Of a stretch of 64,000 bases of DNA, positions 1 through 64,000 are shown piece by piece. How positions within the stretch are numbered: position 1 is the stretch's first letter; every line of letters begins with the position of its first letter. A model generated the notes under the pieces. It saw only the letters and a program-made list of their open reading frames with translations, did no database searches and was not told the DNA's origin. The position numbers were made by a program, and so were the translations under genes. Origin of the DNA: Amycolatopsis methanolica 239 (GTDB lineage: Bacteria; Actinomycetota; Actinomycetes; Mycobacteriales; Pseudonocardiaceae); assembly GCF_000739085.1 (NCBI RefSeq), contig NZ_CP009110.1, positions 6,510,001 through 6,574,000 of the forward strand. The letters are read 5' to 3'.

Positions 1-921
1 CGAGCCCAGCTGCCCGGTGATCAGCACCTCGGCGGCCTGGCACAGCAGGTCGGGGTCTCGCTCGAGGTCGGGGAACTCGGACAGCGGTTCGTCCACAGCG
101 GAGGTGTCGGCTGTGGACAGCACGACTCCGGCGCCGTCGCGCAGGATGCTGCTGCCCGGCGGAAGGTCCGCGTCGGCCTCGGGCTTGCGTGGCGGGGGCG
201 GCAGGTCTGGCACGTACACCGCAGCGTCGGGCTCCTGGCCGGCGCCGTCGATGTCGTCGTCCCACCGGTAGGAGGTGACCGCGCCGATGTAGCTGGTGCC
301 GATCTGCACCAGCAGCGGCGAGCGCTGGTGGTAGCGGTAGGTCTCCAGCGCGGACTTGCGCGCCTTGGCCACCCGCACGAACGGCTCCAGCGCCGCGGAC
401 CCGAAGTCGGTGCGCGGCACCGCGGGCACGACCCGGCCGGAGGAGTCCCGGTGCTCGAGGAAGTCCGGGCGCCGGACCAGCAGCGACCACACCGTGCGCG
501 GGTACTCCTCGATCCGGCCCGGCGAAAACTCCAGCCGCAGCCCGTCGGCCTCGAACAGCGCGTCCTCGCTCTCCCGCACGACGAACACGCCCTCGTCGAT
601 GCGGATCTCGACCGCGTGTTCCTTGTGCTCCTTGGCTTTCCGCTTGAACGCGTCGATCACCGTGCGGACGTCGTCGATCCGCCACAGCATCGGCTCGTGC
701 AGCTGCCCGTCCGCGTGCACGTAGGTCTGGCCCACGGCGAACCCGTTGCACGACGTGCCCACCAGCAGGTCCGTGCGGCCCGGCTCCAGGCCGCGCTCAC
801 CGCGGTCGGTGTGCAGCAGCACGCCGGCGACCGCGCCGTCCTCCGGATCCTGGGCAGCGGTGTAAACGAGGCTGCCCAGCAGCTCCAGCAGGTTCTTGGT
901 CTCGATGCGGATCGCGCTCAC
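1..921 (-). CDS. Mobile-element protein of unknown function, C-terminus cut by window edge
   Basis: The frame is open for 307 codons from a GTG at 921 to the window edge, so the C-terminus is missing. The start overlaps the stop of the upstream gene as GTGA, which fixes it. The protein opens with a helix like IRIETKNLLELLGSLVYTA, has alternating beta-type segments (VGTSCNGFAVGQTYV, EIRIDEGVFVVRE), and becomes Pro/Asp-rich after about residue 235. The repeated beta layout, and a segment PLLVQIGTSYIGAV ahead of the acidic tail, recall DnaN-type sliding clamps, but I cannot show homology; treat it as unknown. It is the last visible gene of a coupled minus-strand operon in the integrated element. 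Confidence 0.7.
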   Translation of the reverse strand, partial: MSAIRIETKNLLELLGSLVYTAAQDPEDGAVAGVLLHTDRGERGLEPGRTDLLVGTSCNGFAVGQTYVHADGQLHEPMLWRIDDVRTVIDAFKRKAKEHKEHAVEIRIDEGVFVVRESEDALFEADGLRLEFSPGRIEEYPRTVWSLLVRRPDFLEHRDSSGRVVPAVPRTDFGSAALEPFVRVAKARKSALETYRYHQRSPLLVQIGTSYIGAVTSYRWDDDIDGAGQEPDAAVYVPDLPPPPRKPEADADLPPGSSILRDGAGVVLSTADTSAVDEPLSEFPDLERDPDLLCQAAEVLITGQLGS

Positions 922-1166
922 GCCGCGTCCCCACCGTCAGCCAGCGGCAGCTCGGGCTGCTCCTCGCGGTGGAACTCACGCGGGTCGACCACCACGCCAC
1001 CACGGATGTGGATCAGCGGGTGCTCGCCGCACAGCGTGCAGTTGCCGAACTGGTCGAGCGTCGGCACTGGCCGCAGGGCGTGCCGCCCGTACTCGAGGTC
1101 GGCGAACGTCTGTGGCCGCCGCTCCTGGGCAGCCGCAGGAGCTTGGGCGGTCTGGGTGTCATCCAC
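918..1166 (-). CDS. Small CxxC protein of the integrated element
   Basis: This 82-residue protein starts at a GTG that overlaps the end of the upstream gene by 8 bases, and its own stop overlaps the next GTG as GTGA. It contains one CTLCGEHP motif (two Cys and a His) in the middle, which could be half of a metal site, followed by a short beta-type stretch (LIHIRGGVVVDP) and an acidic tail. No family is recognised. Coupling on both sides indicates a real gene of the same operon rather than a chance frame. Confidence 0.7.
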   Translation of the reverse strand: MDDTQTAQAPAAAQERRPQTFADLEYGRHALRPVPTLDQFGNCTLCGEHPLIHIRGGVVVDPREFHREEQPELPLADGGDAA

Positions 1167-1650
1167 GGGGCTGACCTCCGGAGATCGGGACGAGCATGTG
1201 CCCCCGGGCCTCGATCTCGGCCCGGGTCCGCTCCTCGATAGGGACGGGAATGTCGAACGTGGGGGTCAGCGCCAGCTCCCAACGCCCGGGCGCTGCCTCG
1301 CGGTAGTAGTGCGTCGACCCCGGCGGCTTGTTGGTGCAGCGGTAGACGACCGGCTGAGCGGGCGGCACCGGGCGGCCGCGGCGGAGCGCGGCGACCAGTC
1401 GCGCCCACAGCCCGCGCCGCTCTGGGGTGTCGCGCACGGCCGGCGGCCGCGGCGGCCAGGCGCCGCGCTCCTCGTAGAAGCTGTTCACCGAGACGTGGTC
1501 GTCGGCGCGGCCGTGGTGCTGGCCACCGGCCGAGTCCGGCACGGGCACCTCGCCGGACTCGCGCTGCCAGATCGTGAGGAACGGCACGGTCGGCTCGCGC
1601 CGCGCGACCGGGAAGACGTCGGTGGGGTCGTCGGGCCAGACGGCGATCAC
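1159..1650 (-). CDS. Hypothetical protein of the integrated element
   Basis: A 163-residue frame begins at GTG 1650, overlapping the stop of the preceding small gene as GTGA. The N-terminal part reads VIAVWPDDPTDVFPVARR and the C-terminal part ends in a beta-rich segment around WELALTPTFDIPVPIEERT. There is an Arg-rich stretch in the middle and no signal peptide. I do not recognise a family. A longer frame extends upstream to 2205 but has no coding character and overlaps two other genes, so the coupled GTG is preferred. Confidence 0.65.
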   Translation of the reverse strand: MIAVWPDDPTDVFPVARREPTVPFLTIWQRESGEVPVPDSAGGQHHGRADDHVSVNSFYEERGAWPPRPPAVRDTPERRGLWARLVAALRRGRPVPPAQPVVYRCTNKPPGSTHYYREAAPGRWELALTPTFDIPVPIEERTRAEIEARGHMLVPISGGQPRG

Positions 1651-1829
1651 GCGCCCACCCCCGACGGGGTGGCCGGTGCGACGGCCGGAGTTGTGTGCGG
1701 CGCTGTGCCGTTCGGCGGGACGCATGACGTCGTCATCGCGAACAGCGCGCCGAGGGCGAGCAGGGCTGCCGCGGCGCGCTTCGCGCGCTGCTGGGGCGGG
1801 GGCGGTGCCTGTACCTTTGTCGTCATCAC
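1647..1829 (-). CDS. Small membrane or lipoprotein-like peptide
   Basis: The 60-residue product has a positively charged N-terminus (QQRAKR), a hydrophobic segment AAAALLALGALFAMT and then a Cys (TTSC), followed by a Pro/Thr/Ala-rich tail. This is a lipoprotein-type or single-span anchor pattern. A strong ribosome site GGAAGGAG at 1839-1846 lies 9 bases before GTG 1829 and 12 before the in-frame ATG 1826, favouring GTG. Its stop overlaps the next gene's GTG. It would be a surface-exposed or membrane peptide of the mobile element. Confidence 0.6.
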   Translation of the reverse strand: MMTTKVQAPPPPQQRAKRAAAALLALGALFAMTTSCVPPNGTAPHTTPAVAPATPSGVGA

Positions 1830-1916
1830 CGGGTGTTGCTCCTTCCGAGGGTTCCGGTGTGCGCCCGTCTCGTCGCCTGGTCCGCGCGAGGCGGGCTTTT
1901 CTGTCGGTGGGCTGTG

Positions 1917-2087
1917 CTAGGCGGCGCTCTTGCGCTCGGTCATGCCGCGGCGGATCGGCGGCAGCAGGAGGCGAAGGCGGTCGAGGGTCGCTCCGTCTGG
2001 GCGAGGTGCCCGCGCGATCACGCGGTCGATGAACTGCGCGCGCGACTCGCCAGGTTCGATCGCCAACCGGTGAAGGGCGGTCGTCAC
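1917..2087 (-). CDS. Very small coupled gene of unknown function
   Basis: A 56-codon frame starts at GTG 2087, overlapping the stop of the upstream regulator as GTGA, and ends at TAG 1917. The product is basic and helical (LHRLAIEPGESRAQFIDRVI, then an Arg/Leu-rich half and the end TERKSAA). Codons end mostly in G or C. The overlap with the regulator and the dense packing of this operon support translation. Function is unknown; a small DNA-binding or excision accessory protein would fit the context but is only a guess. Confidence 0.5.
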   Translation of the reverse strand: MTTALHRLAIEPGESRAQFIDRVIARAPRPDGATLDRLRLLLPPIRRGMTERKSAA

Positions 2088-2419
2088 GCCGCCGCTCCAG
2101 CGACCCGTTTGGGGCCGCGCGAAGGCTCCCGGTCGTCCCGACGGGGTGGGGCTTTCGGTTCGCGCTTGGGCTGCTTTGGTGGTTCGTCCGGGAATGACGC
2201 GCCACCCTCCGGCGCGAGGCGGTCGTCGCGCAGCGCTCGGGCGAGCGCGAACTGCCGACGGCGGGAGGGCTTCCCGTCGTGGCCCAACTCGATGTTGCGG
2301 AGATACCCGACCGACATGCCGACCTCGGCCGCCAACTCGACCGTTGACTTGTCGGCCTGCTCGCGGAGGCGCCGCACGAGCTGGCCGTAGGCCGGTTGAG
2401 TGAGTGGAGGTTCGATCAT
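2084..2419 (-). CDS. Xre-type helix-turn-helix regulator of the integrated element
   Basis: This 111-residue protein has an N-terminal Xre/Cro fold: YGQLVRRLREQ, STVELAAEVGMSVGYLRNIE with the second and recognition helices, then a basic, Pro-rich tail. It heads the minus-strand operon. The ATG at 2419 sits 7 bases after a -10 hexamer TACCTT (2427-2432 read on the minus strand) with TTGCAC 17 bp further up (2450-2455), so the message should be leaderless; there is no ribosome site. It faces a second HTH gene across an inverted repeat, a layout typical of element control switches. A longer frame from 2470 would run through the promoter and is rejected. Confidence 0.75.
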   Translation of the reverse strand: MIEPPLTQPAYGQLVRRLREQADKSTVELAAEVGMSVGYLRNIELGHDGKPSRRRQFALARALRDDRLAPEGGASFPDEPPKQPKREPKAPPRRDDREPSRGPKRVAGAAA

Positions 2420-2500
2420 GTGCAGAAAGGTACAGAGAGGTTCAGGGTCGTGCAAGGTCCAATGTTGCACTACCCTGCACTTTTCTGTACTCTTCTGAAC
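2420..2500. promoter_or_regulatory. Back-to-back promoters inside a 36-bp inverted repeat
   Basis: Two near-copies of a 36-bp unit face away from each other at 2420-2455 (minus) and 2465-2500 (plus), 29 of 36 positions identical, 9 bp apart. Each unit contains TTGCAC, a 17-bp spacer and a -10 hexamer: TACCTT on the minus side (2427-2432) and TACTCT on the plus side (2488-2493). The spacers share CTG-AC-TTCTG steps, suggesting operators for one or both flanking HTH proteins. Confidence 0.6.
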
Positions 2501-2590
2501 CTAACGCCACCAAAGTGCCAGCTCAGGAGGCTAAATACGATGGCGCAAGCGGAGAGATTGTTGACGCGACGCAGCGGACGCCGGTTCGCT

Positions 2591-2618
2591 CCCTGTACTT
2601 TTCTGAGCTACTCTGCAC
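2591..2618 (+). promoter_or_regulatory. Third operator-like copy before the plus-strand regulator
   Basis: The 28 bases match the inner part of the upstream 36-bp unit (CCCTG-AC-TTTTCTG and a terminal CTCTGCAC) but lack the TTGCAC box. It contains TACTCT at 2609-2614, six bases before ATG 2621, so it may act as both operator and -10 region of a leaderless promoter. Confidence 0.45.
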
Positions 2619-2620
2619 GC

Positions 2621-3043
2621 ATGGACGAGCGCCGGAAGAAGCTCGGGAGACGGGTCGCCCTTGCCCGTCAGCGCGCCGGCTATTCCAGCCAGAAGGCGTT
2701 CGCCGACGCCGCCGACCTCAGCGAGAAGAGTGTCGCCGACGTGGAGCGCGGCGATACGCGCCCGGGCAAGTCGACGTTGTGGAAGATCGAGGGTGCTCTA
2801 GGTTGGCCCGACAACGGAGCGGTTCACTACCTCGAGACTGGTCGCCCCGAAGATCTTGATGCACTGCCGTTGCCATCGACCGCGCCCACAATCGCAGAGC
2901 CTCGGCGGAACTACCCAGCCCAACTTGAGGACGACACCGAGCGGAAGCTGTGGGACCTCCCCGAACTGTCCGAAGAGGAGCGCTGGAACCTGATCATCTT
3001 CTACCGCACGCAGCGCGCGACCAAGCTCCGTAACACCGGGTGA
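2621..3043 (+). CDS. Helix-turn-helix repressor-like regulator of the integrated element
   Basis: The 140-residue protein begins MDERRKKLGRRVALARQRAG, followed by a Cro/Xre helix-turn-helix (QKAFADAADLSEKSVADVERG, here split over about residues 23-45), and a C-terminal half with an acidic helix (LSEEERWNLIIFYR). It is divergent from the other HTH gene. Start choice is uncertain: ATG 2540 in the same frame has a perfect AGGAGG at 2525-2530, but codons 2540-2620 often end in A or T, unlike the rest, so ATG 2621 is preferred. Likely the maintenance repressor or its antagonist in the element's switch. Confidence 0.7.
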   Translation: MDERRKKLGRRVALARQRAGYSSQKAFADAADLSEKSVADVERGDTRPGKSTLWKIEGALGWPDNGAVHYLETGRPEDLDALPLPSTAPTIAEPRRNYPAQLEDDTERKLWDLPELSEEERWNLIIFYRTQRATKLRNTG

Positions 3044-3110
3044 GAGCCACCGCGCCAACTAGGCCAAATGGGTCGTTACCGCGCGGTAGTTGATCACGAA
3101 CCGGAAACGG

Positions 3111-3139
3111 TTGCTAACTCAATCTGGCGACCTTAGATA
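3111..3139 (+). promoter_or_regulatory. Candidate promoter for the membrane protein at 3148
   Basis: TTGCTA at 3111-3116 and TAGATA at 3134-3139 are separated by exactly 17 bp, and the GTG start at 3148 lies 8 bases beyond, so transcription could begin at or next to the start codon. No ribosome site is seen, consistent with a leaderless message. Confidence 0.4.
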
Positions 3140-3147
3140 CATCAATC

Positions 3148-3879
3148 GTGAAAAGAATCGACCTACTGGGGAGGCGGTCGAAGCGGAGGGCTGATGCCTA
3201 TGAGCAGGGCCTTTCGCTGATCGCGGAGGCTGTCGCCGGCGGATCGTCTCCTAGTTCGAAACGGTCAGGTAAGGCTCACCTGACCGTTGTGCCGCCCCTG
3301 GAGCCCGGGGCGCAACGAATTGCTCACCGAAAGCTTGCACTTCGGCCACGGGCAGAGTTCTGCGGCTGGTTCCTGTCTGGGCTGACGGCGGCGGTCATGC
3401 TGGTAACCCTCGTGGCGCTGCGCGCACCGGCCTCGCCGACGGATGAGGCTGTGCCCGACCGCGCGCCGGAGTTGAGCGTCGCCCCGACGACCGGCGCGCC
3501 CGACGAGAACGACGTCAGAATCCAGGTGGAGCGGCTACGAGCAAACGGGACGGTCAGTTCGACGACGCCAACGACAACCGTCACAGTCACCGCTCCAGCA
3601 GCATGGAACGGCTCGCCCAGCACCCGCGTAGCGACGCCACCGAGCAGTTCAACCGCGCGTAGCAGCACGCCCCGAACTCCCCCGCCCTCGACGTCCGCAA
3701 CCGAGCCAGCGCCGCCGGCCGCGTCCGACCGACCAGCGCCTGGCAACAACGACGACACTGATCAGGACGGGGACACCGCACCATCGGATGGCCAGCCCGC
3801 GGATCAGAAGCGCGCGCAAGGAACCCCCCACGGCGTGGCGCTCAACCTCGGCGCTCTGCTCGCCGCGGTCCTTGCCTAG
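3148..3879 (+). CDS. Single-span membrane protein with Ser/Thr/Pro-rich tail
   Basis: The 243-residue product has a basic cytoplasmic N-terminus, one membrane span at about residues 71-92 (CGWFLSGLTAAVMLVTLVAL), and a long low-complexity exterior rich in Thr, Ser, Pro and Asp, ending in a short hydrophobic stretch (VALNLGALLAAVLA). GTG 3148 is the first in-frame start after the candidate promoter. Its TAG overlaps the integrase TAG on the opposite strand in a shared CTAG. No family is recognised; similar anchored low-complexity proteins are common cargo or transfer-associated proteins in actinomycete elements. Confidence 0.65.
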   Translation: MKRIDLLGRRSKRRADAYEQGLSLIAEAVAGGSSPSSKRSGKAHLTVVPPLEPGAQRIAHRKLALRPRAEFCGWFLSGLTAAVMLVTLVALRAPASPTDEAVPDRAPELSVAPTTGAPDENDVRIQVERLRANGTVSSTTPTTTVTVTAPAAWNGSPSTRVATPPSSSTARSSTPRTPPPSTSATEPAPPAASDRPAPGNNDDTDQDGDTAPSDGQPADQKRAQGTPHGVALNLGALLAAVLA

Positions 3880-5405
3880 CCGGCGAGCCCTCCATGCTCG
3901 GTCGGTTCGTCGCGCACCAGCGCGACGCGTTCCTCCGCGGGCACAAACGGTTGCCTCCGCCCGGCAGGCATGACGTGCAGCTCACCTAGCACGTTCTTCG
4001 CGAACAGCAGTCGCATGATCGCGCGCCGAGCCGCGATCGGGGTGTGCTGCCAGCGTTCCGCCACGTCCGGCCCCGGCTCGATCAGCCCGCGGAGGACGCT
4101 GGGTCTCGCCAGCTGCTCCCGCTCGCGTTCGAGCTTGGCGATCCGCTGCTCCAGGCCCGGTGCGACATCGCTCGCGAACCCGACGGACAGGGTGCCAGCC
4201 CGCACCTTCGCCTTGAGTTCGGCCAGTTCCGCCCGCACGCCCGCGAGCTGGGTGCGGATCCGTTCAATCTCGGCGTCCCGCTCGTCGTCGGCCTGGTCAA
4301 GGGCGCCGTACTGGCGCGGGTCAGCCAGGAATCGCAACGCGATGTCGGTGGCCAGCTCCTCCAACGGGCCCTTCCGGATCGACACGTGAGTGTTCCCGTT
4401 GCAGCGATAGGCGTCACGGGAGCCACCGATGTACGCGACCGGGCTGCCACAGACGCCGCAGCGCGCGATCAAGCTCAGCAGGTGAACCGCTGCGCCCGGC
4501 CGGGTGTTGGTGCACGCGTTGGCCTGCAGGCGTTCCTGCACTGCGTAGAACAGGTCTGGCTGGACGATCGCTTCCCACTGGGCGGTGACCAAGGCCTTGG
4601 CGTTCTTCAGGCTCCGGTTCCCTCGCACGCCTGGCGAGTGCACCCGGAGGCCGGCGTATGCCGGGTTGACCAGCCAGGAGCGCATGTGCTGCTGGGTGAC
4701 CTTCGTCCCCTTTCGAGTGCGCAAGCCGCGCTGGTAGAAGTCCTCGGCGATCGCACGCTGCGAGTGCCCTGCGGCGACGCGCCGGAACGCTTCCTCCACC
4801 CAGGGCGCCGCCTCTGGGTCGGGGAACTGGCCGATAAGCTCGCCGGTCTTCGGGTCGTACTTCCGGATGAAGCCGAACCCCGGGATGCCATGCGGTAGCC
4901 CCTCGGCGGCGTTGACTGCGAGCTGGTCGCGCGTGCGCTCGGACGTCTTGGAGGCCTCGGCCGACGCGTCCAGCGCTTCGTCCAGGAGAGCGCGGCGGTC
5001 CCGCCAGTCCGCGCAGTTGAACAGCCGCCCCATCACCTCCACCCAGATGTAGACCTGGTGTTCCTCGCACAACTCGATCAGCCGGAGCCATTCGGATTCG
5101 CGGCGGCTCCCCCGCGACGCCTCCCACAGCTGCAGGATCTCGCCGCGTTCGAAGTCGCCAGATTCGAGGTCCTGCATCAGCCGCGCGAAGTCGCCCCGCG
5201 ACCCGCGCGAGTGCCGTGACGCACCGCCGACGTCCCGGTATGGCCCTCGGTGATCGGTTCGCCACTGCCGGATCTTGGCCCGCCGCAAGTGCGCCTTATC
5301 CTGCCGCGCGGGGCTCGCTTCCTGACCGTTCGCAGCCTTTTTGGAAACCCGCAGGTACCGACGCGCTAACGACCCGGCCGCCCCGGGCTCGACGAGGGGA
5401 GACAT
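3876..5405 (-). CDS. Large serine recombinase (site-specific integrase)
   Basis: This 509-residue protein is a large serine integrase, which joins attP and attB through a phosphoserine intermediate. The resolvase domain starts with RRYLRVSKK, placing the catalytic Ser near residue 21, with conserved Arg-containing segments following. A recombinase domain around residues 160-270 (GIPGFGFIRKYD, LRTRKGTKVTQQHM) precedes a zinc ribbon (ARCGVCGSPVAY ... YRCNG) and a coiled-coil stretch rich in Glu/Leu (about residues 360-430). Length is typical. It lies at the very edge of the element, its start codon overlapping the chromosomal gene at 5404, as expected for an integrase next to its attachment site. 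Confidence 0.93.
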   Translation of the reverse strand: MSPLVEPGAAGSLARRYLRVSKKAANGQEASPARQDKAHLRRAKIRQWRTDHRGPYRDVGGASRHSRGSRGDFARLMQDLESGDFERGEILQLWEASRGSRRESEWLRLIELCEEHQVYIWVEVMGRLFNCADWRDRRALLDEALDASAEASKTSERTRDQLAVNAAEGLPHGIPGFGFIRKYDPKTGELIGQFPDPEAAPWVEEAFRRVAAGHSQRAIAEDFYQRGLRTRKGTKVTQQHMRSWLVNPAYAGLRVHSPGVRGNRSLKNAKALVTAQWEAIVQPDLFYAVQERLQANACTNTRPGAAVHLLSLIARCGVCGSPVAYIGGSRDAYRCNGNTHVSIRKGPLEELATDIALRFLADPRQYGALDQADDERDAEIERIRTQLAGVRAELAELKAKVRAGTLSVGFASDVAPGLEQRIAKLEREREQLARPSVLRGLIEPGPDVAERWQHTPIAARRAIMRLLFAKNVLGELHVMPAGRRQPFVPAEERVALVRDEPTEHGGLAG

Positions 5406-6417
5406 GGTGAGTAGGGTAAAGCACCACGCAGAAGGTACGACGACAGTGATCGCGATCGTGCTCGGCGTGCTGCTGTCCTTCGCCTCCGTGGCCGGCGCGG
5501 CCGGCTACCTGTGGTCGCAGGGCAGCGACGCGCCGCCGCCCGCCCCCGGCCTGCCCGCCGTGTGGCCGGGCAAGGACGGCGAACTGCCGCGCCGCGTGCC
5601 GATGCCCTCCGGCGAGATGCTGGCCGCGCTGCCCGCCGGCAGTTCCGGGCACGTGCTGTGCCAGGCGTTGTCCGAGCAGCGCTGGGAGGCGCTGCTCGGC
5701 GGCGCCACGCTGCGCGAGGTGCGGGGCAGCGTGTGCCACCTCGTCACCGAAAGCCTCGACGTCAGCCTGCGCCTCGACAACGTGCCCGCCACCCTCCGGT
5801 CGCCGCAGTCGGTGGCGGTGTCCGGACGGGCCGCGGAGGTCGAGTCGAGCGGCACCGTCAACGCGCGACTCAACGTCCACCTGGTCGACGACGCGCCCAG
5901 CGGCGAGGTCCACCCGTACCTGCGCCTCGACATCACGCGCTACGCCGTCACCCGCCCGGGCCTCACGCTGGACGACCTCGCCACGTCGATCGCGCGGGAC
6001 GTCATCAACGCGACGATGGCGCCCGGCCCGGACCTGCCCGCACAGGGCCGCGACGCGGTGATCGCGATGCGGGTGACCGAACCGGTGCCGGGTTACGGCA
6101 TCCAGGACGCGCCGTGGCCGGTGGTGTCGTGGCAGCTGTGCACGCAGCTCGCGAAGACGATGGGCACGAGCCCGTCTGCGACGAAGCCGAGGTTCGACGG
6201 CCGCTGCACGGTGCGCACGGTGCAGGCCGCCCTGACGGACGACGTGACGCCACGCGCGTACCCGGACACGCTGGCCGGCCGACCCGCCCTCATCACCGAC
6301 GAGATGGTGGCCGTGAAGCTCGACGAGAGCTCAAGCCAGGAACTGGCATTCACCGGCACGGGGCGAGACCTGAAGTCACTCGCGGAGACGGTGCTGCCCG
6401 CCCTCCTCGGACGCTGA
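5404..6417 (+). CDS. Membrane-anchored secreted protein of unknown function at the element junction
   Basis: The product (about 337 residues) has a short basic N-terminus, one membrane span (TVIAIVLGVLLSFASVAGAA, about residues 13-32), and an exported domain of about 290 residues containing several Cys (for example GHVLCQAL, GSVCHLV, WQLCTQL, DGRCTV) that could form disulphides. GAGGGGAG lies 2 bases before ATG 5404 and 5 before GTG 5407, so GTG 5407 may be the real start. The start overlaps the integrase start on the other strand, so its upstream region, and perhaps its first codons, come from the integrated element. No family is recognised. Confidence 0.75.
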   Translation: MVSRVKHHAEGTTTVIAIVLGVLLSFASVAGAAGYLWSQGSDAPPPAPGLPAVWPGKDGELPRRVPMPSGEMLAALPAGSSGHVLCQALSEQRWEALLGGATLREVRGSVCHLVTESLDVSLRLDNVPATLRSPQSVAVSGRAAEVESSGTVNARLNVHLVDDAPSGEVHPYLRLDITRYAVTRPGLTLDDLATSIARDVINATMAPGPDLPAQGRDAVIAMRVTEPVPGYGIQDAPWPVVSWQLCTQLAKTMGTSPSATKPRFDGRCTVRTVQAALTDDVTPRAYPDTLAGRPALITDEMVAVKLDESSSQELAFTGTGRDLKSLAETVLPALLGR

Positions 6418-6427
6418 GCGCCGCCGG

Positions 6428-7876
6428 TCAGGCGGCCCGCGACCGGTCCGAACGGCGCCGCGCGTTGAGCACCCTCAGGCCGGCCAGGCGCACCGGCCTC
6501 GTCATGCCGCCGCGGCGGGCCAGCACCACGGCGCAGGCCGCGGCGGCCACCGCGGAGATCACGCCGCCGATGAGGAACGGGGACCGGCCGCCGAAGGTGT
6601 CGGCCATCCAGCCGACCATCGGGCCGCCGATGGGGTTGCCGCCGATCAGCACGAGCACGTAGAGCCCCATGACGCGGCCGCGCATCTCCGGGCTCACCGA
6701 CGTCTGCACCAGCGAGTTCGCCGTGTTCAGGAACGTGATCGTGGCGAACCCGAGCGGGATCAGCGCGATGCCGAACGCCAGGTAGGTCGGCATGAACCCG
6801 GCGACGAACTCGACCGCGCCAAGGCTGAACGCCGCGATCAGCAGCAGCCGCACCCGCGGACGGCCCCGCGCCCCGCGCCGGGCCGCCATCAGCGAACCCG
6901 TGAACGTCCCCACCGCGAGCAGCGTCGACAGCAGCCCGTACCCGTCGGCCTGCGTGCCGAACACGTTGCCCGCCACGATCGCCAGCGACGTGAAGAACGT
7001 GATGCCGAAGGTGCTGACGAAGAACACCAGCACCATCAGCGAAACCAGGTCCGACCGCCCGCGCACGTAGGCCAGCCCCTCGCGCAGCTGCCCCTTGGCG
7101 CGCGCGACGGCCGGGCCGCGGAACAGCTTGTCCGGGTCCATCAGCAGCAACCCGGTGATCACGGCCAGCGTGCTGACCGCGTTCGCCAGGAACATCCAGC
7201 CGGTGCCGACCCACGTGATCGCGAACCCGGCGATGGCGGGCCCGACGATCCGGGCCATGTTGAACACCGACGAGTTCAACGCGACCGCGTTCGTGATCTG
7301 CTTGCGCCCCACCATCTCCGCGACGAACGACTGCCGCGCCGGCACGTCCAGCGAGCTGAAGATGCCCAGCACGAAACACAAGACGTAGACCTGCCACAGC
7401 GTCACCACACCGGAGACGTCGAGCAACCCGAGCACCAGCGCCTGCACGCCGATGCCGCTCTGGATGGCGATGCACAGCTTGCGCTTGTCCACCCGGTCGG
7501 CGAGGACACCGGCCCACAGGGACAGCATCAGCGTCGGCAGGAACTGCAGCGCCACCGCGATCCCCAGCGCCACCGGGTTGTTCCCGGACAGCTCGAACAC
7601 CAGCCAGTCCTGGGCGATGCGCTGCATCCAGGTGCCGATGTTGGAGATGATCTGGCCGGAGAAGAACAGCCGGTAGTTGGGCACCCGCAGCGAGGCGAAC
7701 ATGCTCGCCTTCTGCCGCGCCTTCTCCCCTGGCTCCACGGCCGGGGCGGCGGCGGGCTTGGGCCGCATCCGGCCGGACGGCGCGGTGCAGGCGGCACGGT
7801 CGGCGGGTGGTGCCTGGCCCCGGGTACCTGTGTTCGTCAGTTCGGACTGTCCGTCAGTACCCGTGTTGAGCCCCAC
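6428..7876 (-). CDS. MFS exporter, EntS-like family
   Basis: The 482-residue protein has about 12 hydrophobic segments after a Pro/Ala-rich N-terminal extension of about 55 residues. The core begins FASLRVPNYRLFFSGQ and has the MFS-3/EntS style LADRVDKRKL loop and GRVMGLYVLVLIGGNP in the second half. Such proteins export siderophores or drugs by proton antiport. It begins 2 bases after the MarR stop and is almost certainly co-transcribed and controlled by it. Substrate cannot be read from sequence. The N-terminal extension may be overlong, the true start possibly nearer the first span. Confidence 0.85.
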   Translation of the reverse strand: MGLNTGTDGQSELTNTGTRGQAPPADRAACTAPSGRMRPKPAAAPAVEPGEKARQKASMFASLRVPNYRLFFSGQIISNIGTWMQRIAQDWLVFELSGNNPVALGIAVALQFLPTLMLSLWAGVLADRVDKRKLCIAIQSGIGVQALVLGLLDVSGVVTLWQVYVLCFVLGIFSSLDVPARQSFVAEMVGRKQITNAVALNSSVFNMARIVGPAIAGFAITWVGTGWMFLANAVSTLAVITGLLLMDPDKLFRGPAVARAKGQLREGLAYVRGRSDLVSLMVLVFFVSTFGITFFTSLAIVAGNVFGTQADGYGLLSTLLAVGTFTGSLMAARRGARGRPRVRLLLIAAFSLGAVEFVAGFMPTYLAFGIALIPLGFATITFLNTANSLVQTSVSPEMRGRVMGLYVLVLIGGNPIGGPMVGWMADTFGGRSPFLIGGVISAVAAAACAVVLARRGGMTRPVRLAGLRVLNARRRSDRSRAA

Positions 7877-7878
7877 CG

Positions 7879-8310
7879 TTATTCGTTCCCCGCCATCCTG
7901 TCGATGATCTCGGCGGCGCGGGCGAGCACTTCCCGCTCCTCACCGCTCAGTTCTGCCAGCTTCCGGTCCAGCCAGGCCTCGCGCACCGAAATCGTCTCGC
8001 CGACGAACGCCAGGCCCCGCTCCGTGAGGGCGACGATCGACTGCCGCCCGTCCGTCGGGTGCGGGCTCCGCTCGACGAACCCGAAGTCCTCCAGCGCCGC
8101 GATGACCCGGGTCATCGACGGCGGCTGGACACCCTCCTTCGCCGCGAGCTTGCCCGGCGTGAGCGGTCCGCACTTGTGCAGCGTGGACAACGCCGCCAGC
8201 TGCGTGAGCGAGACGTTCTCGTCGGTGCGCTGCGCCCGGAGCTTGCGGTTCAGCCGCACCACCGCGAGCCGCAACCGGCTCGCCAGGGCACGCTCCCGCA
8301 TATCGGACAC
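7879..8310 (-). CDS. MarR-family transcriptional regulator
   Basis: A 143-residue winged-helix protein with the MarR core: LAALSTLHKCGPLTPGKLAA, recognition region PPSMTRVIAALEDFGFVERS and the wing DGRQSIVALTERG. It precedes the MFS exporter with only 2 bases between, so it likely represses its own exporter operon and releases DNA on binding a small ligand. GTG 8310 and ATG 8301 are both possible starts. The upstream region contains an AT-rich TATGCTAAC segment that may hold the -10 and operator. Confidence 0.88.
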   Translation of the reverse strand: MSDMRERALASRLRLAVVRLNRKLRAQRTDENVSLTQLAALSTLHKCGPLTPGKLAAKEGVQPPSMTRVIAALEDFGFVERSPHPTDGRQSIVALTERGLAFVGETISVREAWLDRKLAELSGEEREVLARAAEIIDRMAGNE

Positions 8311-8363
8311 ATAGTTAGCATACCTTACGATAAACAGTGCGACCGGGTGAAATCGATCGCACC

Positions 8364-8951
8364 CTACTTTCGGCTGAACCAGCTCACGACCACACCGTTG
8401 TCAAACATCCTGCGGTCGGTCACCGCGAACCGCGTCGGGTCGAACTTCCCGTCCACTAGCGGGATCCCGTCCCCGGCGACCACGGGATAGCTCTTGATCA
8501 CCAGCCGGTCGACCTCCGACCAGACCGCCCCGGCCAGCTTGCCGCCGCCGCAGAGCCAGACGTCCTTGCCCTCCTCCTGCTTGAGCGAGCGGACCAGGCC
8601 GAGCGGGTCGCCGCCGACCACCGTGACGGCGGGGTCGGGGCTTTCGCGCAGGGTGCTCGACACGACGTACTGCCGCAGGTGGGCGTACGGGCTGGTGACA
8701 CCGATGTCCAGCGCCGGCTGGTAGGTGCCGAGCCCCATGACCAGCGTGTCGATGCTCTCGTTGGGGGCGTCGGCGATACCGGCCGCCTCCCGGATCATGG
8801 TCGGCACCGTTTCCGGGAAGGTCTTCAGCATCCACCCCCGGTAGGCCTCGAACTGGGCGCCCTCGCCCTCGGGATAGAAGTCGAACTCGCCGCCCGGGCC
8901 CGCGATCCGGCCGTCGATGCTCACCCCGACGTAGTAGACCAGCTCTCGCAT
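8364..8951 (-). CDS. Dihydrofolate reductase family protein (RibD C-terminal-like)
   Basis: The 195-residue protein starts MRELVYYVGVSIDGRIAGPGG, the usual opening of stand-alone RibD-C/DHFR-like reductases, and contains LVMGLGTYQPAL, a nucleotide-binding DVWLCGGGKLAGAV and a C-terminal VVVSWFSRK. These NADPH-dependent reductases are mostly of unknown substrate. GGAG lies 6 bases before ATG 8951, so this start is preferred to the upstream ATG 8963. It is divergent from a TetR gene with shared operators, so TetR probably controls it. Confidence 0.85.
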   Translation of the reverse strand: MRELVYYVGVSIDGRIAGPGGEFDFYPEGEGAQFEAYRGWMLKTFPETVPTMIREAAGIADAPNESIDTLVMGLGTYQPALDIGVTSPYAHLRQYVVSSTLRESPDPAVTVVGGDPLGLVRSLKQEEGKDVWLCGGGKLAGAVWSEVDRLVIKSYPVVAGDGIPLVDGKFDPTRFAVTDRRMFDNGVVVSWFSRK

Positions 8952-8964
8952 GAATCGCTCCATT

Positions 8965-9004
8965 CGTAGTACTATGTCCGTAGTGGTTCAACCGTAGTAC
9001 TACA
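8965..9004. promoter_or_regulatory. Twin palindromic operators between DHFR-like gene and TetR
   Basis: CGTAGTACTATG (8965-8976) and CGTAGTACTACA (8993-9004) are two copies of a GTAGTACTAC palindrome 28 bp apart, with an extra GTAGT half-site at 8980-8984. They occupy the whole space between the two divergent starts and are the likely binding sites of the TetR protein at 9025. Confidence 0.6.
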
Positions 9005-9024
9005 ACTGGAGTGGTGTCAAAATA

Positions 9025-9597
9025 GTGCGCAGGAACGAGGAGCGACGGGCGGCCCTGCTGGACGCCGCGATCGAGGTGCTGGCCGCCGAGGGCGCACGCG
9101 GGCTGACGTTCCGCGCCGTCGACAAGGAGGCCGGGGTGCCGGCCGGCACGGCCTCCAACTACTTCGCCAACCGCGACGACCTGCTGTACCAGATCGCCCA
9201 GCGGTTCTACGAGCGCATGGAGCCGGACGCGGCGACGATCGAGCGGCAGCGGACCGCGCCGCGGGATCGGACGACCTACACCCAGCTCATGCGCGAACTC
9301 GTGGCGCGGATCACCGCGTTCCCCAGCGGCTACCTCGCGCTGCTCGAACTACGCCTGGAGGCCACCCGTCGCCCGGAGCTGCGCAAGCTGCTGACCGAGC
9401 GCGTGCGCGCCGACGTCGACGCGAACGTGACCTACCACGAGCAGTCCGGGCTGCCCGGCGACGCGACCGCGGTGCGGCTGCTGATCCTCACCCTCAGCTG
9501 GATGATCGTCGAGCAGCTCACCCTGCCGGACGTGTACGGCGAAGCCGAGCGGGACGAGCTCATCGCGGCCGCGGTCGAGCGGCTCGTGGCGGAGTGA
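9025..9597 (+). CDS. TetR-family regulator
   Basis: A 190-residue TetR protein. The N-terminal HTH is RRAALLDAAIEVLAAEG, GLTFRAVDKEAGVPAGTASN, YFANRDDLLYQIAQRF. The C-terminal helical domain shows the pattern of DUF-type TetR ligand domains with GYLALLELRLEATRRPELR. GTG 9025 is placed just after the second palindrome. It is divergent from the DHFR-like reductase and convergent with the permease at 9599. Confidence 0.88.
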   Translation: MRRNEERRAALLDAAIEVLAAEGARGLTFRAVDKEAGVPAGTASNYFANRDDLLYQIAQRFYERMEPDAATIERQRTAPRDRTTYTQLMRELVARITAFPSGYLALLELRLEATRRPELRKLLTERVRADVDANVTYHEQSGLPGDATAVRLLILTLSWMIVEQLTLPDVYGEAERDELIAAAVERLVAE

Positions 9598-9598
9598 C

Positions 9599-11056
9599 TC
9601 AGCCGATCGCATCCTGGATCGGCCCCACCGCGAAGTAGGCCACGAACGCCACGGCGATGCCCCACAGCAGCGGGTGCACCTTCCGCGCGCCACCGGTCAC
9701 GGCCTGGATCACGACGTAGGAGATGAACCCGACGCCGATCCCGTTGGTGATCGAGTAGGTGAACGGCATGACGACGATCGTCAGGAACGCGGGCAGCGCG
9801 ATCTTGAAGTCGGTGAAGTCGATCTCCCGCACCTGGCTGATCATCAGCGCACCGACGACCACCAGCGCGGGCGCCGCGGCCTCGACGGGGATCACCTCGT
9901 ACAGCGGCGTGAAGAACATGGCACCGAGGAACAGCAGCCCGGTGACCACGTTGGCCAGCCCGGTCCGCGCGCCCTCGGCGATGCCGGACGCCGACTCCAC
10001 GAACACGGTGTTGGAGCTGGACGAGCCGGCACCGCCGGCGACCGCGCCGAGGCTGTCCACGAACAGCGCCTTGCCGGTGTTGGGCAGCTCGCCGTCGCGG
10101 CCCAGCAGTCCCGCCTCCTTCCCGAGGCCGGTCATCGTGCCGATGGTGTCGAAGAAGTCGGTGAGGATCAGGGTGAACACGATCAGCGCGGCGGTGATGG
10201 CCGGGACCTGCACCCACGCGTCGAAGTTCACCTGGCCCAGCAGCGACAGGTCCGGCCAGCCGGCGATCCGGTCCGGCAGCGCCGGGTACCCGAGGTTCCA
10301 GCCCTTCGGGTTGGTGCCGCCCGCTGGGCCCGCGTTGACGAGCGCCTCCAGGATGATCGCGATCACCGTCGTCACCAGGACGCCGATGAGGATCGCGCCG
10401 CGGACCCGCCGCGCCACCAGGACACCGGTGATCAGCAGCCCGACCACGAACACCAGCGTCGGCCAGCTCGCGATCGATCCGCCGATGCCGAGCCCGACCG
10501 GCACGGTGGTGTTCGCCGCGTCCGGGATGCGCCGCACGAAACCGGCGTCCACCAGGCCAATCAGCGTGATGAACAGGCCGATGCCGACCGCGATCGCGGC
10601 CTTCAGCGCGGGCGGCACGGCGCGGAACACCATCGTGCGGATGCCGGTGAGCACCAGCACCAGGATGATCAGGCCGTTGAGCAGGACCAGGCCCATCGCG
10701 GCGGGCCAGCTCATCTGCGGCGCGACGCTGACCGCGATCAGCGAGTTGATGCCGAGCCCGGTGGCCATCGCGAACGGGTAGTTCGCCACCACGCCCATCA
10801 GGATCGTCATGACGCCCGCGATCAGCGCGGTCACGGCCGCCACCTGCGGGACCGGCAGGATGTTGCCGAACAGGTCCTTGTGCGCGCCCGCGTCCTGGGC
10901 CGAGAAACTACCGATGATCAGCGGGTTGAGCACCACGATGTAGGCCATCGTGACGAAGGTGACCAGCCCGCCGCGCACCTCGCGGCCGACGGTCGACCCA
11001 CGTTCGGTGATCTTGAAGAACCGGTCGAGTCCGGTCCTGCCGCCCTGCACAGCCAT
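9599..11056 (-). CDS. NCS2-family purine/xanthine-uracil type permease (AzgA-like)
   Basis: The protein (about 485 residues) has 12-14 hydrophobic segments. The AzgA/PbuG subfamily marks are present: REVRGGLVTFVTMAYIVVLN near the N-terminus, the ATGLGINSL segment, TDFFDTIGTMTGL and SSNTVFVESASGIAEGARTG. These are proton symporters for adenine, guanine or hypoxanthine. ATG 11056 is preferred over a start 24 bases upstream because the family begins close to GLDRFFKITERGST. It stands alone, convergent with TetR and divergent from DUF2530. Confidence 0.9.
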   Translation of the reverse strand: MAVQGGRTGLDRFFKITERGSTVGREVRGGLVTFVTMAYIVVLNPLIIGSFSAQDAGAHKDLFGNILPVPQVAAVTALIAGVMTILMGVVANYPFAMATGLGINSLIAVSVAPQMSWPAAMGLVLLNGLIILVLVLTGIRTMVFRAVPPALKAAIAVGIGLFITLIGLVDAGFVRRIPDAANTTVPVGLGIGGSIASWPTLVFVVGLLITGVLVARRVRGAILIGVLVTTVIAIILEALVNAGPAGGTNPKGWNLGYPALPDRIAGWPDLSLLGQVNFDAWVQVPAITAALIVFTLILTDFFDTIGTMTGLGKEAGLLGRDGELPNTGKALFVDSLGAVAGGAGSSSSNTVFVESASGIAEGARTGLANVVTGLLFLGAMFFTPLYEVIPVEAAAPALVVVGALMISQVREIDFTDFKIALPAFLTIVVMPFTYSITNGIGVGFISYVVIQAVTGGARKVHPLLWGIAVAFVAYFAVGPIQDAIG

Positions 11057-11109
11057 GCAACCTGCCTTACCTGGTGCCACTGGGATGACCCGCGGGTAGC
11101 CTTCCTGAC

Positions 11110-11400
11110 GTGGCCGATCCGATCAACGCCGGGGATGTTAGACGTCCGTTGCTTCCGGTGCCCGAGTTACCCGAGCGGCTGGTGGTGCTCTACCCGGTCG
11201 TCGCGGTCGGCACACTCGTGTGGTTCGCGGGTTTCCTCGTGCTCGGCGGGATTCGCCTGTTCGGGACGGGCGGGCCGGCGAGCGTGTGGATGTGGACCTG
11301 CCTCTCCGGCAGCGTGCTCGGGCTGATGGGCATGGGCATCATGAGCTGGCAGCGCTGGGCGCGCCGCCACGGCAGCCGCAGCGCCCAGACGGGTCTCTAA
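11110..11400 (+). CDS. DUF2530 small membrane protein
   Basis: A 96-residue protein with two membrane spans (VVLYPVVAVGTLVWFAGFLV and SVWMWTCLSGSVLGLMGMGI) joined by a short loop, and a basic C-terminus beginning WQRWARRHGSRS. Size, spans and this W/R-rich end fit DUF2530, an actinobacterial family without known function. GTG 11110 is used. Its end is overlapped by a decayed minus-strand frame. Confidence 0.8.
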   Translation: MADPINAGDVRRPLLPVPELPERLVVLYPVVAVGTLVWFAGFLVLGGIRLFGTGGPASVWMWTCLSGSVLGLMGMGIMSWQRWARRHGSRSAQTGL

Positions 11401-11663
11401 CGGTCAGCGGCGAGTTCGCCGCGACGGCCATCCAGAGGATCTCCGCGGCGCGCGCCGACCAGCGATCGACGATCGGCGAACCCGACCGGGCCCCTCGGTG
11501 GCGATCCACCCGTGGTGGACCGCCAGGTCGGCGACGGCCTCGCCGGGCACGCCCTCCGTGAAGTGGTCCGCCAGGCCGCGCACGATCGCAGCGCAGGCGC
11601 CGGCGCCGCCCGGCGCACGGCGAACACCCTCCCGACGGTGGCCGGAGCGGCCGTCGCGCTCAA
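11400..11663 (-). pseudogene. Possible decayed gene with two frame breaks
   Basis: Codon-position bias moves between the three minus-strand frames along this gap. From GTG 11663 the first frame (VRRAAPAPA) is strongly GC-ending; then the next frame carries the protein-like VRGLADHFTEGVPGEAVADL and HHGWIATEGP; after about 11485 the third frame reads VDRWSARAAEILWMAVAANS. Joining them needs two frame changes. This suggests a disrupted short gene downstream of the sacsin-like gene, or sequencing errors. No family is recognised, and bias in such GC-rich DNA can mislead. Confidence 0.3.
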
Positions 11664-11669
11664 GGCGTT

Positions 11670-14420
11670 TCAGAGCAGGTAGGTCGTCGTCGCGGGGTCG
11701 TTCAGCACGGCCTCGACCAGGTAACGCTCGGACCAGCGGCCTGCCGCCCAGGCGAACGCGCGGGCCAGCCCTTCGGGCGAGTCTTCCGCGTGATGTTCCC
11801 CGTGAAACGTCCCACTTTCGACCCACCACGGCGTGGCGCGCTTGACTCCGTCGACCTCGACGGTCAACTCGTCGTGCACTACCAGCCCGCCTTCGGGCAG
11901 CGGGATGTTCAGCAGCTCCGCGGCCAGGACCAGCGCGGTCATCTCCGCCCACGGCACGAACTCGCCGTCGCTGCTGACCCTGGCCTCCGCGTGTTCCGAC
12001 AGCAGCGGGATGTCCAGCAGCTCGGCGAGCGCAGCCACGTCCGCCCCCGGCGCGGCGGCGACCAGGCGTTCCGGCGCCCACACCGCGCCCAGCCACGGCA
12101 GGTCCAGCACCGCGGTGCGCTCGGCGTCGACCACGGACCCGTCGACCGTGCGCACCCGCTCGGGCGCGTCCAGCTCAGCCCACTCCAGGTCCGCGGCGGC
12201 CAGCAGGGCGTGCGCCCGCAGGATCAGGCCAGGCGGGATCTCGCGGTCCGGGTCGCCGAGCCGGTCGAGCAGGTCGGCCGCGTCGTCGAGGTTGCGCACG
12301 GCCAGCTCCGCCCGGACCCCGGCGGCGGCCAGCACGTCCGGGCGCACCCCGACGTCGGGCACCGGGTCGTACAGGCCGGTCAGGCTCGCCGCGTCCGGCA
12401 GCCGCCACTCGGCCGGCGCGCGGCCGGCCAGCAGCGCGTTGCGCTCCAGCCACGCCGCGGACGGGCTGTCCGGCATCGTCAGCGCCTGCCAGGTCTCGCG
12501 CTGCCCGGCGATCAGCCGCAGCGCCTGCGGCCACGCGTCGTCGGCGACGAGGTCGAGGTCGCGGATTTCGGGCTGCTCGTCGGAGTTGCCCACGACCAGG
12601 AACTCGTCGAGTACCCCGAGTTCGGTGAGCACGCGGGACGGCCACTGCTCGGCGAACTCCGCGTCCAGCACGGAGAACGGACCGTCCTCTTCGAACACCT
12701 CGGGGTCGAAGACCTCACGCAGCGGCGAGTTCGGCAGTACCAGCTCGTCGGCGCGCCGCCAGCCGTCCGCCGACGGCAACGCGAGCGCACCCAGCCCCTC
12801 CGCGGACGTGTCGGAAACCAGTCGCAGCACGGCTTCCGCGAGCGGACGGGTGTCCAAACCGGACTCGGCGTCGGCCACGCTGCGCTCGATCGCCTCCCGC
12901 AGCGCGGGCGCGTCGAGCAGGTCCGCCGCCTCCGCCTGCTTCGCGCCCAGGCGCTCCAGCAACGGGTGCGCCGCCTCCGGGTGGACCAGCCGCAGCCCGC
13001 CCACGTCGGCGTCAGCCAGCAGGTCGAGCAGCTCCGAAGCGCCGAGCAGCAACGCACCGCGCGGACCGGGCAGCGTTCGGCCGTCCGCCAGCGGCACGGG
13101 CAGTGCGCCCAGCTCGTCCGCGGTCACCTCGTGGTTGTCCAGCAGGGGCAGGAAGGCGTCGTACAGCGAACGCCACCACTCCGGGTCCCTGTCCACGCCG
13201 ATCAGCAGGTCGACCAGGTCGGCGACGTCGAGCCGGTCGGCGTCGACGGTCGCGAGGAGCTGCGCCGGCTCGTAGCCGCTGATCCCGGCGAGCCCGGGCA
13301 CGACACCGGCGAGCAGTTCCAGCAGCCGCGGCGACTCGACCGACAGCACGCGCGCGCTCGACGGCACGAGGTCGTCGCCCTCGGCCGCGGGCAGCCACGC
13401 CTGGGTCGCGAGCTGCCTGCCGACCAGCTCGCGGAGCTTGCCGTCCACTTCGGACAGCGGGAAACCCGCTTCGGGCACCAGCTCCAGCCGGTCCTCCGGC
13501 GCGAGCTCGCGCACCAGCGCCGGGTACTCGCGGGCGGCCGCGGCGAGCGCGTCGTCGGCGCCGGGCAGCACCCGGCGGCGGGACGGCTCCAGCGGCACCG
13601 TCGCGATCAGCCGGGCAGGCAATGACAGCCGCTCGTCGGTGGGCGTCGGGGCGTGCAGGACGTCCTCGGTCAGGCGCCCGTCGACCGGCTTCGCCCACAC
13701 CACGTTCTCGCCGACCCTGGTCAGCCAGCGGACCGTCCCGGACGGGGTGGACAGCTCCACCACACCGTCCACTTCGGATCTCGTCCACTCCGCGCCGGGC
13801 GCCTCGATCCGCGCCAGCCAGGGCAGGGACAGCAGCAGGTCCTCGGCTTCGTCGTGCAGGCGGGCCAGCAGCTCGTCCGCGGCCACGCCGTCGCGCAGGG
13901 GCAGCCGCACCTCGGTGTCGAAGCCGGCGGGCAGGTCCTCGTCCACCGGCCACGGCAGGCGCAGCACCGGCACCGCGCCCTCGCTCCCGGCGGCCTCCCG
14001 GGTGCGGGTCTCGGAGAACGCGACGCCGCCGGTCCGCGAGATCACCCGCGGTTCGCTGCTGACCGCGAGCACCGCCGCGAAGCCGACGCCGAACTGCCCC
14101 ACGGTGTCGCCCTGCTTCGCCGACGCCCGCAGCGAAGCGAGCGACGCCACGCCGGCGGCGTCGAGCGGCGCGCCGGTGTTGGCGACGCGGAGCTCGCCAC
14201 CGGCTACGGACACCCGCAGCGTGCCGGGGGCGCCGGCGAGCGCGGCGGCGTCGGCCGCGTTCTGCGCCAGCTCGACGAACAGCCGGTCGCGGTAGCCGCC
14301 GACCCGCAGGTCGGTCTCGGCGTTGGTGTCTTCGGTGAACCGGGTCGGCGAGTCCTGCCAGGCCCGCAGCACCGAGGCCCGCAGCGCCCCGGTGCCGAAC
14401 GGATCACTCAGCTGACTCAC
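11670..14420 (-). CDS. Sacsin-like N-terminal GHKL ATPase domain protein
   Basis: A 916-residue protein with an N-terminal Hsp90/GHKL-type ATP site: ELAQNAADAAALAGAPG (N-box), ELRVANTGAPL (G1) and GQFGVGFAAVL (G2). The remainder is a long, acidic, mainly helical region without other known motifs. The fold is that of the sacsin N-terminal repeats; actinobacterial members are of unknown function, possibly chaperone-like. GTG 14420 overlaps the end of the DUF3027 gene by 17 bases, so the two are co-translated. A longer frame to 14498 lies inside DUF3027 and is rejected. Confidence 0.85.
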   Translation of the reverse strand: MSQLSDPFGTGALRASVLRAWQDSPTRFTEDTNAETDLRVGGYRDRLFVELAQNAADAAALAGAPGTLRVSVAGGELRVANTGAPLDAAGVASLASLRASAKQGDTVGQFGVGFAAVLAVSSEPRVISRTGGVAFSETRTREAAGSEGAVPVLRLPWPVDEDLPAGFDTEVRLPLRDGVAADELLARLHDEAEDLLLSLPWLARIEAPGAEWTRSEVDGVVELSTPSGTVRWLTRVGENVVWAKPVDGRLTEDVLHAPTPTDERLSLPARLIATVPLEPSRRRVLPGADDALAAAAREYPALVRELAPEDRLELVPEAGFPLSEVDGKLRELVGRQLATQAWLPAAEGDDLVPSSARVLSVESPRLLELLAGVVPGLAGISGYEPAQLLATVDADRLDVADLVDLLIGVDRDPEWWRSLYDAFLPLLDNHEVTADELGALPVPLADGRTLPGPRGALLLGASELLDLLADADVGGLRLVHPEAAHPLLERLGAKQAEAADLLDAPALREAIERSVADAESGLDTRPLAEAVLRLVSDTSAEGLGALALPSADGWRRADELVLPNSPLREVFDPEVFEEDGPFSVLDAEFAEQWPSRVLTELGVLDEFLVVGNSDEQPEIRDLDLVADDAWPQALRLIAGQRETWQALTMPDSPSAAWLERNALLAGRAPAEWRLPDAASLTGLYDPVPDVGVRPDVLAAAGVRAELAVRNLDDAADLLDRLGDPDREIPPGLILRAHALLAAADLEWAELDAPERVRTVDGSVVDAERTAVLDLPWLGAVWAPERLVAAAPGADVAALAELLDIPLLSEHAEARVSSDGEFVPWAEMTALVLAAELLNIPLPEGGLVVHDELTVEVDGVKRATPWWVESGTFHGEHHAEDSPEGLARAFAWAAGRWSERYLVEAVLNDPATTTYLL

Positions 14421-15225
14421 TCGCCGTCTCGACGTCCGCGGTCGCGCCCGTCTCGGTCTTCGGCTCCTCGACCGGCTCCATGTCCAGCAGCGAGTCATCG
14501 TAGACCAGCTCGGCGACCGGCACCGACGAGGTCACCTCGACCTCGACCTCGGAATGCGCGCCGCACCCGTACTCGGCGTGCACGACGTTGCCGTCCGCCG
14601 GGGCGATCTCGTTGCCGCACACGCCGAAGGCGGCGCGCAGCGAACCGGCCAGCGGGAGGTAGAAACCACACGTGCCGCAGTGGGCGGGCGCGCTGCGCGC
14701 CATGTCCGACCGCGGCCCGAACTCGCCGCGGTGCCACCGCGCGGCGGCCTCCTCGCGGCCGAAGCGGGACAGGACGTGCACCCGGCCGAGCCCGGCCTCG
14801 TGCGCGACCTCCTCGACCGCCGGGTCGTCGGACTGCAGGTACGCCGGGACCAGCCGCGGGTCGTCCTTGTCCGGCGGGAGGATGTCGCCGACGCCCAGGT
14901 CGCCGGCCCGCACCCGCCGCTCCCACGGCACCCACTGCGGCGCGATCAGGGCGTCCGGGCCCGGCACGAGCACGACCTCGCTGACCGTCACCGGGGCGTC
15001 CGCGCCCGCGCTCGCGACCGTCACCGACCAGCGCCAGCCGCGGTAGCCCGGCACGTTGGCCTCGAAGAGGTGGCTCGCCGACACCGCGTCCTCACGTGAC
15101 ACGCCGACGTGCGCCCCGACCTGCTCGGCCCCCGCCTCTTCGACCGCGGCCTCGCGCGCGAGGTCGACTGCCTCGGCGAGAGCGCGCTCCACGGAGCCGT
15201 CGTCCAGGGTGAGCAGCAGCGTCAT
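14404..15225 (-). CDS. DUF3027 protein with Cys-rich zinc-like motif
   Basis: A 273-residue acidic protein conserved in actinobacteria. Near residues 180-230 it has HCGTCGFYLPLAGSLRAAFG, then VCGNEIAPADG and EYGCGAHSEVEVE, a set of Cys/His pairs that should bind zinc. The last 45 residues are acidic low complexity. It forms an operon with the sacsin-like ATPase downstream. The family has no established role; similar genes sit near csp and DUF2530 genes in mycobacteria and relatives. Confidence 0.85.
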   Translation of the reverse strand: MTLLLTLDDGSVERALAEAVDLAREAAVEEAGAEQVGAHVGVSREDAVSASHLFEANVPGYRGWRWSVTVASAGADAPVTVSEVVLVPGPDALIAPQWVPWERRVRAGDLGVGDILPPDKDDPRLVPAYLQSDDPAVEEVAHEAGLGRVHVLSRFGREEAAARWHRGEFGPRSDMARSAPAHCGTCGFYLPLAGSLRAAFGVCGNEIAPADGNVVHAEYGCGAHSEVEVEVTSSVPVAELVYDDSLLDMEPVEEPKTETGATADVETASESAE

Positions 15226-15274
15226 ACCCCAATTGTGCCCCGCGCGCCTCCGGCGGCCGTGTCAGGGTGGAGGC

Positions 15275-16051
15275 GTGCGCACCCTGATCACCTTGACCCT
15301 CGCCACGGTCGTCGCGCTCGCGGGCTGCGCGGCGGCGACGCCGCCCGCGCCGGCGACGGTTCCGCAGCTCACGGTGCAGGTGCTGGAGACGCTGCCGCAT
15401 GATCCGGCGGCGTTCACGCAGGGCCTCGAGTTCTCCGGCGCCACCCTGTACGAGGGCACCGGGCTGGTCGGTCAGTCGTCCGTGCGGGCGGGCGCGCCAG
15501 GGCAGCCGCCCACCACGCGCGTGGACCTGCCCGCACCGCTGTTCGGCGAGGGCATCACCGTCACCGGGCCGACCCTGTGGCAGCTGACCTGGCAGAACGG
15601 CGTCGCGATCGAGCGGGACGCGCGGACGCTCGCCGAGCTGCGGCGCGTGTCCTACGACGGTGAGGGCTGGGGGCTGTGCCACGACGGCGGCCGTCTGGTG
15701 ATGAGCGACGGCTCCGACCGGCTCACCTTCCGCGACCCGGCCACGTTCGGGGTGACCGGCGAGGTCACCGTGCACCACGGCGGGCAGACCTTCTCGCAGC
15801 TCAACGAGCTGGAGTGCGTCGGCGGCGCGGTGTACGCGAACGTCTGGCAGACCGACCGGATCCTGCGGATCGCCCCGGCCACCGGCGAGGTCACCGGGCA
15901 GATCACCGCGGCCGGGCTGCTCACTCCGGCCCAGGCGTCGGCCGCGGACGTGCTCAACGGCATCGCCGCGATCCCCGGCACGGACGAGTTCCTGATCACC
16001 GGGAAGCTCTGGCCGTTGATGTTCCGGGTGAAATTCGTGCCCGCTTCCTGA
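15275..16051 (+). CDS. Lipoprotein glutaminyl-peptide cyclotransferase
   Basis: The 258-residue protein has a lipoprotein signal (TLATVVALAGCA, lipobox LAGC) and a five-blade propeller of the plant/bacterial glutamine cyclotransferase type, with FTQGLEFSGATLYEGTGLVG, LNELECVGGAVYANVWQTD and LNGIAAIPGTDEFLITGKLW. The enzyme converts N-terminal glutaminyl residues to pyroglutamate outside the cell. GTG 15275 follows AGGGTGGAGG by one base, and is the only start that gives a complete signal peptide. It is divergent from DUF3027. Confidence 0.9.
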   Translation: MRTLITLTLATVVALAGCAAATPPAPATVPQLTVQVLETLPHDPAAFTQGLEFSGATLYEGTGLVGQSSVRAGAPGQPPTTRVDLPAPLFGEGITVTGPTLWQLTWQNGVAIERDARTLAELRRVSYDGEGWGLCHDGGRLVMSDGSDRLTFRDPATFGVTGEVTVHHGGQTFSQLNELECVGGAVYANVWQTDRILRIAPATGEVTGQITAAGLLTPAQASAADVLNGIAAIPGTDEFLITGKLWPLMFRVKFVPAS

Positions 16052-16092
16052 TCACCGAGCGCGTCGGTGCAGGAATACGGCAAGATTGACGT

Positions 16093-17823
16093 GTGGGGCG
16101 CAAACGGAAGTGGACACCGGCACCGGGTGCCGGGCAGCCGTGGCGCGCCCAGGGGCGCTTCTACCCGGAGTCGGCCGCGGTGCCGAACGCGGACGAGGCG
16201 CCGACGAGCGCGTTCCCGGCAGGCGGGCGCACGCCACCGCCGCCACCGCCGCGTGGCGCGCGGCCGTACCCGCCGCGGCAGAGCCCGCCGCCGCAGCAGC
16301 GGCCGTGGCACAGCGAGCCGCCGCCCCGCCGCACCGAGCCGCTCTACGAGCACTACAACACCGACGGGTACGCCGACCACAACGCGCGTCCCGAGCCGGA
16401 GCCGGCCGCGGAGCACCGCACGGAGGCGACCGCAGGGCCGCTGCCCCGGATGCCGAAGAAGCTGACCGTCACCCGCGTCGCCGCGCTGCGCAGCCGCGAG
16501 CTGGGCGGCCGCGCGGTCGGCATGTTCCAGCGCGCGACGAAGGCCGACGGCGCCGACAAGTCCGGCCTCACCTCGCTGACGTACGCGGTGATGCTGAACT
16601 ACGCCAGCGACGCGGCGATGGCCATCGCGCTGGCCAACACCCTGTTCTTCGCGGCCACCAGCGGCGAGGGCCGCGGCAAGGTCGCGCTGTACCTGCTGAT
16701 CACCATCGCGCCGTTCGCGCTCGTCGCGCCGGTCATCGGCCCGCTGCTGGACCGGATCCAGCGCGGCCGCAGGCTGGCGATGTGCCTCACCTCGGTCGGC
16801 CAGGTGCTGATGGCCGTGCTGATGGCGCTGCACTTCAACGACTGGGGCCTCTACCCCGCCGCGCTCGGGAAGATGGTGCTGTCCAAGTCGTTCACGGTCC
16901 TGAAGTCGGCGGTCACCCCACGCGTGGTGCCGCCGGACATCACGCTGTCGAAGACCAACGCGCGGCTGACGGTGTTCGGGCTCGCGGCGGGCGGTGTCTT
17001 CGGCGCCATCGCCTCCGGCGTGAACTCGCTGTTCGGGTCCGCGGGGGCGCTGTGGTTCACCGCGTTGATCTGCGCGGCGGGCGCCGTGCAGGCGATGCGG
17101 ATCCCGGCGTGGGTCGAGGTGACCGAGGGTGAGGTCCCGGCCACCCTGAAGGCGCACCCGGCGAGGAAGAAGAAACGCCAGCCGCTCGGCAGTGACGTGG
17201 TGCTCGCCCTGTGGGGCAACGGGACCATCCGCATCCTCACCGGGTTCCTGATGATGTTCGCGGCGTTCGCGGTGAAGGCACAGGCGGAGCAGACCGGGCA
17301 GAGCCCGTTCATGCAGCTGCTGCTGCTCGGCCTGATCGGCGGCGCGGCCGGGGTCGGCGGGTTCGTCGGCAACGCGCTCGGCTCGCGGCTGAGCTTCGGG
17401 CACCCCAGCCAGGTCGTGCTCGGCTGCGTGGGCGCGGCGCTGGCCTCGACGATCCTCGCGACGGTCATGGCCGGGATCGTCACGGCCGCGATCGTCGGTC
17501 TCGTCGGCGCCACGGCCAGCGCGCTGGCGAAGATCAGCCTCGACGCGGTGATCCAGCGCGACCTGCCGGAGGAGTCGCGGGCGTCGGCGTTCGGCCGGTC
17601 GGAGACGGTGCTGCAGCTGGCGTGGGTGTTCGGCGGCGCGATCGGGCTGCTGCTGCCGCCGACCTACTGGATCGGGTTCCTGGTGGTGTCGATCCTGCTG
17701 GCGGTGGGGCTGGCGCAGACGTTCCTGCTGGAGCGGGGCTCGTCGCTCCTGCCCGGGCTGGGCAGCAGGCGGGACCGCAGGCCGGCGCGGACCGGCAGCG
17801 GGGCCGCTCCCCGCGTGCAGTGA
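16093..17823 (+). CDS. MFS-type membrane protein with long Pro-rich N-terminus
   Basis: The 576-residue protein has a disordered first 120 residues rich in Pro, Arg and Glu (QSPPPQQRPWHSEPPPRRTE), then about 12 spans from YAVMLNYASDAAMAIALANT on, with the MFS-like loop LLDRIQRGRRLAM. It matches the actinobacterial MFS-like group found near csp and DUF3027 genes. Function unknown. GTG 16093 opens the frame. It is followed after 22 bases by a DUF2771 lipoprotein gene on the same strand. Confidence 0.82.
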   Translation: MGRKRKWTPAPGAGQPWRAQGRFYPESAAVPNADEAPTSAFPAGGRTPPPPPPRGARPYPPRQSPPPQQRPWHSEPPPRRTEPLYEHYNTDGYADHNARPEPEPAAEHRTEATAGPLPRMPKKLTVTRVAALRSRELGGRAVGMFQRATKADGADKSGLTSLTYAVMLNYASDAAMAIALANTLFFAATSGEGRGKVALYLLITIAPFALVAPVIGPLLDRIQRGRRLAMCLTSVGQVLMAVLMALHFNDWGLYPAALGKMVLSKSFTVLKSAVTPRVVPPDITLSKTNARLTVFGLAAGGVFGAIASGVNSLFGSAGALWFTALICAAGAVQAMRIPAWVEVTEGEVPATLKAHPARKKKRQPLGSDVVLALWGNGTIRILTGFLMMFAAFAVKAQAEQTGQSPFMQLLLLGLIGGAAGVGGFVGNALGSRLSFGHPSQVVLGCVGAALASTILATVMAGIVTAAIVGLVGATASALAKISLDAVIQRDLPEESRASAFGRSETVLQLAWVFGGAIGLLLPPTYWIGFLVVSILLAVGLAQTFLLERGSSLLPGLGSRRDRRPARTGSGAAPRVQ

Positions 17824-17845
17824 GCCGACCCGTAGGGTTTCCGGC

Positions 17846-18343
17846 ATGCGGCGAACTTTGCTGTTGCTGTCGGCCGGTGTGCTGGCGCTGACCGGGTGCT
17901 CCGCCACGGTCGGCCCGCCCGAGGTCACGTTCTTCGGTGACGGTCACACGGTCAACGCCGAGCCGATCGTGAACTGCGACGCGCTGTTGAAGTCGTGCTC
18001 GGAGAACCCGGACGCCGCCGTGACGCTCAAGGTGCGGCCCGGCAAGCCGGTGCAGATCTCCGTGCCGTCCGAGATCGGCGACACGCCCTGGCTGGTGAAC
18101 GTCCAGTACGCCAACGCCAAGGGCGAACTGCAGCCGGTGAAGCAGCAGTTCTTCTCGCCCGGGGACAAGCTGGCCTACACGGCTACCGGAGCCGCGGCGG
18201 ACGACCAGCTCGTTGTGGTCGAGGTCCAGCAGCTCGGGGCTGCCTATGCGGCTGATCAGGCCGGGAATCCGATTCTGGACGAGAACGGGAATCCGCAGTT
18301 GGTGGCGCGGGCCTTCTGGTCTTTGCAGGTCCAGCCCGGCTGA
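17846..18343 (+). CDS. DUF2771 lipoprotein
   Basis: The 165-residue product has a clear lipoprotein signal, RRTLLLLSAGVLALTGCSA with the lipobox LTGC. The mature part has a Cys pair (NCDALLKSCSE) and Ig-like beta segments ending in AFWSLQVQPG. This matches DUF2771, an exported actinobacterial family of unknown role. It is downstream of the MFS-like gene on the same strand with a 22-base gap, so an operon is likely. Confidence 0.85.
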   Translation: MRRTLLLLSAGVLALTGCSATVGPPEVTFFGDGHTVNAEPIVNCDALLKSCSENPDAAVTLKVRPGKPVQISVPSEIGDTPWLVNVQYANAKGELQPVKQQFFSPGDKLAYTATGAAADDQLVVVEVQQLGAAYAADQAGNPILDENGNPQLVARAFWSLQVQPG

Positions 18344-18548
18344 TGTTGCCGCTACGCGGGTGTTGAAGGCGCCGGCTTCGCTTCGCTACGCCCCGATTGT
18401 CAGTGTTCGGTTGCCGAGACACCGCGTCAAGGCGGGAAAGCGTGCCTTGACCCGGTGGCTCGGGGGGTTGGTTGCGTTTCGTTGCCGGGTGCGGCTCGCT
18501 GCCGCACTCCCGCTCGTTCCCTGCGTTTCCCCTCCGGTGTGAGCCGGC
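18344..18548. other. Non-coding gap between DUF2771 and cold-shock gene
   Basis: The 205 bases separate two convergent genes. They contain the local repeat TTCGCTTCGCTACGCC and no convincing hairpin followed by T residues. No gene is seen on either strand. Confidence 0.4.
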
Positions 18549-18944
18549 TTACGGATCGAGGTCCCGGGCGACCGCGCGCATCACTTCGGCGATCCGCTTG
18601 GTGTTCTTCCGGTCCGGGTAGCGGCCGCGGCGCAGGTCCGGCTGCACCTTCATCTCGAGCAGCTTGATCATGTCCTCGATCAGGCCGTGCAGCTCCTCCG
18701 CCGGGCGGCGGCGCGCTTCGGCGACCGAGGGCAGGCTGTCGATCAGCCGAACGGACAGGGCCTGCGGACCACGACGGCCGTCGGCGACGCCGAACTCCAG
18801 CCGCTGGCCCGCCTTGAGTGCCTCGACCCCTTGGGGGAGCGCGGTCTTGCGGATGTAGACGTCCTGGCCGCCGTCCTGGGTGACGAAACCGAACCCCTTC
18901 TCCGCGTCGTACCACTTGACCTTGCCGGTCGGCACTGCCCTCAC
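18549..18944 (-). CDS. Cold-shock domain protein with C-terminal extension
   Basis: The 131-residue protein has an N-terminal cold-shock domain: [17 protein letters not shown] with RNP1 GFGFV, then DVYIRKTAL as the RNP2-like segment. About 65 extra residues follow, helical and basic ([32 protein letters not shown]). This longer form is typical of actinobacterial CspB-type proteins, which bind single-stranded nucleic acid. GTG 18944 or the in-frame GTG 18935 (VPTGKVKW) could be the start. Confidence 0.9.
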
Positions 18945-19098
18945 CGTTCCTTCGCTCTGAGTAAGTCATCTCGCGTACCGGCGGCACGTGACCGCCCTGC
19001 ACGACGAACGCGCCCTGGGCGTACCCAGGACGCGTAACCACCAGCCTATCCCGGTATGCGCCCTCCGGTGAAGAAGATATGGGTTCTAACCTTGTGCC

Positions 19099-19329
19099 AT
19101 GGATACTCCGGCCAAGACTTCCCCGCGCAAGCCGTTCCTCATGCGGCTCGGGATCGGTGTGTTCGCCGTCGGCGTGCTGGCCGTGCTGGCCGTGTTCGTC
19201 CTGTTCGCGTTCGGCCTGCGGGACCTCCCGGTGTGGCTCAGCGCCGTCGCCGGGGTGGCCACTCCCCTCGGCATCGCCCTGTCGCTCATCTCACTGGTTC
19301 GCGAGCACCGGAAAGCGGCTGCCGGCTGA
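19099..19329 (+). CDS. Small two-span membrane protein
   Basis: A 76-residue protein with a short basic N-terminus and two hydrophobic segments (GIGVFAVGVLAVLAVFVLFA and VWLSAVAGVATPLGIALSLI), ending in a basic tail. A -10-like TAACCT lies 6 bases before the ATG and no ribosome site is visible, suggesting a leaderless message. The last 44 bases overlap the end of the convergent HAD gene. No family is recognised. Confidence 0.7.
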   Translation: MDTPAKTSPRKPFLMRLGIGVFAVGVLAVLAVFVLFAFGLRDLPVWLSAVAGVATPLGIALSLISLVREHRKAAAG

Positions 19330-19927
19330 GCCAGGCCGGGAACTCCGCCAGGCTCTCGAAGACCACCTCGGCCCCCGCCTCCAGCAACTCCGCGCGGCTG
19401 CAGGGGCCCGTCGTCACACCCACCGGCACCGCGCCCGCCGCCAGCGCGCCCCGCACGTCACCCAGGTGATCGCCGGCGTAGATCGTCGCGCCGTGCTCGC
19501 GCAGGGCCACCGCCTTGCCGTCCGACCACAGCTCGCCCACGAGCACGTCGACCGCCAGGCCGAGCGCCTTCACATGCAGCGCCGCGTTCGGGCCGTACTT
19601 GCCGGTGACGACGACCGTGCGGCCACCGGCCTCGTGCACCGCGGCGAGCGCCTCGTGCGCGCCGGGCAGGGCGACGGTCTCCGGGATCACGATCTCGGGG
19701 TACAGCTGGCGGAACCGGTCGACCAGCGCGCCGATGCGGTCCTCGGGCGCGCCGAAGTCGCGCAGCACCATGTCCAGCGGCGGCCCCAGGTTGGCGGCGA
19801 AGTGCTCACCGTCCAGCGGCAGGCCCGCCTCTTCGCCGAGCGCGTTCATCACCGCGACCATGCCTGGCCGCGGATCGATGAGCGTCATGTCCAGGTCGAA
19901 TCCGACGGCTGTTCCCACGACAGCCAC
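19286..19927 (-). CDS. HAD-family phosphatase
   Basis: The 213-residue protein has all four HAD motifs: GFDLDMTLID (nucleophile Asp and acid Asp), VVVTGK (motif II), a Lys in the GELWSDGKAVAL stretch, and IYAGDHLGD (motif IV). The helical cap between motifs I and II is small, as in phosphoglycolate phosphatase-like enzymes. GTG 19927 gives the usual short N-terminus (VAVVGTAVGFDLD). It ends inside the convergent small membrane protein gene. Substrate unknown. Confidence 0.87.
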   Translation of the reverse strand: MAVVGTAVGFDLDMTLIDPRPGMVAVMNALGEEAGLPLDGEHFAANLGPPLDMVLRDFGAPEDRIGALVDRFRQLYPEIVIPETVALPGAHEALAAVHEAGGRTVVVTGKYGPNAALHVKALGLAVDVLVGELWSDGKAVALREHGATIYAGDHLGDVRGALAAGAVPVGVTTGPCSRAELLEAGAEVVFESLAEFPAWLSRQPLSGAREPVR

Positions 19928-19978
19928 GGTAGCCGGACCCACCGACGGTTCCGGCCGGCGTCTCACCACCGCTTTACA

Positions 19979-20028
19979 TTGACGCCGTTTGGGTCAACCT
20001 CCTTGACACCAGGACATCCTGTGTCAAG
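19979..20028. promoter_or_regulatory. Two TTGAC-type palindromes before TetR-R2lox operon
   Basis: The right palindrome has arms CTTGACAC (20002-20009) and GTGTCAAG (20021-20028), extended inward by AGGA/TCCT, and overlaps a TTGACA -35 box (20003-20008). The left one has arms TTGAC (19979-19983) and GTCAA (19993-19997). The GTG of tetR follows at 20037, so the message would be nearly leaderless and autorepression is likely. Confidence 0.6.
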
Positions 20029-20036
20029 CTGTTCCT

Positions 20037-20642
20037 GTGACTGACATCACCGACTCGTTCGTGGAGCGGACCAGGACTTCGCTCCGGGAGACCCTGCTCG
20101 ACGCGGCGGCCGACATCCTGGCGGCGCGGGGCTACGCGGCCCTGCGGATGGCGGACGTGGCGTCGGCGGCCGGGGTCAGCCGCCAGACGGTCTACAACGA
20201 GTTCGGCAGCAAGAACGCGCTCGTGCAGGCGGTCGTCCTGCGCACCACGGGCGAGTTCCTGGACGGCATCCACCAGCGGTTCGCGTCGGCGCCCGATGTG
20301 CTGACCGGCATCCGGGGCGCGGTCACCTACACGATCGAGCACGCCCGGGAGAACCGCCTGGTCGCCTCCGCGCTGGGCACGCCCCAGGGCGAGGACCTGC
20401 TGCCGCTGCTCACCACCCGGGGTGAGCCGGTGCTGTCCGCGGCGATGGCCACCGCCGCGACGCACTACCGCCAGTTCCTGCCCACCCTCAGCACCCACGC
20501 CGCGAACCTGCTCGCCGAGACCACGGTGCGGCTCTCGTTGAGCCACTTGGTGCTGCCGACCCATTCCGCGGCCGAGGCGGCCGACCTGGTCTGCGCCGCG
20601 CTCGCACCGGCAATCACCCACTACTCGTCCACAATGGAGTGA
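20037..20642 (+). CDS. TetR-family regulator of the R2lox gene
   Basis: A 201-residue TetR protein with HTH region LLDAAADILAARGYAALRMA, DVASAAGVSRQTVYNEFGSK. GTG 20037 lies just downstream of two palindromes. The R2lox gene follows 6 bases after its stop, and the R2lox ribosome site GGAG is inside the end of this gene, so the pair is one operon. Such TetR-R2lox pairing suggests that the regulator senses the oxidase substrate or product, which is inference. Confidence 0.88.
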   Translation: MTDITDSFVERTRTSLRETLLDAAADILAARGYAALRMADVASAAGVSRQTVYNEFGSKNALVQAVVLRTTGEFLDGIHQRFASAPDVLTGIRGAVTYTIEHARENRLVASALGTPQGEDLLPLLTTRGEPVLSAAMATAATHYRQFLPTLSTHAANLLAETTVRLSLSHLVLPTHSAAEAADLVCAALAPAITHYSSTME

Positions 20643-20648
20643 GCGATC

Positions 20649-21611
20649 ATGACTGGAACCCTGCCCGCGCACCGCACCGGATTCGCCTCGCTGCGCCGGG
20701 GCGGCCTGAACTGGGATTCGTTCCCGTTGCGCCTGTTCGTCAAGGGGAACCGCAAGTTCTGGAACCCGGCCGACATCGACTTCAGCAAGGACGCCGAGGA
20801 CTGGCAGACCCTCACCGACGAGGAGCGCCGGTCGGCGACGTACCTGTGCGCGCAGTTCATCGCCGGCGAGGAGGCGGTGACGGAGGACATCCAGCCGTTC
20901 ATGAAGGCGATGGCCGCCGAGGGCCGGTTCGGCGACGAGATGTACCTGACCCAGTTCTGTTTCGAGGAGGCCAAGCACACGGAGGTCTTCCGCCGGTGGA
21001 TGGACGCGGTGGGGCTGACGGAGGACCTGACCTCGTACGTGAGTGAGAACCCGCACTACCGCAAGCTGTTCTACGAGGAGCTGCCGGAGTCGCTCGCCGT
21101 CCTGGAGCACGACCCGAGCCCTCTGAACCAGGTCCGCGCGAGCGTCACCTACAACCACGTGATCGAAGGCAGCCTGGCGCTGACGGGCTACTACGCGTGG
21201 CAAAAGGTCTGCACCACGCGCGGCATTCTGCCCGGCATGCAGCAACTGGTGAAACACATCGGCGACGACGAACGTCGCCACATGGCATGGGGCACCTTCA
21301 CCTGCCGACGGCACATCGCCGCCGACGACTCCCTCTGGGATGCCGTCCAGCAGCGCATGGGCGAACTGCTGCCGCACGCGCTCGGGATGATCCAATGGGT
21401 GCAGGACCAGTTCGAAGAGCCGCGCCCGTTCGACAACGACCCGCAGGAGTTCATCGACTACGCGGCCGACCGGGCACAACGCCGGCTGGGCGCCATCGAA
21501 TCGGCACGAGGCGTCCCGGTGGGCCAGATCGACCTGGACTACTCCCCCGAGCAACTGGAAGAGACGTTCGGCGAAGAAGACGCCAAGGCACTCGCGAACG
21601 CAGTGAGCTAA
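20649..21611 (+). CDS. R2-like ligand-binding oxidase (Mn/Fe R2lox)
   Basis: A 320-residue ferritin-like protein of the R2lox group, which builds a Mn/Fe centre, binds a long-chain fatty acid and forms a Val-Tyr ether cross-link. All expected metal ligands can be placed: Glu74, Glu107, His110 (CFEEAKH), Glu173, Glu208 and His211 (DDERRH). Val77 and Tyr168 stand at the cross-link positions, three after the first Glu and five before the fourth ligand. It is therefore the oxidase type and not a ribonucleotide reductase subunit. Substrate and physiological role of the family are not settled. Transcription is with the upstream TetR. Confidence 0.93.
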
Positions 21612-21651
21612 AAAGCGCGCAGGGCAAGCCTTTGAACAACCCAAGGTAGCT

Positions 21652-21766
21652 GGGTGGTCATCCCGTCGCCTGCCCGTCGGGCGAGGACATCTCTTGATCT
21701 TTAAAGCCGCGCTGTCGCGCGGAAACAGCGCCTCACGGCGCTCGAAAGGTCACCTTACGACCACCC
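21652..21766. ncRNA. Candidate structured RNA or repeat element with closing stem and three hairpins
   Basis: An outer stem GGGTGGTC (21652-21659) / GACCACCC (21759-21766) encloses three hairpins: CCTGCCC/GGGCGAGG (21669-21686, one bulge), CCGCGC-TGTC-GCGCGG (21707-21722) and AGCGCC-TCAC-GGCGCT (21727-21742), then AAGGT-C-ACCTT (21746-21756). The 115 bases lie between the convergent R2lox and acyl-CoA synthetase genes and contain no plausible gene. Strand cannot be decided. Confidence 0.4.
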
Positions 21767-21836
21767 CCGCCCCCGATGCCTGATTGTGTTTCAGTCGCCG
21801 ACCAAAGATCGGCTGTGGATCGGGGGCGGGGGAGGT
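21760..21836. terminator. Bidirectional terminator between R2lox and acyl-CoA synthetase
   Basis: An 18-bp inverted repeat with one mismatch (21760-21777 and 21819-21836, cores CCCCCGCCCCCGAT and its complement) flanks a 41-base loop that holds a small hairpin GCCGA/TCGGC. A T-rich GGTTTTTGTTG follows on the plus strand near 21875. Position between two converging genes fits a two-way terminator. Confidence 0.6.
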
Positions 21837-21893
21837 CTGGTTGGGGTAGTCGGTGCCGTTGCGTCGCCGGGTGCCGGTTTTTGTTGTGGCTTG

Positions 21894-23504
21894 TTATTCC
21901 AGGTCGAGGATCTTCAGTGCCTTTTCCCGCATCTCGACCTTTCGCACCTTTCCGGTCACGGTCATCGGGAACTCGTCCACTATGTGCACGTACTTCGGGA
22001 TCTTGTAGTGCGCCAGCTTCCCCGTGCAGAACTCCCGCAGCGACTCCGCCGTCAGTGGCTGGGCTCCTTCGCGCATCCGGATCCACGCCATCAGCTCTTC
22101 GCCGTAGCGCTGGTCCGGGACGCCGATCACCTGCGCGTCCAGCACATCCGGGTGCTTGTAGAGGAATTCCTCGATCTCCCGAGGGTAGATGTTCTCGCCG
22201 CCGCGGATGACCATGTCCTTGATCCGCCCGGTGATCTGGATGTAGCCCTCGTCGTCCATCACGCCGAGGTCGCCGGTGTGCATCCACCTCGCCTTGTCGA
22301 TCACCTCGGCCGTCTTGTCGGGCTGGTCCCAGTATCCGAGCATCACCGAGTAGCCCCGGGTACACAGCTCACCCGGCTCGCCGCGCGGCACCGTCAGCCC
22401 GGTCTCCGGGTCGACGATCTTGACCTCCAGGTGCGGTCCGACCCGTCCGACGGTCGACACCCGCCGCTCGATCGAGTCGTCCGACCGGGTCTGCGTGGAC
22501 ACCGGCGAGGTTTCCGTCATGCCATAGCAAATGGACACCTCGGCCATGCCCATCCGCTCGATGACCTGCTTCATCACCTCGACCGGGCAGGGCGAGCCCG
22601 CCATGATGCCGGTCCGCAGGCTGCTCAGGTCGTAGTCCTCGAAACCGGGCTCGGCAAGCTCCGCGATGAACATCGTGGGCACCCCGTACAGCGACGTGCA
22701 CCGCTCCGCCTCCACAGCCTGCAGGGTGGCCTTCGGCTCGAACGACGGCGCCGGGATCACCATGCACGCCCCGTGGGTGGTGGCCGCGAGGTTGCCCATC
22801 ACCATTCCGAAGCAGTGGTAGAACGGCACCGGGATGCACACCCGGTCCGCCTCCGTGTAGTGGCACAGCTCGCCGACGAAGAAGCCGTTGTTGAGGATGT
22901 TGTGGTGCGACAGGGTCGCGCCCTTCGGGAAGCCCGTCGTGCCCGAGGTGTACTGGATGTTGATCGGGTCGTCGGCGGACAGACCGGCCTCCGGCAACGC
23001 CTTGCCCCGCCCGGACTCCATCAACTCCGACCACTCGTCCGAGCCCAGCAGCACCACCTGCTCCAGCGCGGCGCACCGCGGGCGGACCTCCTCGATCATC
23101 GCCGCGTAGTCGGACGTCTTGAACGACCGCGCCGCCACCAGCATCTTCACCCCGGCCTGGTTCAGCACGAACTCCAGCTCGTGCGACCGGTAGGCGGGGT
23201 TGATGTTGACCAGCACCACGCCGATCTTCGCCGTCGCGTACTGCAGGAACGTCCACTCGGCACAGTTCGGCGACCAGATCCCCACCCGGTCGCCCTTGCC
23301 GATGCCGCGGCCGGCCAGCCCGGCGGCCAGCGCGTCGACCTCGGCGGCCAGCTCGCGGTAGGTCCACCGGCGGCCCGACGCGAACTCCACCAGCGCATCC
23401 CGGTCACCGAACGCGGCCACGGTCCGGTCGAAGTTGTCACCGATCGTGTCACCCAGCAAGGGCACCTCGGAGATACCCGACGCATAACTCGGCACGGCTG
23501 GCAT
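21894..23504 (-). CDS. Acyl-CoA synthetase, AMP-binding family (FadD-like)
   Basis: The 536-residue enzyme activates a carboxylic acid with ATP and CoA. It carries the P-loop-like [16 protein letters not shown], the A5 motif CYGMTETSP, the adenylate motif GWMHTGDLG in the form [25 protein letters not shown], and the catalytic Lys in [14 protein letters not shown]. Length and N-terminus ([20 protein letters not shown]) fit medium/long-chain fatty acyl-CoA ligases. GAGGAGG lies 4 bases before ATG 23504. A longer frame extends upstream to 24605 but is antisense to phzF and is rejected. It is divergent from the PhzF gene. Confidence 0.92.
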
Positions 23505-23589
23505 GACGCCTCCTCGGACGCTGTCGACACTGACTGTGACCGAGTTTAGAAATCCCGGCTCGTCCCGGACACCCCCTAGAGTGGGTGGC

Positions 23590-24351
23590 ATGCGGCTCTC
23601 CATCGTCGACTCGTTCACCGGCGCCCCGTTCGCGGGCAACCCGGCCGGGGTGGTGCTGCTCGACGAGCCGGCCGACCCCGCGTGGATGCAGTCGGTGGCG
23701 GCGGAGCTACGGCACTCCGAGACGGCGTTCGTCGAGGTCACCGCCGATGGCCCCAAGCCGCTGCGCTGGTTCACGCCGACGGTCGAGGTGGACCTGTGCG
23801 GGCACGCCACCCTCGCCGCCGGACACGTCCTCGGCGGCGAGCAGGTGTTCACCACCCGCAGCGGCGAACTGCGCACCCGGGCCGCCGATGGGTGGGTCAG
23901 CATGGACTTCCCGAACGACCCGCCGCGCGCCGCGGACGAGGACGTCCTCGACGCCCTACCGGGCGTGACGATCGCGGGCGTCGCCCGCGGCAAGTGGGAC
24001 ATCCTGGTCGAGGCCACCGACGCCACCCAGGTCCGCGAGCTGAAGCCGGACCTCGACGTCATCGCCGGGCGGGACGCGCGCTGCGTGATCGTCACCGCGC
24101 CCGGCGACCGGGACGACGTGGACTTCGTCAGCCGCGTCTTCGGGCCCGCCGTCGGCGTGCCGGAGGACCCGGTGACCGGTTCGGCGCACTGCCTGCTGGC
24201 GCCGTACTGGGCGGAGAAACTGGGGCGGGTCAAACTCGTCGGCGAGCAGGCGTCGGAACGTGGCGGGATCGTCCGGGTCCTGGTGAACGGTGATCGGGTG
24301 ACGCTGTCCGGACAGGCCGTCACCGTAGTCAGTGGGGAGCTGCACGCCTGA
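23590..24351 (+). CDS. PhzF-family isomerase/epimerase
   Basis: A 253-residue two-lobed PhzF/DapF-like fold protein. The catalytic Glu is in the [10 protein letters not shown] segment, and the family glycine motifs are [14 protein letters not shown] and [17 protein letters not shown]. Members isomerise or epimerise small acids; the substrate here is unknown. ATG 23590 gives the canonical start [20 protein letters not shown]. Its TGA overlaps the next ATG (TGATG), so it is translationally coupled to the YccF gene. Confidence 0.9.
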
Positions 24352-24752
24352 TGCGCATCATCCTGAACCTGATCTGGCTGGTGTTGGCCGGCTTCTGGAT
24401 GGCTCTCGCGTACGTGGTGGCGGGGATCATCTGCTGCATCCTGATCATCACGATCCCGTTCGGCATCGCGTCGTTCCGCATCGCGAACTACGCGCTGTGG
24501 CCGTTCGGCCGCACGATCGTCGACCGCCGCGACGCCGGCGTCGGGTCGCTGATCGGCAACGTCATCTGGATCATCTTCGCGGGCATCTGGCTCGCGATCG
24601 GTCACGTCCTCACCGGGATCGCCCTGTGCGTCACGATCATCGGAATCCCGCTCGGGCTGGCGAACTTCAAGCTGATCCCGGTTTCGCTGATGCCGCTTGG
24701 CAAGGCGATCGTGCCGGTCGACCGCGGCACCGAGGCGTACTACCGCCCCTGA
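24351..24752 (+). CDS. YccF-domain inner membrane protein
   Basis: The 133-residue protein contains two copies of the YccF motif, each a hydrophobic pair: [20 protein letters not shown] with [21 protein letters not shown], and [20 protein letters not shown] with [21 protein letters not shown]. YccF proteins are conserved membrane proteins of unknown function. The start overlaps the phzF stop by one base. Confidence 0.88.
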
Positions 24753-24786
24753 GGCCCGACCGGGGCCGGCACCTCAGGGTTGGGGC

Positions 24787-25246
24787 TCAGGTGATGATCC
24801 CGAGCTGCTGAAGGTGGGTCACGTCGTCGCGCACGCCCCGGTGTTCGGTGACACGTCCGTCCGATCCGAAACGCATCAAGTGCATCTGCCGGAAACGGAA
24901 CGGCCGGCCGTTCCGTTTCCGCCTCGTGCCCCAGGAACGGACCGAGATGGGTTCCCTCGAACCAGTTGCGCATGACGACCACGTCGCCGTCTGCCACCAT
25001 GTCCTCGATCACCGTGCGGCAGTCCGGGAACGCGGCGCGCAGCATGGCCACCAGGCCACGCACCGGCTCGATCCCGTGCCGGTGCGGCTCCGGCGCGGTG
25101 TGATTGACGAGATCGGGTGCGAAGAGTTCCTCCAGCACCTCCACCCGGCCCTGGTCGAACACCTCCTCGTAGATCCTGCGCATGGTCGCGGTGTTGCGCT
25201 CGGCACGGGTCTGCGGCGCGATGGCCGGCTTCGCTGCGTGCGTCAT
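24787..25246 (-). pseudogene. SnoaL-like/NTF2 polyketide-cyclase-type protein, frameshifted
   Basis: From ATG 25246 the frame gives a typical SnoaL-like small protein: NTATMRRIYEEVFDQGRVEV, LEELFAPDLVNHTA, GLVAMLRAAFPDCRTVIEDM, VMRNWFEGTHLGPFLG. The expected end is in another frame, RPFRFRQMHLMRFGSDGRVT then DDVTHLQQLGIIT with stop 24787. The frame changes inside a perfect 32-bp palindrome at 24890-24921. If the break is real, the gene is inactive or has a replaced C-terminus; it could also be a sequence error. Such proteins are cyclases, hydrolases or isomerases of small ligands. Confidence 0.65.
24890..24921. repeat. Perfect 32-bp palindrome at a frameshift
   Basis: The arms are 16 bases each with no loop, centred between 24905 and 24906 (CGGAAACGGAACGGCC and its exact complement). 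It lies within the SnoaL-like gene exactly where the reading frame changes. The flanking base pair does not extend the symmetry. Confidence 0.9.
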
Positions 25247-25334
25247 GGGACCAGCTTCGGGCCGGTCAGCGGCCAGGCCCATCCCAGTTCGCTGGGATAT
25301 CGCCGCGGCGACGGCGGTGCCTACCCTGAGCACC

Positions 25335-26067
25335 ATGACCACGGCCGACCGGCTCACGCGGCACGTCCTGCGGCTGCCCCATCGCGAGCTCGACCTGGAC
25401 CAGCTGCGTGCCGAGCTCGACGCAGTGCTGCGCGCGGAGATCGGATGGGATTTCGCGGCGTCGTCCACCGATCCGGCGACCCTGCTGTTCACCAGCTGCG
25501 TCCTGCTGGGCCCTGAGGGGGACCACGCTCGCGAGCGCGACCTGTTCGAGGCGGAGTTCGGCGGTCCGGACGTCAACCGGTTCACCGACCTGGTGCGACG
25601 TCCGCAACCGGTCGCGTCGCTACATGCCGCCACCGGCGGCGACCTGGATCGCTCACCGCGCTGGCGCGAGGTCCTGGCCCCCATCGGCGTGACGGACGAG
25701 CTCCGCGCGGCGTTCAGCGACAGCGCCGGGTGCTGGGGCACGCTGATCGCCTACCGGACCGGTGCCACCCCGTTCGGCGACGGCGACGTCGGTGCCGTCG
25801 CCGCGGTGGCACCGCTGATCGGTGACGGGCTGCGTCGCGCGATGCTGCGGACCGCGGCGACGGCTCTGCCCGCACCTGCCGAGGCGCCGGGCATCCTCGT
25901 CCTGGACGGGGACGGCGCGGTCGCGACTGCACCGATCCATCGACCGCGAACAATTCCCGCTCACCGCGAGCATGGTCGGCCACATCTTCGCCCCGGACAC
26001 CGACGCCGCCTTCGAAGCCGGACAGCGCCTCATCCTGAGCGGCCTGCGCACCACGTACCTGCGGTAG
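25335..26067 (+). pseudogene. Remnant: GAF-type regulator N-terminus joined to a TetR-like C-terminus
   Basis: From ATG 25335 about 200 residues resemble the ligand-binding half of a LuxR-type regulator with GAF-like domain (TADRLTRHVLRLPHRELDLD, GCWGTLIAYRTGATPFGDGD, APGILVLDGDGAVATA), but no LuxR HTH follows. Near 25930 the coding signal moves one frame and reads EQFPLTASMVGHIF, then FEAGQRLILSGL and stop at 26067, like the last helices of a TetR protein. This looks like a deletion that fused remains of two regulators. The unbroken first frame runs on antisense into the next gene and is not meaningful there. Confidence 0.5.
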
Positions 26068-26070
26068 CGC

Positions 26071-26889
26071 TCAGTCCTCCGGCTTCCACGGCAGCGGCAC
26101 CACCAGGCAGGGCCCGCCGACGAACAGCCCGCCGTCGATGCCCAGCACCTTGCCACCGGCGTACAGGTAGGGCGCCTCGATCTGGCTGGGGTGGATGCCG
26201 AGCTGGTCGGCGATCACGCTGTGCCCGTGCACGATCCGCTCGCCGCCGAGCTGCTCCAGCAGGTAGTCGGCGATGTCCGGGCCGTGCGGGCCGCGGAAGG
26301 CGTAGCGCGTCGTCATGCGGCGCCACACGTCCCACCACTCCACGAGGTCGTCGCCGACCAGGATCTCGCGCACGGTGGTGTTGATGTCCTCCGCGTCGTC
26401 GCCCCAGTCGAGGTACTCCACGGTGTCCGAGTGCATCAGCAGGTGGCCTGCGGCGTGCGCGATCAGCGGACGGCTGGTCAGCCACTCGACGTGCCCGTCG
26501 GTCAGCGCGTCCTGATCGGACAGCTGCCCACCGTTGATCTCCCAGCTGCGGGCGAAGCTGCGCGGCCCGAAGTCCGACGGCACCTCGGTGTCGCCGAAGC
26601 GGTGCATGCCCAGCAGCAGGATCTCGTGGTTGCCCAGCAACGTCCGCGTCGACCCGCCGACCTCGGCGGCCTGCCGGTGCAGCCGCATCACCAGGTCGAT
26701 CACGCCGATCCCGTCCGGGCCCCGGTCCACGAAGTCGCCGAGGAACCACAGGTGCGCGTCCCCGCCGGACCAGTCGCCGGACTCGTCGACCAGCCCGGCC
26801 CGCCGCAGCGCCGCCACCAGCGGTTCCCGGTGCCCATGCACGTCGCCGACGACGTAGGTGCGGGCATCGGGCTGCTGATGGTCACTCAT
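26071..26889 (-). CDS. Metallophosphoesterase, Ser/Thr phosphatase or ApaH-like
   Basis: A 272-residue calcineurin-like phosphoesterase with metal motifs YVVGDVHGHREPL, FLGDFVDRGPDG, LLGNHEILL and IVHGHSVI, so both metal sites should be complete. The PPP/ApaH layout suggests a protein phosphatase or dinucleoside tetraphosphatase. It follows the HAD-IIA gene by 27 bases on the same strand and may be the last gene of the mod operon transcript, though a molybdate role is not implied. Confidence 0.87.
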   Translation of the reverse strand: MSDHQQPDARTYVVGDVHGHREPLVAALRRAGLVDESGDWSGGDAHLWFLGDFVDRGPDGIGVIDLVMRLHRQAAEVGGSTRTLLGNHEILLLGMHRFGDTEVPSDFGPRSFARSWEINGGQLSDQDALTDGHVEWLTSRPLIAHAAGHLLMHSDTVEYLDWGDDAEDINTTVREILVGDDLVEWWDVWRRMTTRYAFRGPHGPDIADYLLEQLGGERIVHGHSVIADQLGIHPSQIEAPYLYAGGKVLGIDGGLFVGGPCLVVPLPWKPED

Positions 26890-26916
26890 CCTTCGACGAT
26901 AGGCGGTTGCCGCAGG

Positions 26917-27717
26917 TCAGGTGAGCACCGCCCCGTCCCCGAACGGGTCCTGCGTGCGGCCGACCAGGTCCGCGATCGAGTCGAGCACCAGCGTCGGCCG
27001 GTACGGGTACCGCTCGGCCGACTCCTTGGTGGAGATGCCGGTGAGCACCAGGATCGTCTGCAACCCGGCCTCGATGCCCGAGTGCACGTCGGTGTCCATC
27101 CGGTCGCCGATCATGATCGTGCCCTCGGAGTGCGCGCCGAGGCTGCGCAACGCCGACCGCATCATCAGCGGGTTCGGCTTGCCCACGAAGTACGGCTGCC
27201 GCCCGGTGGCCCGCTCGATGAGGGCCGCTATCGAACCGGTGGCGGGCAGGCTGCCCTCCAGGCTCGGCCCGGTCGCGTCCGGGTTGGTGGCGATGAACTT
27301 CGCGCCGGCCTCGATGAGCCGGATGGCGCGGGTGATCGCGGTGAAGCTGTACGTGCGGGTCTCGCCCAGCACCACGTAGTCCGGGTCGCGGTCGGTGAGC
27401 ACGTACCCGGCCTCGTGCAGCGCCGTGGTCAGCCCGGCCTCGCCGATGACGAACGCCGACCCGCCCGGCCGCTGGCTGTGCAGGAACTTCGCGGTCGCCA
27501 GCGCGGAGGTCCAGATGCGTTCCTCTGGCACGTCCAGCCCGGTGCGCAGCAGCCGGGCCCGCAGGTCACGCGGGGTGTAGATGGAGTTGTTGGTCAGCAC
27601 CAGGAACGGGGTGTCGTTGGCCCGCAGTTCGGCGAGGAACTCGTCGGCGCCGGGCACCAGGTGCTCCTCGTGCACCAGCACGCCGTCCATGTCGGTCAGA
27701 TACGTCCAACGGCTCAT
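26917..27717 (-). CDS. HAD-IIA family sugar-phosphatase-like hydrolase (NagD type)
   Basis: The 266-residue enzyme has the HAD-IIA motif [15 protein letters not shown], motif [12 protein letters not shown], the large C2 cap, Lys in FVGKPNPLM, and motif [13 protein letters not shown]. NagD-like members remove phosphate from nucleotides or sugar phosphates. Its ATG overlaps the modC stop as ATGA, so it is translated with the molybdate transporter genes. Confidence 0.9.
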
Positions 27718-28790
27718 GCCTGAAGACTAGCCGGGTGAACCGTGACCGCGGTGGCCTTGATCGCGAGCCGCACCGGCGCACCCGGCTCCAGGCGCAGGTC
27801 GGCGACCGCGGCCGGGGTGAGGTCGGCGGACAGGCCGGCCGCCCAGCCCTCACCGGCGGCCCGGACCCGGATCACCGGTCCGTGTGGTTCGAGCGCGCCG
27901 ACGACGGCCCCGATCGTGTTGCGCGGGCTGCCCGGATGCCCGTCCTCCGCCGGGTACACCGACACCGCGCTCGGCTCGAACACCGCCACGGCCGGTTCGC
28001 CGGTGACCGCGTCCGGCGACAGGATCCCGGCGACCAGGCCGCCGTCCGCGGTCCGCAGTCCGTCGGCGACCGCGGTGCCGGACACCAGGTTGAGCCCGGC
28101 GATCCGCGCGGTGAACGCCGTTCTGGGCGCGGCCAGCACTTCCCGGGTGGGGCCGCGTTCGACGACCCGGCCCGCGGCCAGCACCACGACGTGGTCGGCC
28201 AGCGCCAGCGCGTCCAGCGGATCGTGGGTGACCAGCACCGTCGCGCGGTGCGGGTCGGCGGCCAGCACCCGCCGCAGCAGGCCGCGGATGGCCGGGGCGG
28301 CGTCCACGTCGAGCGCCGCGAGCGGCTCGTCGAGCAGCAACAGGTCCGGGTTCCCGGCCAGCGCCCTGGCGACCGCGACCCGCTGCGCCTGACCACCGGA
28401 GAGCTGTGCGGGCTTGCGCTCGGCGAACTCGGCGGCGTCCACCTCGGCCAGCCAGCGCCGGGCGATCTCCCGCGACTCCGCGCGCCCCGCCCCCTTGGAC
28501 CGCGGCGAGAACGCCACGTTGTCCACAACGGACAGGTGCGGGAAGAGCAGCGCGTCCTGCGACAGCAGGCCGACGGCCCGGTCGTGCGCGGGCAGGTCGT
28601 GCAACTCCCGCCCGCCGAGGGTGATCACCGCCCGGTCCGGCCGGAACAGCCCGGCGAGGCACCCCAGGATGCTCGACTTGCCGGAGCCGTTCGGGCCCAG
28701 GATCGCCAGCACGCTCCCGGCGGGCACGTCGAACGCCGCGGACAACGCGAAGGTGCCGCGGGTCAGCTCGATCTCGGCGTGCAGGCTCAC
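27714..28790 (-). CDS. modC: Molybdate ABC transporter ATP-binding protein with TOBE domain
   Basis: The 358-residue ATPase has Walker [15 protein letters not shown], signature [15 protein letters not shown], Walker [13 protein letters not shown] and switch VLVTHD. After about residue 235 comes a TOBE/MOP-type domain ([19 protein letters not shown]), which binds oxyanion in ModC proteins. It couples ATP hydrolysis to molybdate import at the membrane. It overlaps modB by 4 bases upstream and the HAD gene downstream, within the operon reg-modA-modB-modC. Confidence 0.93.
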
Positions 28791-29587
28791 CGGGCGGTCC
28801 CCTCCAGCGCCCGCGGCCGGGCGACCGCGATGACCACGACCGCGACGACTATCAGCAGCAGCGCCAGCGCGACCGCACTCTCCACATCAGCCTCGGCCTG
28901 CACGTAGACCTCCAGCGGCAGCGTCCTCGTCACGCCTTCGTAGCTGCCGGCGAACGTGATGGTCGCGCCGAACTCGCCGAGCGCGCGGGCGAAGCTGAGC
29001 ACCGCGCCCGAGCCGAGCGCGGGCAGCAGCAACGGCAGCGTGACCCGCCGGAACACCGTCCACGGGCGCGCGCCCAGCGTCGAGGCGATCTGCTCGTACC
29101 GGTCGCCGCCGCTGCGCAGCGCGCCCTCCAGGCTCACCACCAGGAACGGCATCGCGACGAAGGTCTGGGCGATGATCACCGCCGCCGTGGTGAACGGGAC
29201 CTGCACCCCGGCCGTCACGCCCAGCAGGTAGCCGAGGAACCCCTTGCGGCCGAGCAGGTACAGCAGCGCGAGCCCGCCGACGACCGGCGGCAGGACCAGC
29301 GGCAGCAGCACGACCGCGCGCAGCACCCGGATGCCGCGGACGGTCGAGCGGGCGAGCACGACCGCCAGTGGCACGCCGAGCACGATGCACGCGAGCGTCG
29401 ACACGGCCGCGGTCTCCAGCGACAACCGCAGCGCGGTGAGTGCGGCGTCGCTGACGATCAGCTCCGGGACGCGCCGGAGATCGGTCCGCACGAGCAGGCC
29501 GACCACCGGCAGCACGACGAGCGCGAGGGCGAGCGTCGCGGGCACCCACAGAACCCACGGCACCCGCCGGGTCCTACGGAGCGCCAA
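28787..29587 (-). CDS. modB: Molybdate ABC transporter permease
   Basis: A 266-residue membrane permease with about five or six spans. The EAA loop that contacts ModC is ASTLGARPWTVFRRVTLPLL, followed by ALGSGAVLSFARALGEFGAT, typical of ModB. The start is TTG 29587, which overlaps the end of modA and lies after GAAGGCCGG; an in-frame GTG at about 29563 is the alternative. It forms the membrane channel of the molybdate importer. Confidence 0.92.
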   Translation of the reverse strand: MALRRTRRVPWVLWVPATLALALVVLPVVGLLVRTDLRRVPELIVSDAALTALRLSLETAAVSTLACIVLGVPLAVVLARSTVRGIRVLRAVVLLPLVLPPVVGGLALLYLLGRKGFLGYLLGVTAGVQVPFTTAAVIIAQTFVAMPFLVVSLEGALRSGGDRYEQIASTLGARPWTVFRRVTLPLLLPALGSGAVLSFARALGEFGATITFAGSYEGVTRTLPLEVYVQAEADVESAVALALLLIVVAVVVIAVARPRALEGTAR

Positions 29588-30326
29588 AACCGGCCTTCTG
29601 CAGCTCGGCCCTGCCCTGCTCGCCCAGCACGAACTCGACCCACTGCTTCGCGAGACCGGCCTGCGGGGCGTCCTTGACGACGGCGATCGGGTAGGAGTTG
29701 ACCGCCTGCGCCGACTCCGGGAAGTCGACCTGGCCGACCTTGCCCGCGGCGCTCGCGGCGTCGGTGACGTAGACCAGGCCGGCGTCCGCGTCCCCGCTCT
29801 GCACCTTGTTCAGGGCCTGCTTGACGTCCTGCTCCTCACTGGCCGGCCGCAGCGTGACCCCGGTGCCCCGCTCGACCTTCTCCGCCGCGGAGCCGCACGG
29901 CACCTGCGGGGCGCAGACGATGACGGTCAGCCCGCCCCGCGCGAGGTCGGCGAATCCCGTGATGCCCTTCGGGTTGCCCGGCGCGACGGCGATGGTCAGC
30001 CGGTTCGTCGCGAACACCGACGGCGCGCCGTCGACCACCCCGGCCTGGACGGCCTTGTCCATGTTGGTCTGGTCGGCCGAGGCGAACACGTCGGCTCGCG
30101 CGCCGTTCGACAGCTGCTGCACCAGCGCGGACGAGCCGGCGAAGTTGAACTTGACCTCGGTGCCCGGGTGCGAAGACTCGAAGGACGTCTTCAGCGCGGT
30201 GAACGACTCGGTGAGCGAGGCGGCGGCGAACACCGTCAGCGTCTCGCTCCCGCTCCCGCCCGACGACGACCCGCAGCCGGTGATCATCAGCGCGGCCGCG
30301 GCCACGAGGGCGCCCAGCTTCTTCAA
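29574..30326 (-). CDS. modA: Molybdate-binding lipoprotein
   Basis: The 250-residue protein has a lipoprotein signal (LVAAAALMITGCGSS, lipobox ITGC) and the ModA fold: TLTVFAAASLTESFTALKT, FNFAGSSALVQQLSNGARAD, VFASADQTNMD, and LVYVTDAASA. The Ser residues in AASL and GSSALV should contact molybdate. The start is TTG 30326: GGGAGG lies 6 bases upstream and the codon overlaps the stop of the preceding regulator as TTGA. Longer frames upstream are inside that regulator. Confidence 0.92.
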   Translation of the reverse strand: MKKLGALVAAAALMITGCGSSSGGSGSETLTVFAAASLTESFTALKTSFESSHPGTEVKFNFAGSSALVQQLSNGARADVFASADQTNMDKAVQAGVVDGAPSVFATNRLTIAVAPGNPKGITGFADLARGGLTVIVCAPQVPCGSAAEKVERGTGVTLRPASEEQDVKQALNKVQSGDADAGLVYVTDAASAAGKVGQVDFPESAQAVNSYPIAVVKDAPQAGLAKQWVEFVLGEQGRAELQKAGFGAP

Positions 30327-30727
30327 CTCTGTCCTCCCGGAGTCTCGACGACCACGGTGGTCGCCTTCACCACCGCAACGGCCAGCGATCCGGGCTTCAG
30401 GTCCAGCTCCCGCACCGCCTCGGCGCTCATCAGCGACACCACGCGGAACGGCCCGCACTGCAGCTCGACCTGCGCCATCACCTTGTCCACGACCAGGTCG
30501 GTGACCAGGCCGACGAACCGGTTGCGGGCGGAGCGCCCGACGCCGGACGGGTCGTTGGGGCGGGCGGCCTGCTCACGCGCGAAGGCGGCGAGCTCCGCGC
30601 CGTCGACGACCTTGCGGCCGGCGCCGTCGGTGGTGGCGGTCAGCTGCCCGCCCCGCACCCAGCGCCGGACGGTGTCGTCGCTGACGCCGAGCAGTTCGGC
30701 GGCTTCGGACAACCGGAATTGCGGCAT
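30323..30727 (-). CDS. HTH-TOBE molybdate-responsive regulator-like protein
   Basis: A 134-residue protein joining an excisionase/MerR-like DNA-binding helix pair (FRLSEAAELLGVSDDTVRRW, then VRGGQLTATTDG) to a C-terminal TOBE/MOP domain (RNRFVGLVTDLVVDKVMAQV, ending VAVVKATTVVVETPGG). TOBE domains bind molybdate or tungstate, so it probably senses the anion and controls the mod genes. Its stop overlaps the TTG start of modA. It differs from E. coli ModE in HTH type and in having a single TOBE. Confidence 0.87.
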   Translation of the reverse strand: MPQFRLSEAAELLGVSDDTVRRWVRGGQLTATTDGAGRKVVDGAELAAFAREQAARPNDPSGVGRSARNRFVGLVTDLVVDKVMAQVELQCGPFRVVSLMSAEAVRELDLKPGSLAVAVVKATTVVVETPGGQS

Positions 30728-30760
30728 GGAGGCGAGGTTACTTCCGCAATTGCGGAAAAG

Positions 30761-31237
30761 CTATGGGTTGTCCCCGAGAACGTCCGCACGCAACAGATCG
30801 AGCAGTTCGTTCTGGTACCGCTCGATCGCGTCACGTTCGGCCGGGCTGAACTTCTCCAACACCTTCTCGGTGATCACGAGCGCCGACTCGAAGAGCGGCG
30901 CGATCTTCTCCTCGTCCAGCGGCAGCACCTCGACGAGAACCTTGCGGCGGTCCCGGACGTCCCGGACGCGGCGCACGAAACCCGCGCGCTCCAAGCGGTC
31001 GATCACGCCGGTCACCGCGCCGGTGGACAGGCCGGTGAGCTTGGCGATCTCGCCCGCGGTCAGCGGCCCCTCGGCGCGCGCGGCCAGGTCGAGGGCCTTG
31101 TGGTCGGTGGCGGACAGCCCCAGCTTCTCGGCGATCTGGGCGTGCCGGAGGACGGCGAGGGTGCTCGATTCCCGGCCGATCTCGGCGAAGCGGGCGAGCA
31201 CGTCGCCGGGCACCGGGTACCTTTTTTCCTCCGGCAT
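30761..31237 (-). CDS. MarR-family transcriptional regulator
   Basis: A 158-residue winged-helix protein with MarR features: HKALDLAARAEGPLTAGEIA, KLTGLSTGAVTGVIDRLERA, and wing VRDVRDRRKVLVEV. It is 33 bases upstream of the HTH-TOBE gene on the same strand and divergent from moaA, so it could be the first gene of the mod transcript or act on moaA; neither is shown. The ligand is unknown. Confidence 0.87.
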   Translation of the reverse strand: MPEEKRYPVPGDVLARFAEIGRESSTLAVLRHAQIAEKLGLSATDHKALDLAARAEGPLTAGEIAKLTGLSTGAVTGVIDRLERAGFVRRVRDVRDRRKVLVEVLPLDEEKIAPLFESALVITEKVLEKFSPAERDAIERYQNELLDLLRADVLGDNP

Positions 31238-31339
31238 CCGGCGCGTCCCTTCCCAAGTGGTCTTCGTAGTTGAAACACTCTGCTACCGAGACATTCTAGT
31301 GAGGATCCACGGTCCGGTCGGCGGGTTAGGCTGGTGTCA

Positions 31340-32401
31340 ATGAGTGCGGTAGATCTCGGGCTCCCCCGCGTGCCGGGCACACGCGGAACCACGCAGCCCC
31401 GCCCTGACAACCCCGCCCTCGTCGACACGTTCGGCCGCGTCGCGACGGATCTGCGCGTGTCGCTGACCGACCGCTGCAACCTCCGCTGCACGTACTGCAT
31501 GCCGGCCGAGGGCCTGCCGTGGCTGCCCGGTGACGACGTGCTCACCGACAGCGAGCTGCTGCGGTTGCTGCGGATAGCGGTCGAACGCCTCGGCATCACC
31601 GACATCCGGCTCACCGGCGGCGAACCGCTGCTGCGGCCCGGGCTCGAGCACCTGGTCGCGGAGATCACCGCGCTGCGCCCGCGGCCCCGGCTTTCCATGA
31701 CCACCAACGGGATCGGGCTCGCCAAGCGCGCCCGCGCGTTCGCCGAAGCGGGCCTGGACCGGATCAACATCTCGCTCGACACCGTCGATCCGGAGACGTT
31801 CGTGCGGATCACCCGGCGGGACCGGCTGAGCCACGTGCTGGACGGCCTCGCCGCCGCCCGCGACGCGGGGCTGGACCCGGTCAAGGTGAACGCGGTGCTG
31901 CTGCGCGGGATCAACGAGCACGAGGCCGCGCCGCTGCTGCGGTTCTGCCTCGACCACGGCTACCACCTGCGGTTCATCGAGCAGATGCCGCTGGACGCCC
32001 AGCACGGCTGGAACCGCGCCGACATGGTGACCGCGGAGGAGATCTTTTCCTTGCTCAGCAAGGAGTTCACGCTCTCGCCGAGCCCGGAGGCGCGCGGCGG
32101 GGCGCCTGCGGAGCGCTGGCTCGTCGACGGCGGCCCCGGCGACGTCGGGATCATCGCGTCGGTCACGCGCCCGTTCTGCGCGGCCTGCGAGCGCACCCGC
32201 CTGACGGCCGATGGTGCCGTGCGGTCGTGCCTGTTCAGCAACGACGAGACGGATCTGCGGGCACTACTGCGCGGCGGGGCGGACGACGAGGAGATCGCCC
32301 AGGCCTGGCGCACGACCATGTGGGGCAAGCTCGCCGGCCACGAGATCAACGACGCCGGCTTCGCCCAGCCGATCCGGCCGATGAGCGCGATCGGGGGATA
32401 G
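31340..32401 (+). CDS. moaA: GTP 3',8-cyclase, molybdenum cofactor biosynthesis
   Basis: The radical-SAM enzyme (353 residues) converts GTP to 3',8-cyclo-GTP, the first step of molybdopterin synthesis. The N-terminal cluster motif is DRCNLRCTYCMPAEG, with GGEPLLRP for SAM binding, and the C-terminal second cluster uses PFCAACERTRL and SCLF. The usual terminal double glycine is present (AIGG). ATG 31340 is preferred to GTG 31334. moaD follows after 3 bases, so the two are one operon. Confidence 0.95.
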   Translation: MSAVDLGLPRVPGTRGTTQPRPDNPALVDTFGRVATDLRVSLTDRCNLRCTYCMPAEGLPWLPGDDVLTDSELLRLLRIAVERLGITDIRLTGGEPLLRPGLEHLVAEITALRPRPRLSMTTNGIGLAKRARAFAEAGLDRINISLDTVDPETFVRITRRDRLSHVLDGLAAARDAGLDPVKVNAVLLRGINEHEAAPLLRFCLDHGYHLRFIEQMPLDAQHGWNRADMVTAEEIFSLLSKEFTLSPSPEARGGAPAERWLVDGGPGDVGIIASVTRPFCAACERTRLTADGAVRSCLFSNDETDLRALLRGGADDEEIAQAWRTTMWGKLAGHEINDAGFAQPIRPMSAIGG

Positions 32402-32404
32402 ATC

Positions 32405-32662
32405 TTGACCGTGAGCGTCCTGGTGCGCTATTTCGCGTCCGCGCGCGCGGCCGCGGGCGTGGAAGAAGAGGTACTCCAATTGCCTGCCGGCGCCTCGGTC
32501 GCCGAGGCCGTCGTCGCTCTCCGTGATCTTCATCCGGAGACCCTCCCGCGGATCCTCCAGGCGGCCAGCTTCCTCGTCGACGGGGTGGCCGTCCGCGACC
32601 GTTCGCGACCCCTCCCGGAGGGGGCCGAACTGGACGTCCTGCCGCCCTTCGCGGGGGGTTGA
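32405..32662 (+). CDS. moaD: MoaD/ThiS-family sulphur carrier
   Basis: The 85-residue beta-grasp protein ends in PPFAGG; the terminal Gly-Gly is the site that is adenylated and then carries sulphur for molybdopterin synthase. The N-terminal strand VSVLVRYFASARAAAGVEEE fits MoaD. The start is TTG 32405, 3 bases after moaA, or GTG 32411. MoaE lies in the fused gene at 33846, so both synthase halves are in this window. Confidence 0.92.
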   Translation: MTVSVLVRYFASARAAAGVEEEVLQLPAGASVAEAVVALRDLHPETLPRILQAASFLVDGVAVRDRSRPLPEGAELDVLPPFAGG

Positions 32663-32816
32663 ACGCGGTTCACGATCGGCCCAACCGTGCCAGAACGACG
32701 TGATCCAGACCTCACGATCGGTGAAATATCTCGACTTGGAAACGGCCAGGTAACGGCACGCTGACCAGGAGAAACAGGGAGATCGGCATAGGTTGCGCGA
32801 TGTTACTGTGATGTAG

Positions 32817-33755
<939 letters not shown>

Positions 33756-33773
33756 CACTAGGGGTGTCCGGCA

Positions 33774-33803
33774 GCCCCACTGCAATCCCCCGGGTGGTGG
33801 GGC
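33774..33803. terminator. Hairpin between rpfA and the mog-moaE gene
   Basis: GCCCCAC (33774-33780) pairs with GTGGGGC (33797-33803) across a 16-base loop, 19 bases beyond the rpfA stop and between converging genes. There is no T tract, as is usual for GC-rich actinomycetes. Confidence 0.4.
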
Positions 33804-33845
33804 GCCGGCGCCCTGGCGGTTCGGGTTACGCCCGCGCCGCCGGCG

Positions 33846-34814
33846 TCAGGGCGAGTTGACCCACTCGTCCGTGCCATCGGTGAAGTGCTGGTGCTTCCAC
33901 ACCGGCAACTGGGCCTTCACCTCGTCGACGAGTTCGGCGCAGGTTGCGAAGGCCTCGGCCCTGTGGTCGGCGGACACGGCGCATGCGAGCGCCACGTCCC
34001 CGATCTCCAGGGCCCCGATCCGGTGGCTGACGGCGATCGTCCGCACTCCGCTGCGGCGGCCGGCGACCTGAGCGACCACGCGGGCCAGCACGTCGCCCGC
34101 GCTCGGGTGCCCCTCGTAGAACAGGGACTTCACGCCCTTGCCGCCGTCGTGGTCGCGGACGACGCCACCGAAGGTCACCACCGCTCCGGCGGACTGGTCG
34201 TCCACGAGGGCCGCGTGCTCCTCGACGGACAACGGCTGATCGGTCACCTCGGCCCGCGCGATGTGCGCGGTCGCCTGGGTGACCATCGGCGTTTCCGGGG
34301 TCTTCGTGGCGGGTGCTTCGGCGGCCGGGCGCGGGTGGTCGCCGCCCGCGAGCTGGTCGACGGCGTGCGTGAGTACTCCGTCGAGCACGCCGAGCCCGTC
34401 CTTCACCCCGCCGCGTGAGCCGGGCAGGTTCACGACGAGGGTTCGGCCGGCGACGCCGGCCACGCCGCGGGACAGCACCGCGGTCGGCACCTTCGGCAGC
34501 CCGGCGGACCGGATCGCCTCCGCGAGGCCCGGCAGCTGGTGGTCCAGCAGCGGCGCCGTGACGTCCGGGGTGCGGTCGGTGGGCGAGATCCCGGTGCCTC
34601 CGGTCGTGATGACCACGTGCACGTCGTCGTCGAGCGCCTCGCGGAGTGCCTGGGCGACCGGGTCGCCGTCGGGCACCACTCGCGGTTCCGGCACGTCGAA
34701 GCCGCGCTCGGCCAGCCAGGCGGCGATCACCGGGCCCGTGTGGTCGGCGTAGACGCCCGCCGAGGCCCGGTTCGACGCGACGATCACCCGCGCGGTGCGC
34801 TTGTCGTTGCTCAT
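33846..34814 (-). CDS. MogA/MoaB-MoaE fusion protein
   Basis: The 322-residue protein fuses two cofactor enzymes. Residues about 1-155 are MogA/MoaB-type (RVIVASNRASAGVYADHTGP, VITTGGTGISPTDRTPD, LPGSRGGVKDGLGVL), which adenylates molybdopterin. Residues about 185-320 are MoaE, the large subunit of molybdopterin synthase (AGAVVTFGGVVRDHDGGKGV, LFYEGHPSAGDVL, VWKHQHFTDGTDEWVN, with the active-site Lys in PVWKHQ). ATG 34814 overlaps the moaC stop as ATGA. In mycobacteria these are separate adjacent genes. Confidence 0.92.
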   Translation of the reverse strand: MSNDKRTARVIVASNRASAGVYADHTGPVIAAWLAERGFDVPEPRVVPDGDPVAQALREALDDDVHVVITTGGTGISPTDRTPDVTAPLLDHQLPGLAEAIRSAGLPKVPTAVLSRGVAGVAGRTLVVNLPGSRGGVKDGLGVLDGVLTHAVDQLAGGDHPRPAAEAPATKTPETPMVTQATAHIARAEVTDQPLSVEEHAALVDDQSAGAVVTFGGVVRDHDGGKGVKSLFYEGHPSAGDVLARVVAQVAGRRSGVRTIAVSHRIGALEIGDVALACAVSADHRAEAFATCAELVDEVKAQLPVWKHQHFTDGTDEWVNSP

Positions 34815-35281
34815 GGCCGCTCCCACACCCCGGACTTACCGCCGAGCTTGCGCTCCAAACGGACCCCGTCCAAGGTGGCTGCGGGGTCGACGGCCTTGAT
34901 CATGTCGTGCACGGTGAGCCCCGCGACGGCGACGGCGGTCAGCGCCTCCATCTCGACCCCGGTGCGATCGGTGGTCTTGACGGTCGCCGTGATGCGCACT
35001 TCGGCCGGCCCGAGGTCGAACTCGACCTTGACGCCGGACAGGGCGATCTGGTGGCAGAGCGGGATCAGGTCCGGCACCTTCTTGGCGCCCATGATCCCGG
35101 CGATGCGCGCGGTCGCGAGGGCGTCGCCCTTGGGCAACCCGTCCCGCGACAGCAGATCGACCACCTCGGCCGTGGTGTGCACGACCCCCGTGGCGACGGC
35201 CGTCCGAGCGGTGGCCTGCTTGCCGGAGACGTCGACCATCCGGGCAGCGCCCTTCTCGTCGACGTGGCTCAGTTCACTCAC
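34811..35281 (-). CDS. moaC: Cyclic pyranopterin monophosphate synthase
   Basis: The 156-residue enzyme rearranges 3',8-cyclo-GTP to cyclic pyranopterin phosphate. Family motifs are MVDVSGKQATARTAVATG, KGDALATARIAGIMGAKKVP, IPLCHQIALSGVKVEFDL, TGVEMEALTAVAVAGLTVHD, and DMIKAVDPAATLDGVRLERK. All expected His, Glu, Asp and Lys positions are present. Coupled to the downstream MogA-MoaE gene by ATGA. Confidence 0.95.
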   Translation of the reverse strand: MSELSHVDEKGAARMVDVSGKQATARTAVATGVVHTTAEVVDLLSRDGLPKGDALATARIAGIMGAKKVPDLIPLCHQIALSGVKVEFDLGPAEVRITATVKTTDRTGVEMEALTAVAVAGLTVHDMIKAVDPAATLDGVRLERKLGGKSGVWERP

Positions 35282-35917
35282 GAAGACAAGGCTAAACGCC
35301 GAGCACTGCCCGCCCGGTGAAGGGGCTCACGAGCCACCGCGGCCCGCCTCCAGCCGGAAGGACCGGCCGAGCGTCCACCCGGCCTCAACAGCCGCACCGC
35401 ACCACCCGATTCGCGTCGGCGCCCGGACGGGCGCCGACCGGCCCAGGGCCGACAGCACCACCCCAGGCCCCCACCGGAACAGACCGGGCAGACCCACCGC
35501 CCACCACGCCACCCAATCCGGGGTGCCACCCAGACGGACCCTCAACGGGGCCTCCGACCGGCCCGCCAGCCGCGCCGCACCACCCGGTCTCCCGCGCCGC
35601 CACCCAGGGCCGCGCCCCACTCGGCGTGGCCGCAAATCCACCCGCCGCGGCACCTGGCCCGCGCCGCACCACCGCACGAATCGGGTCGGGCCTCCTCCCG
35701 CCGCGCCGGACCACCCGATCCGCCCGCACCACCAGCCCACTCGGCGAAGCCGAGCTGGCGCCTCACCGGCCACACCATCTCGCCCCGCCGCCACGCGGCC
35801 TGGCCGGGCGGCGGCGGGGCGAGACCAGTCCAGGCGGCCGGCCCACCGGCCGACCGCACCACCCGAGACACCCGCAGCCGTCAGGCCGGCGGAGTCCCGG
35901 CCCTCCCCCGGCGGCCA
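35282..35917. repeat. Non-coding 636-bp tract with degenerate CACCACCCG repeats
   Basis: This tract between moaC and the VOC gene has no convincing gene despite long open frames on both strands. The motif GCACCACCCG or close variants recur at irregular spacing (for example near 35399, 35579, 35668, 35709 and 35855). Composition is about 75-80% GC with strong C excess on the plus strand. It may be a diverged relative of the tracts at 40.9 and 50.2 kb, but the period is not clear. Confidence 0.4.
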
Positions 35918-36334
35918 TCAGGCCGACCGTGTGGGCTGGTTGATGCGGATGGCGTTGCCGAATGGGTCCCGCAGGCCGCAGTCGATGCCGTACGGGCGCT
36001 CCATCGGCTCCTGCGTGAACTCCACGCCCTTCGCCAGCAGTTCCTCGTACGTCTTGCGGCAGTCGTCCGTCGTCAGGCCGATCCAGCCGCCCGTCGCGCC
36101 CTTCGCGAGCAGCTCCCGCACCTGCTCGGCGGTCCCTTCGTCCATCGCGGGCGGGCCGGGCTTCTCCAGGAGGATCTCGCGCCCGGGCTCGCCGGGCACG
36201 CACACCGTCAGCCACCGCATGAAGCCGAGGTCCTGGTCGACCTTCACCTCGAGCCCGAGCTTCCCCACGTAGAAGTCGAGCGCCTCGTCCTGGTCGGTCA
36301 CGAAGATCTGGGAAAGAGTGATCGCGTTGAACAT
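35918..36334 (-). CDS. VOC/glyoxalase-family protein
   Basis: The 138-residue protein has the paired beta-alpha-beta fold of the VOC superfamily: ITLSQIFVTDQDEALDFYVG, KLGLEVKVDQDLGFMRWLTV, and in the second half VEFTQEPMERPYG, LRDPFGNAIRI. Metal ligands cannot be assigned with certainty. Members include glyoxalases, dioxygenases and resistance proteins. It follows the AraC gene by 14 bases and probably shares its transcript. Confidence 0.87.
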   Translation of the reverse strand: MFNAITLSQIFVTDQDEALDFYVGKLGLEVKVDQDLGFMRWLTVCVPGEPGREILLEKPGPPAMDEGTAEQVRELLAKGATGGWIGLTTDDCRKTYEELLAKGVEFTQEPMERPYGIDCGLRDPFGNAIRINQPTRSA

Positions 36335-36348
36335 GCCCGCAACGCTAA

Positions 36349-36770
36349 TCAGCGGGCCCGGCCCCTGGCTTCTCCAAAACTGCTCGGCCGCGTCCAGGCC
36401 ATCGCGAAACACGTGGGCGCAGCCACCGCCCCGGCGCCGGCTGCCCGGTACTCCGACGGCGACTGCCCCACGATGTCGCGGAAAGTGCGGCTGAACGTGC
36501 CCAGGCTGGTGAACCCCGCGGCGAGGCAGATGTCGGTGACGCTGCGATCGCTCTCCCGCAGCATGAACATCGACCGCTCGACCCGCCGCCGTTGCAGGTA
36601 CCGGTGCGGCGTCTCCCCGAAGGTGGCCCGGAAGGTGCGGATGAAGTGCGCCTCCGAGACGTACGCCATCCGGGCCAGGGCCGCGACGTCGAGGGGCTGC
36701 GCGTAGGCGCGGTCCATCGCGTCGCGGGCCCGCAGCATCCGCCGGTTCGACTCCTCGACGGCGCGGCTCA

Positions 36771-36771
<1 letters not shown>
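36349..36771 (-). CDS. AraC-family regulator (DNA-binding domain only)
   Basis: The 140-residue protein is little more than the double HTH of AraC/XylS: AQPLDVAALARMAYVSEAHF, IRTFRATFGETPHRYLQRRR, VTDICLAAGFTSLGTFSRTF, VGQSPSEYRAAG. There is no N-terminal ligand domain. Its ATG overlaps the malic enzyme stop as ATGA, and the VOC gene follows, so it likely regulates the VOC gene or its neighbours. The C-terminal about 30 residues are irregular. Confidence 0.85.
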
Positions 36772-38165
<1,394 letters not shown>

Positions 38166-38184
38166 GGCAGTAACCCCCTGCTGT

Positions 38185-38373
38185 CTACTTGTTGATCTCG
38201 GTCTCGGGGTGCACGTACGGCACGGTCTCGAGGGGGAACGTCACGTTCCCGAACGGCGACAGCGCGCCCTGGCGGTCCGCCGAGAGCTCGGTGACCGGGT
38301 GCTCGCCGTCCGGCAGATGCGGCCAGGTGGGGTCGATACGACCGCTCTTCTTGTCCTTGTCGCCCTTCGCCAC
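38185..38373 (-). CDS. Small conserved actinobacterial protein
   Basis: A 62-residue basic-to-acidic protein beginning [20 protein letters not shown] and ending [19 protein letters not shown] lies 6 bases before GTG 38373. It lies directly upstream of malic enzyme on the same strand and divergent from the helicase-associated gene. A similar short protein occurs near the helicase-associated and moaC genes in mycobacteria (from memory). No known domain. Confidence 0.7.
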
Positions 38374-38460
38374 TTCATCCTCCAGTGCTCGGCACGTACG
38401 GTCCCCAGTTTGCCTCACAGCCGCCCGAACACGATGGTCAGGGCGGGTATCCTCGATGTG

Positions 38461-40695
38461 ATGCCCGCGACCTCCCTTGCGGACTGGCTGCGGTCCGCGT
38501 CCGACGACGAGCTGGGCGCGCTCCTGCAGGCCAGGCGCGACCTGGCGACCCCGCCACCATCCGACAGCACAGTGCTGGCCACCCGCGCCGGCACGGCCGG
38601 ATCGGTCGCCAGGGCGATGGAGGACCTGGACACGTTCACCCTTTCCGTGCTCGACGCGCTGTTGGTCGCCGACGCGGACACCGAAGCCGTCCCGCTCGCC
38701 GCGATCACCGAACTGGTCGGCGCCGACGTCCGGCCCGCCGTCGACCGGCTGCGGTCGCGGGTGCTGGCCTGGGGCGACGATGACGCGGTCCGCGTCGTCC
38801 CCGCCGCGCGCGAGCTGGCCGGGCCGTTCCCAGCCGGGCTCGGCGCGTCCGCACCCGGGCTGGACGTCGAGTCCGCGCTCGCCGAGGTCGGTGACGACGA
38901 ACGCGGGCTGCTGGGCGCGCTCGCCGCAGGCCCGCCCATCGGGCGCACCCGGGACGCGGCGGCCGAACCGTCGCTCGCCGCAGGGGCGAAGCCAGTGCAG
39001 AAGCTGCTCGCCCGCGGGCTGCTGCTGCGCCGCGACGACGAGACGGTCGAACTGCCCCGCGAGGTGGCGATCGCGCTGCGCGGCGGCCGGATCTGCTCGC
39101 CGAAGGCGCTGCGCGAGCCGGAACTGCCGACGAGCCCGCACCAGCAGTCCACAGTGGACGAGGCGGCCGCCGGTGAGGCGATGGAGTTCCTGCGGCAGAC
39201 CGAATCGCTGCTGACGCAGTGGTCGGAGCAGCCGCCGCCGGTGCTGAAGTCCGGTGGTCTCGGGGTGCGGGAGCTGCGAAAGCTGGCGCGCGAACTGGAC
39301 ACCGACGACGCACGCGCCACGCTGCTGGCCGAGCTGGCGGCCGCGGCCGGGCTAGTCGCGGACAGCCAGAGCACCAGCCCGGAGTGGGTGCCGACGACAC
39401 TGGCGGACTCGTGGCTGGCGTCCGAGCCTGCGCAGCGGTGGGTAATCCTCGCCGAGGCGTGGCTGGACCTGCCGCGGCTGCCTGCGCTGGCCGGTCAGCG
39501 CGATGTGAAGGACAAGCCGATCGTGCCGCTGTCCGACGAGCTGCGGCGGCCGCTGGCGCCGTCGGTGCGGCGGCGGGTGCTGGGGACGCTGGCCGAGCTG
39601 CCGCGTGGGGCCGGTGTGCACGGCGCGGACGACCTGGTCGAGCTGCTCGCGTGGCGGGCACCGCGGCGGGGCGGGCGGCTGCGGGACGAGACGGTGCGGT
39701 GGACGTTCGCCGAGGCGTCCGCGCTGGGCGTGATCGCGCTCGGGGCGCTGACGACGGCGGGCGGCGCACTGCTGGCCGGTGATCGCGCGGGCGCGCTGAA
39801 CGCGGTGTACGACGCGATGCCGAAGCCGATCGGCTACGTGCTGGTGCAGGCCGATCTGACGGTGGTCGCGCCGGGGCCGCTGGAGATGGACCTGGCTACG
39901 GAGATCGCCGCGGTGGCCGATGTGGAGTCCGCCGGGCACGCGACGGTCTACCGGATCACGGAGGCGTCGGTGCGGCGGGCGCTGGACACCGGCCGGACCG
40001 CCGACGAGTTGCACGAGCTGTTCCGGAAGCGGTCGGCCACCGAGGTGCCGCAGTCGCTGACGTACTTGATCGACGACGTGGCGCGGCGGCACGGCAGGCT
40101 GCGCGGCGGGGCGGCCGGGTCGTTCCTGCGGTGTGATGACGAGGTGCTGCTCGCGGAGGTGATGGGCAACTCCGTGTCTGGCGACTACGAGTTGCGCCGG
40201 ATCGCGCCGACGGTGCTGGTCAGCCCGTACCCGCTGGCCGAGGTGCTCGACGGGCTGCGGGCGGCCGGGTTCGCGCCGGCGGCCGAGGGACCGGACGGGC
40301 GGGTCGTGGACCTGCGCCCGTCCGGCAGGAGGATCCCGGCACGCCCCCGCACGGCGCGGCGGGTGGTGCCCGAGCCGTCCGGGTTGACCGGTGAGCAGGC
40401 CGCCTCGGTGGTCGCGCACATCCGGGCGGGCGACCGGGCCGCGGCGAGCCGCAAGGGCACGGCGGTGCGCCTCCCGGGCGGCGGCGGAGGCTCCGACACC
40501 GCCGCGACGATGGCCCTGCTGGCCCGGGCGCACCGGGAGCAGCGGGAGGTCTGGATCGGCTTCGTGGACGCCCACGGAACGGCCAGCCAGCGGATCGTCA
40601 CGCCGACCCACGTGGGCGGCGGAGTACTGATCGGCCGGGACGATGAGCGGTACCCCCTGCACCGCATCACCTCGGCCGCCCTGGTGGACGACTGA
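38461..40695 (+). CDS. Helicase-associated (XPB/Ssl2-like N-terminal) protein
   Basis: A 744-residue protein of the actinobacterial helicase-associated family. The N-terminus ([20 protein letters not shown]) is followed by winged-helix repeats; residues about 460-620 contain the Ssl2-like segment ([51 protein letters not shown]). The C-terminus has a WYL-like strand pattern ([20 protein letters not shown]). It has no helicase motifs itself. In mycobacteria the homologue is next to the XPB helicase; here that partner is at 56233, 15.5 kb away. Confidence 0.87.
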
Positions 40696-40754
40696 TCCTG
40701 TTGGGGTGCAGCTGCGCCGGGGCCGGGTTTGACTGGGCTGAGGTGTTCGGCTGG

Positions 40755-40880
40755 CTTGAGCGGGTTGGTCGGCTTGAGCGGGTTGGCCAGCTTGAACGGG
40801 CTGGCTGCCTTGAGTGGGCTGGCTGCCTTGAGTGGGCTGGCTGCCTTGAGTGGGCTGGCTGCCTTGAACGGATTGGTCGG
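40755..40880 (+). repeat. Seven tandem copies of an 18-bp repeat
   Basis: Seven 18-bp units run without gaps; units 4-6 are identical (CTTGAGTGGGCTGGCTGC), and the others differ at 1-5 positions. The unit is a multiple of three, so open frames cross it, but no start or ribosome site supports a gene. It begins 60 bases after the stop of the helicase-associated gene and directly precedes the 23-bp array. Confidence 0.9.
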
Positions 40881-40913
40881 CGGCCGTTGGACGGTTTGCG
40901 GTCTGTATAGGCA

Positions 40914-41523
40914 CGAGGTGTCCGGTCGTCGCTTGACGAGGTGCCCAGCCACGACTCCACGAGGTGCCCAGTCGTCGCTCCCGCAAGGTGTCCAGCCGCA
41001 GCTCCACGAACTGCCCAGCCGCAGCTTCACGAGGTGCCCAGCCACGGCTTCACGAACTGTCCAGCCGTAGCCCCACCAAGTGCCCAACCGCATCTCCACG
41101 AACTGTCCAGTGGTAGCGCCCAACCGCAGCTCCACGAAGCCTCCGCTGGCAGACCCACCAGACACCCAACCGCGACTCCGCGAAGTGCCCAGTCGTCGCG
41201 TCGCGAGGTGTCCACTCGCAGCAGCGGCGCGAACTGACCAACCGTCGCCGCACCGACTGTCCAACCGCGGCCTTATGAAATACCCACTCGCGGCATCGCG
41301 AGCTGCCCAACGGCGGGCCTCCCGATCCGCCCCTGCAGCTCGCGCGAAGGGCATCTCGTAGCGGTACGAAATGCCCCATCATGGTCACGCCACAGGTCCA
41401 GTCGCGCCCACACGAGTAGTCCCTTACGCGGTGGGGCCGACGGCGCCCGGGTACGAGATGCCCAACCATGGTTGCGCGACAGGCCCAGTCGTGCCCGCAC
41501 GAGCAGCTCCCTCACGCGGCGGA
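40914..41523 (+). repeat. Degenerate 23-bp tandem repeat array
   Basis: About 20 or more copies of a 23-bp unit of form CGARSTGYCCARYCGYRGC + TYCA follow one another, for example at 40937, 40983, 41006 and 41029. Most early units keep 23 bp exactly; later ones (41290-41370) drift in length, and clear 23-bp units return at 41453-41523. Because 23 is not a multiple of three no frame can preserve the repeat, so it is non-coding. The same unit recurs at 50190-50460. Confidence 0.8.
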
Positions 41524-41540
41524 GCGGGCGCCGCTCGGGC

Positions 41541-42593
41541 TCAGAGGCGTCGCAGGCCTTGGAGCACCCGGTCCATGAACTCGCGCGAGGAGCGGTCCCC
41601 AAAGGACAGCCCGGACTGGTGGATCAGCACCATCCCAGCGGCGTCCAGGTCACTGACCAGCACCTTCACCACGTTGAGCGGCAAGTCCAGGTACGCGGCG
41701 ATCTCCGCGATCGAACGGGCCTCCGAGCACAACGCGCAGATCCGCCGGTGCTGCACCCCGGTCACGGCCTGTGGCACGCGCCCCCGGTCGGTGGTCGAGA
41801 CCAGCGCCTCGAGGGCCAGCTCGTAGTCCGGCCGGGTGCGGCCTCCAGTGCGGGCGTACGGGCGCATCATCATCCGCGTCCGGACCGACGGCTCGGCGCC
41901 CCTCGTCTGTGCGGGCGGCACCCCTACCGCGCGGGCGCCAGCAGCGGTCCGAACGCCGACAGCGGCCCCCGCGCCGGTCGTCCAGCCCGGCTCCAGGCCG
42001 GCGCGTGCGGCAGCGTCCAGATCGGCGCCGGAGGGCCAACCGCCGCCAGCCTCCGGACCAGTTTGCCAGCCGGCCTCGGAACCGGCCTGCCAACCGCCGC
42101 GAGCCTCGGAGCCCGCCTGCCAGCCAGCCTCCGAACCAGCCTGCCAGCCGGCACCAGTACCGGCCTCCCAGCCGGCACCCGCGTCCAGACCCCCGTCCCG
42201 CGTGCGACCAGCATCAAGGCCCGCATCGGAACCGCCGTGCCGACCACCAGCGTCGAACCCTCCGTGCCGACCAGCGTCAAGACCCCCGTGCCCGCCAGCC
42301 TCGCCACCCGCGTGCCTGCCGGCGCCCGCCCCGCTCAGCGAAGTGGCTCCACCCCGGCCAGAACCGGCCCGGGAATCGGCATCGGCGGCGGTCGGCCAGC
42401 CGGCAGACGCCCGGGAAGCGGCTCGCCCGACGCCGGGCGACTGCCGCACCGGCGTGCGCACCGGCAGCACCACCGGCTTCTTCGTCAGCACGAACCGCGC
42501 CGGTGAGTCAATTCCCTCGCGGTCGGTGCCCTGGTGCAGCCGGTCCCACGCATCCACCGCGGGGCGGCCCGCCCCCTGCGAAAGTCCCCGCAT
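41541..42593 (-). CDS. DUF742 protein (conservon CvnC type) with expanded Gly/Ala/Trp repeat
   Basis: The 350-residue protein has a DUF742 domain only at residues about 240-350 (RPYARTGGRTRPDYELALEA, RRICALCSEARSIAEIAAYL, DLPLNVVKVLVSDLDAAGMV). Ahead of it residues about 65-225 are low complexity with GWQAGSEA-type repeats (about 145-180) and Gly/Asp/His blocks. Normal DUF742 proteins have about 120 residues. ATG 42593 overlaps the Roadblock stop (TGATG). DUF742 has a winged-helix-like fold and acts with Roadblock, GTPase and kinase partners in conservons. The 23-bp array ends just beyond its stop. Confidence 0.87.
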   Translation of the reverse strand: MRGLSQGAGRPAVDAWDRLHQGTDREGIDSPARFVLTKKPVVLPVRTPVRQSPGVGRAASRASAGWPTAADADSRAGSGRGGATSLSGAGAGRHAGGEAGGHGGLDAGRHGGFDAGGRHGGSDAGLDAGRTRDGGLDAGAGWEAGTGAGWQAGSEAGWQAGSEARGGWQAGSEAGWQTGPEAGGGWPSGADLDAAARAGLEPGWTTGAGAAVGVRTAAGARAVGVPPAQTRGAEPSVRTRMMMRPYARTGGRTRPDYELALEALVSTTDRGRVPQAVTGVQHRRICALCSEARSIAEIAAYLDLPLNVVKVLVSDLDAAGMVLIHQSGLSFGDRSSREFMDRVLQGLRRL

Positions 42594-43018
42594 CAGCGCA
42601 CGCCACCCTGGAGCTGGTTGCGCAGCTCCGGCGTCATCTGCATCCCGACGCGGTCGACCAGCAACGTCATCTCGTACGCCACGGTCCCGATGTCGGAATT
42701 GGGCGCGGCCAGCACAGCCAGGCTCGACCCGTCGCTGATCCCCATCAGGAACAGGTACCCGCGCTCCATCTCGACCACGGTCTGGTTCACGAAGCCCGCT
42801 TCGAAGCACCGCGCGGCACCGGAGGTCAGGCTCACCAGCCCGGATGCGACCGCGGCCAGCTGGTCGGCCCGGTCCTTCGGCAAGCCCTGCGACCCGGCCA
42901 GCAACAAACCGTCGGCGGAGACGACCACGGCGTGCGCCGCGCCCGGGACCCGTCGCACGAAATCGGTGATCAGCCAGCCGAAGCCGAAGCCGCTCGACTG
43001 CTGTGCCGATGCCGTCAT
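42593..43018 (-). CDS. Roadblock/LC7 protein (conservon CvnB type)
   Basis: The 141-residue protein has the Roadblock/LC7 fold: [95 protein letters not shown]. It is a paralogue of the protein at 44478. In conservons such proteins interact with the small GTPase and modulate it at the membrane. ATG 43018 is used. Coupled to the DUF742 gene after it. Confidence 0.92.
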
Positions 43019-43145
43019 GTGCCTCCTCACCAGTCGAGCCTGTTCTGCGATTATTCCGACAGGGTATTGCCGAACCAGGCCCTGGTGGCCTGCCGCCCTG
43101 GGTGATCTCACATCGATTCACCCTTCCGGCGGCACGGTTACCCGA

Positions 43146-43754
43146 TCACCCCGGTTGTAACGCGCGGTCCCGGTTGATCGCGTGCTCCACGACCGTGATC
43201 AGCACCTGCTTGGCCGACTCCTTCTCCCGCGCGTCGCAGGCGATGATCGGCACCGACTCGGAGATCGTCAGCGCGTGGCGGACGTCCTCGATCTGGTGGT
43301 GCAGCAGCCGGTCGAAGCAGTTGATCGCCACGATGTAGGGCAGCTTCCGGTTCTCGAAGAAGTCGATCGAGGGGAACGCGTCCGCCAGGCGCCGGGTGTC
43401 GACCAGCACGACCGCGCCGATCGCGCCGACCGCGAGGTCGTCCCACATGAACCAGAACCGGTGCTGCCCCGGGGTGCCGAAGACGTACAGCACGAGGTCG
43501 TCGCCGAGCGAGAGGCGGCCGAAGTCCATCGCGACCGTCGTCGTCGCCTTGTTGGGCGTGGCGGTCGTGTCGTCCACCGACACGCTGGCCTCGGTCATCA
43601 CCGCCTCGGTGGTCAGCGGATCGATCTCCGAGACCGCGCCGACCAGGGTCGTCTTGCCCGCACCGAAGCCGCCGGCGACCACGATCTTGGCCGACTGCGT
43701 CGGTCCCGTCGCGGCCGACGTGTTCGCGTCGGAGTCAAATTCTCCGAAGCCCAC
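43146..43754 (-). CDS. Conservon small GTPase (CvnD type)
   Basis: The 202-residue Ras-like ATP/GTP-binding protein has G1 VAGGFGAGKTTLVGAVSEID, a switch region with Thr, G3 FGTPGQHRFWFMW (Asp-Xaa-Xaa-Gly replaced by TPGQ as usual in this family), and G4-like AINCFDR. It is the output or partner GTPase of the conservon. The start overlaps the end of the DUF742 gene by 20 bases, which fixes the operon order kinase-Roadblock-DUF742-GTPase. Confidence 0.92.
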   Translation of the reverse strand: MGFGEFDSDANTSAATGPTQSAKIVVAGGFGAGKTTLVGAVSEIDPLTTEAVMTEASVSVDDTTATPNKATTTVAMDFGRLSLGDDLVLYVFGTPGQHRFWFMWDDLAVGAIGAVVLVDTRRLADAFPSIDFFENRKLPYIVAINCFDRLLHHQIEDVRHALTISESVPIIACDAREKESAKQVLITVVEHAINRDRALQPG

Positions 43755-44481
43755 TGAGCACCCTCTCCATGAACTCGATACTGGGACGATCGCCGACGAC
43801 CGACGTCGTGGAATGGACCAGGACCAGGCCGAGATCGACGGCGTCGCCGATCAGCACCCGCGCGACCCCCAGCGGCATGCGCAGGTACGCCGCCACCTCG
43901 GCCACGGAGCGCGTGTCCAGGCACAGTCCGCAGATGGACCGGTGCTCGGGCACCCGCACCCGATCGAGCATCCGTCCCCGCTCGCTGGTCGAGACGAGTG
44001 CTTCGATCGCCAGATCGTAGCTGGGACGTGTCCGCCCGCGCGTGCGGAAGTACGGCCGGACCAGACCGGAGGTCTCCTCCGCCGCCACCGGTGCGGGCAC
44101 CGGCGGGAAGCTCGGGTGGCTCTCCGCGGCCGGGTTGGGCCGCAGCTCGCCTGCCGGGGCCAGCGGCCCGCCCGGGTCGCCGAACAGGTCCGCCGCCGGC
44201 CCGGACAGCAACCGGTCGCCGCTGAACTCCGGGTATTCGGTCGCCCCGTAGCCCGGTGGCTCGGGGTCGCTCAGGGTACTGGACCGCTTTTCGCCCGCGG
44301 CGGCCCGGCGCAGGCGCCAGGCGCGGTCGACCTTGGCCCGGAACGTGCTCCAGTCCTCGGTCCGCGCCGCCTGCGCCTCGTCCGGCCGGGCGGTTTCGGC
44401 GTCGTCGTCCAGCCGTCCCGAGCCCACGCCCGTCGGCTGCCCACCGTCCACTGCAGTCCCTCTCGTGCCCGGCGCGCTCAA
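43735..44481 (-). CDS. DUF742 protein (conservon CvnC type)
   Basis: The 248-residue protein carries DUF742 at residues about 140-248 (RPYFRTRGRTRPSYDLAIEA, RSICGLCLDTRSVAEVAAYL, MPLGVARVLIGDAVDLGLVL). The N-terminal 130 residues are acidic, Pro-rich and probably disordered. TTG 44481 overlaps the Roadblock stop as TTGA; GTG 44451, with GAGGG 7 bases upstream, is an alternative. It is part of the complete conservon. Confidence 0.9.
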   Translation of the reverse strand: MSAPGTRGTAVDGGQPTGVGSGRLDDDAETARPDEAQAARTEDWSTFRAKVDRAWRLRRAAAGEKRSSTLSDPEPPGYGATEYPEFSGDRLLSGPAADLFGDPGGPLAPAGELRPNPAAESHPSFPPVPAPVAAEETSGLVRPYFRTRGRTRPSYDLAIEALVSTSERGRMLDRVRVPEHRSICGLCLDTRSVAEVAAYLRMPLGVARVLIGDAVDLGLVLVHSTTSVVGDRPSIEFMERVLSGLRRI

Positions 44482-44930
44482 CCGCGCGCGGCTCCCTGGA
44501 GCTGTGCCCGCATCTCTGGCGTCATCTGCTGACCGACCCGATCCACCAGAAGCGTCATCTCATACACCACGAGGCCGATGTCGCTGTCGGGGGACCCCAG
44601 AACCGCGAGGCAGGACCCGTCCGAAACAGACATGAGGAACAGGAAGCCGTTGGCCATCTCGACCACCGTCTGAGCCACGGGCCCGCCCTCGAACACCTTC
44701 GACGCGCCGCGTGCCAGGCTGGTCAGCCCCGACGCCACCGCGGCCAGCTGGTCCGCGCGGTCCTTCGGCAGCCCCCGCGACGCGGCGAGCAGCAGCCCGT
44801 CCGCCGACACCACGACGGCGTGCGCCGCACCGGGCACCCGGTGCACGAAGTCCGTGATCAGCCACGCGAAGCCGTTCCGCGGCGCCTGCGGCGTGGAGCC
44901 TCCCGGCTGCAGCGATCCCGCCCGTGTCAC
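44478..44930 (-). CDS. Roadblock/LC7 protein (conservon CvnB type)
   Basis: A 150-residue Roadblock/LC7 protein ([80 protein letters not shown]). It is about 70% identical by eye to the second copy at 42593, so one pair is a duplication. GTG 44930 overlaps the kinase stop as GTGA. In this system it should bridge the sensor kinase and the GTPase. Confidence 0.93.
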   Translation of the reverse strand: MTRAGSLQPGGSTPQAPRNGFAWLITDFVHRVPGAAHAVVVSADGLLLAASRGLPKDRADQLAAVASGLTSLARGASKVFEGGPVAQTVVEMANGFLFLMSVSDGSCLAVLGSPDSDIGLVVYEMTLLVDRVGQQMTPEMRAQLQGAARG

Positions 44931-47860
44931 TCCTCACTCCTCACTGCCTCGTCCGGCGGGGTGGTTCCCCCGCCACTCACCGGATCTCCCTGGTCATAGG
45001 GGCCCGGCGTGTTCTCCTGCAGCGCGTGCCGGCCACTCACGTAGCCGCGCTGGAAGCTCGCCATGCGTTCCCGCGCCGCCTCGGCGGAGCGGGCGAGCGC
45101 GCCCTGCCCCGGCCTGCCGACGGTCGTGTCGGTGAAGGCGCCGGTCTCGCCCGCCGGGATCGAACCGGGGACGAGGTGCGCGTTCGGCACCCGCTTCGGC
45201 AGCCCGGCCGGAGTGATCTCCTCTTCCCGCGACTCGAGCAGGGATTGCGCCGCGCGCCAGCCCTCATCGGACACACTGTGCCAAAGATCGGCGCTTTTGT
45301 CGTCGGCCTCGGGGGCTTCCTCGGCCGCCGCGGGGAGTTCCTCCTTGAGGTCGCCGCTCACCGAGGCGGGGTCCTCCCCCTCCGCACTGAACCACCTCGA
45401 CACAACCGACTGGTAGATCGGCAGCCGCTTGGTCGGCACGTCGTCGTCGAAGATGCTCTCGTTCGACGGCGGTTCCTCGGCGGTCTGCTCGGTGACCGGC
45501 ACGTACTGCGGCTCGCGCTTGGGCAGCGCCAACGAGCCGAAGTGGTTCGGCTGCTCCTCCGGCTGCGGCGGGGTGGAGCCGTTCGACGGCGGCTCCTCGG
45601 CGCTCGGCTTGCCCCGGCTCAGGTAGGCCGCGTCGGTCGAGCCCGCGACCAGGTCGTCGAGGCTGATCGGCTGGTCGAGGGGCCGCAGCACCCCGGTCTC
45701 GGCCTCCTGCGGCTGGCCCGGCTCGCGGCGCGACAGGTTCGACGGCGTGCGCTGGGCCGGGACCGGCGGCAGGTTCGGTGACGACGTCTCCGCCGGCCGC
45801 GGCATCGGCTCCCGCGCGACGGGGCCGAGCAGGTCCGGCGGCACGACGATGCGGGCGATCACGCCACCGTCGATGTCCTCGTTCTCCCGCAGGCGCACCT
45901 CGATGCCCTGCCGCTGGGCCAGTCGCGCTACCACGTACAGGCCCATCCGCCTGGTCACCGACACGTCCAGGTCCGGCGGGTCGGCGAGGCGCCGGTTGGC
46001 CTCGGCGATCTGCTCGGGCGACATGCCGACACCGCGGTCGGTGATCTGGATGGCGAGGGCCTTCTTGCGCGTGACCACGGCCCGCACACTGACCTTCGTC
46101 TCCGGCTCGGAGAAGTAGGTGGCGTTGTCCAGCAGCTCGGCGAGCAGGTGCACGAGGTCGTGCACGGACGGGCCGCGCACCGCGACCTCCGGGATCGCGC
46201 CGACGTCGACCCGCGCGTACTGCTCGATCTCGGACACCGCCGCGCCGATCACGTCCGCGGCGGAGACCGGTTTGGGCATCGACTTGCTCAGCCCCGCGCC
46301 GGAGAGCACCAGCAGGCTCTCGCCGTTGCGGCGCAGCCGGGTCGCCAGGTGGTCCAGCTCGAACAGGCTCGCGAGGTGGTCGGGGTCCTGCTCGTCGGCC
46401 TCCAGCAGGTCGATCACCGCGAGCTGGCGCTCCACCAGGCGCTGCGACCGGCGCGAGAGGTTGACGAAGATGCCGTTGACGTTGTCCCGGAGCAGGGCCT
46501 GCTCGGCGGCGAGGCGGACGGCCTGGCCGTGCACCACGTCGAAGGACCTGGCGACCTGCCCGATCTCCTCGGTGGTGTGGACCGGCACCGGCTCGATTGC
46601 CTTGGCGGCGGCCGCGGCGGGGTCGGCCTCGCGCATGATCCGCTCCACCGCGTCGGGCAGGTGCACCTCGGCGACCTGCAGCGCGGTCGAGCGCAGGGTG
46701 TGCAGCGGCCGGATCAGCGAACGCGCCACGACGTACATCAGCGTGAGCACCAGCAGGAGCCCGGCGAGGATGATCGCGATCGTGATCAGCAGGTTCTGCT
46801 GCTGCGCGCTGATCAGCCCGTCGGTGTAGGTCTTGGCGTCGTCGAGCAGCCGGTTCTGGACCTGGCTGATCAGGTCGAGCGTCTGCGACGAGGACTGCGC
46901 GACCGCGCCCGGTTCGATGGCCAGCGCGAGGGGCGGGTTCGCCTGTGCGCGCAGCAACGCCAGCTGCTGGAGGGTGAACCGCTGCGAGACCTGCGGGCCG
47001 GACAGGGTGGTCGAGTAGTCCAGCTGGGCCTGCGGGGTGGCCACGGCGTTGAACCGGTCGATCGCGGCGACCAGATTCGACTGCGCGGTGGTGAGGTTCT
47101 TCAGCTCGGCCGGGTCGAACTTGCCGCGGATCGCGGCGCTGCGCAGGTAGGAGTTCTGCTGTGCGGAGAACTCCTTGGCGTCGGCGAGGAAGCCGAGCGC
47201 CTCGTGCCGGTCCTGCAGGCCCTGGTCGGTGATGTCGGCGTCGAACTCCTCGGCGATCAGCTGCAGCGCGTCGATGACCCCGGTGTAGCCGGCCTGCGCG
47301 GCGAGGCTCGGGAAGTCCGTGGCGCCCGCCGAGGAGCGCAGCTGGCTCAGGCCGTCGAGCCGGGCGAGGCCCTGCTGGTAGCGCGCGGACGTGGCGTCGT
47401 CGCTGATCGCGGCGACCTCGCTGACCGCGCCGCGCACGGTGTCGGCCGCGTTCTCCGCGGTGCTGATGGCGTCGTCGAGCTCGGTCCGGTCGGTCGGACG
47501 CCCCGAGGCGATCCAGGCCGACATCGCGTCCCGCTCACGCTGCAACGCGTCGACCTCGGCGGCGACCTTCTGGCTGAGTTCGATGCGTTGTTCGGCGTGC
47601 TGGTAGACGGTCATCGTGTCGAAGCTGTCGTACACGCGCAGGCCGGCCAGGGACAGCGCGGCGGCGGTCGGCACGGCGACCACCGCGGCGATCTTGGCGT
47701 TGACGCGCCAGTTCGCGAGACCGCGGACACGACGACCGCCACCACCGGTCGATGCTCCGATCGCGTTGTCCTGCGCACTGACGTCGTTACTCTGCGCGAC
47801 AGGCGACTCCGCCGGGGACACTGCCTTGCGACCGCGCTCCCCGCTCGTGGGCTGGGGCAC
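44927..47860 (-). CDS. Conservon sensor histidine kinase with nitrate-sensing-type domain (CvnA type)
   Basis: The 977-residue membrane kinase has two spans (AKIAAVVAVPTAAALSLAGL and LLITIAIILAGLLLVLTLMY) bounding an exterior NIT-type helical domain of about 300 residues, then HAMP, a dimerisation region (RRSQRLVERQLAVIDLLEAD) and a HATPase with ELLDNATYFSEPET, ITDRGVGMSPEQI and RRMGLYVVARLA. A 270-residue Pro/Glu-rich tail follows. GTG 47860 has GGGAAGGAAG 6-7 bases upstream. It begins the conservon operon; what it senses is unknown. Confidence 0.92.
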   Translation of the reverse strand: MPQPTSGERGRKAVSPAESPVAQSNDVSAQDNAIGASTGGGGRRVRGLANWRVNAKIAAVVAVPTAAALSLAGLRVYDSFDTMTVYQHAEQRIELSQKVAAEVDALQRERDAMSAWIASGRPTDRTELDDAISTAENAADTVRGAVSEVAAISDDATSARYQQGLARLDGLSQLRSSAGATDFPSLAAQAGYTGVIDALQLIAEEFDADITDQGLQDRHEALGFLADAKEFSAQQNSYLRSAAIRGKFDPAELKNLTTAQSNLVAAIDRFNAVATPQAQLDYSTTLSGPQVSQRFTLQQLALLRAQANPPLALAIEPGAVAQSSSQTLDLISQVQNRLLDDAKTYTDGLISAQQQNLLITIAIILAGLLLVLTLMYVVARSLIRPLHTLRSTALQVAEVHLPDAVERIMREADPAAAAAKAIEPVPVHTTEEIGQVARSFDVVHGQAVRLAAEQALLRDNVNGIFVNLSRRSQRLVERQLAVIDLLEADEQDPDHLASLFELDHLATRLRRNGESLLVLSGAGLSKSMPKPVSAADVIGAAVSEIEQYARVDVGAIPEVAVRGPSVHDLVHLLAELLDNATYFSEPETKVSVRAVVTRKKALAIQITDRGVGMSPEQIAEANRRLADPPDLDVSVTRRMGLYVVARLAQRQGIEVRLRENEDIDGGVIARIVVPPDLLGPVAREPMPRPAETSSPNLPPVPAQRTPSNLSRREPGQPQEAETGVLRPLDQPISLDDLVAGSTDAAYLSRGKPSAEEPPSNGSTPPQPEEQPNHFGSLALPKREPQYVPVTEQTAEEPPSNESIFDDDVPTKRLPIYQSVVSRWFSAEGEDPASVSGDLKEELPAAAEEAPEADDKSADLWHSVSDEGWRAAQSLLESREEEITPAGLPKRVPNAHLVPGSIPAGETGAFTDTTVGRPGQGALARSAEAARERMASFQRGYVSGRHALQENTPGPYDQGDPVSGGGTTPPDEAVRSEE

Positions 47861-48348
47861 CGAGGACTTCCTTCCCGGTTCGAGCTGTCCAGTTTCCGCG
47901 TTTCCACACTCGGGTTCCAAGCCATGAGAACCAGGACGTGAACGGTTAACACGGGGCCACCCGATTGGGGTAGAGGCTATCGGCTGCCGGGATGAAAGGG
48001 AAGCCGGGCAGATGGCTCTCACCACGAACTTTAGCGGTCACCCTGGTGACGAATTCTCACCAACTGTCTCAGGAACAGAGCGGCTGCACGTCACGCTGCG
48101 TGCAGCCGAGCACCCCCTGTCCAGTGTTATCTATCTCACCATCCGGAAGGTGGGACACCGCTGTGACAAGTCGGCGGCGAATGTCCCACTGGACCCCGAT
48201 GACCTCACAGGGGCTTGACGGAGCCGTTGGAGCTGCACGATCCTGCACTTTAACTCGTGATCTACTTCCACCCGTTCGGGTACCCCTTGCCTCACCGAGA
48301 GTAGATAGGGGCGACAGGCTCCACTTCCAGGAGGGATCCGGCCACACC
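47861..48348. promoter_or_regulatory. Divergent intergenic region with strong hairpin
   Basis: The 488 bases separate the kinase from the ABC transporter genes. A perfect 10-bp stem CGGCTGCACG (48081-48090) / CGTGCAGCCG (48099-48108) with an 8-base loop, and an inverted repeat GTCACC-CT-GGTGAC (48037-48050) lie inside. Promoters for both operons should be here but no pair of hexamers is convincing. The ribosome site AGGAGGG at 48329-48335 is unusually far (13 bases) from ATG 48349. Confidence 0.45.
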
Positions 48349-49278
48349 ATGACGGCTTCGACACGGCGACGGCGCCTCGCTGTCCTGCTCACGGCGGTCG
48401 CGCTCGGCGCAGTGACCGCGTGCACCTCGAGCGGGGGCGCGGTACCGGACAGCGGCGGGAGCGCGAACCAGGAGCAGAGCCTCCTCGACCGCGCGCCGGT
48501 GGCGTCCGACGCGGACCTCGCGACCAGCCCGGCGGCGCAGGCGATCAAGCAGCGCGGGCAGATCCTGATCGGCAGCCAGCTGGACACGCCCCTGCTGTCC
48601 CAGCAGAACCCGACGACCGGCCAGACCGAGGGGTTCGACGCGATCCTCGGCCGGTTGCTGGCGAAGTACATCCTGGGCCAGCCGAACGTCAAGATCGTCA
48701 ATTCCACATCTCAGATCCGTGAGGCGTTGCTGCAGAACAACACTGTCGACGTGGTTCTGCACACCTATTCGATCACGCCCGCCCGCGCGGAAAAGGTGTC
48801 CTTCGCCGGGCCGTATTTCGTGTCCGGGCCCGCGATCATGGCGCGCAAGGGCGATACGAGCGTCACCAAGCCGCAGGACCTCAAGGGCAAGCGGGTGCTA
48901 GCGGTGACGAACTCGACCGGTTCGGCCATGGTCCAGCAGTACGAGCCGGCGCAGGTGATCACGCTGAGCACGAACTCGGAGTGCGTAACGGCGCTGGAGC
49001 AGGGGCGCGGCGACGCGTACGTGAACGACCTGACGCAGCTGGCCGGGAACGCGCAGACGAACGACAAGGTGCAGATTGTCAGCGGGACCTTCGGGCAGGA
49101 CCCGTACGGCATCGGCATCCACCACGGCGACGAGACGTTCAAGCGGTTCGTCAACACCTGGCTGGAAAAGATCCAGGCCGCGGGGCTGTGGCAGGAGGCG
49201 TACAAGGAGACGCTGGGGACGGTCATCCCGGGTGACGCGCCTGTTCCGCCCAAGACGGGCTCCGTCCCCGGCTCGTGA
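48349..49278 (+). CDS. Amino-acid ABC transporter substrate-binding lipoprotein (glutamate type)
   Basis: The 309-residue protein has a lipoprotein signal (LAVLLTAVALGAVTACTSS, lipobox VTAC) and the periplasmic binding protein type 3 fold: QRGQILIGSQLDTPLLSQQN, TEGFDAILGRLLAKYILGQP, SITPARAEKVSFAGPYFVSG, DPYGIGIHHGDETFKRFVNT. It should bind a polar amino acid such as glutamate and pass it to the permeases that follow. Its stop overlaps the next GTG as GTGA. Confidence 0.92.
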   Translation: MTASTRRRRLAVLLTAVALGAVTACTSSGGAVPDSGGSANQEQSLLDRAPVASDADLATSPAAQAIKQRGQILIGSQLDTPLLSQQNPTTGQTEGFDAILGRLLAKYILGQPNVKIVNSTSQIREALLQNNTVDVVLHTYSITPARAEKVSFAGPYFVSGPAIMARKGDTSVTKPQDLKGKRVLAVTNSTGSAMVQQYEPAQVITLSTNSECVTALEQGRGDAYVNDLTQLAGNAQTNDKVQIVSGTFGQDPYGIGIHHGDETFKRFVNTWLEKIQAAGLWQEAYKETLGTVIPGDAPVPPKTGSVPGS

Positions 49279-49919
49279 CCAGGTGGGGCGATCACCTCGG
49301 CGAGTTCGCTGAGGGCGCGCTGAGCACGGTGCTGCTCACCGTGTTCAGCGCGGCGGGCGCGGTGGTGCTCGCGGTGGTCATCACCGCATTCCGGATTTGC
49401 CCCGTCCGCCCGCTGCGGGCTTTCGGCACCGGCTACGTCGAGTTGTTCCAGAACATTCCGCTCGCGGTGTGGCTGGTGCTGTTCGTATTCGGCCTGCCCA
49501 CGGTGGGAATCCGATTCGAACTGTTCACGACGGCCATCCTCGCGACCGCGTTGTACATGGCTTCGTATTACGCGGAAACACTGCGGGCCGGCGTGAACGG
49601 AGTGGAGAGGGGCCAAGCCGAGGCGGCACGCGCGCTGGGGCTCGGTTTCGGACAGTCACTGTCGGCGGTGGTCCTGCCGCAGGCGCTGCGCACGATCATC
49701 CAGCCGCTGGGGAACGTCACCATCCAGCTGCTGATGAACACCGCCCTCGCCGCGGCGGTCGGAGTGGTCGAACTGACGGAGGCGACGAACCGGGTCAACC
49801 TGGCGCTGGCGGAGCCGCTGCCGCTGTACATCGGCGCGGGGGTCTGCTACGCCGTGCTGGCGCTGGTGATCTCCACGGGGGCCGGGGTGCTGGACCGGAA
49901 GCTGGCGATCCCCCGGTGA
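49275..49919 (+). CDS. Amino-acid ABC transporter permease (GluC-like)
   Basis: The 214-residue permease has about five spans and the His/Glu-Gln-Met family features: AEGALSTVLLTVFSAAGAVV, GYVELFQNIPLAVWLVLFVF, and the EAA loop QAEAARALGLGFGQSLSAVV followed by LPQALRTIIQPLGN. GTG 49275 overlaps the binding-protein stop. A second permease follows only after a 549-bp repeat tract, and no ATPase gene is nearby. Confidence 0.92.
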   Translation: MTRWGDHLGEFAEGALSTVLLTVFSAAGAVVLAVVITAFRICPVRPLRAFGTGYVELFQNIPLAVWLVLFVFGLPTVGIRFELFTTAILATALYMASYYAETLRAGVNGVERGQAEAARALGLGFGQSLSAVVLPQALRTIIQPLGNVTIQLLMNTALAAAVGVVELTEATNRVNLALAEPLPLYIGAGVCYAVLALVISTGAGVLDRKLAIPR

Positions 49920-50452
49920 GCGCGATGACGATGGTCGCGGCGGGCACGGGGACTGCGGCGAGCACAGCGGGCACGATGGGCGCCGTGGGCGCGCCGGGCA
50001 GAGCGGGCACGCCGGGCACAGCGGACGTGGCGGGCGCCGTGGGCGCGGTGGGCACAGCGGGCGCGGCGGGCGCGGCGGGCGGGGCTTCGTTACCACGACA
50101 CCATGCCGATTGGTGGAAAACGTCGGCGCCAGACGGCTGGCCCATCTACCACCGCGCAGCTGTCTCCCGGTCGCTGCGCCGCTGGCCCAACCGCCCCGCC
50201 ACGACTCGCCCAAGCCTCACGCGACCGGCCGAGCCATCAGACTACCCACTCATCCTCACCCACCGCTGCACCACCGGCCCAACCCTCACGCCACCGCCCA
50301 GCCACCACACCGCCCAATCTCACCCACCCGCCCCGCCGTCGGCCCAACCGCGCCGCCCGAGGCGTCCAATCGCAGCGGCACGACCTACCCACTCGCCCCG
50401 CCGGCGCATGAACCGTCCAACCATCGCCCCACGAGAGGGCCAACCGTGCTGA
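49916..50452 (+). CDS. Doubtful frame: Gly/Ala triplet-repeat polypeptide
   Basis: A frame starts at GTG 49916, overlapping the permease stop as GTGA, and runs 178 codons. Residues about 12-60 are Gly-Xaa-Xaa-like triplets (AGTMGAVGAPGRAGTPGTAD) encoded by the 9-bp repeats, then HHADWWKTSAPDGWPIYHRA, and then Pro/Arg/His-rich sequence over the 23-bp-type repeats. The coupling is suggestive, but the second half is the same repeat family that is non-coding at 40.9 kb, so I consider a real gene unlikely. Confidence 0.2.
   Translation: MSAMTMVAAGTGTAASTAGTMGAVGAPGRAGTPGTADVAGAVGAVGTAGAAGAAGGASLPRHHADWWKTSAPDGWPIYHRAAVSRSLRRWPNRPATTRPSLTRPAEPSDYPLILTHRCTTGPTLTPPPSHHTAQSHPPAPPSAQPRRPRRPIAAARPTHSPRRRMNRPTIAPREGQPC
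49967..50083 (+). repeat. About 13 tandem 9-bp GC-rich repeats
   Basis: Units such as GCGGGCACG, CCGGGCACA, GTGGGCGCG and GCGGGCGCG follow each other for about 117 bases with the constant core GGGC. They lie immediately after the first permease gene. Nothing resembling a promoter or terminator is seen in them. Confidence 0.75.
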
Positions 50453-50460
50453 ACCAGGCA
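50190..50460 (+). repeat. Second tract of the degenerate 23-bp repeat family
   Basis: Units with core GCCCAACCGC or GYCCAATCGC and a trailing CACGA recur, for example a 23-bp unit at about 50368 (CGAGGCGTCCAATCGCAGC) and others near 50192, 50276, 50340, 50419 and 50442. Orientation is the same as in the 40.9-kb array but spacing is more eroded. The tract ends 10-20 bases before the second permease gene. Confidence 0.6.
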
Positions 50461-50468
50461 GGCCAGCG

Positions 50469-51371
50469 ATGACCTCGGTGCTCTTCGACGACCCCGGTCC
50501 GCGCGCCCGGCGGCGCATCCGCATCGCCACCGTGGTCGCGGTCCTCGCCGGTCTCGTGCTCGTCGCGCTGGCGGTGCGGCAGTTCGCGATCAGCGGGGAG
50601 CTCTCGGCGGAGCGCTGGGCGCCCTACGGCTCCTGGCCCATGTGGCGCTACCTCCTCGGCGGTCTCGGCGGCACGGCACTCGCCGCGGTGCTGGCCATCG
50701 CCATCGCGATGGCGGCCGGGCTCGTGCTCGCCTTCGGACGCATCTCCCGGCACGCCGTGGTCCGCGCGCCGGCCCGGGCGTACGTCGAGGTCGTCCGGGT
50801 CGTCCCACTGCTCCTGCTGATCTACTTCGCGATGTTCGCGCTGCCCCGGTACGGCCTGGACCTGCCGCTGCTCTGGAAACTCGTCCTGCCGATCGCGGTG
50901 TCCCGCGCGGCCCAGTTCGCCGAGATCTTCCGCAGCGGCTTCCGCTCCCTCGAAGCCGGCCAGGGCGAGGCGGCGGCCGCACTCGGGATGCGGCCGTCAC
51001 AGTCGATGCGGTACGTGATCTTCCCGCAGGCCATCCGCCGCGTGGTGCCCGCGCTCATCAGCCAGGCCGCCGGCGTCGTCAAGGACACCTCGCTCGGGAT
51101 CGTCGTCAGCTACGCCGAACTCCTGCAGAGTGGCAAGGTCCTCGCCGGCTACAACCGGCTCCTGATCCAGACCTACCTGATCATCGCGCTGCTCTACTTC
51201 GCGATCAACTACGCCCTGTCCCGCCTGGCCCGCGCGATCGACGCCCGGCAGCGGCTCGCCGGGATCGAACCCGTCAGTTCTCCAAGCCCCGCGCGTCGCG
51301 GGCTCGGGCGAATCCGTTCTGCATCCGTGACATCCGGCGGCGGACCTCGTCGGGATCGAGTGAGAGCGTAG
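50469..51371 (+). CDS. Amino-acid ABC transporter permease (GluD-like)
   Basis: The 300-residue permease has an N-terminal span (IATVVAVLAGLVLVALAV) and the five-span HisM-type core: LLGGLGGTALAAVLAIAIAM, AYVEVVRVVPLLLLIYFAMF, EAA loop EAAAALGMRPSQSMRYVIFP, QAIRRVVPALISQAAGVVKD. The last 98 bases overlap antisense the end of the orphan kinase gene, giving a basic, Ser/Gly-rich C-terminus that may be a recent read-through extension. It should pair with the permease at 49275. Confidence 0.9.
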   Translation: MTSVLFDDPGPRARRRIRIATVVAVLAGLVLVALAVRQFAISGELSAERWAPYGSWPMWRYLLGGLGGTALAAVLAIAIAMAAGLVLAFGRISRHAVVRAPARAYVEVVRVVPLLLLIYFAMFALPRYGLDLPLLWKLVLPIAVSRAAQFAEIFRSGFRSLEAGQGEAAAALGMRPSQSMRYVIFPQAIRRVVPALISQAAGVVKDTSLGIVVSYAELLQSGKVLAGYNRLLIQTYLIIALLYFAINYALSRLARAIDARQRLAGIEPVSSPSPARRGLGRIRSASVTSGGGPRRDRVRA

Positions 51372-53811
51372 GCGGGTCGAACGAGTCGGGCCGCCGCCGC
51401 ACCTGCTGCGGGAAGTCCGGCGCCTTCCCGTCGACCTCGTCGTCATCCGCCGACGGCCACTCCGGCTCAGCCGACTGCCCGTTCGCCGCCGCGTCGCGGC
51501 GAATCGGCCAGTGCTCGCCCGTCGTGAACCACCGCGACAGCACCGCCTGGTACGCCGGCATCCGCTCGGTCGGCTCCTCGTCCTCCGGCGGGAAAGCATC
51601 GTTGTCCGCCGTCGGCCAGTCGACCCGGTCTTCGGTGCGCGCGCGGCGTGGCTCGTCCCGCACCACCGGGATCAACTCCGTGTCGTCCGGCTCCGGCTCC
51701 GGTGTGGGCTCGGGTTCGGGCGCTGGTTCCGGCTCGGGCAGCGGGATCGGCTTGAGCGACGGCAGCGAAACCGGCACCGGCGGCGGCTCGGGAGCGGCCG
51801 CCGGCGCAGGCAGCGGCTCCGGCATCGGGGCCACGTTCTCGATCACCAGCCCGGCCGGGACGACGACCGTCGCGACCAGCCCGCCACCGTCCGCCGACCG
51901 CAACCGCACCTGGACGTCGTGGCGCTTCGCGAGCGTGGCGACCACGAACAGGCCCATCCGCCGCGAGACCTCGACGTCCACCGCGGGCGGGTTCGCCAGC
52001 CGCTTGTTGGCGCGGTCGATCTCCGGCTGCGGCATGCCCGCGCCCTGGTCCGTGATGTGCACGTGCCAGGCCCCGTCCTCGGCCAGCGAGCTGACCACCG
52101 TCACCGTCTTGTCCGACGGCGAGTAGAGGGTCGCGTTCTCCAGCAGCTCGGACACGACGTGCACCAGGTCGTTGCACGCCTCGCCGCGGATCGCGATCTC
52201 CGGCATCGCGGTCAGCTCGATCCGCTGGTAGTGCTCCACCTCGGACAACGCCGCGCCGATGATCTCCTCGGCGGCCACCGGTTCGGCCTTCTCGTCACCG
52301 AAGTCGTGCCCGGACAGGACGAGCAGGTTCTCACTGTTGCGGCGCATCCGCGTGGCGAGGTGGTCGAGTTCGAACAGACCGCCGAGGGTCTCCGGGTCCT
52401 GCTCGTCGGCCTCCATCCGGTCCAGCACGGCCAGCTGGCGTTCGACCAGGTCCTGGCTGCGCTTGGACAGGTTCACGAACATCGCGTTGATGTTCTCCCG
52501 CAGGAGCGCCTGCTCACCGGCCAGCCGCACCGCCTGCCCGTGCACGGCGTCGAACGCGCGGGCGACCTGGCCGACCTCCTCACGCGTGAACACCGGAACC
52601 GGCGCCACGCCGCGGTGCGCGGTCATGAAGTCGGGATGCGGGTCGGCGAGGATCTCGTCCACCGCCGCGGGCAGCCGGTGCTCGGCGACGTCGAACGCGT
52701 TGTTGCGCAGGATCCGCAGCGGTCGAAGCAGTGATCGCCCGATGACCACGGCGAGCACCGCGCACAGAAGCAGGACCCCGAAGACCACCGCCGCGTTGAC
52801 GATCGCCGAGCGCCGCGCGTCGGTCGCGAGCGCGTCGCACCGGTGCTGCGTCTGCACCTGCAGCGTCTGCTGGAACTGGTAGGCGAGGTCGATTGTCCCG
52901 GTGATCGCCTGGTCCCACTGACGGGAGTCGAGGCCGGACAGGCTCTGCCCGTTCTCCGTCCTGGTGATGGCCAGCTCGAAGAGCGTGTTCGCCGACTGCA
53001 CGGCCGGTCCGGCGACGGTCTGCTCGTAGGAGTGCTGCTCGGCGGCGGTGGCGAACTTGCGGTAGTCGTTCTGCGCGGCGGTGAGCTGGGCGTCCGCGCC
53101 CAGCAGCTTGCGCAGCCGGTCGTCGGAGACCTCGCCCTCCGCGAACGCCTGCCCGAGCACCGCGCGTTTGACCGACATCTGGTCCTTCACACGGGCGAGC
53201 GCGTTGGCGGCCAGCCGCAGCCGCGCGACCTCGGCGTCCGCGATCTCGGCGACGGCCTGGTCCGACAGGTCGAGCACCCCCGAGATGAGGTCGCTGTAGG
53301 AGGTCAGGATCGAATCCGCCGAGGAGTTCGAGAACTCACCCGAATAACGCAGTCCCGGCAGCGCGTCGAGCCGGGACTGGGCCTCCTTCAGGCCCGCGGC
53401 GCTCGCGGACGAGAGCCTCGACTGCTGGGCGGCGAGCTCGCGGGCGAACGCACCGGCGGCCTGATCGACGCGGGTGCGCTGGTCCCGCACGTCGCTGAGC
53501 CCGTTCCGGCGCTCCCCGGCGACGTAGCGCACGGTGACGTCCCGCTCGCGCTGCAGTTCGTTGACCACCGCGTTGACACCCGCGTCCACGCGGGCGTGCG
53601 CGGCGAGCTCGGCCAGCTGTTCCGCATGCCCAAGGTCGGCGCGCACGTGGAGGGTGATGAGCGCCAGCACGGTCAGCATCGGGATGAGCAGGACGGCGAT
53701 CAGCTTCGTGCGCAGCCGCCAGTTCCGCAGCCGCCACCGGCTGCCTGCACGGTTGTCCGGCCGCCGGTCCAGCGCCTCACCGCTCTCGGGACGCTTGTGC
53801 CGCCGGGCCAC
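51274..53811 (-). CDS. Orphan conservon-type sensor histidine kinase
   Basis: The 845-residue membrane kinase is a paralogue of the one at 44927: span LIAVLLIPMLTVLALITL, exterior NIT-like helical domain with LQRERDVTVRYVAGER, second span NAAVVFGVLLLCAVLAVVIG, HAMP region, RSQDLVERQLAVLDRMEADE, and HATPase with ELLENATLYSPSDK, ITDQGAGMPQPEI, RRMGLFVVATLAKRH. A Pro/Glu-rich repeat (PEPEPAPEPEPTPEPEPD) lies in the tail. No Roadblock, DUF742 or GTPase gene adjoins it. It converges on the amino-acid permease with a 98-base overlap. Confidence 0.92.
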   Translation of the reverse strand: MARRHKRPESGEALDRRPDNRAGSRWRLRNWRLRTKLIAVLLIPMLTVLALITLHVRADLGHAEQLAELAAHARVDAGVNAVVNELQRERDVTVRYVAGERRNGLSDVRDQRTRVDQAAGAFARELAAQQSRLSSASAAGLKEAQSRLDALPGLRYSGEFSNSSADSILTSYSDLISGVLDLSDQAVAEIADAEVARLRLAANALARVKDQMSVKRAVLGQAFAEGEVSDDRLRKLLGADAQLTAAQNDYRKFATAAEQHSYEQTVAGPAVQSANTLFELAITRTENGQSLSGLDSRQWDQAITGTIDLAYQFQQTLQVQTQHRCDALATDARRSAIVNAAVVFGVLLLCAVLAVVIGRSLLRPLRILRNNAFDVAEHRLPAAVDEILADPHPDFMTAHRGVAPVPVFTREEVGQVARAFDAVHGQAVRLAGEQALLRENINAMFVNLSKRSQDLVERQLAVLDRMEADEQDPETLGGLFELDHLATRMRRNSENLLVLSGHDFGDEKAEPVAAEEIIGAALSEVEHYQRIELTAMPEIAIRGEACNDLVHVVSELLENATLYSPSDKTVTVVSSLAEDGAWHVHITDQGAGMPQPEIDRANKRLANPPAVDVEVSRRMGLFVVATLAKRHDVQVRLRSADGGGLVATVVVPAGLVIENVAPMPEPLPAPAAAPEPPPVPVSLPSLKPIPLPEPEPAPEPEPTPEPEPDDTELIPVVRDEPRRARTEDRVDWPTADNDAFPPEDEEPTERMPAYQAVLSRWFTTGEHWPIRRDAAANGQSAEPEWPSADDDEVDGKAPDFPQQVRRRPDSFDPPTLSLDPDEVRRRMSRMQNGFARARDARGLEN

Positions 53812-54046
53812 CTGACTTCCTTCTCTAGCCGTTCTGCCGGACTCGGATCGGCACCGGCTGGGTCGCCAACCCCGGAGAGGGTAGCGACCCCGGACACACG
53901 CGCCCCGCCCGCGCTACTCGTGAAGAGGTCCGCCGGGCGATCGTATTGGCCCAGGGGCGCGGCTTCCACCCACCAGCCGGAATCTTTCGCTGGGCAAGAC
54001 GTCCGACACTCCGCGTGGCGTTCCCCGCTGTGGCCTTAGCCACGCT
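53812..54046. other. Gap between orphan kinase and TetR
   Basis: The 235 bases lie upstream of the kinase start and downstream of the TetR stop, and must contain the kinase promoter. I see no clear hexamers, hairpin or gene. Confidence 0.35.
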
Positions 54047-54685
54047 CTACCGCGCGCCGAGCCTCCCGAAGCCACCGTCGAGCAGCCTGAACGCCTTGTC
54101 CGCATCCGCCCTGGCCTGCGGAAACACCTCGTCGGCCGACCGGCCGGACGCAATCGCCCGGTGGTTCTCGCGCGCCAGGGCCCACAGCACCGCGACGATC
54201 GCCGCCGCGGCCACCCGCGCCTCGCCGGGCCCCACCCCGGCAGTGTCCGCCAGCGCGCCCGCCAATGCCTCCTCCGCCGTCTGGTTGAACTCGAGCATTC
54301 GCGCGAGCAGCGCTTGCGTGGCGAAGATCATCCGGTACAGCGCGAGGCTCTCCGGGGCGTCGTTGAGCCCGGTGATCGGGTCCCGCCGCTCGAGCCCGTC
54401 GAAGAAGTGGTCCCGGAGCGCCTCCAGCGGCGTCCGGTCGCCCGGCCGTTCCCGGACCACCCGGGCGCTTTCCGTCTCGTGGTCGACGAACCGGTGGACG
54501 ACCAGCGACTCCTTCGTCGGGAAGTAGGCGAACAGGGTGCGCCGCGAAACCTCGGCCACGTCGGCGACCTGCGCGATGGACACCTGGTCGAACCCGTGCT
54601 CGAGGAACAGGCGGATCGCGGCATTGGAGATCGCCTCGCGGGTGCGCTGTTTCTTCCGCTCGCGAAGTCCGGCCGGCTCGGTCAT
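54047..54685 (-). CDS. TetR-family regulator next to a monooxygenase
   Basis: A 212-residue TetR protein with HTH REAISNAAIRLFLEHGFDQV, SIAQVADVAEVSRRTLFAYF, and a C-terminal domain with typical all-helical pattern (ALYRMIFATQALLARMLEFN). ATG 54685 is preferred over a start 27 bases up. It is divergent from the FAD monooxygenase, with three regularly spaced ACTCAG repeats between, so it probably represses it. Confidence 0.88.
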   Translation of the reverse strand: MTEPAGLRERKKQRTREAISNAAIRLFLEHGFDQVSIAQVADVAEVSRRTLFAYFPTKESLVVHRFVDHETESARVVRERPGDRTPLEALRDHFFDGLERRDPITGLNDAPESLALYRMIFATQALLARMLEFNQTAEEALAGALADTAGVGPGEARVAAAAIVAVLWALARENHRAIASGRSADEVFPQARADADKAFRLLDGGFGRLGAR

Positions 54686-54710
54686 CGCCCCAATACTGCC
54701 AGCTCCCTTC

Positions 54711-54750
54711 ACTCAGTAATAGTTTGCACTCAGTATACTTTTGTACTCAG
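54711..54750. promoter_or_regulatory. Three ACTCAG direct repeats with 17-bp period
   Basis: ACTCAGTA at 54711 and 54728 and ACTCAG at 54745 are exactly 17 bp apart, with an AGTATACT palindrome at 54733-54740. They fill the gap between divergent TetR and monooxygenase starts and resemble a repressor-binding array. The last copy overlaps the ribosome site AGGAGG (54749-54754). Confidence 0.5.
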
Positions 54751-54758
54751 GAGGACTT

Positions 54759-56224
54759 GTGGACGCCGACGTCGTCATCGCCGGAGCCGGACCGACCGGC
54801 CTCACCCTCGCTCACGAACTCGCCCCGGCCGGAGTCCGGACCGTGGTCGTCGAACCGCTGACCGAACGCGTCGAGCAGACCAAGGGCGGCACGATCCAGC
54901 CCCGGACCGCCGAGCTGCTCGAACAGCGTGGCCTGCTCGACGCCATGCAGGACCGGGCCCACGAACGCGAACCGGTGAGCGGTCATTTCGCCACCCTGCC
55001 GGTGCCGCTCGACTACTCGTCCTGGCCGACACGGCACCCCTTCCCCCTTTCCATCCGCCACCACCTCGTGGAAGAGGCCCTGGAACAAGCCGCCCTCGCC
55101 CGCGGTGCGGAGCTGCGGCGGGGACGGCCGGTCACCGGCGTCGCGCAGGACGCCGAAGGCGTCACGGTCACCGCTGGCGGCGACACGCTTCGCGCCCGCT
55201 ACCTCGCCGCCTGCGACGGCGCGCACAGCGCCGTCCGCAAGCCGCTCGCCCTGCCCTTCCCCGGCAGGCCCGGCACCTTCCAGGCCGTGCGGGCCGAGAT
55301 CCGGCTCGCCTCGGCGTCCGCGCTCGTGCCCCGGCGCGCCGGTCACATCAGCGCCCTGACCCGGCACGCCGGCGGCTACTGGTCGATGCTCGTGCCGGTC
55401 GGCGGCGACCGCTACCGCTTCACGTTCGGCCGCGAAGACCAGTCCGGCGCCCAGGGCCCGGTGACGGACGACGAGATCACCGACGCCCTCACCGCGGTCT
55501 ACGGCCAGGACACCGGGCTGGCAAGCGTCCTCACCGCGTCCCGGTGGAGCGACGCGACCCGGCAGCTGGAGCGGTACCGGCACGGCCGGATCCTGTTCGC
55601 GGGGAACGCGGCGCACATCCATCCGCCACTGGGCGGCCAGGGCCTGAACCTCGGCGCGCAGGACGCGGTCAACCTCGGCTGGAAGCTGGCGGCCACCGTG
55701 CACGGCTGGGCCCGGACGACCTGCTGGACACCTACCAGGAGGAACGGCATCCGGCGGCGGCCCGCGTGCTCCACCACACCTCGGCCCAGCGCGTGCTCGC
55801 CGTGCCGAACCCGTCCGATGACGTCGCCGCGTTGCGCGACATCTTCACCGACCTCCTGCGGCTGCCCGACACGAACCACTACCTGGCCGGGATGATGTCC
55901 GGTTTGGACGCTGCCGGCCGGGTGCCCTACGCCGACCTGCGCACCGGCGACGGAAGCACCCGCCTGTCGGCGCTCCTGCGCTCAAGCAACGGTCTGCTGC
56001 TCGACCTCACCGGCGGCCACCCACTGCCGCCGGGCTGGTCCGATCGCGTCGACCGCGTTCAGGCCGAACCGGACCACCAGCTCACCGAGTCCGCCGTGCT
56101 GATCCGGCCGGACGGCTACCGGTGCTGGACCGCGGACGGCGGCCCCCTGGACGCCGCGCTGACCCGGTGGTTCGGCGCTCCCGCCGACGACCAGCACGGC
56201 TCGGCCTCGCGCAACGCCGTATAA
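54759..56224 (+). pseudogene. FAD-dependent aromatic monooxygenase, single frameshift
   Basis: The first about 320 residues are a PHBH-type flavin monooxygenase: VDADVVIAGAGPTGLTLAHE (dinucleotide fold), the DG motif AACDGAHSAVR and the GD-like FAGNAAHIHPPLGGQGLNLG. Near 55700-55712, in GGCTGGGCCCGGACGAC, the frame shifts; the continuation PDDLLDTYQEERHPAAARVL and the full thioredoxin-like C-terminal domain lie one frame over, ending at 56224. One missing base restores a normal protein of about 488 residues. AGGAGG stands 4 bases before GTG 54759. The break could be real or a sequence error. A TetR is divergent upstream. Confidence 0.75.
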
Positions 56225-56232
56225 AGGAGGAC

Positions 56233-57870
56233 GTGACCGATGGCCCGTTGATCGTCCAATCCGACAAGACCGTGCTGCTCGAAGTCGACCACCCGATGGC
56301 CGACGACGCCCGGATCGCGATCGCCCCGTTCGCCGAACTGGAACGGGCCCCCGAGCACGTGCACACCTACCGCGTCACGCCGCTCGCGCTGTGGAACGCC
56401 CGCGCCGCCGGCCACGACGCCGAGCAGGTGGTGGACGCCCTGACCACCTACTCGCGCTTCCCGGTTCCGCAGCCGTTGCTGATCGACATCGTCGACACGA
56501 TGGCGCGGTTCGGGCGGCTGCAGATCACCAACAACCCGGCCCACGGCCTGGTCATGACCACGACCGACCGCGCGGTGCTGGAAGAGGTGCTGCGCAACAA
56601 GAAGATCAGCCCGATGCTGGGCACCCGGATCGACGACGACACCGTCCTGGTGCACCCGTCCGAGCGGGGCCGGCTCAAGCAGGCGCTGCTCAAGGTGGGC
56701 TGGCCCGCCGAGGACCTGGCGGGCTACGTCGACGGCGAAGCGCACCCGATGCAGCTCGCCGAGACCGGCTGGGGCCTGCGCGACTACCAACGGCAGGCCG
56801 CGGAGGCGTTCTGGGCAGGCGGTTCCGGCGTCGTCGTGCTGCCGTGCGGCGCGGGCAAGACGCTCGTCGGCGCCGCCGCGATGGCCCGCGCGCAGGCCAC
56901 CACCCTCATCCTGGTCACCAACACCGTCGCGGGGCGCCAATGGAAGCGCGAGCTGGTGGCCCGCACGTCCCTGACCGAGGACGAGATCGGCGAGTACTCC
57001 GGCGAGAAGAAGGAGATCCGCCCGGTCACCATCGCCACCTACCAGGTGATCACCCGCAAGTCCAAAGGCGAGTACAAGCACCTGGAGCTGTTCGACTCCC
57101 GGGACTGGGGCCTGATCGTCTACGACGAGGTGCACCTGCTGCCCGCGCCCGTGTTCCGGATGACCGCGGACCTGCAGTCCCGCCGCCGGCTCGGCCTCAC
57201 CGCGACCCTGGTGCGCGAGGACGGCCGCGAGGGCGACGTGTTCTCGCTCATCGGCCCCAAGCGGTACGACGCGCCGTGGCGCGACATCGAGGCGCAGGGC
57301 TGGATCGCCCCGGCCGAGTGCATCGAGGTGCGGGTGACCCTCACCGACAACGAGCGCCTGCTCTACGCCACGGCCGAATCCGAGGACAAGTACAAGCTCG
57401 CGGCCACCGCCCGCACGAAGATCCCGGTCGTGAAGTCCATTCTGGACAAACACGCCGGCGATCAGACGCTGGTGATCGGCGCGTACCTGGACCAGCTCGA
57501 AGAACTCGGCGCCGAACTGAACGCGCCGGTGATCCAGGGGTCCACGCGCAACAAGGAGCGCGAGGCGCTGTTCGACGCGTTCCGGCGCGGTGAGATCGAC
57601 AAGCTCGTGGTGTCGAAGGTCGCGAACTTCTCGATCGACCTGCCGGAGGCGACGGTCGCCATCCAGGTCTCGGGCACGTTCGGCTCCCGGCAGGAGGAGG
57701 CCCAGCGGCTCGGCCGGCTGCTGCGCCCGAAGGCCGACGGCAGGCAGGCGCACTTCTACTCGGTGGTCTCGCGGGACACGCTGGACACCGAGTACGCCGC
57801 GCACCGGCAGCGGTTCCTCGCCGAACAGGGCTACGCGTACTCGATCCACGACGCGGACGCCTACCTGTAA
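56233..57870 (+). CDS. XPB/ERCC3-type DNA repair helicase
   Basis: The 545-residue SF2 helicase begins VTDGPLIVQSDKTVLLEVDH, as in mycobacterial XPB proteins. It has the damage-recognition N-terminal region, Walker A LPCGAGKTLVGAAA (about residue 205), Walker B YDEVHLLPAP (about 297), motif III LGLTATLVRE, the RED-like motif REDGREGD, and motif VI QRLGRLLRPKADG. It unwinds DNA 3' to 5' and is thought to act in repair. AAAGGAGG lies only 2 bases before GTG 56233. The gene starts 8 bases after the monooxygenase, but a common function is not implied. Confidence 0.95.
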   Translation: MTDGPLIVQSDKTVLLEVDHPMADDARIAIAPFAELERAPEHVHTYRVTPLALWNARAAGHDAEQVVDALTTYSRFPVPQPLLIDIVDTMARFGRLQITNNPAHGLVMTTTDRAVLEEVLRNKKISPMLGTRIDDDTVLVHPSERGRLKQALLKVGWPAEDLAGYVDGEAHPMQLAETGWGLRDYQRQAAEAFWAGGSGVVVLPCGAGKTLVGAAAMARAQATTLILVTNTVAGRQWKRELVARTSLTEDEIGEYSGEKKEIRPVTIATYQVITRKSKGEYKHLELFDSRDWGLIVYDEVHLLPAPVFRMTADLQSRRRLGLTATLVREDGREGDVFSLIGPKRYDAPWRDIEAQGWIAPAECIEVRVTLTDNERLLYATAESEDKYKLAATARTKIPVVKSILDKHAGDQTLVIGAYLDQLEELGAELNAPVIQGSTRNKEREALFDAFRRGEIDKLVVSKVANFSIDLPEATVAIQVSGTFGSRQEEAQRLGRLLRPKADGRQAHFYSVVSRDTLDTEYAAHRQRFLAEQGYAYSIHDADAYL

Positions 57871-57898
57871 CGCGCCGCGGAGAACCCTCCGCGGCGCG
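57871..57898 (+). terminator. Strong hairpin terminator directly after XPB
   Basis: CGCGCCGCGGAG (57871-57882) pairs perfectly with CTCCGCGGCGCG (57887-57898) around an AACC loop. The 12-bp stem begins at the base after the stop codon. No T tract follows, as is common in high-GC actinomycetes. Confidence 0.75.
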
Positions 57899-58019
57899 AC
57901 CGCAGTTCGCCACGCACCTGTCCCGCCTCCGGGCAGAGGCGGCCGCAACCCGGCGACCGCCCGCTGGACTGCCGCGCCCGCGAGGCATAGTCCACGCGGA
58001 AACGTGGGATCCCCTGGAC

Positions 58020-58484
58020 GTGATTTGGGCAGGAGTGTGCTTCGTCGTCGTGGTGTTCGCGGTCGCGGCCACGGCGATGTGGCGCCGTGCCCGTCGCTCG
58101 GAGGCGTCGGTGGCGCGCCGCCTGTCGCGGGTGTCGTCGTGGGTCGGCTTCGTGCTCGCGGCGGTGCCCAGCACGGTGTGGCTGGTCCTGTGGCTCTCCG
58201 GGGGTGAGCCGAAGGCCCTGATCGGTCTCGCGGGGCTGGTGCTGGCGGCGGCTCCGGTGGTCGCCGTGTACCGGTGGCCGGGCCTGGTCGTGCCGTCATT
58301 GGTCCTGTGTCTCCTGGCTTCGATGGGGATGGTTGTCGCCTGGCAGCACCTGTTCGTGTTGCTGCCTCTCGCGCTCGCGCTGACTGGCACCTGGCTGCTC
58401 GCCCTCGCCCTGCACGTGCGGTCCGGTACTCACGCAGATGCAGGCGAAACCCCAGTTCAACGGCGGGGTGCGACCCGCTCGTGA
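58020..58484 (+). CDS. Small polytopic membrane protein
   Basis: A 154-residue protein with four to five hydrophobic segments (WAGVCFVVVVFAVAATAM, WVGFVLAAVPSTVWLVLWL, LIGLAGLVLAAAPVVAVY, LVVPSLVLCLLASMGMVVAW, LFVLLPLALALTGTWLLALA), a basic loop after the first, and a short polar tail. GTG 58020 is the likely start. No family is recognised. It sits between XPB and the SOS-box region; the LexA boxes are downstream of it, not in front. Confidence 0.7.
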   Translation: MIWAGVCFVVVVFAVAATAMWRRARRSEASVARRLSRVSSWVGFVLAAVPSTVWLVLWLSGGEPKALIGLAGLVLAAAPVVAVYRWPGLVVPSLVLCLLASMGMVVAWQHLFVLLPLALALTGTWLLALALHVRSGTHADAGETPVQRRGATRS

Positions 58485-58502
58485 CCGAAGCTACCACGAA
58501 TC

Positions 58503-58518
58503 TCGAACACCCGTTCGA
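58503..58518. promoter_or_regulatory. Perfect LexA (SOS) box 1
   Basis: TCGAAC-ACCC-GTTCGA is an exact match to the actinobacterial SOS consensus TCGAAC-N4-GTTCGA. It lies 104 bases before the DUF4253 start, in the gap after the membrane protein gene. Confidence 0.8.
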
Positions 58519-58572
58519 CCGATCGGGTGAACCGGCGAAAACTAAATCTCGGGCCCGGAAACTGTCGTACCC

Positions 58573-58588
58573 TCGAACTACTGTTCGA
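58573..58588. promoter_or_regulatory. Perfect LexA (SOS) box 2
   Basis: TCGAAC-TACT-GTTCGA is a second exact match, centred 70 bp after box 1 and 34 bases before the DUF4253 GTG. TACTGT at 58579-58584 inside the box can serve as -10, with CTGTCG 17 bp upstream (58562), a partial match to the TTGTCR-type damage-inducible (PafBC) promoter of mycobacteria. Confidence 0.85.
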
Positions 58589-58621
58589 CCTCATCGACGC
58601 AGTCCATCCCGAGGAGGTCCC

Positions 58622-59398
58622 GTGACCACCGCCGCAACACCCGAGGAAAGCCTCGTCGCCGAGGTCCTCACCGACGCCGAACTGCCGCCCGGCCGCTGGA
58701 TCGGACTGATGTGGGTCTCCGACGATCCGCTGGCCGACCCCGGCCGGTACCGGGCCTGCATCGCCGGTTTCGACCGGTCGGGGTTGTGGCCCGTGCTGAT
58801 CCCGCACGACCCGCGTTTCGCCGCGACCGGCGAGGACTGGCTGACCGATCGCGGCCGTCTCGCGCCCGCCGTGCACCACGTCGGCAACTTCGATGTCGCC
58901 GCGACGCTGGCCCGGTGGTGGGACCCGTTCTGCTGCCCGGACGGCACCGGGTGCCTGCGGCCGTACAGCGCCGGTTTCCCCGGGCTGGCGAAGAAGTCCC
59001 AGCTGCGGGTGGACCCGCTCGCCGAAGCAGGCAACACCGGCTCGATCCTCGTCCGGCGCGCGCCCCACCGCCTCGGACTGGTGCCGGTCGAACGGCCCGC
59101 GGACGTCCCCGCCGCACTCGGCTGGACCGGCATGATCAAGTCCACGGACGAGGTCGCCGCGGTGTCGGCGGTCCTGCGCAGCTGGGAGGACCGGTTCGGG
59201 GCGACGCTCATCGTGCTCGGGTTCGACGAGCTGGAGCTTTCGGTCGCGGCGCCGCCGCGTAACCAGAACCGCTCGCTCGTCCTCGCCGCCGAGCACCGCG
59301 CGTTCAGCCTGCGCAGCTTCTCCGGGCAGCCGGGCACCCTCCGCGAGTACGCCGCGGGCCTGGTGCACCGGCGGCACTGGAGGTTCTCCTGGGACTGA
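58622..59398 (+). CDS. DUF4253 protein under SOS boxes
   Basis: The 258-residue soluble protein has the DUF4253 pattern at its C-terminus: LRSWEDRFGATLIVLGFDEL, ELSVAAPPRNQNRSLVLAAE, HRAFSLRSFSGQPGTL. The N-terminal part (GRWIGLMWVSDDPLADPGRY, RACIAGFDRSGLWPVLIPHD) is typical of actinobacterial members; a Cys-rich short loop CCPDGTGC is near residue 103. GAGGAGG is 5 bases before GTG 58622. The family has no known function. Two perfect LexA boxes stand directly upstream, so DNA-damage induction is likely. DUF72 follows after 19 bases. Confidence 0.88.
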   Translation: MTTAATPEESLVAEVLTDAELPPGRWIGLMWVSDDPLADPGRYRACIAGFDRSGLWPVLIPHDPRFAATGEDWLTDRGRLAPAVHHVGNFDVAATLARWWDPFCCPDGTGCLRPYSAGFPGLAKKSQLRVDPLAEAGNTGSILVRRAPHRLGLVPVERPADVPAALGWTGMIKSTDEVAAVSAVLRSWEDRFGATLIVLGFDELELSVAAPPRNQNRSLVLAAEHRAFSLRSFSGQPGTLREYAAGLVHRRHWRFSWD

Positions 59399-59417
59399 CG
59401 GAGTTGAGGAGGTCACC

Positions 59418-60272
59418 ATCGCCGAAATCCGGGTGGGCACCTCGGGCTGGCGGTACCCGCCGTGGCGGGGCACGTTCTACCCCAAGGGCCTGGCGCAGCG
59501 CCGCGAGCTGGAGTACATCTCGCGGCAGCTGAACTCCGTGGAGATCAACGGCTCGTTCTACTCGCTCCAGCGCCCGGAGCGGTACCGGGCCTGGGCGGAG
59601 CAGACGCCGGACGACTTCGTGTTCGCCGTGAAGGGCGGTCGCTTCATCACCCACATGAAGCGCCTGGCCAGCGCGGAGACACCGCTGGCGAACTTCTTCG
59701 CATCGGGGGTGCTGGCGCTGGGCCACAAGCTCGGGCCGATCCTCTGGCAGCTACCCGCGAACTTCGCGTTCGAACCCGGACGGTTCGCGGAGTTCTTCGC
59801 GAGCCTGCCCCGGGACACCCGGGCGGCCGCGGAACTGGCCCGCAAGCACGACGACAAACTGAAGGGAGAGGCCCACACCGAAGCCGGGAAGAACCGGCTC
59901 CTGCGCTACGCGCTCGAACCAAGGCACCCGAGTTTCTCCTCGGACGAGTGCCGGAAACTGTTGCAGGACAACAACATCGCACTGGTGGCGGCCGACTCGG
60001 CCGACACCTGGCCGAGTTTCGAGGAGGTGACCGCGGACTTCGTCTACGTCCGCCTGCACGGCGACGAGGAGCTCTACGCGAGTGGCTACACCGACGAGGC
60101 CCTGGAACGGTGGGCAGGAAAGATCCGCCGCTGGCGGCGCACCGGCGGCGGGAAGACGCGTGACGTGTACGTCTACTTCGACAACGACATCAAGGTGAAG
60201 GCGCCCGGGGACGCCATCGCGCTCGCGACCCGGCTGGGGGTCACGAGCCGCCCGATCGACCTGCCGTCCTGA
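59418..60272 (+). CDS. DUF72 (YecE-like) TIM-barrel protein, apparent ATC start
   Basis: The protein has the DUF72 marks: IRVGTSGWRYPPWRGTFYPK, EYISRQLNSVEINGSFYSLQ, FVFAVKGGRFITHMKRL, ILWQLPANF, YALEPRHPSF and YVRLHGDEELYASGY. The fold resembles TIM-barrel endonuclease IV-like enzymes; function unknown. The family opening (AEIRVGTSGWRYPP) requires a start at ATC 59418, which has GAGGAGG ending 5 bases upstream; the first conventional start, GTG 59433, removes the first strand residues and has no ribosome site. It is second in the SOS-box operon. Confidence 0.87.
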   Translation: MAEIRVGTSGWRYPPWRGTFYPKGLAQRRELEYISRQLNSVEINGSFYSLQRPERYRAWAEQTPDDFVFAVKGGRFITHMKRLASAETPLANFFASGVLALGHKLGPILWQLPANFAFEPGRFAEFFASLPRDTRAAAELARKHDDKLKGEAHTEAGKNRLLRYALEPRHPSFSSDECRKLLQDNNIALVAADSADTWPSFEEVTADFVYVRLHGDEELYASGYTDEALERWAGKIRRWRRTGGGKTRDVYVYFDNDIKVKAPGDAIALATRLGVTSRPIDLPS

Positions 60273-60301
60273 CAAGCCGACCGGGCGTCCTGAACAACGG
60301 G

Positions 60302-60874
60302 TCAGGCGCTCTTCGCCTGGGCGCGGTGCTTGCCCTCAGCGAACTCCTCGACCAGCTTGCGGCAGAAGGCGGGCAGGTCGTCCGGCTTCCGGCTGGTGAC
60401 GAAACCGGAGTCGGTCACGACTTCCTCGTCCACCCACTCTGCGCCGGCGTTGCGCAGGTCGGTCTGCAGGCTCGGCCAGGACGTCATCCGGCGGCCGCGC
60501 ACCACGTCGGCCTCGATGAGGGTCCACGGGGCGTGGCAGATCGCCGCGACGGGCTTCTGCTGCGAGAAGAACCCGCGGACGAAGCGGACGGCGTCGGGGA
60601 CGGTGCGGAGGAAGTCCGGGTTCGCCACACCGCCCGGCAGGACCAGCGCGTCGAAGTCGTCCGGCGAGACGTCCGTGACGACCTTGTCGACCGGGAACGT
60701 GTCGGCCTTGTCGAGGTGGTTGAACGCCTGGATGCTGCCCGGCGAAGTGGACACCAGTTCCGGCTGACCGCCCGCGTCCTGAACAGCCTTCCAGGGCTCG
60801 GTCAGTTCAACCTGCTCGGTGCCCTCCGGCGCGACGACGAAGGCCACTCGCTTACCGGAGAGTGTGTTCGCCAC
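60302..60874 (-). CDS. DJ-1/PfpI-family protein
   Basis: The 190-residue protein begins VANTLSGKRVAFVVAPEGTE and has the type 1 amidotransferase-like fold with LVLPGGVANPDFLR, the nucleophile elbow VAAICHAPWTLIE (Cys-His) and FVTSRKPDDLPAF. Members are proteases, glyoxalases or deglycases acting in stress defence. AAGGAG is 7 bases before GTG 60874, a better start than upstream codons. It is divergent from the IclR gene and convergent with DUF72. Confidence 0.9.
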   Translation of the reverse strand: MANTLSGKRVAFVVAPEGTEQVELTEPWKAVQDAGGQPELVSTSPGSIQAFNHLDKADTFPVDKVVTDVSPDDFDALVLPGGVANPDFLRTVPDAVRFVRGFFSQQKPVAAICHAPWTLIEADVVRGRRMTSWPSLQTDLRNAGAEWVDEEVVTDSGFVTSRKPDDLPAFCRKLVEEFAEGKHRAQAKSA

Positions 60875-60989
60875 GATTGCACTCCTTCCGTTCCGGGGAT
60901 TCAGCGATGAACTACCCGCGTCCGGGCGGGCGTGAAACATGCGGACGTACGATGAGAACAAGCCGATCGGGTGGCAGTCGGAGGGTTCG

Positions 60990-61760
60990 ATGACGAGCAC
61001 GACGGCCGGCGAAGGCCCTGGCCACGGCCCGCATTTCGTGCAGGCCGTCGGTCGCGCGTTCGCGATCCTGCGGTGTTTCGGGGCAGACCACCCGGCGCTG
61101 ACGGCGAGCGCGGCGGCCAAGCGGACGGGACTGGACCGGGCGACCGCGCGGCGGTTGCTGCTCACCCTCGCCGACCTCGGGTACGTGCGTTACGACGGCC
61201 AGGCGTTCCGGCTCACGGCGCAGACCCTGGACCTGGGGTACTCCTACCTGTCCGGGCTCGCCCTGCCCGAGATCGCGCAGCCGCACCTGCACGATCTGGC
61301 GCACAGGCTGAACGAGACGGCTTCGCTGGCCCTGCTCGACCGGGGCGACGTGGTGAACCTGGCCGTCGTGCCCGGCCAGCGGCACGCTCCGCCGACCCTC
61401 GCCGTCGGCGCACGGCGGCCCGCCCACGTCACCTCCAGCGGGCAGGTGCTGCTCGCCGCGCTGCCCGAAGACGAGCTCACGCGGCGGCTCGACGCGCTGC
61501 CCGACATCGCCGGGCTGCCGAAGGAGATCGAGCAGGTCCGGGAACGCGGGTGGGCCATGGCCGAACACGACGTCGACGACGACCTGCGTGCGATCGCCGC
61601 GCCGGTGCGGCACCGGCGCGGCCGGGTGCTCGCCGCGGTGACCGCCTCGGTGCACCCGGACCGGCTCGGGCACGGCCTGGTCGAGCGGGACTACGTGCCC
61701 GAGCTGCTGCGCACGGCCTGGTCGATCGAGGCGGATCTGGCGAACCTGCCCGAGGGGTGA
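60990..61760 (+). CDS. IclR-family regulator
   Basis: The 256-residue regulator has an N-terminal winged helix (AVGRAFAILRCFGADHPALT, KRTGLDRATARRLLLTLADL, GYVRYDGQAFRLT) and the IclR ligand domain (LNETASLALLDRGDVVNLAV, VTSSGQVLLAALPEDELTRR). This type (PcaR/CatR-like) often controls aromatic catabolism. ATG 60990 has GGAGGG 4 bases upstream; ATG 60939 in the same frame is the alternative. It ends 3 bases from the convergent alcohol dehydrogenase, which may be its target. Confidence 0.9.
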   Translation: MTSTTAGEGPGHGPHFVQAVGRAFAILRCFGADHPALTASAAAKRTGLDRATARRLLLTLADLGYVRYDGQAFRLTAQTLDLGYSYLSGLALPEIAQPHLHDLAHRLNETASLALLDRGDVVNLAVVPGQRHAPPTLAVGARRPAHVTSSGQVLLAALPEDELTRRLDALPDIAGLPKEIEQVRERGWAMAEHDVDDDLRAIAAPVRHRRGRVLAAVTASVHPDRLGHGLVERDYVPELLRTAWSIEADLANLPEG

Positions 61761-61763
61761 GCG

Positions 61764-62729
61764 TCAGTCGAAGCTGATCCAGGACTTGCCCGCGACCGAC
61801 TGCACCGACGCGAACGCCTGCGCGGCCTCTTCCAGCGGGAACCGCGCCTGCAGCACCTTGCCCGGCCGGACCTCGTCGCGGTTGAGCAGGTCGACGGTCG
61901 TCTCGAAGTCGACCGGGTGGTCGTAGATGAGCGAGCCCTTGAGGGTGTGCTGGCGGTAGACCAGGTCGGCGGTGGTCAGCTCCAGCGGGCGCGAGTTGAT
62001 GCCGACGAGCAGGGCGGTGCCGCCGCGGCGCAGGCGTTCCAGGCCGGCGCGCAGGGCCTGCGGGACCCCGGAGGTTTCGAAGAGGAGGTCGAACTCGCCG
62101 TCGACGCCGGTCTCGGCGCCGAACGACTGGGCCAGTTCGGCCCGCCCCTCGTGTGGTTCCTGGACCGCGACCGTCGCGCCGAGCGCCCGCAGCGCCAGGC
62201 ACAGCAACAGGCCCTGCGAGCCGGCGCCGACCACGAGGACCCGCTGCCCAGGCTCGACGCCGGACCGGCGGATCGCCGACCGCGCGACGGTCAGCGCCTC
62301 CGTGCAGACGAGGTCCTCCAGAGCGACCGTCGCCGCCACGGGCCAGGCGAACTCGGCCGGGACGGCCACGTACTCGGCCAGCAGACCGGGGTGGTTCATG
62401 CCGACGATCACCCGCTCGGTGCAGGCGGAGGTGAAACCGGCGGCGCACGCCGCGCACCGGCCGCAGCAGTAGTTCGGCTCGATCGCGACCTGCTGCCCGA
62501 CCACGCGGTCCGCAACGTCCGCCCCGACGGCCACGATCTCGCCGACGCCCTCGTGCCCCATCAGCCACGGCCGCTCGGGCACCTCGCGGGCGCCGCGGTA
62601 GACGCCGAGGTCCGACCCGCACAGGCCGAGACCCCGCATGCGCACGAGCACCTCACGCGGCCCGATCTCGGGTTCCGGCAGGTCGACGAGCCGCATCTCC
62701 TCGGGCTCGGCCAGCACTACGGCCTTCAT
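61764..62729 (-). CDS. Zinc-type medium-chain alcohol dehydrogenase
   Basis: The 321-residue protein has the MDR fold: catalytic zinc region LGLCGSDLGVYRG, GHEGVGEIVAVGADV (Glu of the zinc site), structural-zinc lobe with NYCCGRCAACAAGFTSACTE, and the NAD(P) motif VLVVGAGSQGLLLCLALRAL. GGAGG is 8 bases before ATG 62729. Substrates are probably a sugar or polyol alcohol but not readable. It is divergent from MenC across an AT-rich region with inverted repeats. Confidence 0.9.
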   Translation of the reverse strand: MKAVVLAEPEEMRLVDLPEPEIGPREVLVRMRGLGLCGSDLGVYRGAREVPERPWLMGHEGVGEIVAVGADVADRVVGQQVAIEPNYCCGRCAACAAGFTSACTERVIVGMNHPGLLAEYVAVPAEFAWPVAATVALEDLVCTEALTVARSAIRRSGVEPGQRVLVVGAGSQGLLLCLALRALGATVAVQEPHEGRAELAQSFGAETGVDGEFDLLFETSGVPQALRAGLERLRRGGTALLVGINSRPLELTTADLVYRQHTLKGSLIYDHPVDFETTVDLLNRDEVRPGKVLQARFPLEEAAQAFASVQSVAGKSWISFD

Positions 62730-62760
62730 TCGCCACCTCCACATGTCCGCACCTCGCATG

Positions 62761-62791
62761 CTAACCGCTAATTAACCAGTTAGTCCATTAG
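62761..62791. promoter_or_regulatory. AT-rich overlapping inverted repeats upstream of alcohol dehydrogenase
   Basis: CTAAC (62761-62765) / GTTAG (62779-62783) and CTAAT (62768-62772) / ATTAG (62787-62791) are two staggered inverted repeats in a short AT-rich island (TTAATTA core). It is 32 bases upstream of the dehydrogenase ATG and is a plausible operator and promoter. Confidence 0.45.
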
Positions 62792-63026
62792 TCGAGGTTG
62801 GGTTAGGCGCGTTGGGCGGTTCGGGCCGGTGGGACGCGCGCCGATGAGCCTGGCCTGCACGGCAGGTTGCGGCGGGGGCAGACACGGGACGCCGATCGGG
62901 GATGACCGCGATTGCGGACTGGACAGCACCGGGCGCTTGTATTGGGTGACACGGAGGGGTGGGTGCTGGGCGCGTCGCCACTGGCCCACGGCGCCTGCGC
63001 GGGTTCGTGCGGCCCAGCGTGCGAGG
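62792..63026. other. Gap before menC
   Basis: The 235 bases contain open frame on the plus strand without coding character up to ATG 63027. A promoter for menC should be here; I see no clear hexamers. Confidence 0.35.
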
Positions 63027-63980
63027 ATGCTTGCTGTGGATGAGCGCCTGGTCTACGCGATCCCCCTGCGGAACCGGTTCCGTGGGATCACCGTGCGCGA
63101 AGGGGTGCTCCTGCGCGGCCCCGCGGGCTGGGGGGAGTTCTGCCCGTTCGCGGACTACGACGACCGCGAAAGTGCGCCCTGGCTCGCGGCCGCGGTGGAG
63201 GCCTCCCAGCTGGGGTGGCCGGCTCCGGTGCGGGATCGGGTCGAGGTGAACACCACCGTGCCCGTCGTGGGGGCCGAGGCCGCCTACGAGATGGTCGCCG
63301 CATCGGGGTGCCGGACCGCCAAGGTCAAGGTCGCCGATCCGCGGGCATCCATTGTGGACGACTGCGAGCGGGTGGCGGCCGTCCGGGACGCGCTCGGGCC
63401 TAGCGGGGCCATCCGGGTCGACGCGAACACCGCCTGGGACGTCGACACCGCGGTCAAGGCGATCCGCGAGCTGGATCGTGCCGCGGGTGGGCTCGAGTAC
63501 GTCGAACAGCCGTGCCCGTCGATCGACGAGCTGGCCGCTGTGCGGCGGAAGGTGGATGTGCGCGTCGCGGCGGACGAGTCGATCCGGCGGGCCGAGGATC
63601 CGCTCCGGGTGGCGGTCGCGAACGCGGCCGACGTCGCCGTGATCAAGGTCGCGCCCCTCGGCGGTGTCCGCCGGGCGCTGGAGGTCGCCGAGGCGGCCGG
63701 GCTGCCGTGCGTGGTGTCGTCGGCCGTCGAGACCAGCGTCGGACTGGCGGCGGGCCTCGCGCTCGCCGGGGCACTGCCCGAGCTGGCGTTCGCCTGCGGC
63801 CTGGGCACGATGTCCCTGCTCACCGACGACACGACCAGCCACCCACTGTCCCCTGTGGACGGTTACCTGCCGGTCCTGCGGCAGGCGCCGGAACCGGACC
63901 GGGCAGCCGAAACCGCCGCGGACGAGGTCACCGCGAAGGCTTGGCTCGATCGACTCCGTCGGGTCGAGGGCCAGCAGTAG
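63027..63980 (+). CDS. menC: o-Succinylbenzoate synthase
   Basis: The 317-residue enolase-superfamily enzyme dehydrates SHCHC to o-succinylbenzoate in menaquinone synthesis. The barrel carries the catalytic pair CRTAKVKVADP (KxK), metal ligands Asp in IRVDANTAWDV, Glu in LEYVEQPCPS, Asp in VRVAADESIRR, and the second Lys in VAVIKVAPLGGVRR. The capping domain starts VYAIPLRNRFRGITVREGVL. ATG 63027 is preferred; the longer frame to 62829 is not coding-like. Actinomycetes make menaquinone this way. Dipeptide epimerase is an alternative but the size and VSSAVETSVGLAAG motif fit MenC. Confidence 0.9.
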   Translation: MLAVDERLVYAIPLRNRFRGITVREGVLLRGPAGWGEFCPFADYDDRESAPWLAAAVEASQLGWPAPVRDRVEVNTTVPVVGAEAAYEMVAASGCRTAKVKVADPRASIVDDCERVAAVRDALGPSGAIRVDANTAWDVDTAVKAIRELDRAAGGLEYVEQPCPSIDELAAVRRKVDVRVAADESIRRAEDPLRVAVANAADVAVIKVAPLGGVRRALEVAEAAGLPCVVSSAVETSVGLAAGLALAGALPELAFACGLGTMSLLTDDTTSHPLSPVDGYLPVLRQAPEPDRAAETAADEVTAKAWLDRLRRVEGQQ

Positions 63981-64000
63981 ACACGGCGGAATCGCGGCTC

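Follow-up and report, generated by a model that had tools for sequence, protein, structure and literature searches.

Fused PafBC and LexA elements conserved in front of a DUF4253 gene downstream of XPB in Amycolatopsis methanolica

The locus and its promoter elements

The window, by which we mean the whole stretch of 64,000 nucleotides of the Amycolatopsis methanolica 239 genome that was analyzed (6,510,001 to 6,574,000 of a 7.24-Mb contig), contains a gene for the DNA repair helicase XPB (56188 to 57870, + strand; NF045503, 865 bits; reading frame open from the GTG at 56122) followed on the same strand by a small open reading frame (ORF) of 154 codons (58020 to 58484), a gene for a 258-residue DUF4253 protein with a GTG start (58622 to 59398), and a gene for a DUF72 protein (59418 to 60272). 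The DUF4253 protein matches PF14062 over residues 150 to 258 (8e-31, 106.7 bits against a cut-off of 27), is 97% identical to its counterpart in A. tucumanensis, and is preceded by the Shine-Dalgarno sequence GAGGAGG (58611 to 58617, + strand); 755 bp, including the small ORF, separate it from the end of XPB. The small ORF has no match in Pfam, NCBIfam, or PADLOC, has the look of a membrane protein, and changes fast; 11 of the 58 named loci have relatives of it, 38 to 92% identical. The DUF72 protein (PF01904; 5e-72, 242.8 bits against a cut-off of 25.3) follows after a very short gap and has its own Shine-Dalgarno sequence, AGGAGG (59407 to 59412, + strand), but no in-frame ATG, GTG, or TTG occurs at the right distance between 59407 and 59435. 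An ATC stands there, as it does in several other Amycolatopsis species; the first codon is probably this ATC, at 59418, or else the GTG at 59433, and the use of an AUC start codon is thus a possibility raised by the sequence.

Between the small ORF and the DUF4253 gene lie two perfect LexA (SOS) boxes, box 1 (TCGAACACCCGTTCGA, 58503 to 58518) and box 2 (TCGAACTACTGTTCGA, 58573 to 58588), neither of which is assigned a strand. Both are exact copies of TCGAAC-N4-GTTCGA, as an earlier reading of the sequence alone had stated, their starts are 70 bp apart, and they are the only perfect sites in the 64-kb window. A PafBC-type upstream motif, CTGTCG (58562 to 58567, + strand), matches TTGTCR at five of six positions and is followed, after a spacer of exactly 11 nucleotides, by a -10 element of the form TAnnnT (TACTGT, 58579 to 58584, + strand) that sits wholly inside box 2. 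The PafBC consensus in the literature, tTGTCRgtg-8nt-TAnnnT (PMC5656591), is spaced in the same way. The sequence-only reading had described a partial TTGTCR-type promoter overlapping the second box; the overlap is there, but "partial" undersells an element that is well formed and exactly spaced. A strict scan for sigma-70-type promoters between 58300 and 60500 found none.

The genome encodes both LexA (PF01726, 92.8 bits, at 5142408), whose gene has three one-mismatch LexA boxes upstream, and PafC (145.7 bits, in a search that covered PafC). Perfect LexA sites number 10 in the 7.24-Mb genome, against 1 for the reversed-pattern control and 0.13 expected from the base composition of the window. 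The eight sites outside the locus include those of imuA' (NF058630) and of an Rv2578c-family radical SAM gene (NF038135); one of the remainder lies 5' of a HEPN_SAV_6107 gene, and the others are near ORFs without a family match. PafBC motifs number 31, against 10 in the reversed control; 30 of these sites were followed up as loci. Of the 15 genes scanned behind them, nine resemble genes of repair or replication (recA, recN, dinB, mfd, a gyrase-B type, a beta-clamp-like protein, an RNase_T exonuclease, a ResIII helicase, and a PDDEXK nuclease), and six show no obvious link to repair. Within this genome, the motif is a marker of genuine damage genes. The LexA box of recA begins 73 bp before its PafBC motif, and the two do not overlap.

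Some further sites in the genome are recorded here in their own right. The HEPN_SAV_6107 family gene, near 5198824, has one perfect and one one-mismatch LexA box upstream. Identical stretches of 3,016 bp surround perfect LexA boxes near 6444540 and 6482362, 37.8 kb apart; this duplicated segment carries an SOS box of its own, next to a short ORF. A protein resembling the beta clamp of DNA polymerase III is encoded directly behind a PafBC motif (L159:1533-2606). On the minus strand, a gene without a Pfam or NCBIfam match, situated behind an apparent topA (L010:674-1480), is preceded by a perfect LexA box and then by CTGTCG-N11-CACACT, and it is possibly another dual-controlled gene.

Conservation of the elements in relatives

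One search of genome contigs gave 58 named loci, 59 with the window. In 54 of the 59, the stretch just upstream of the DUF4253 gene contains a PafBC motif together with a LexA box of no more than one mismatch. The two are fused as in the window in 47, and in 7 the box comes immediately after the PafBC promoter, an arrangement also seen in two sampled genomes. The five loci without the elements are one whose contig begins inside the gene (L091) and four distant ones (L098, L100, L101, and L102) that show no XPB in the DNA examined. The pattern NTGTCR-N11-TAnnnT (first base T in 29, C in 21, and A in 4) and a LexA box with at most one mismatch are present in every one of the 54 clade loci that include upstream DNA, an outcome in favor of the sequence-only reading, which had named absence of the boxes from relatives as a refuting result. 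At least two LexA boxes with no more than one mismatch occur in 36 loci, and at least one perfect box occurs in 33. Box 1 has the same position in three loci, and in Prauserella a one-mismatch box is similarly placed in four of five loci; only the closest species share the exact distance between two perfect boxes.

Many of the 59 loci belong to close Amycolatopsis relatives and are not independent, but loci titled Kibdelosporangium, Actinocrispum, and Actinosynnema retain the elements as well, with proteins that share about 36% identity across the aligned region. An XPB-DUF4253 locus titled Rhodococcus rhodnii NRRL B-16535 has Kibdelosporangium-like match values and may be mislabelled. Across 604 kb of loci, 90 LexA boxes with no more than one mismatch fell in the zone from -150 to +20 and 4 fell elsewhere; for PafBC motifs, the corresponding figures were 54 and 1. 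When the 47 fused promoters were aligned, mean identity was 97% in the motif columns, 63% in the spacers, and 59% in the flanks.

An even sample of 60 genomes of the family (Pseudonocardiaceae) contained 28 with a DUF4253 match, and 30 DUF4253 loci were examined. Both elements were present in 13, 12 of which had XPB within the 1.5-kb flank, and the other 17 had no LexA box, one of them having a lone PafBC-like motif 263 bp upstream. In a tree of 49 proteins, which contains several long branches according to a program warning, all 28 controlled DUF4253 proteins fell on one side of a branch with support of 99/99. The fused pattern occurred 12 times in the 60 genomes (reversed control, 0), 11 times before a DUF4253 gene of this clade; for the twelfth site, the nearest called ORF is of GNAT type, 240 nucleotides on. 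Among 200 genomes of the order, it was found at 38 places in 29 genomes. All 16 sites within the Pseudonocardiaceae are 5' of DUF4253; of the 22 outside, 14 were examined, and 13 of these precede DUF222 genes and 1 precedes an exonuclease (RNase_T) gene. On the strength of this survey, the promoter type is not unique, yet among the sampled Pseudonocardiaceae it belongs almost exclusively to DUF4253.

The sequence-only reading had also taken tandem perfect boxes to be the mark of a core SOS gene, and within this family that gene is imuA'. Two perfect boxes with 40 to 68 bp between them were found in 4 of the 60 sampled family genomes, including the present one, where the arrangement occurs once; the other three loci encode a protein that is 63 to 67% identical, over about 135 residues, to ImuA' of this genome.

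Proposed regulation and role

The elements, their geometry, and their conservation are observed, and their arrangement suggests that the DUF4253 gene of this clade probably belongs to the DNA damage response. PafBC is described in excerpts of PMC11804915 as being activated by single-stranded DNA (ssDNA) and as letting the housekeeping polymerase use promoters with a -26 motif, and the same source gives RecA on ssDNA as the trigger of the SOS response. We propose that transcription would start from a PafBC-dependent promoter whose -10 element sits in a LexA box. In the undamaged cell the gene would be silent, with LexA on the -10 element and PafBC inactive; after damage, ssDNA would activate PafBC through its WYL domains and, by way of RecA, would bring about the removal of LexA. 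The gene would fire only when both events had taken place, so that the promoter would act as an AND gate with two inputs, each a measure of ssDNA. Because the box covers the -10 element, LexA would exclude the polymerase even with active PafBC, and because no ordinary sigma-70 site was found, removal of LexA would be insufficient without PafBC. Where the box lies beside the promoter rather than on it, the logic may differ. DUF72 would be cotranscribed where it is close behind, as here, and would be a frequent but dispensable companion. Joint control by LexA and PafBC is already known, since an operon of Mycobacterium tuberculosis lies under SOS boxes together with a PafBC motif, according to an excerpt of PMC8151990. 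We regard repression by LexA, activation by PafBC, and the AND logic, all reasoned from known biochemistry, as very probable, and the explanation as a whole, in which a dual-controlled damage gene behind an AND gate encodes an accessory to XPB-linked repair, as reasonably likely.

The product itself offers little to go on. An AlphaFold2 model of the DUF4253 protein (mean pLDDT, 81.6) had no match in the PDB or among the viral models of BFVD at an E value of 0.001 or better, and our searches found neither a solved structure of a relative nor, in the literature, a functional study of DUF4253, although an excerpt of PMC11184937 states that most predicted models of the family contain a knot, and the domain is also named in a Bacillus genome paper. 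With no fold match and no solved relative, the position downstream of XPB is the sole functional clue. XPB is upstream in 52 of the 54 box-bearing loci, at distances from 57 bp to 3.9 kb (less than 1 kb in 33); of the two exceptions, one is on a contig that starts close upstream (L082), and the other keeps the promoter and has no XPB in the DNA examined (L060). The helicase had earlier been placed just upstream, and upstream it is, but near rather than always adjoining. No LexA box with up to two mismatches and no PafBC motif occurs within 350 bp upstream of XPB in the 47 loci that include this stretch; on that basis the helicase was rejected as a damage-promoter target, and the case for a joint XPB-DUF4253 module is weakened. 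That DUF4253 is an induced accessory in the XPB-linked processing of damaged DNA is a tentative guess from gene order. Similarly speculative is the broader notion of a new damage effector that has a fold unmatched in the PDB, is switched on solely after LexA has been removed and PafBC activated, and works with XPB as its partner in a pathway of repair or of stalled polymerases for which E. coli has no counterpart.

The strongest competitor, to which we give a substantial though minority chance, also makes DUF4253 damage induced but assigns it a role outside repair, in growth arrest, competition, or defence, and regards the proximity of XPB as incidental. The lack of a damage promoter at XPB and its distance of up to 3.9 kb fit this view, as do the presence of the same promoter type at HNH genes without an assigned role and the surroundings of other DUF4253 genes, which lie near metabolic genes (folD, transporters, and P450; one neighbor was scanned at 10 of 17 loci). 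One such neighbor has HHH_6 and OB-fold domains and was read as DnaE-like; overall, these mixed metabolic neighborhoods were rejected as a pointer to the function of DUF4253. The retention of XPB in 52 of 54 box-bearing loci stands against an incidental association, and membership of an anti-phage system was discarded as a candidate because neither DUF4253 nor DUF72 has a PADLOC match, while the XPB matches there are mostly to helicase models.

Less probable, in our estimation, is the arrangement that the sequence-only reading had put forward, in which DUF4253 and DUF72 form a repair pair in one induced operon; in the version weighed here, DUF72 would be a nuclease like endonuclease IV or UVDE. 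The gap between the genes, very short here, is less than 150 bp in 27 of the 59 loci, but in 18 DUF72 is more distant (and in one case a 68-residue fragment), and in 14, 12 of which have 5 kb of downstream DNA, it was not found; the pair is not supported as the unit. The family sample contained 30 DUF72 loci, 11 of them behind DUF4253; of the other 19, none has a LexA box or, in the 400 bp upstream, a PafBC motif. The DUF4253-DUF72 interval contained no box with one mismatch or fewer in 20 loci with gaps of more than 100 bp, two of which have a two-mismatch site; because of these box-free solo loci and box-free intervals, DUF72 was rejected as the controlled gene. In several Amycolatopsis clades (L057-L067, L077, and L081-L084), this interval has grown to about 300 to 1,150 bp, with partly repeat-like translations.

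For a nuclease role, there are the polar positions E, N, K, H, E-R-H, R-H-G, and N that DUF72 has in common with TM1631, a protein for which endonuclease activity was proposed from binding-site comparison and simulation (excerpt of PMC3828134), and the enrichment of DUF72 near polB2 with a fold close to UVDE (excerpt of PMC11791011, which mentions both DUF72 and LexA). The model of DUF72 matches the DUF72 structure 1vpq (TM scores, 0.73/0.80); among the best 50 of 1,381 fold matches, those outside DUF72 are mostly sugar isomerases and epimerases together with other TIM barrels, and neither endonuclease IV nor UVDE is present. The hint of a nuclease that had been drawn from the fold of DUF72 is weak by these matches, although the two sources point toward it, and a nucleic-acid role is possible on this analysis. 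Two of the 19 solo loci, in two family genomes, have XPB near DUF72, so that a helicase-DUF72 link exists on its own in the family. On 15 contigs of the class sample outside this genome that carry both genes, judged by eye, the two are never closer than about 110 kb, and a general actinobacterial pairing of XPB with DUF72, not seen outside the family, was dismissed. What is supported of the damage-response module, by the 54 of 54 loci, is the predicted damage control of the transcription unit; the DUF4253-DUF72 pair at its core is not supported.

Ordinary SOS control by LexA alone, with the PafBC-like motif as a weak vestige and a housekeeping promoter, repressed by LexA, driving the gene, strikes us as improbable. 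The tandem perfect boxes would suit it, as would the C in place of the first T of TTGTCR, found in the window and in 21 of 54 loci. Against it, all 54 clade loci with upstream DNA retain TGTCR-N11-TAnnnT, including the 7 with the LexA box elsewhere, and the sigma-70 scan was empty. That the fused element reflects chance, or DNA inherited without selection on regulation, can be set aside almost entirely in spite of the many close relatives, given the 10 perfect boxes against 0.13 expected (a disparity that, with promoter-zone enrichment and motif-column conservation, led us to reject a chance origin of the LexA boxes), the identity of motif columns relative to flanks, and the retention of the element in clade members at about 36% identity and its absence from other DUF4253 genes.

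Comparison with known systems

The preferred reading, a gene under both LexA and PafBC, bears on several matters. Actinobacterial DNA damage regulons hold many genes without an assigned function, and DUF4253 is one with a very clear signature in one clade; it offers a lead on the partners of bacterial XPB and on how the LexA and PafBC pathways combine at a single promoter. The fused promoter could also serve as a search key for further damage-response genes.

The same fused pattern precedes DUF222-HNH genes in other Mycobacteriales, at 13 of the 14 loci examined outside the family, but the protein family is unrelated to DUF4253. These fused promoters occur up to five times per genome, and the start codon is often close behind the box, giving a leaderless look. 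None of the papers searched joins 13E12, LexA, and PafBC, and the one found for DUF222 together with LexA and HNH deals with archaeal plasmids. The imuA'-imuB-dnaE2 mutasome has a translesion function; imuA' of this genome has a perfect LexA box, and three sampled relatives have the tandem perfect pair at that gene. The lhr-nei2 operon of Mycobacterium smegmatis also sets a damage-induced helicase beside a small repair gene, according to an excerpt of PMC11323726, but it involves other helicase and enzyme families, we claim no homology, and in our locus the partner, not XPB, bears the damage promoter. DUF72 of the window belongs to the same family as TM1631 (1vpq) by sequence and by fold, and the 19 DUF72 loci of the family that lack DUF4253 have no damage boxes, unlike the unit described here.

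Another parallel is mycobacterial recA, which, like the DUF4253 gene, is under both PafBC (promoter P1) and LexA (promoter P2), as described in excerpts of PMC11804915 and PMC5656591. There, the two promoters are separate, whereas at DUF4253 the LexA box covers the -10 element of the PafBC promoter. Judged by its promoter sequence, DUF4253 is a new member of the predicted damage regulon, with a layout that differs from that of recA.
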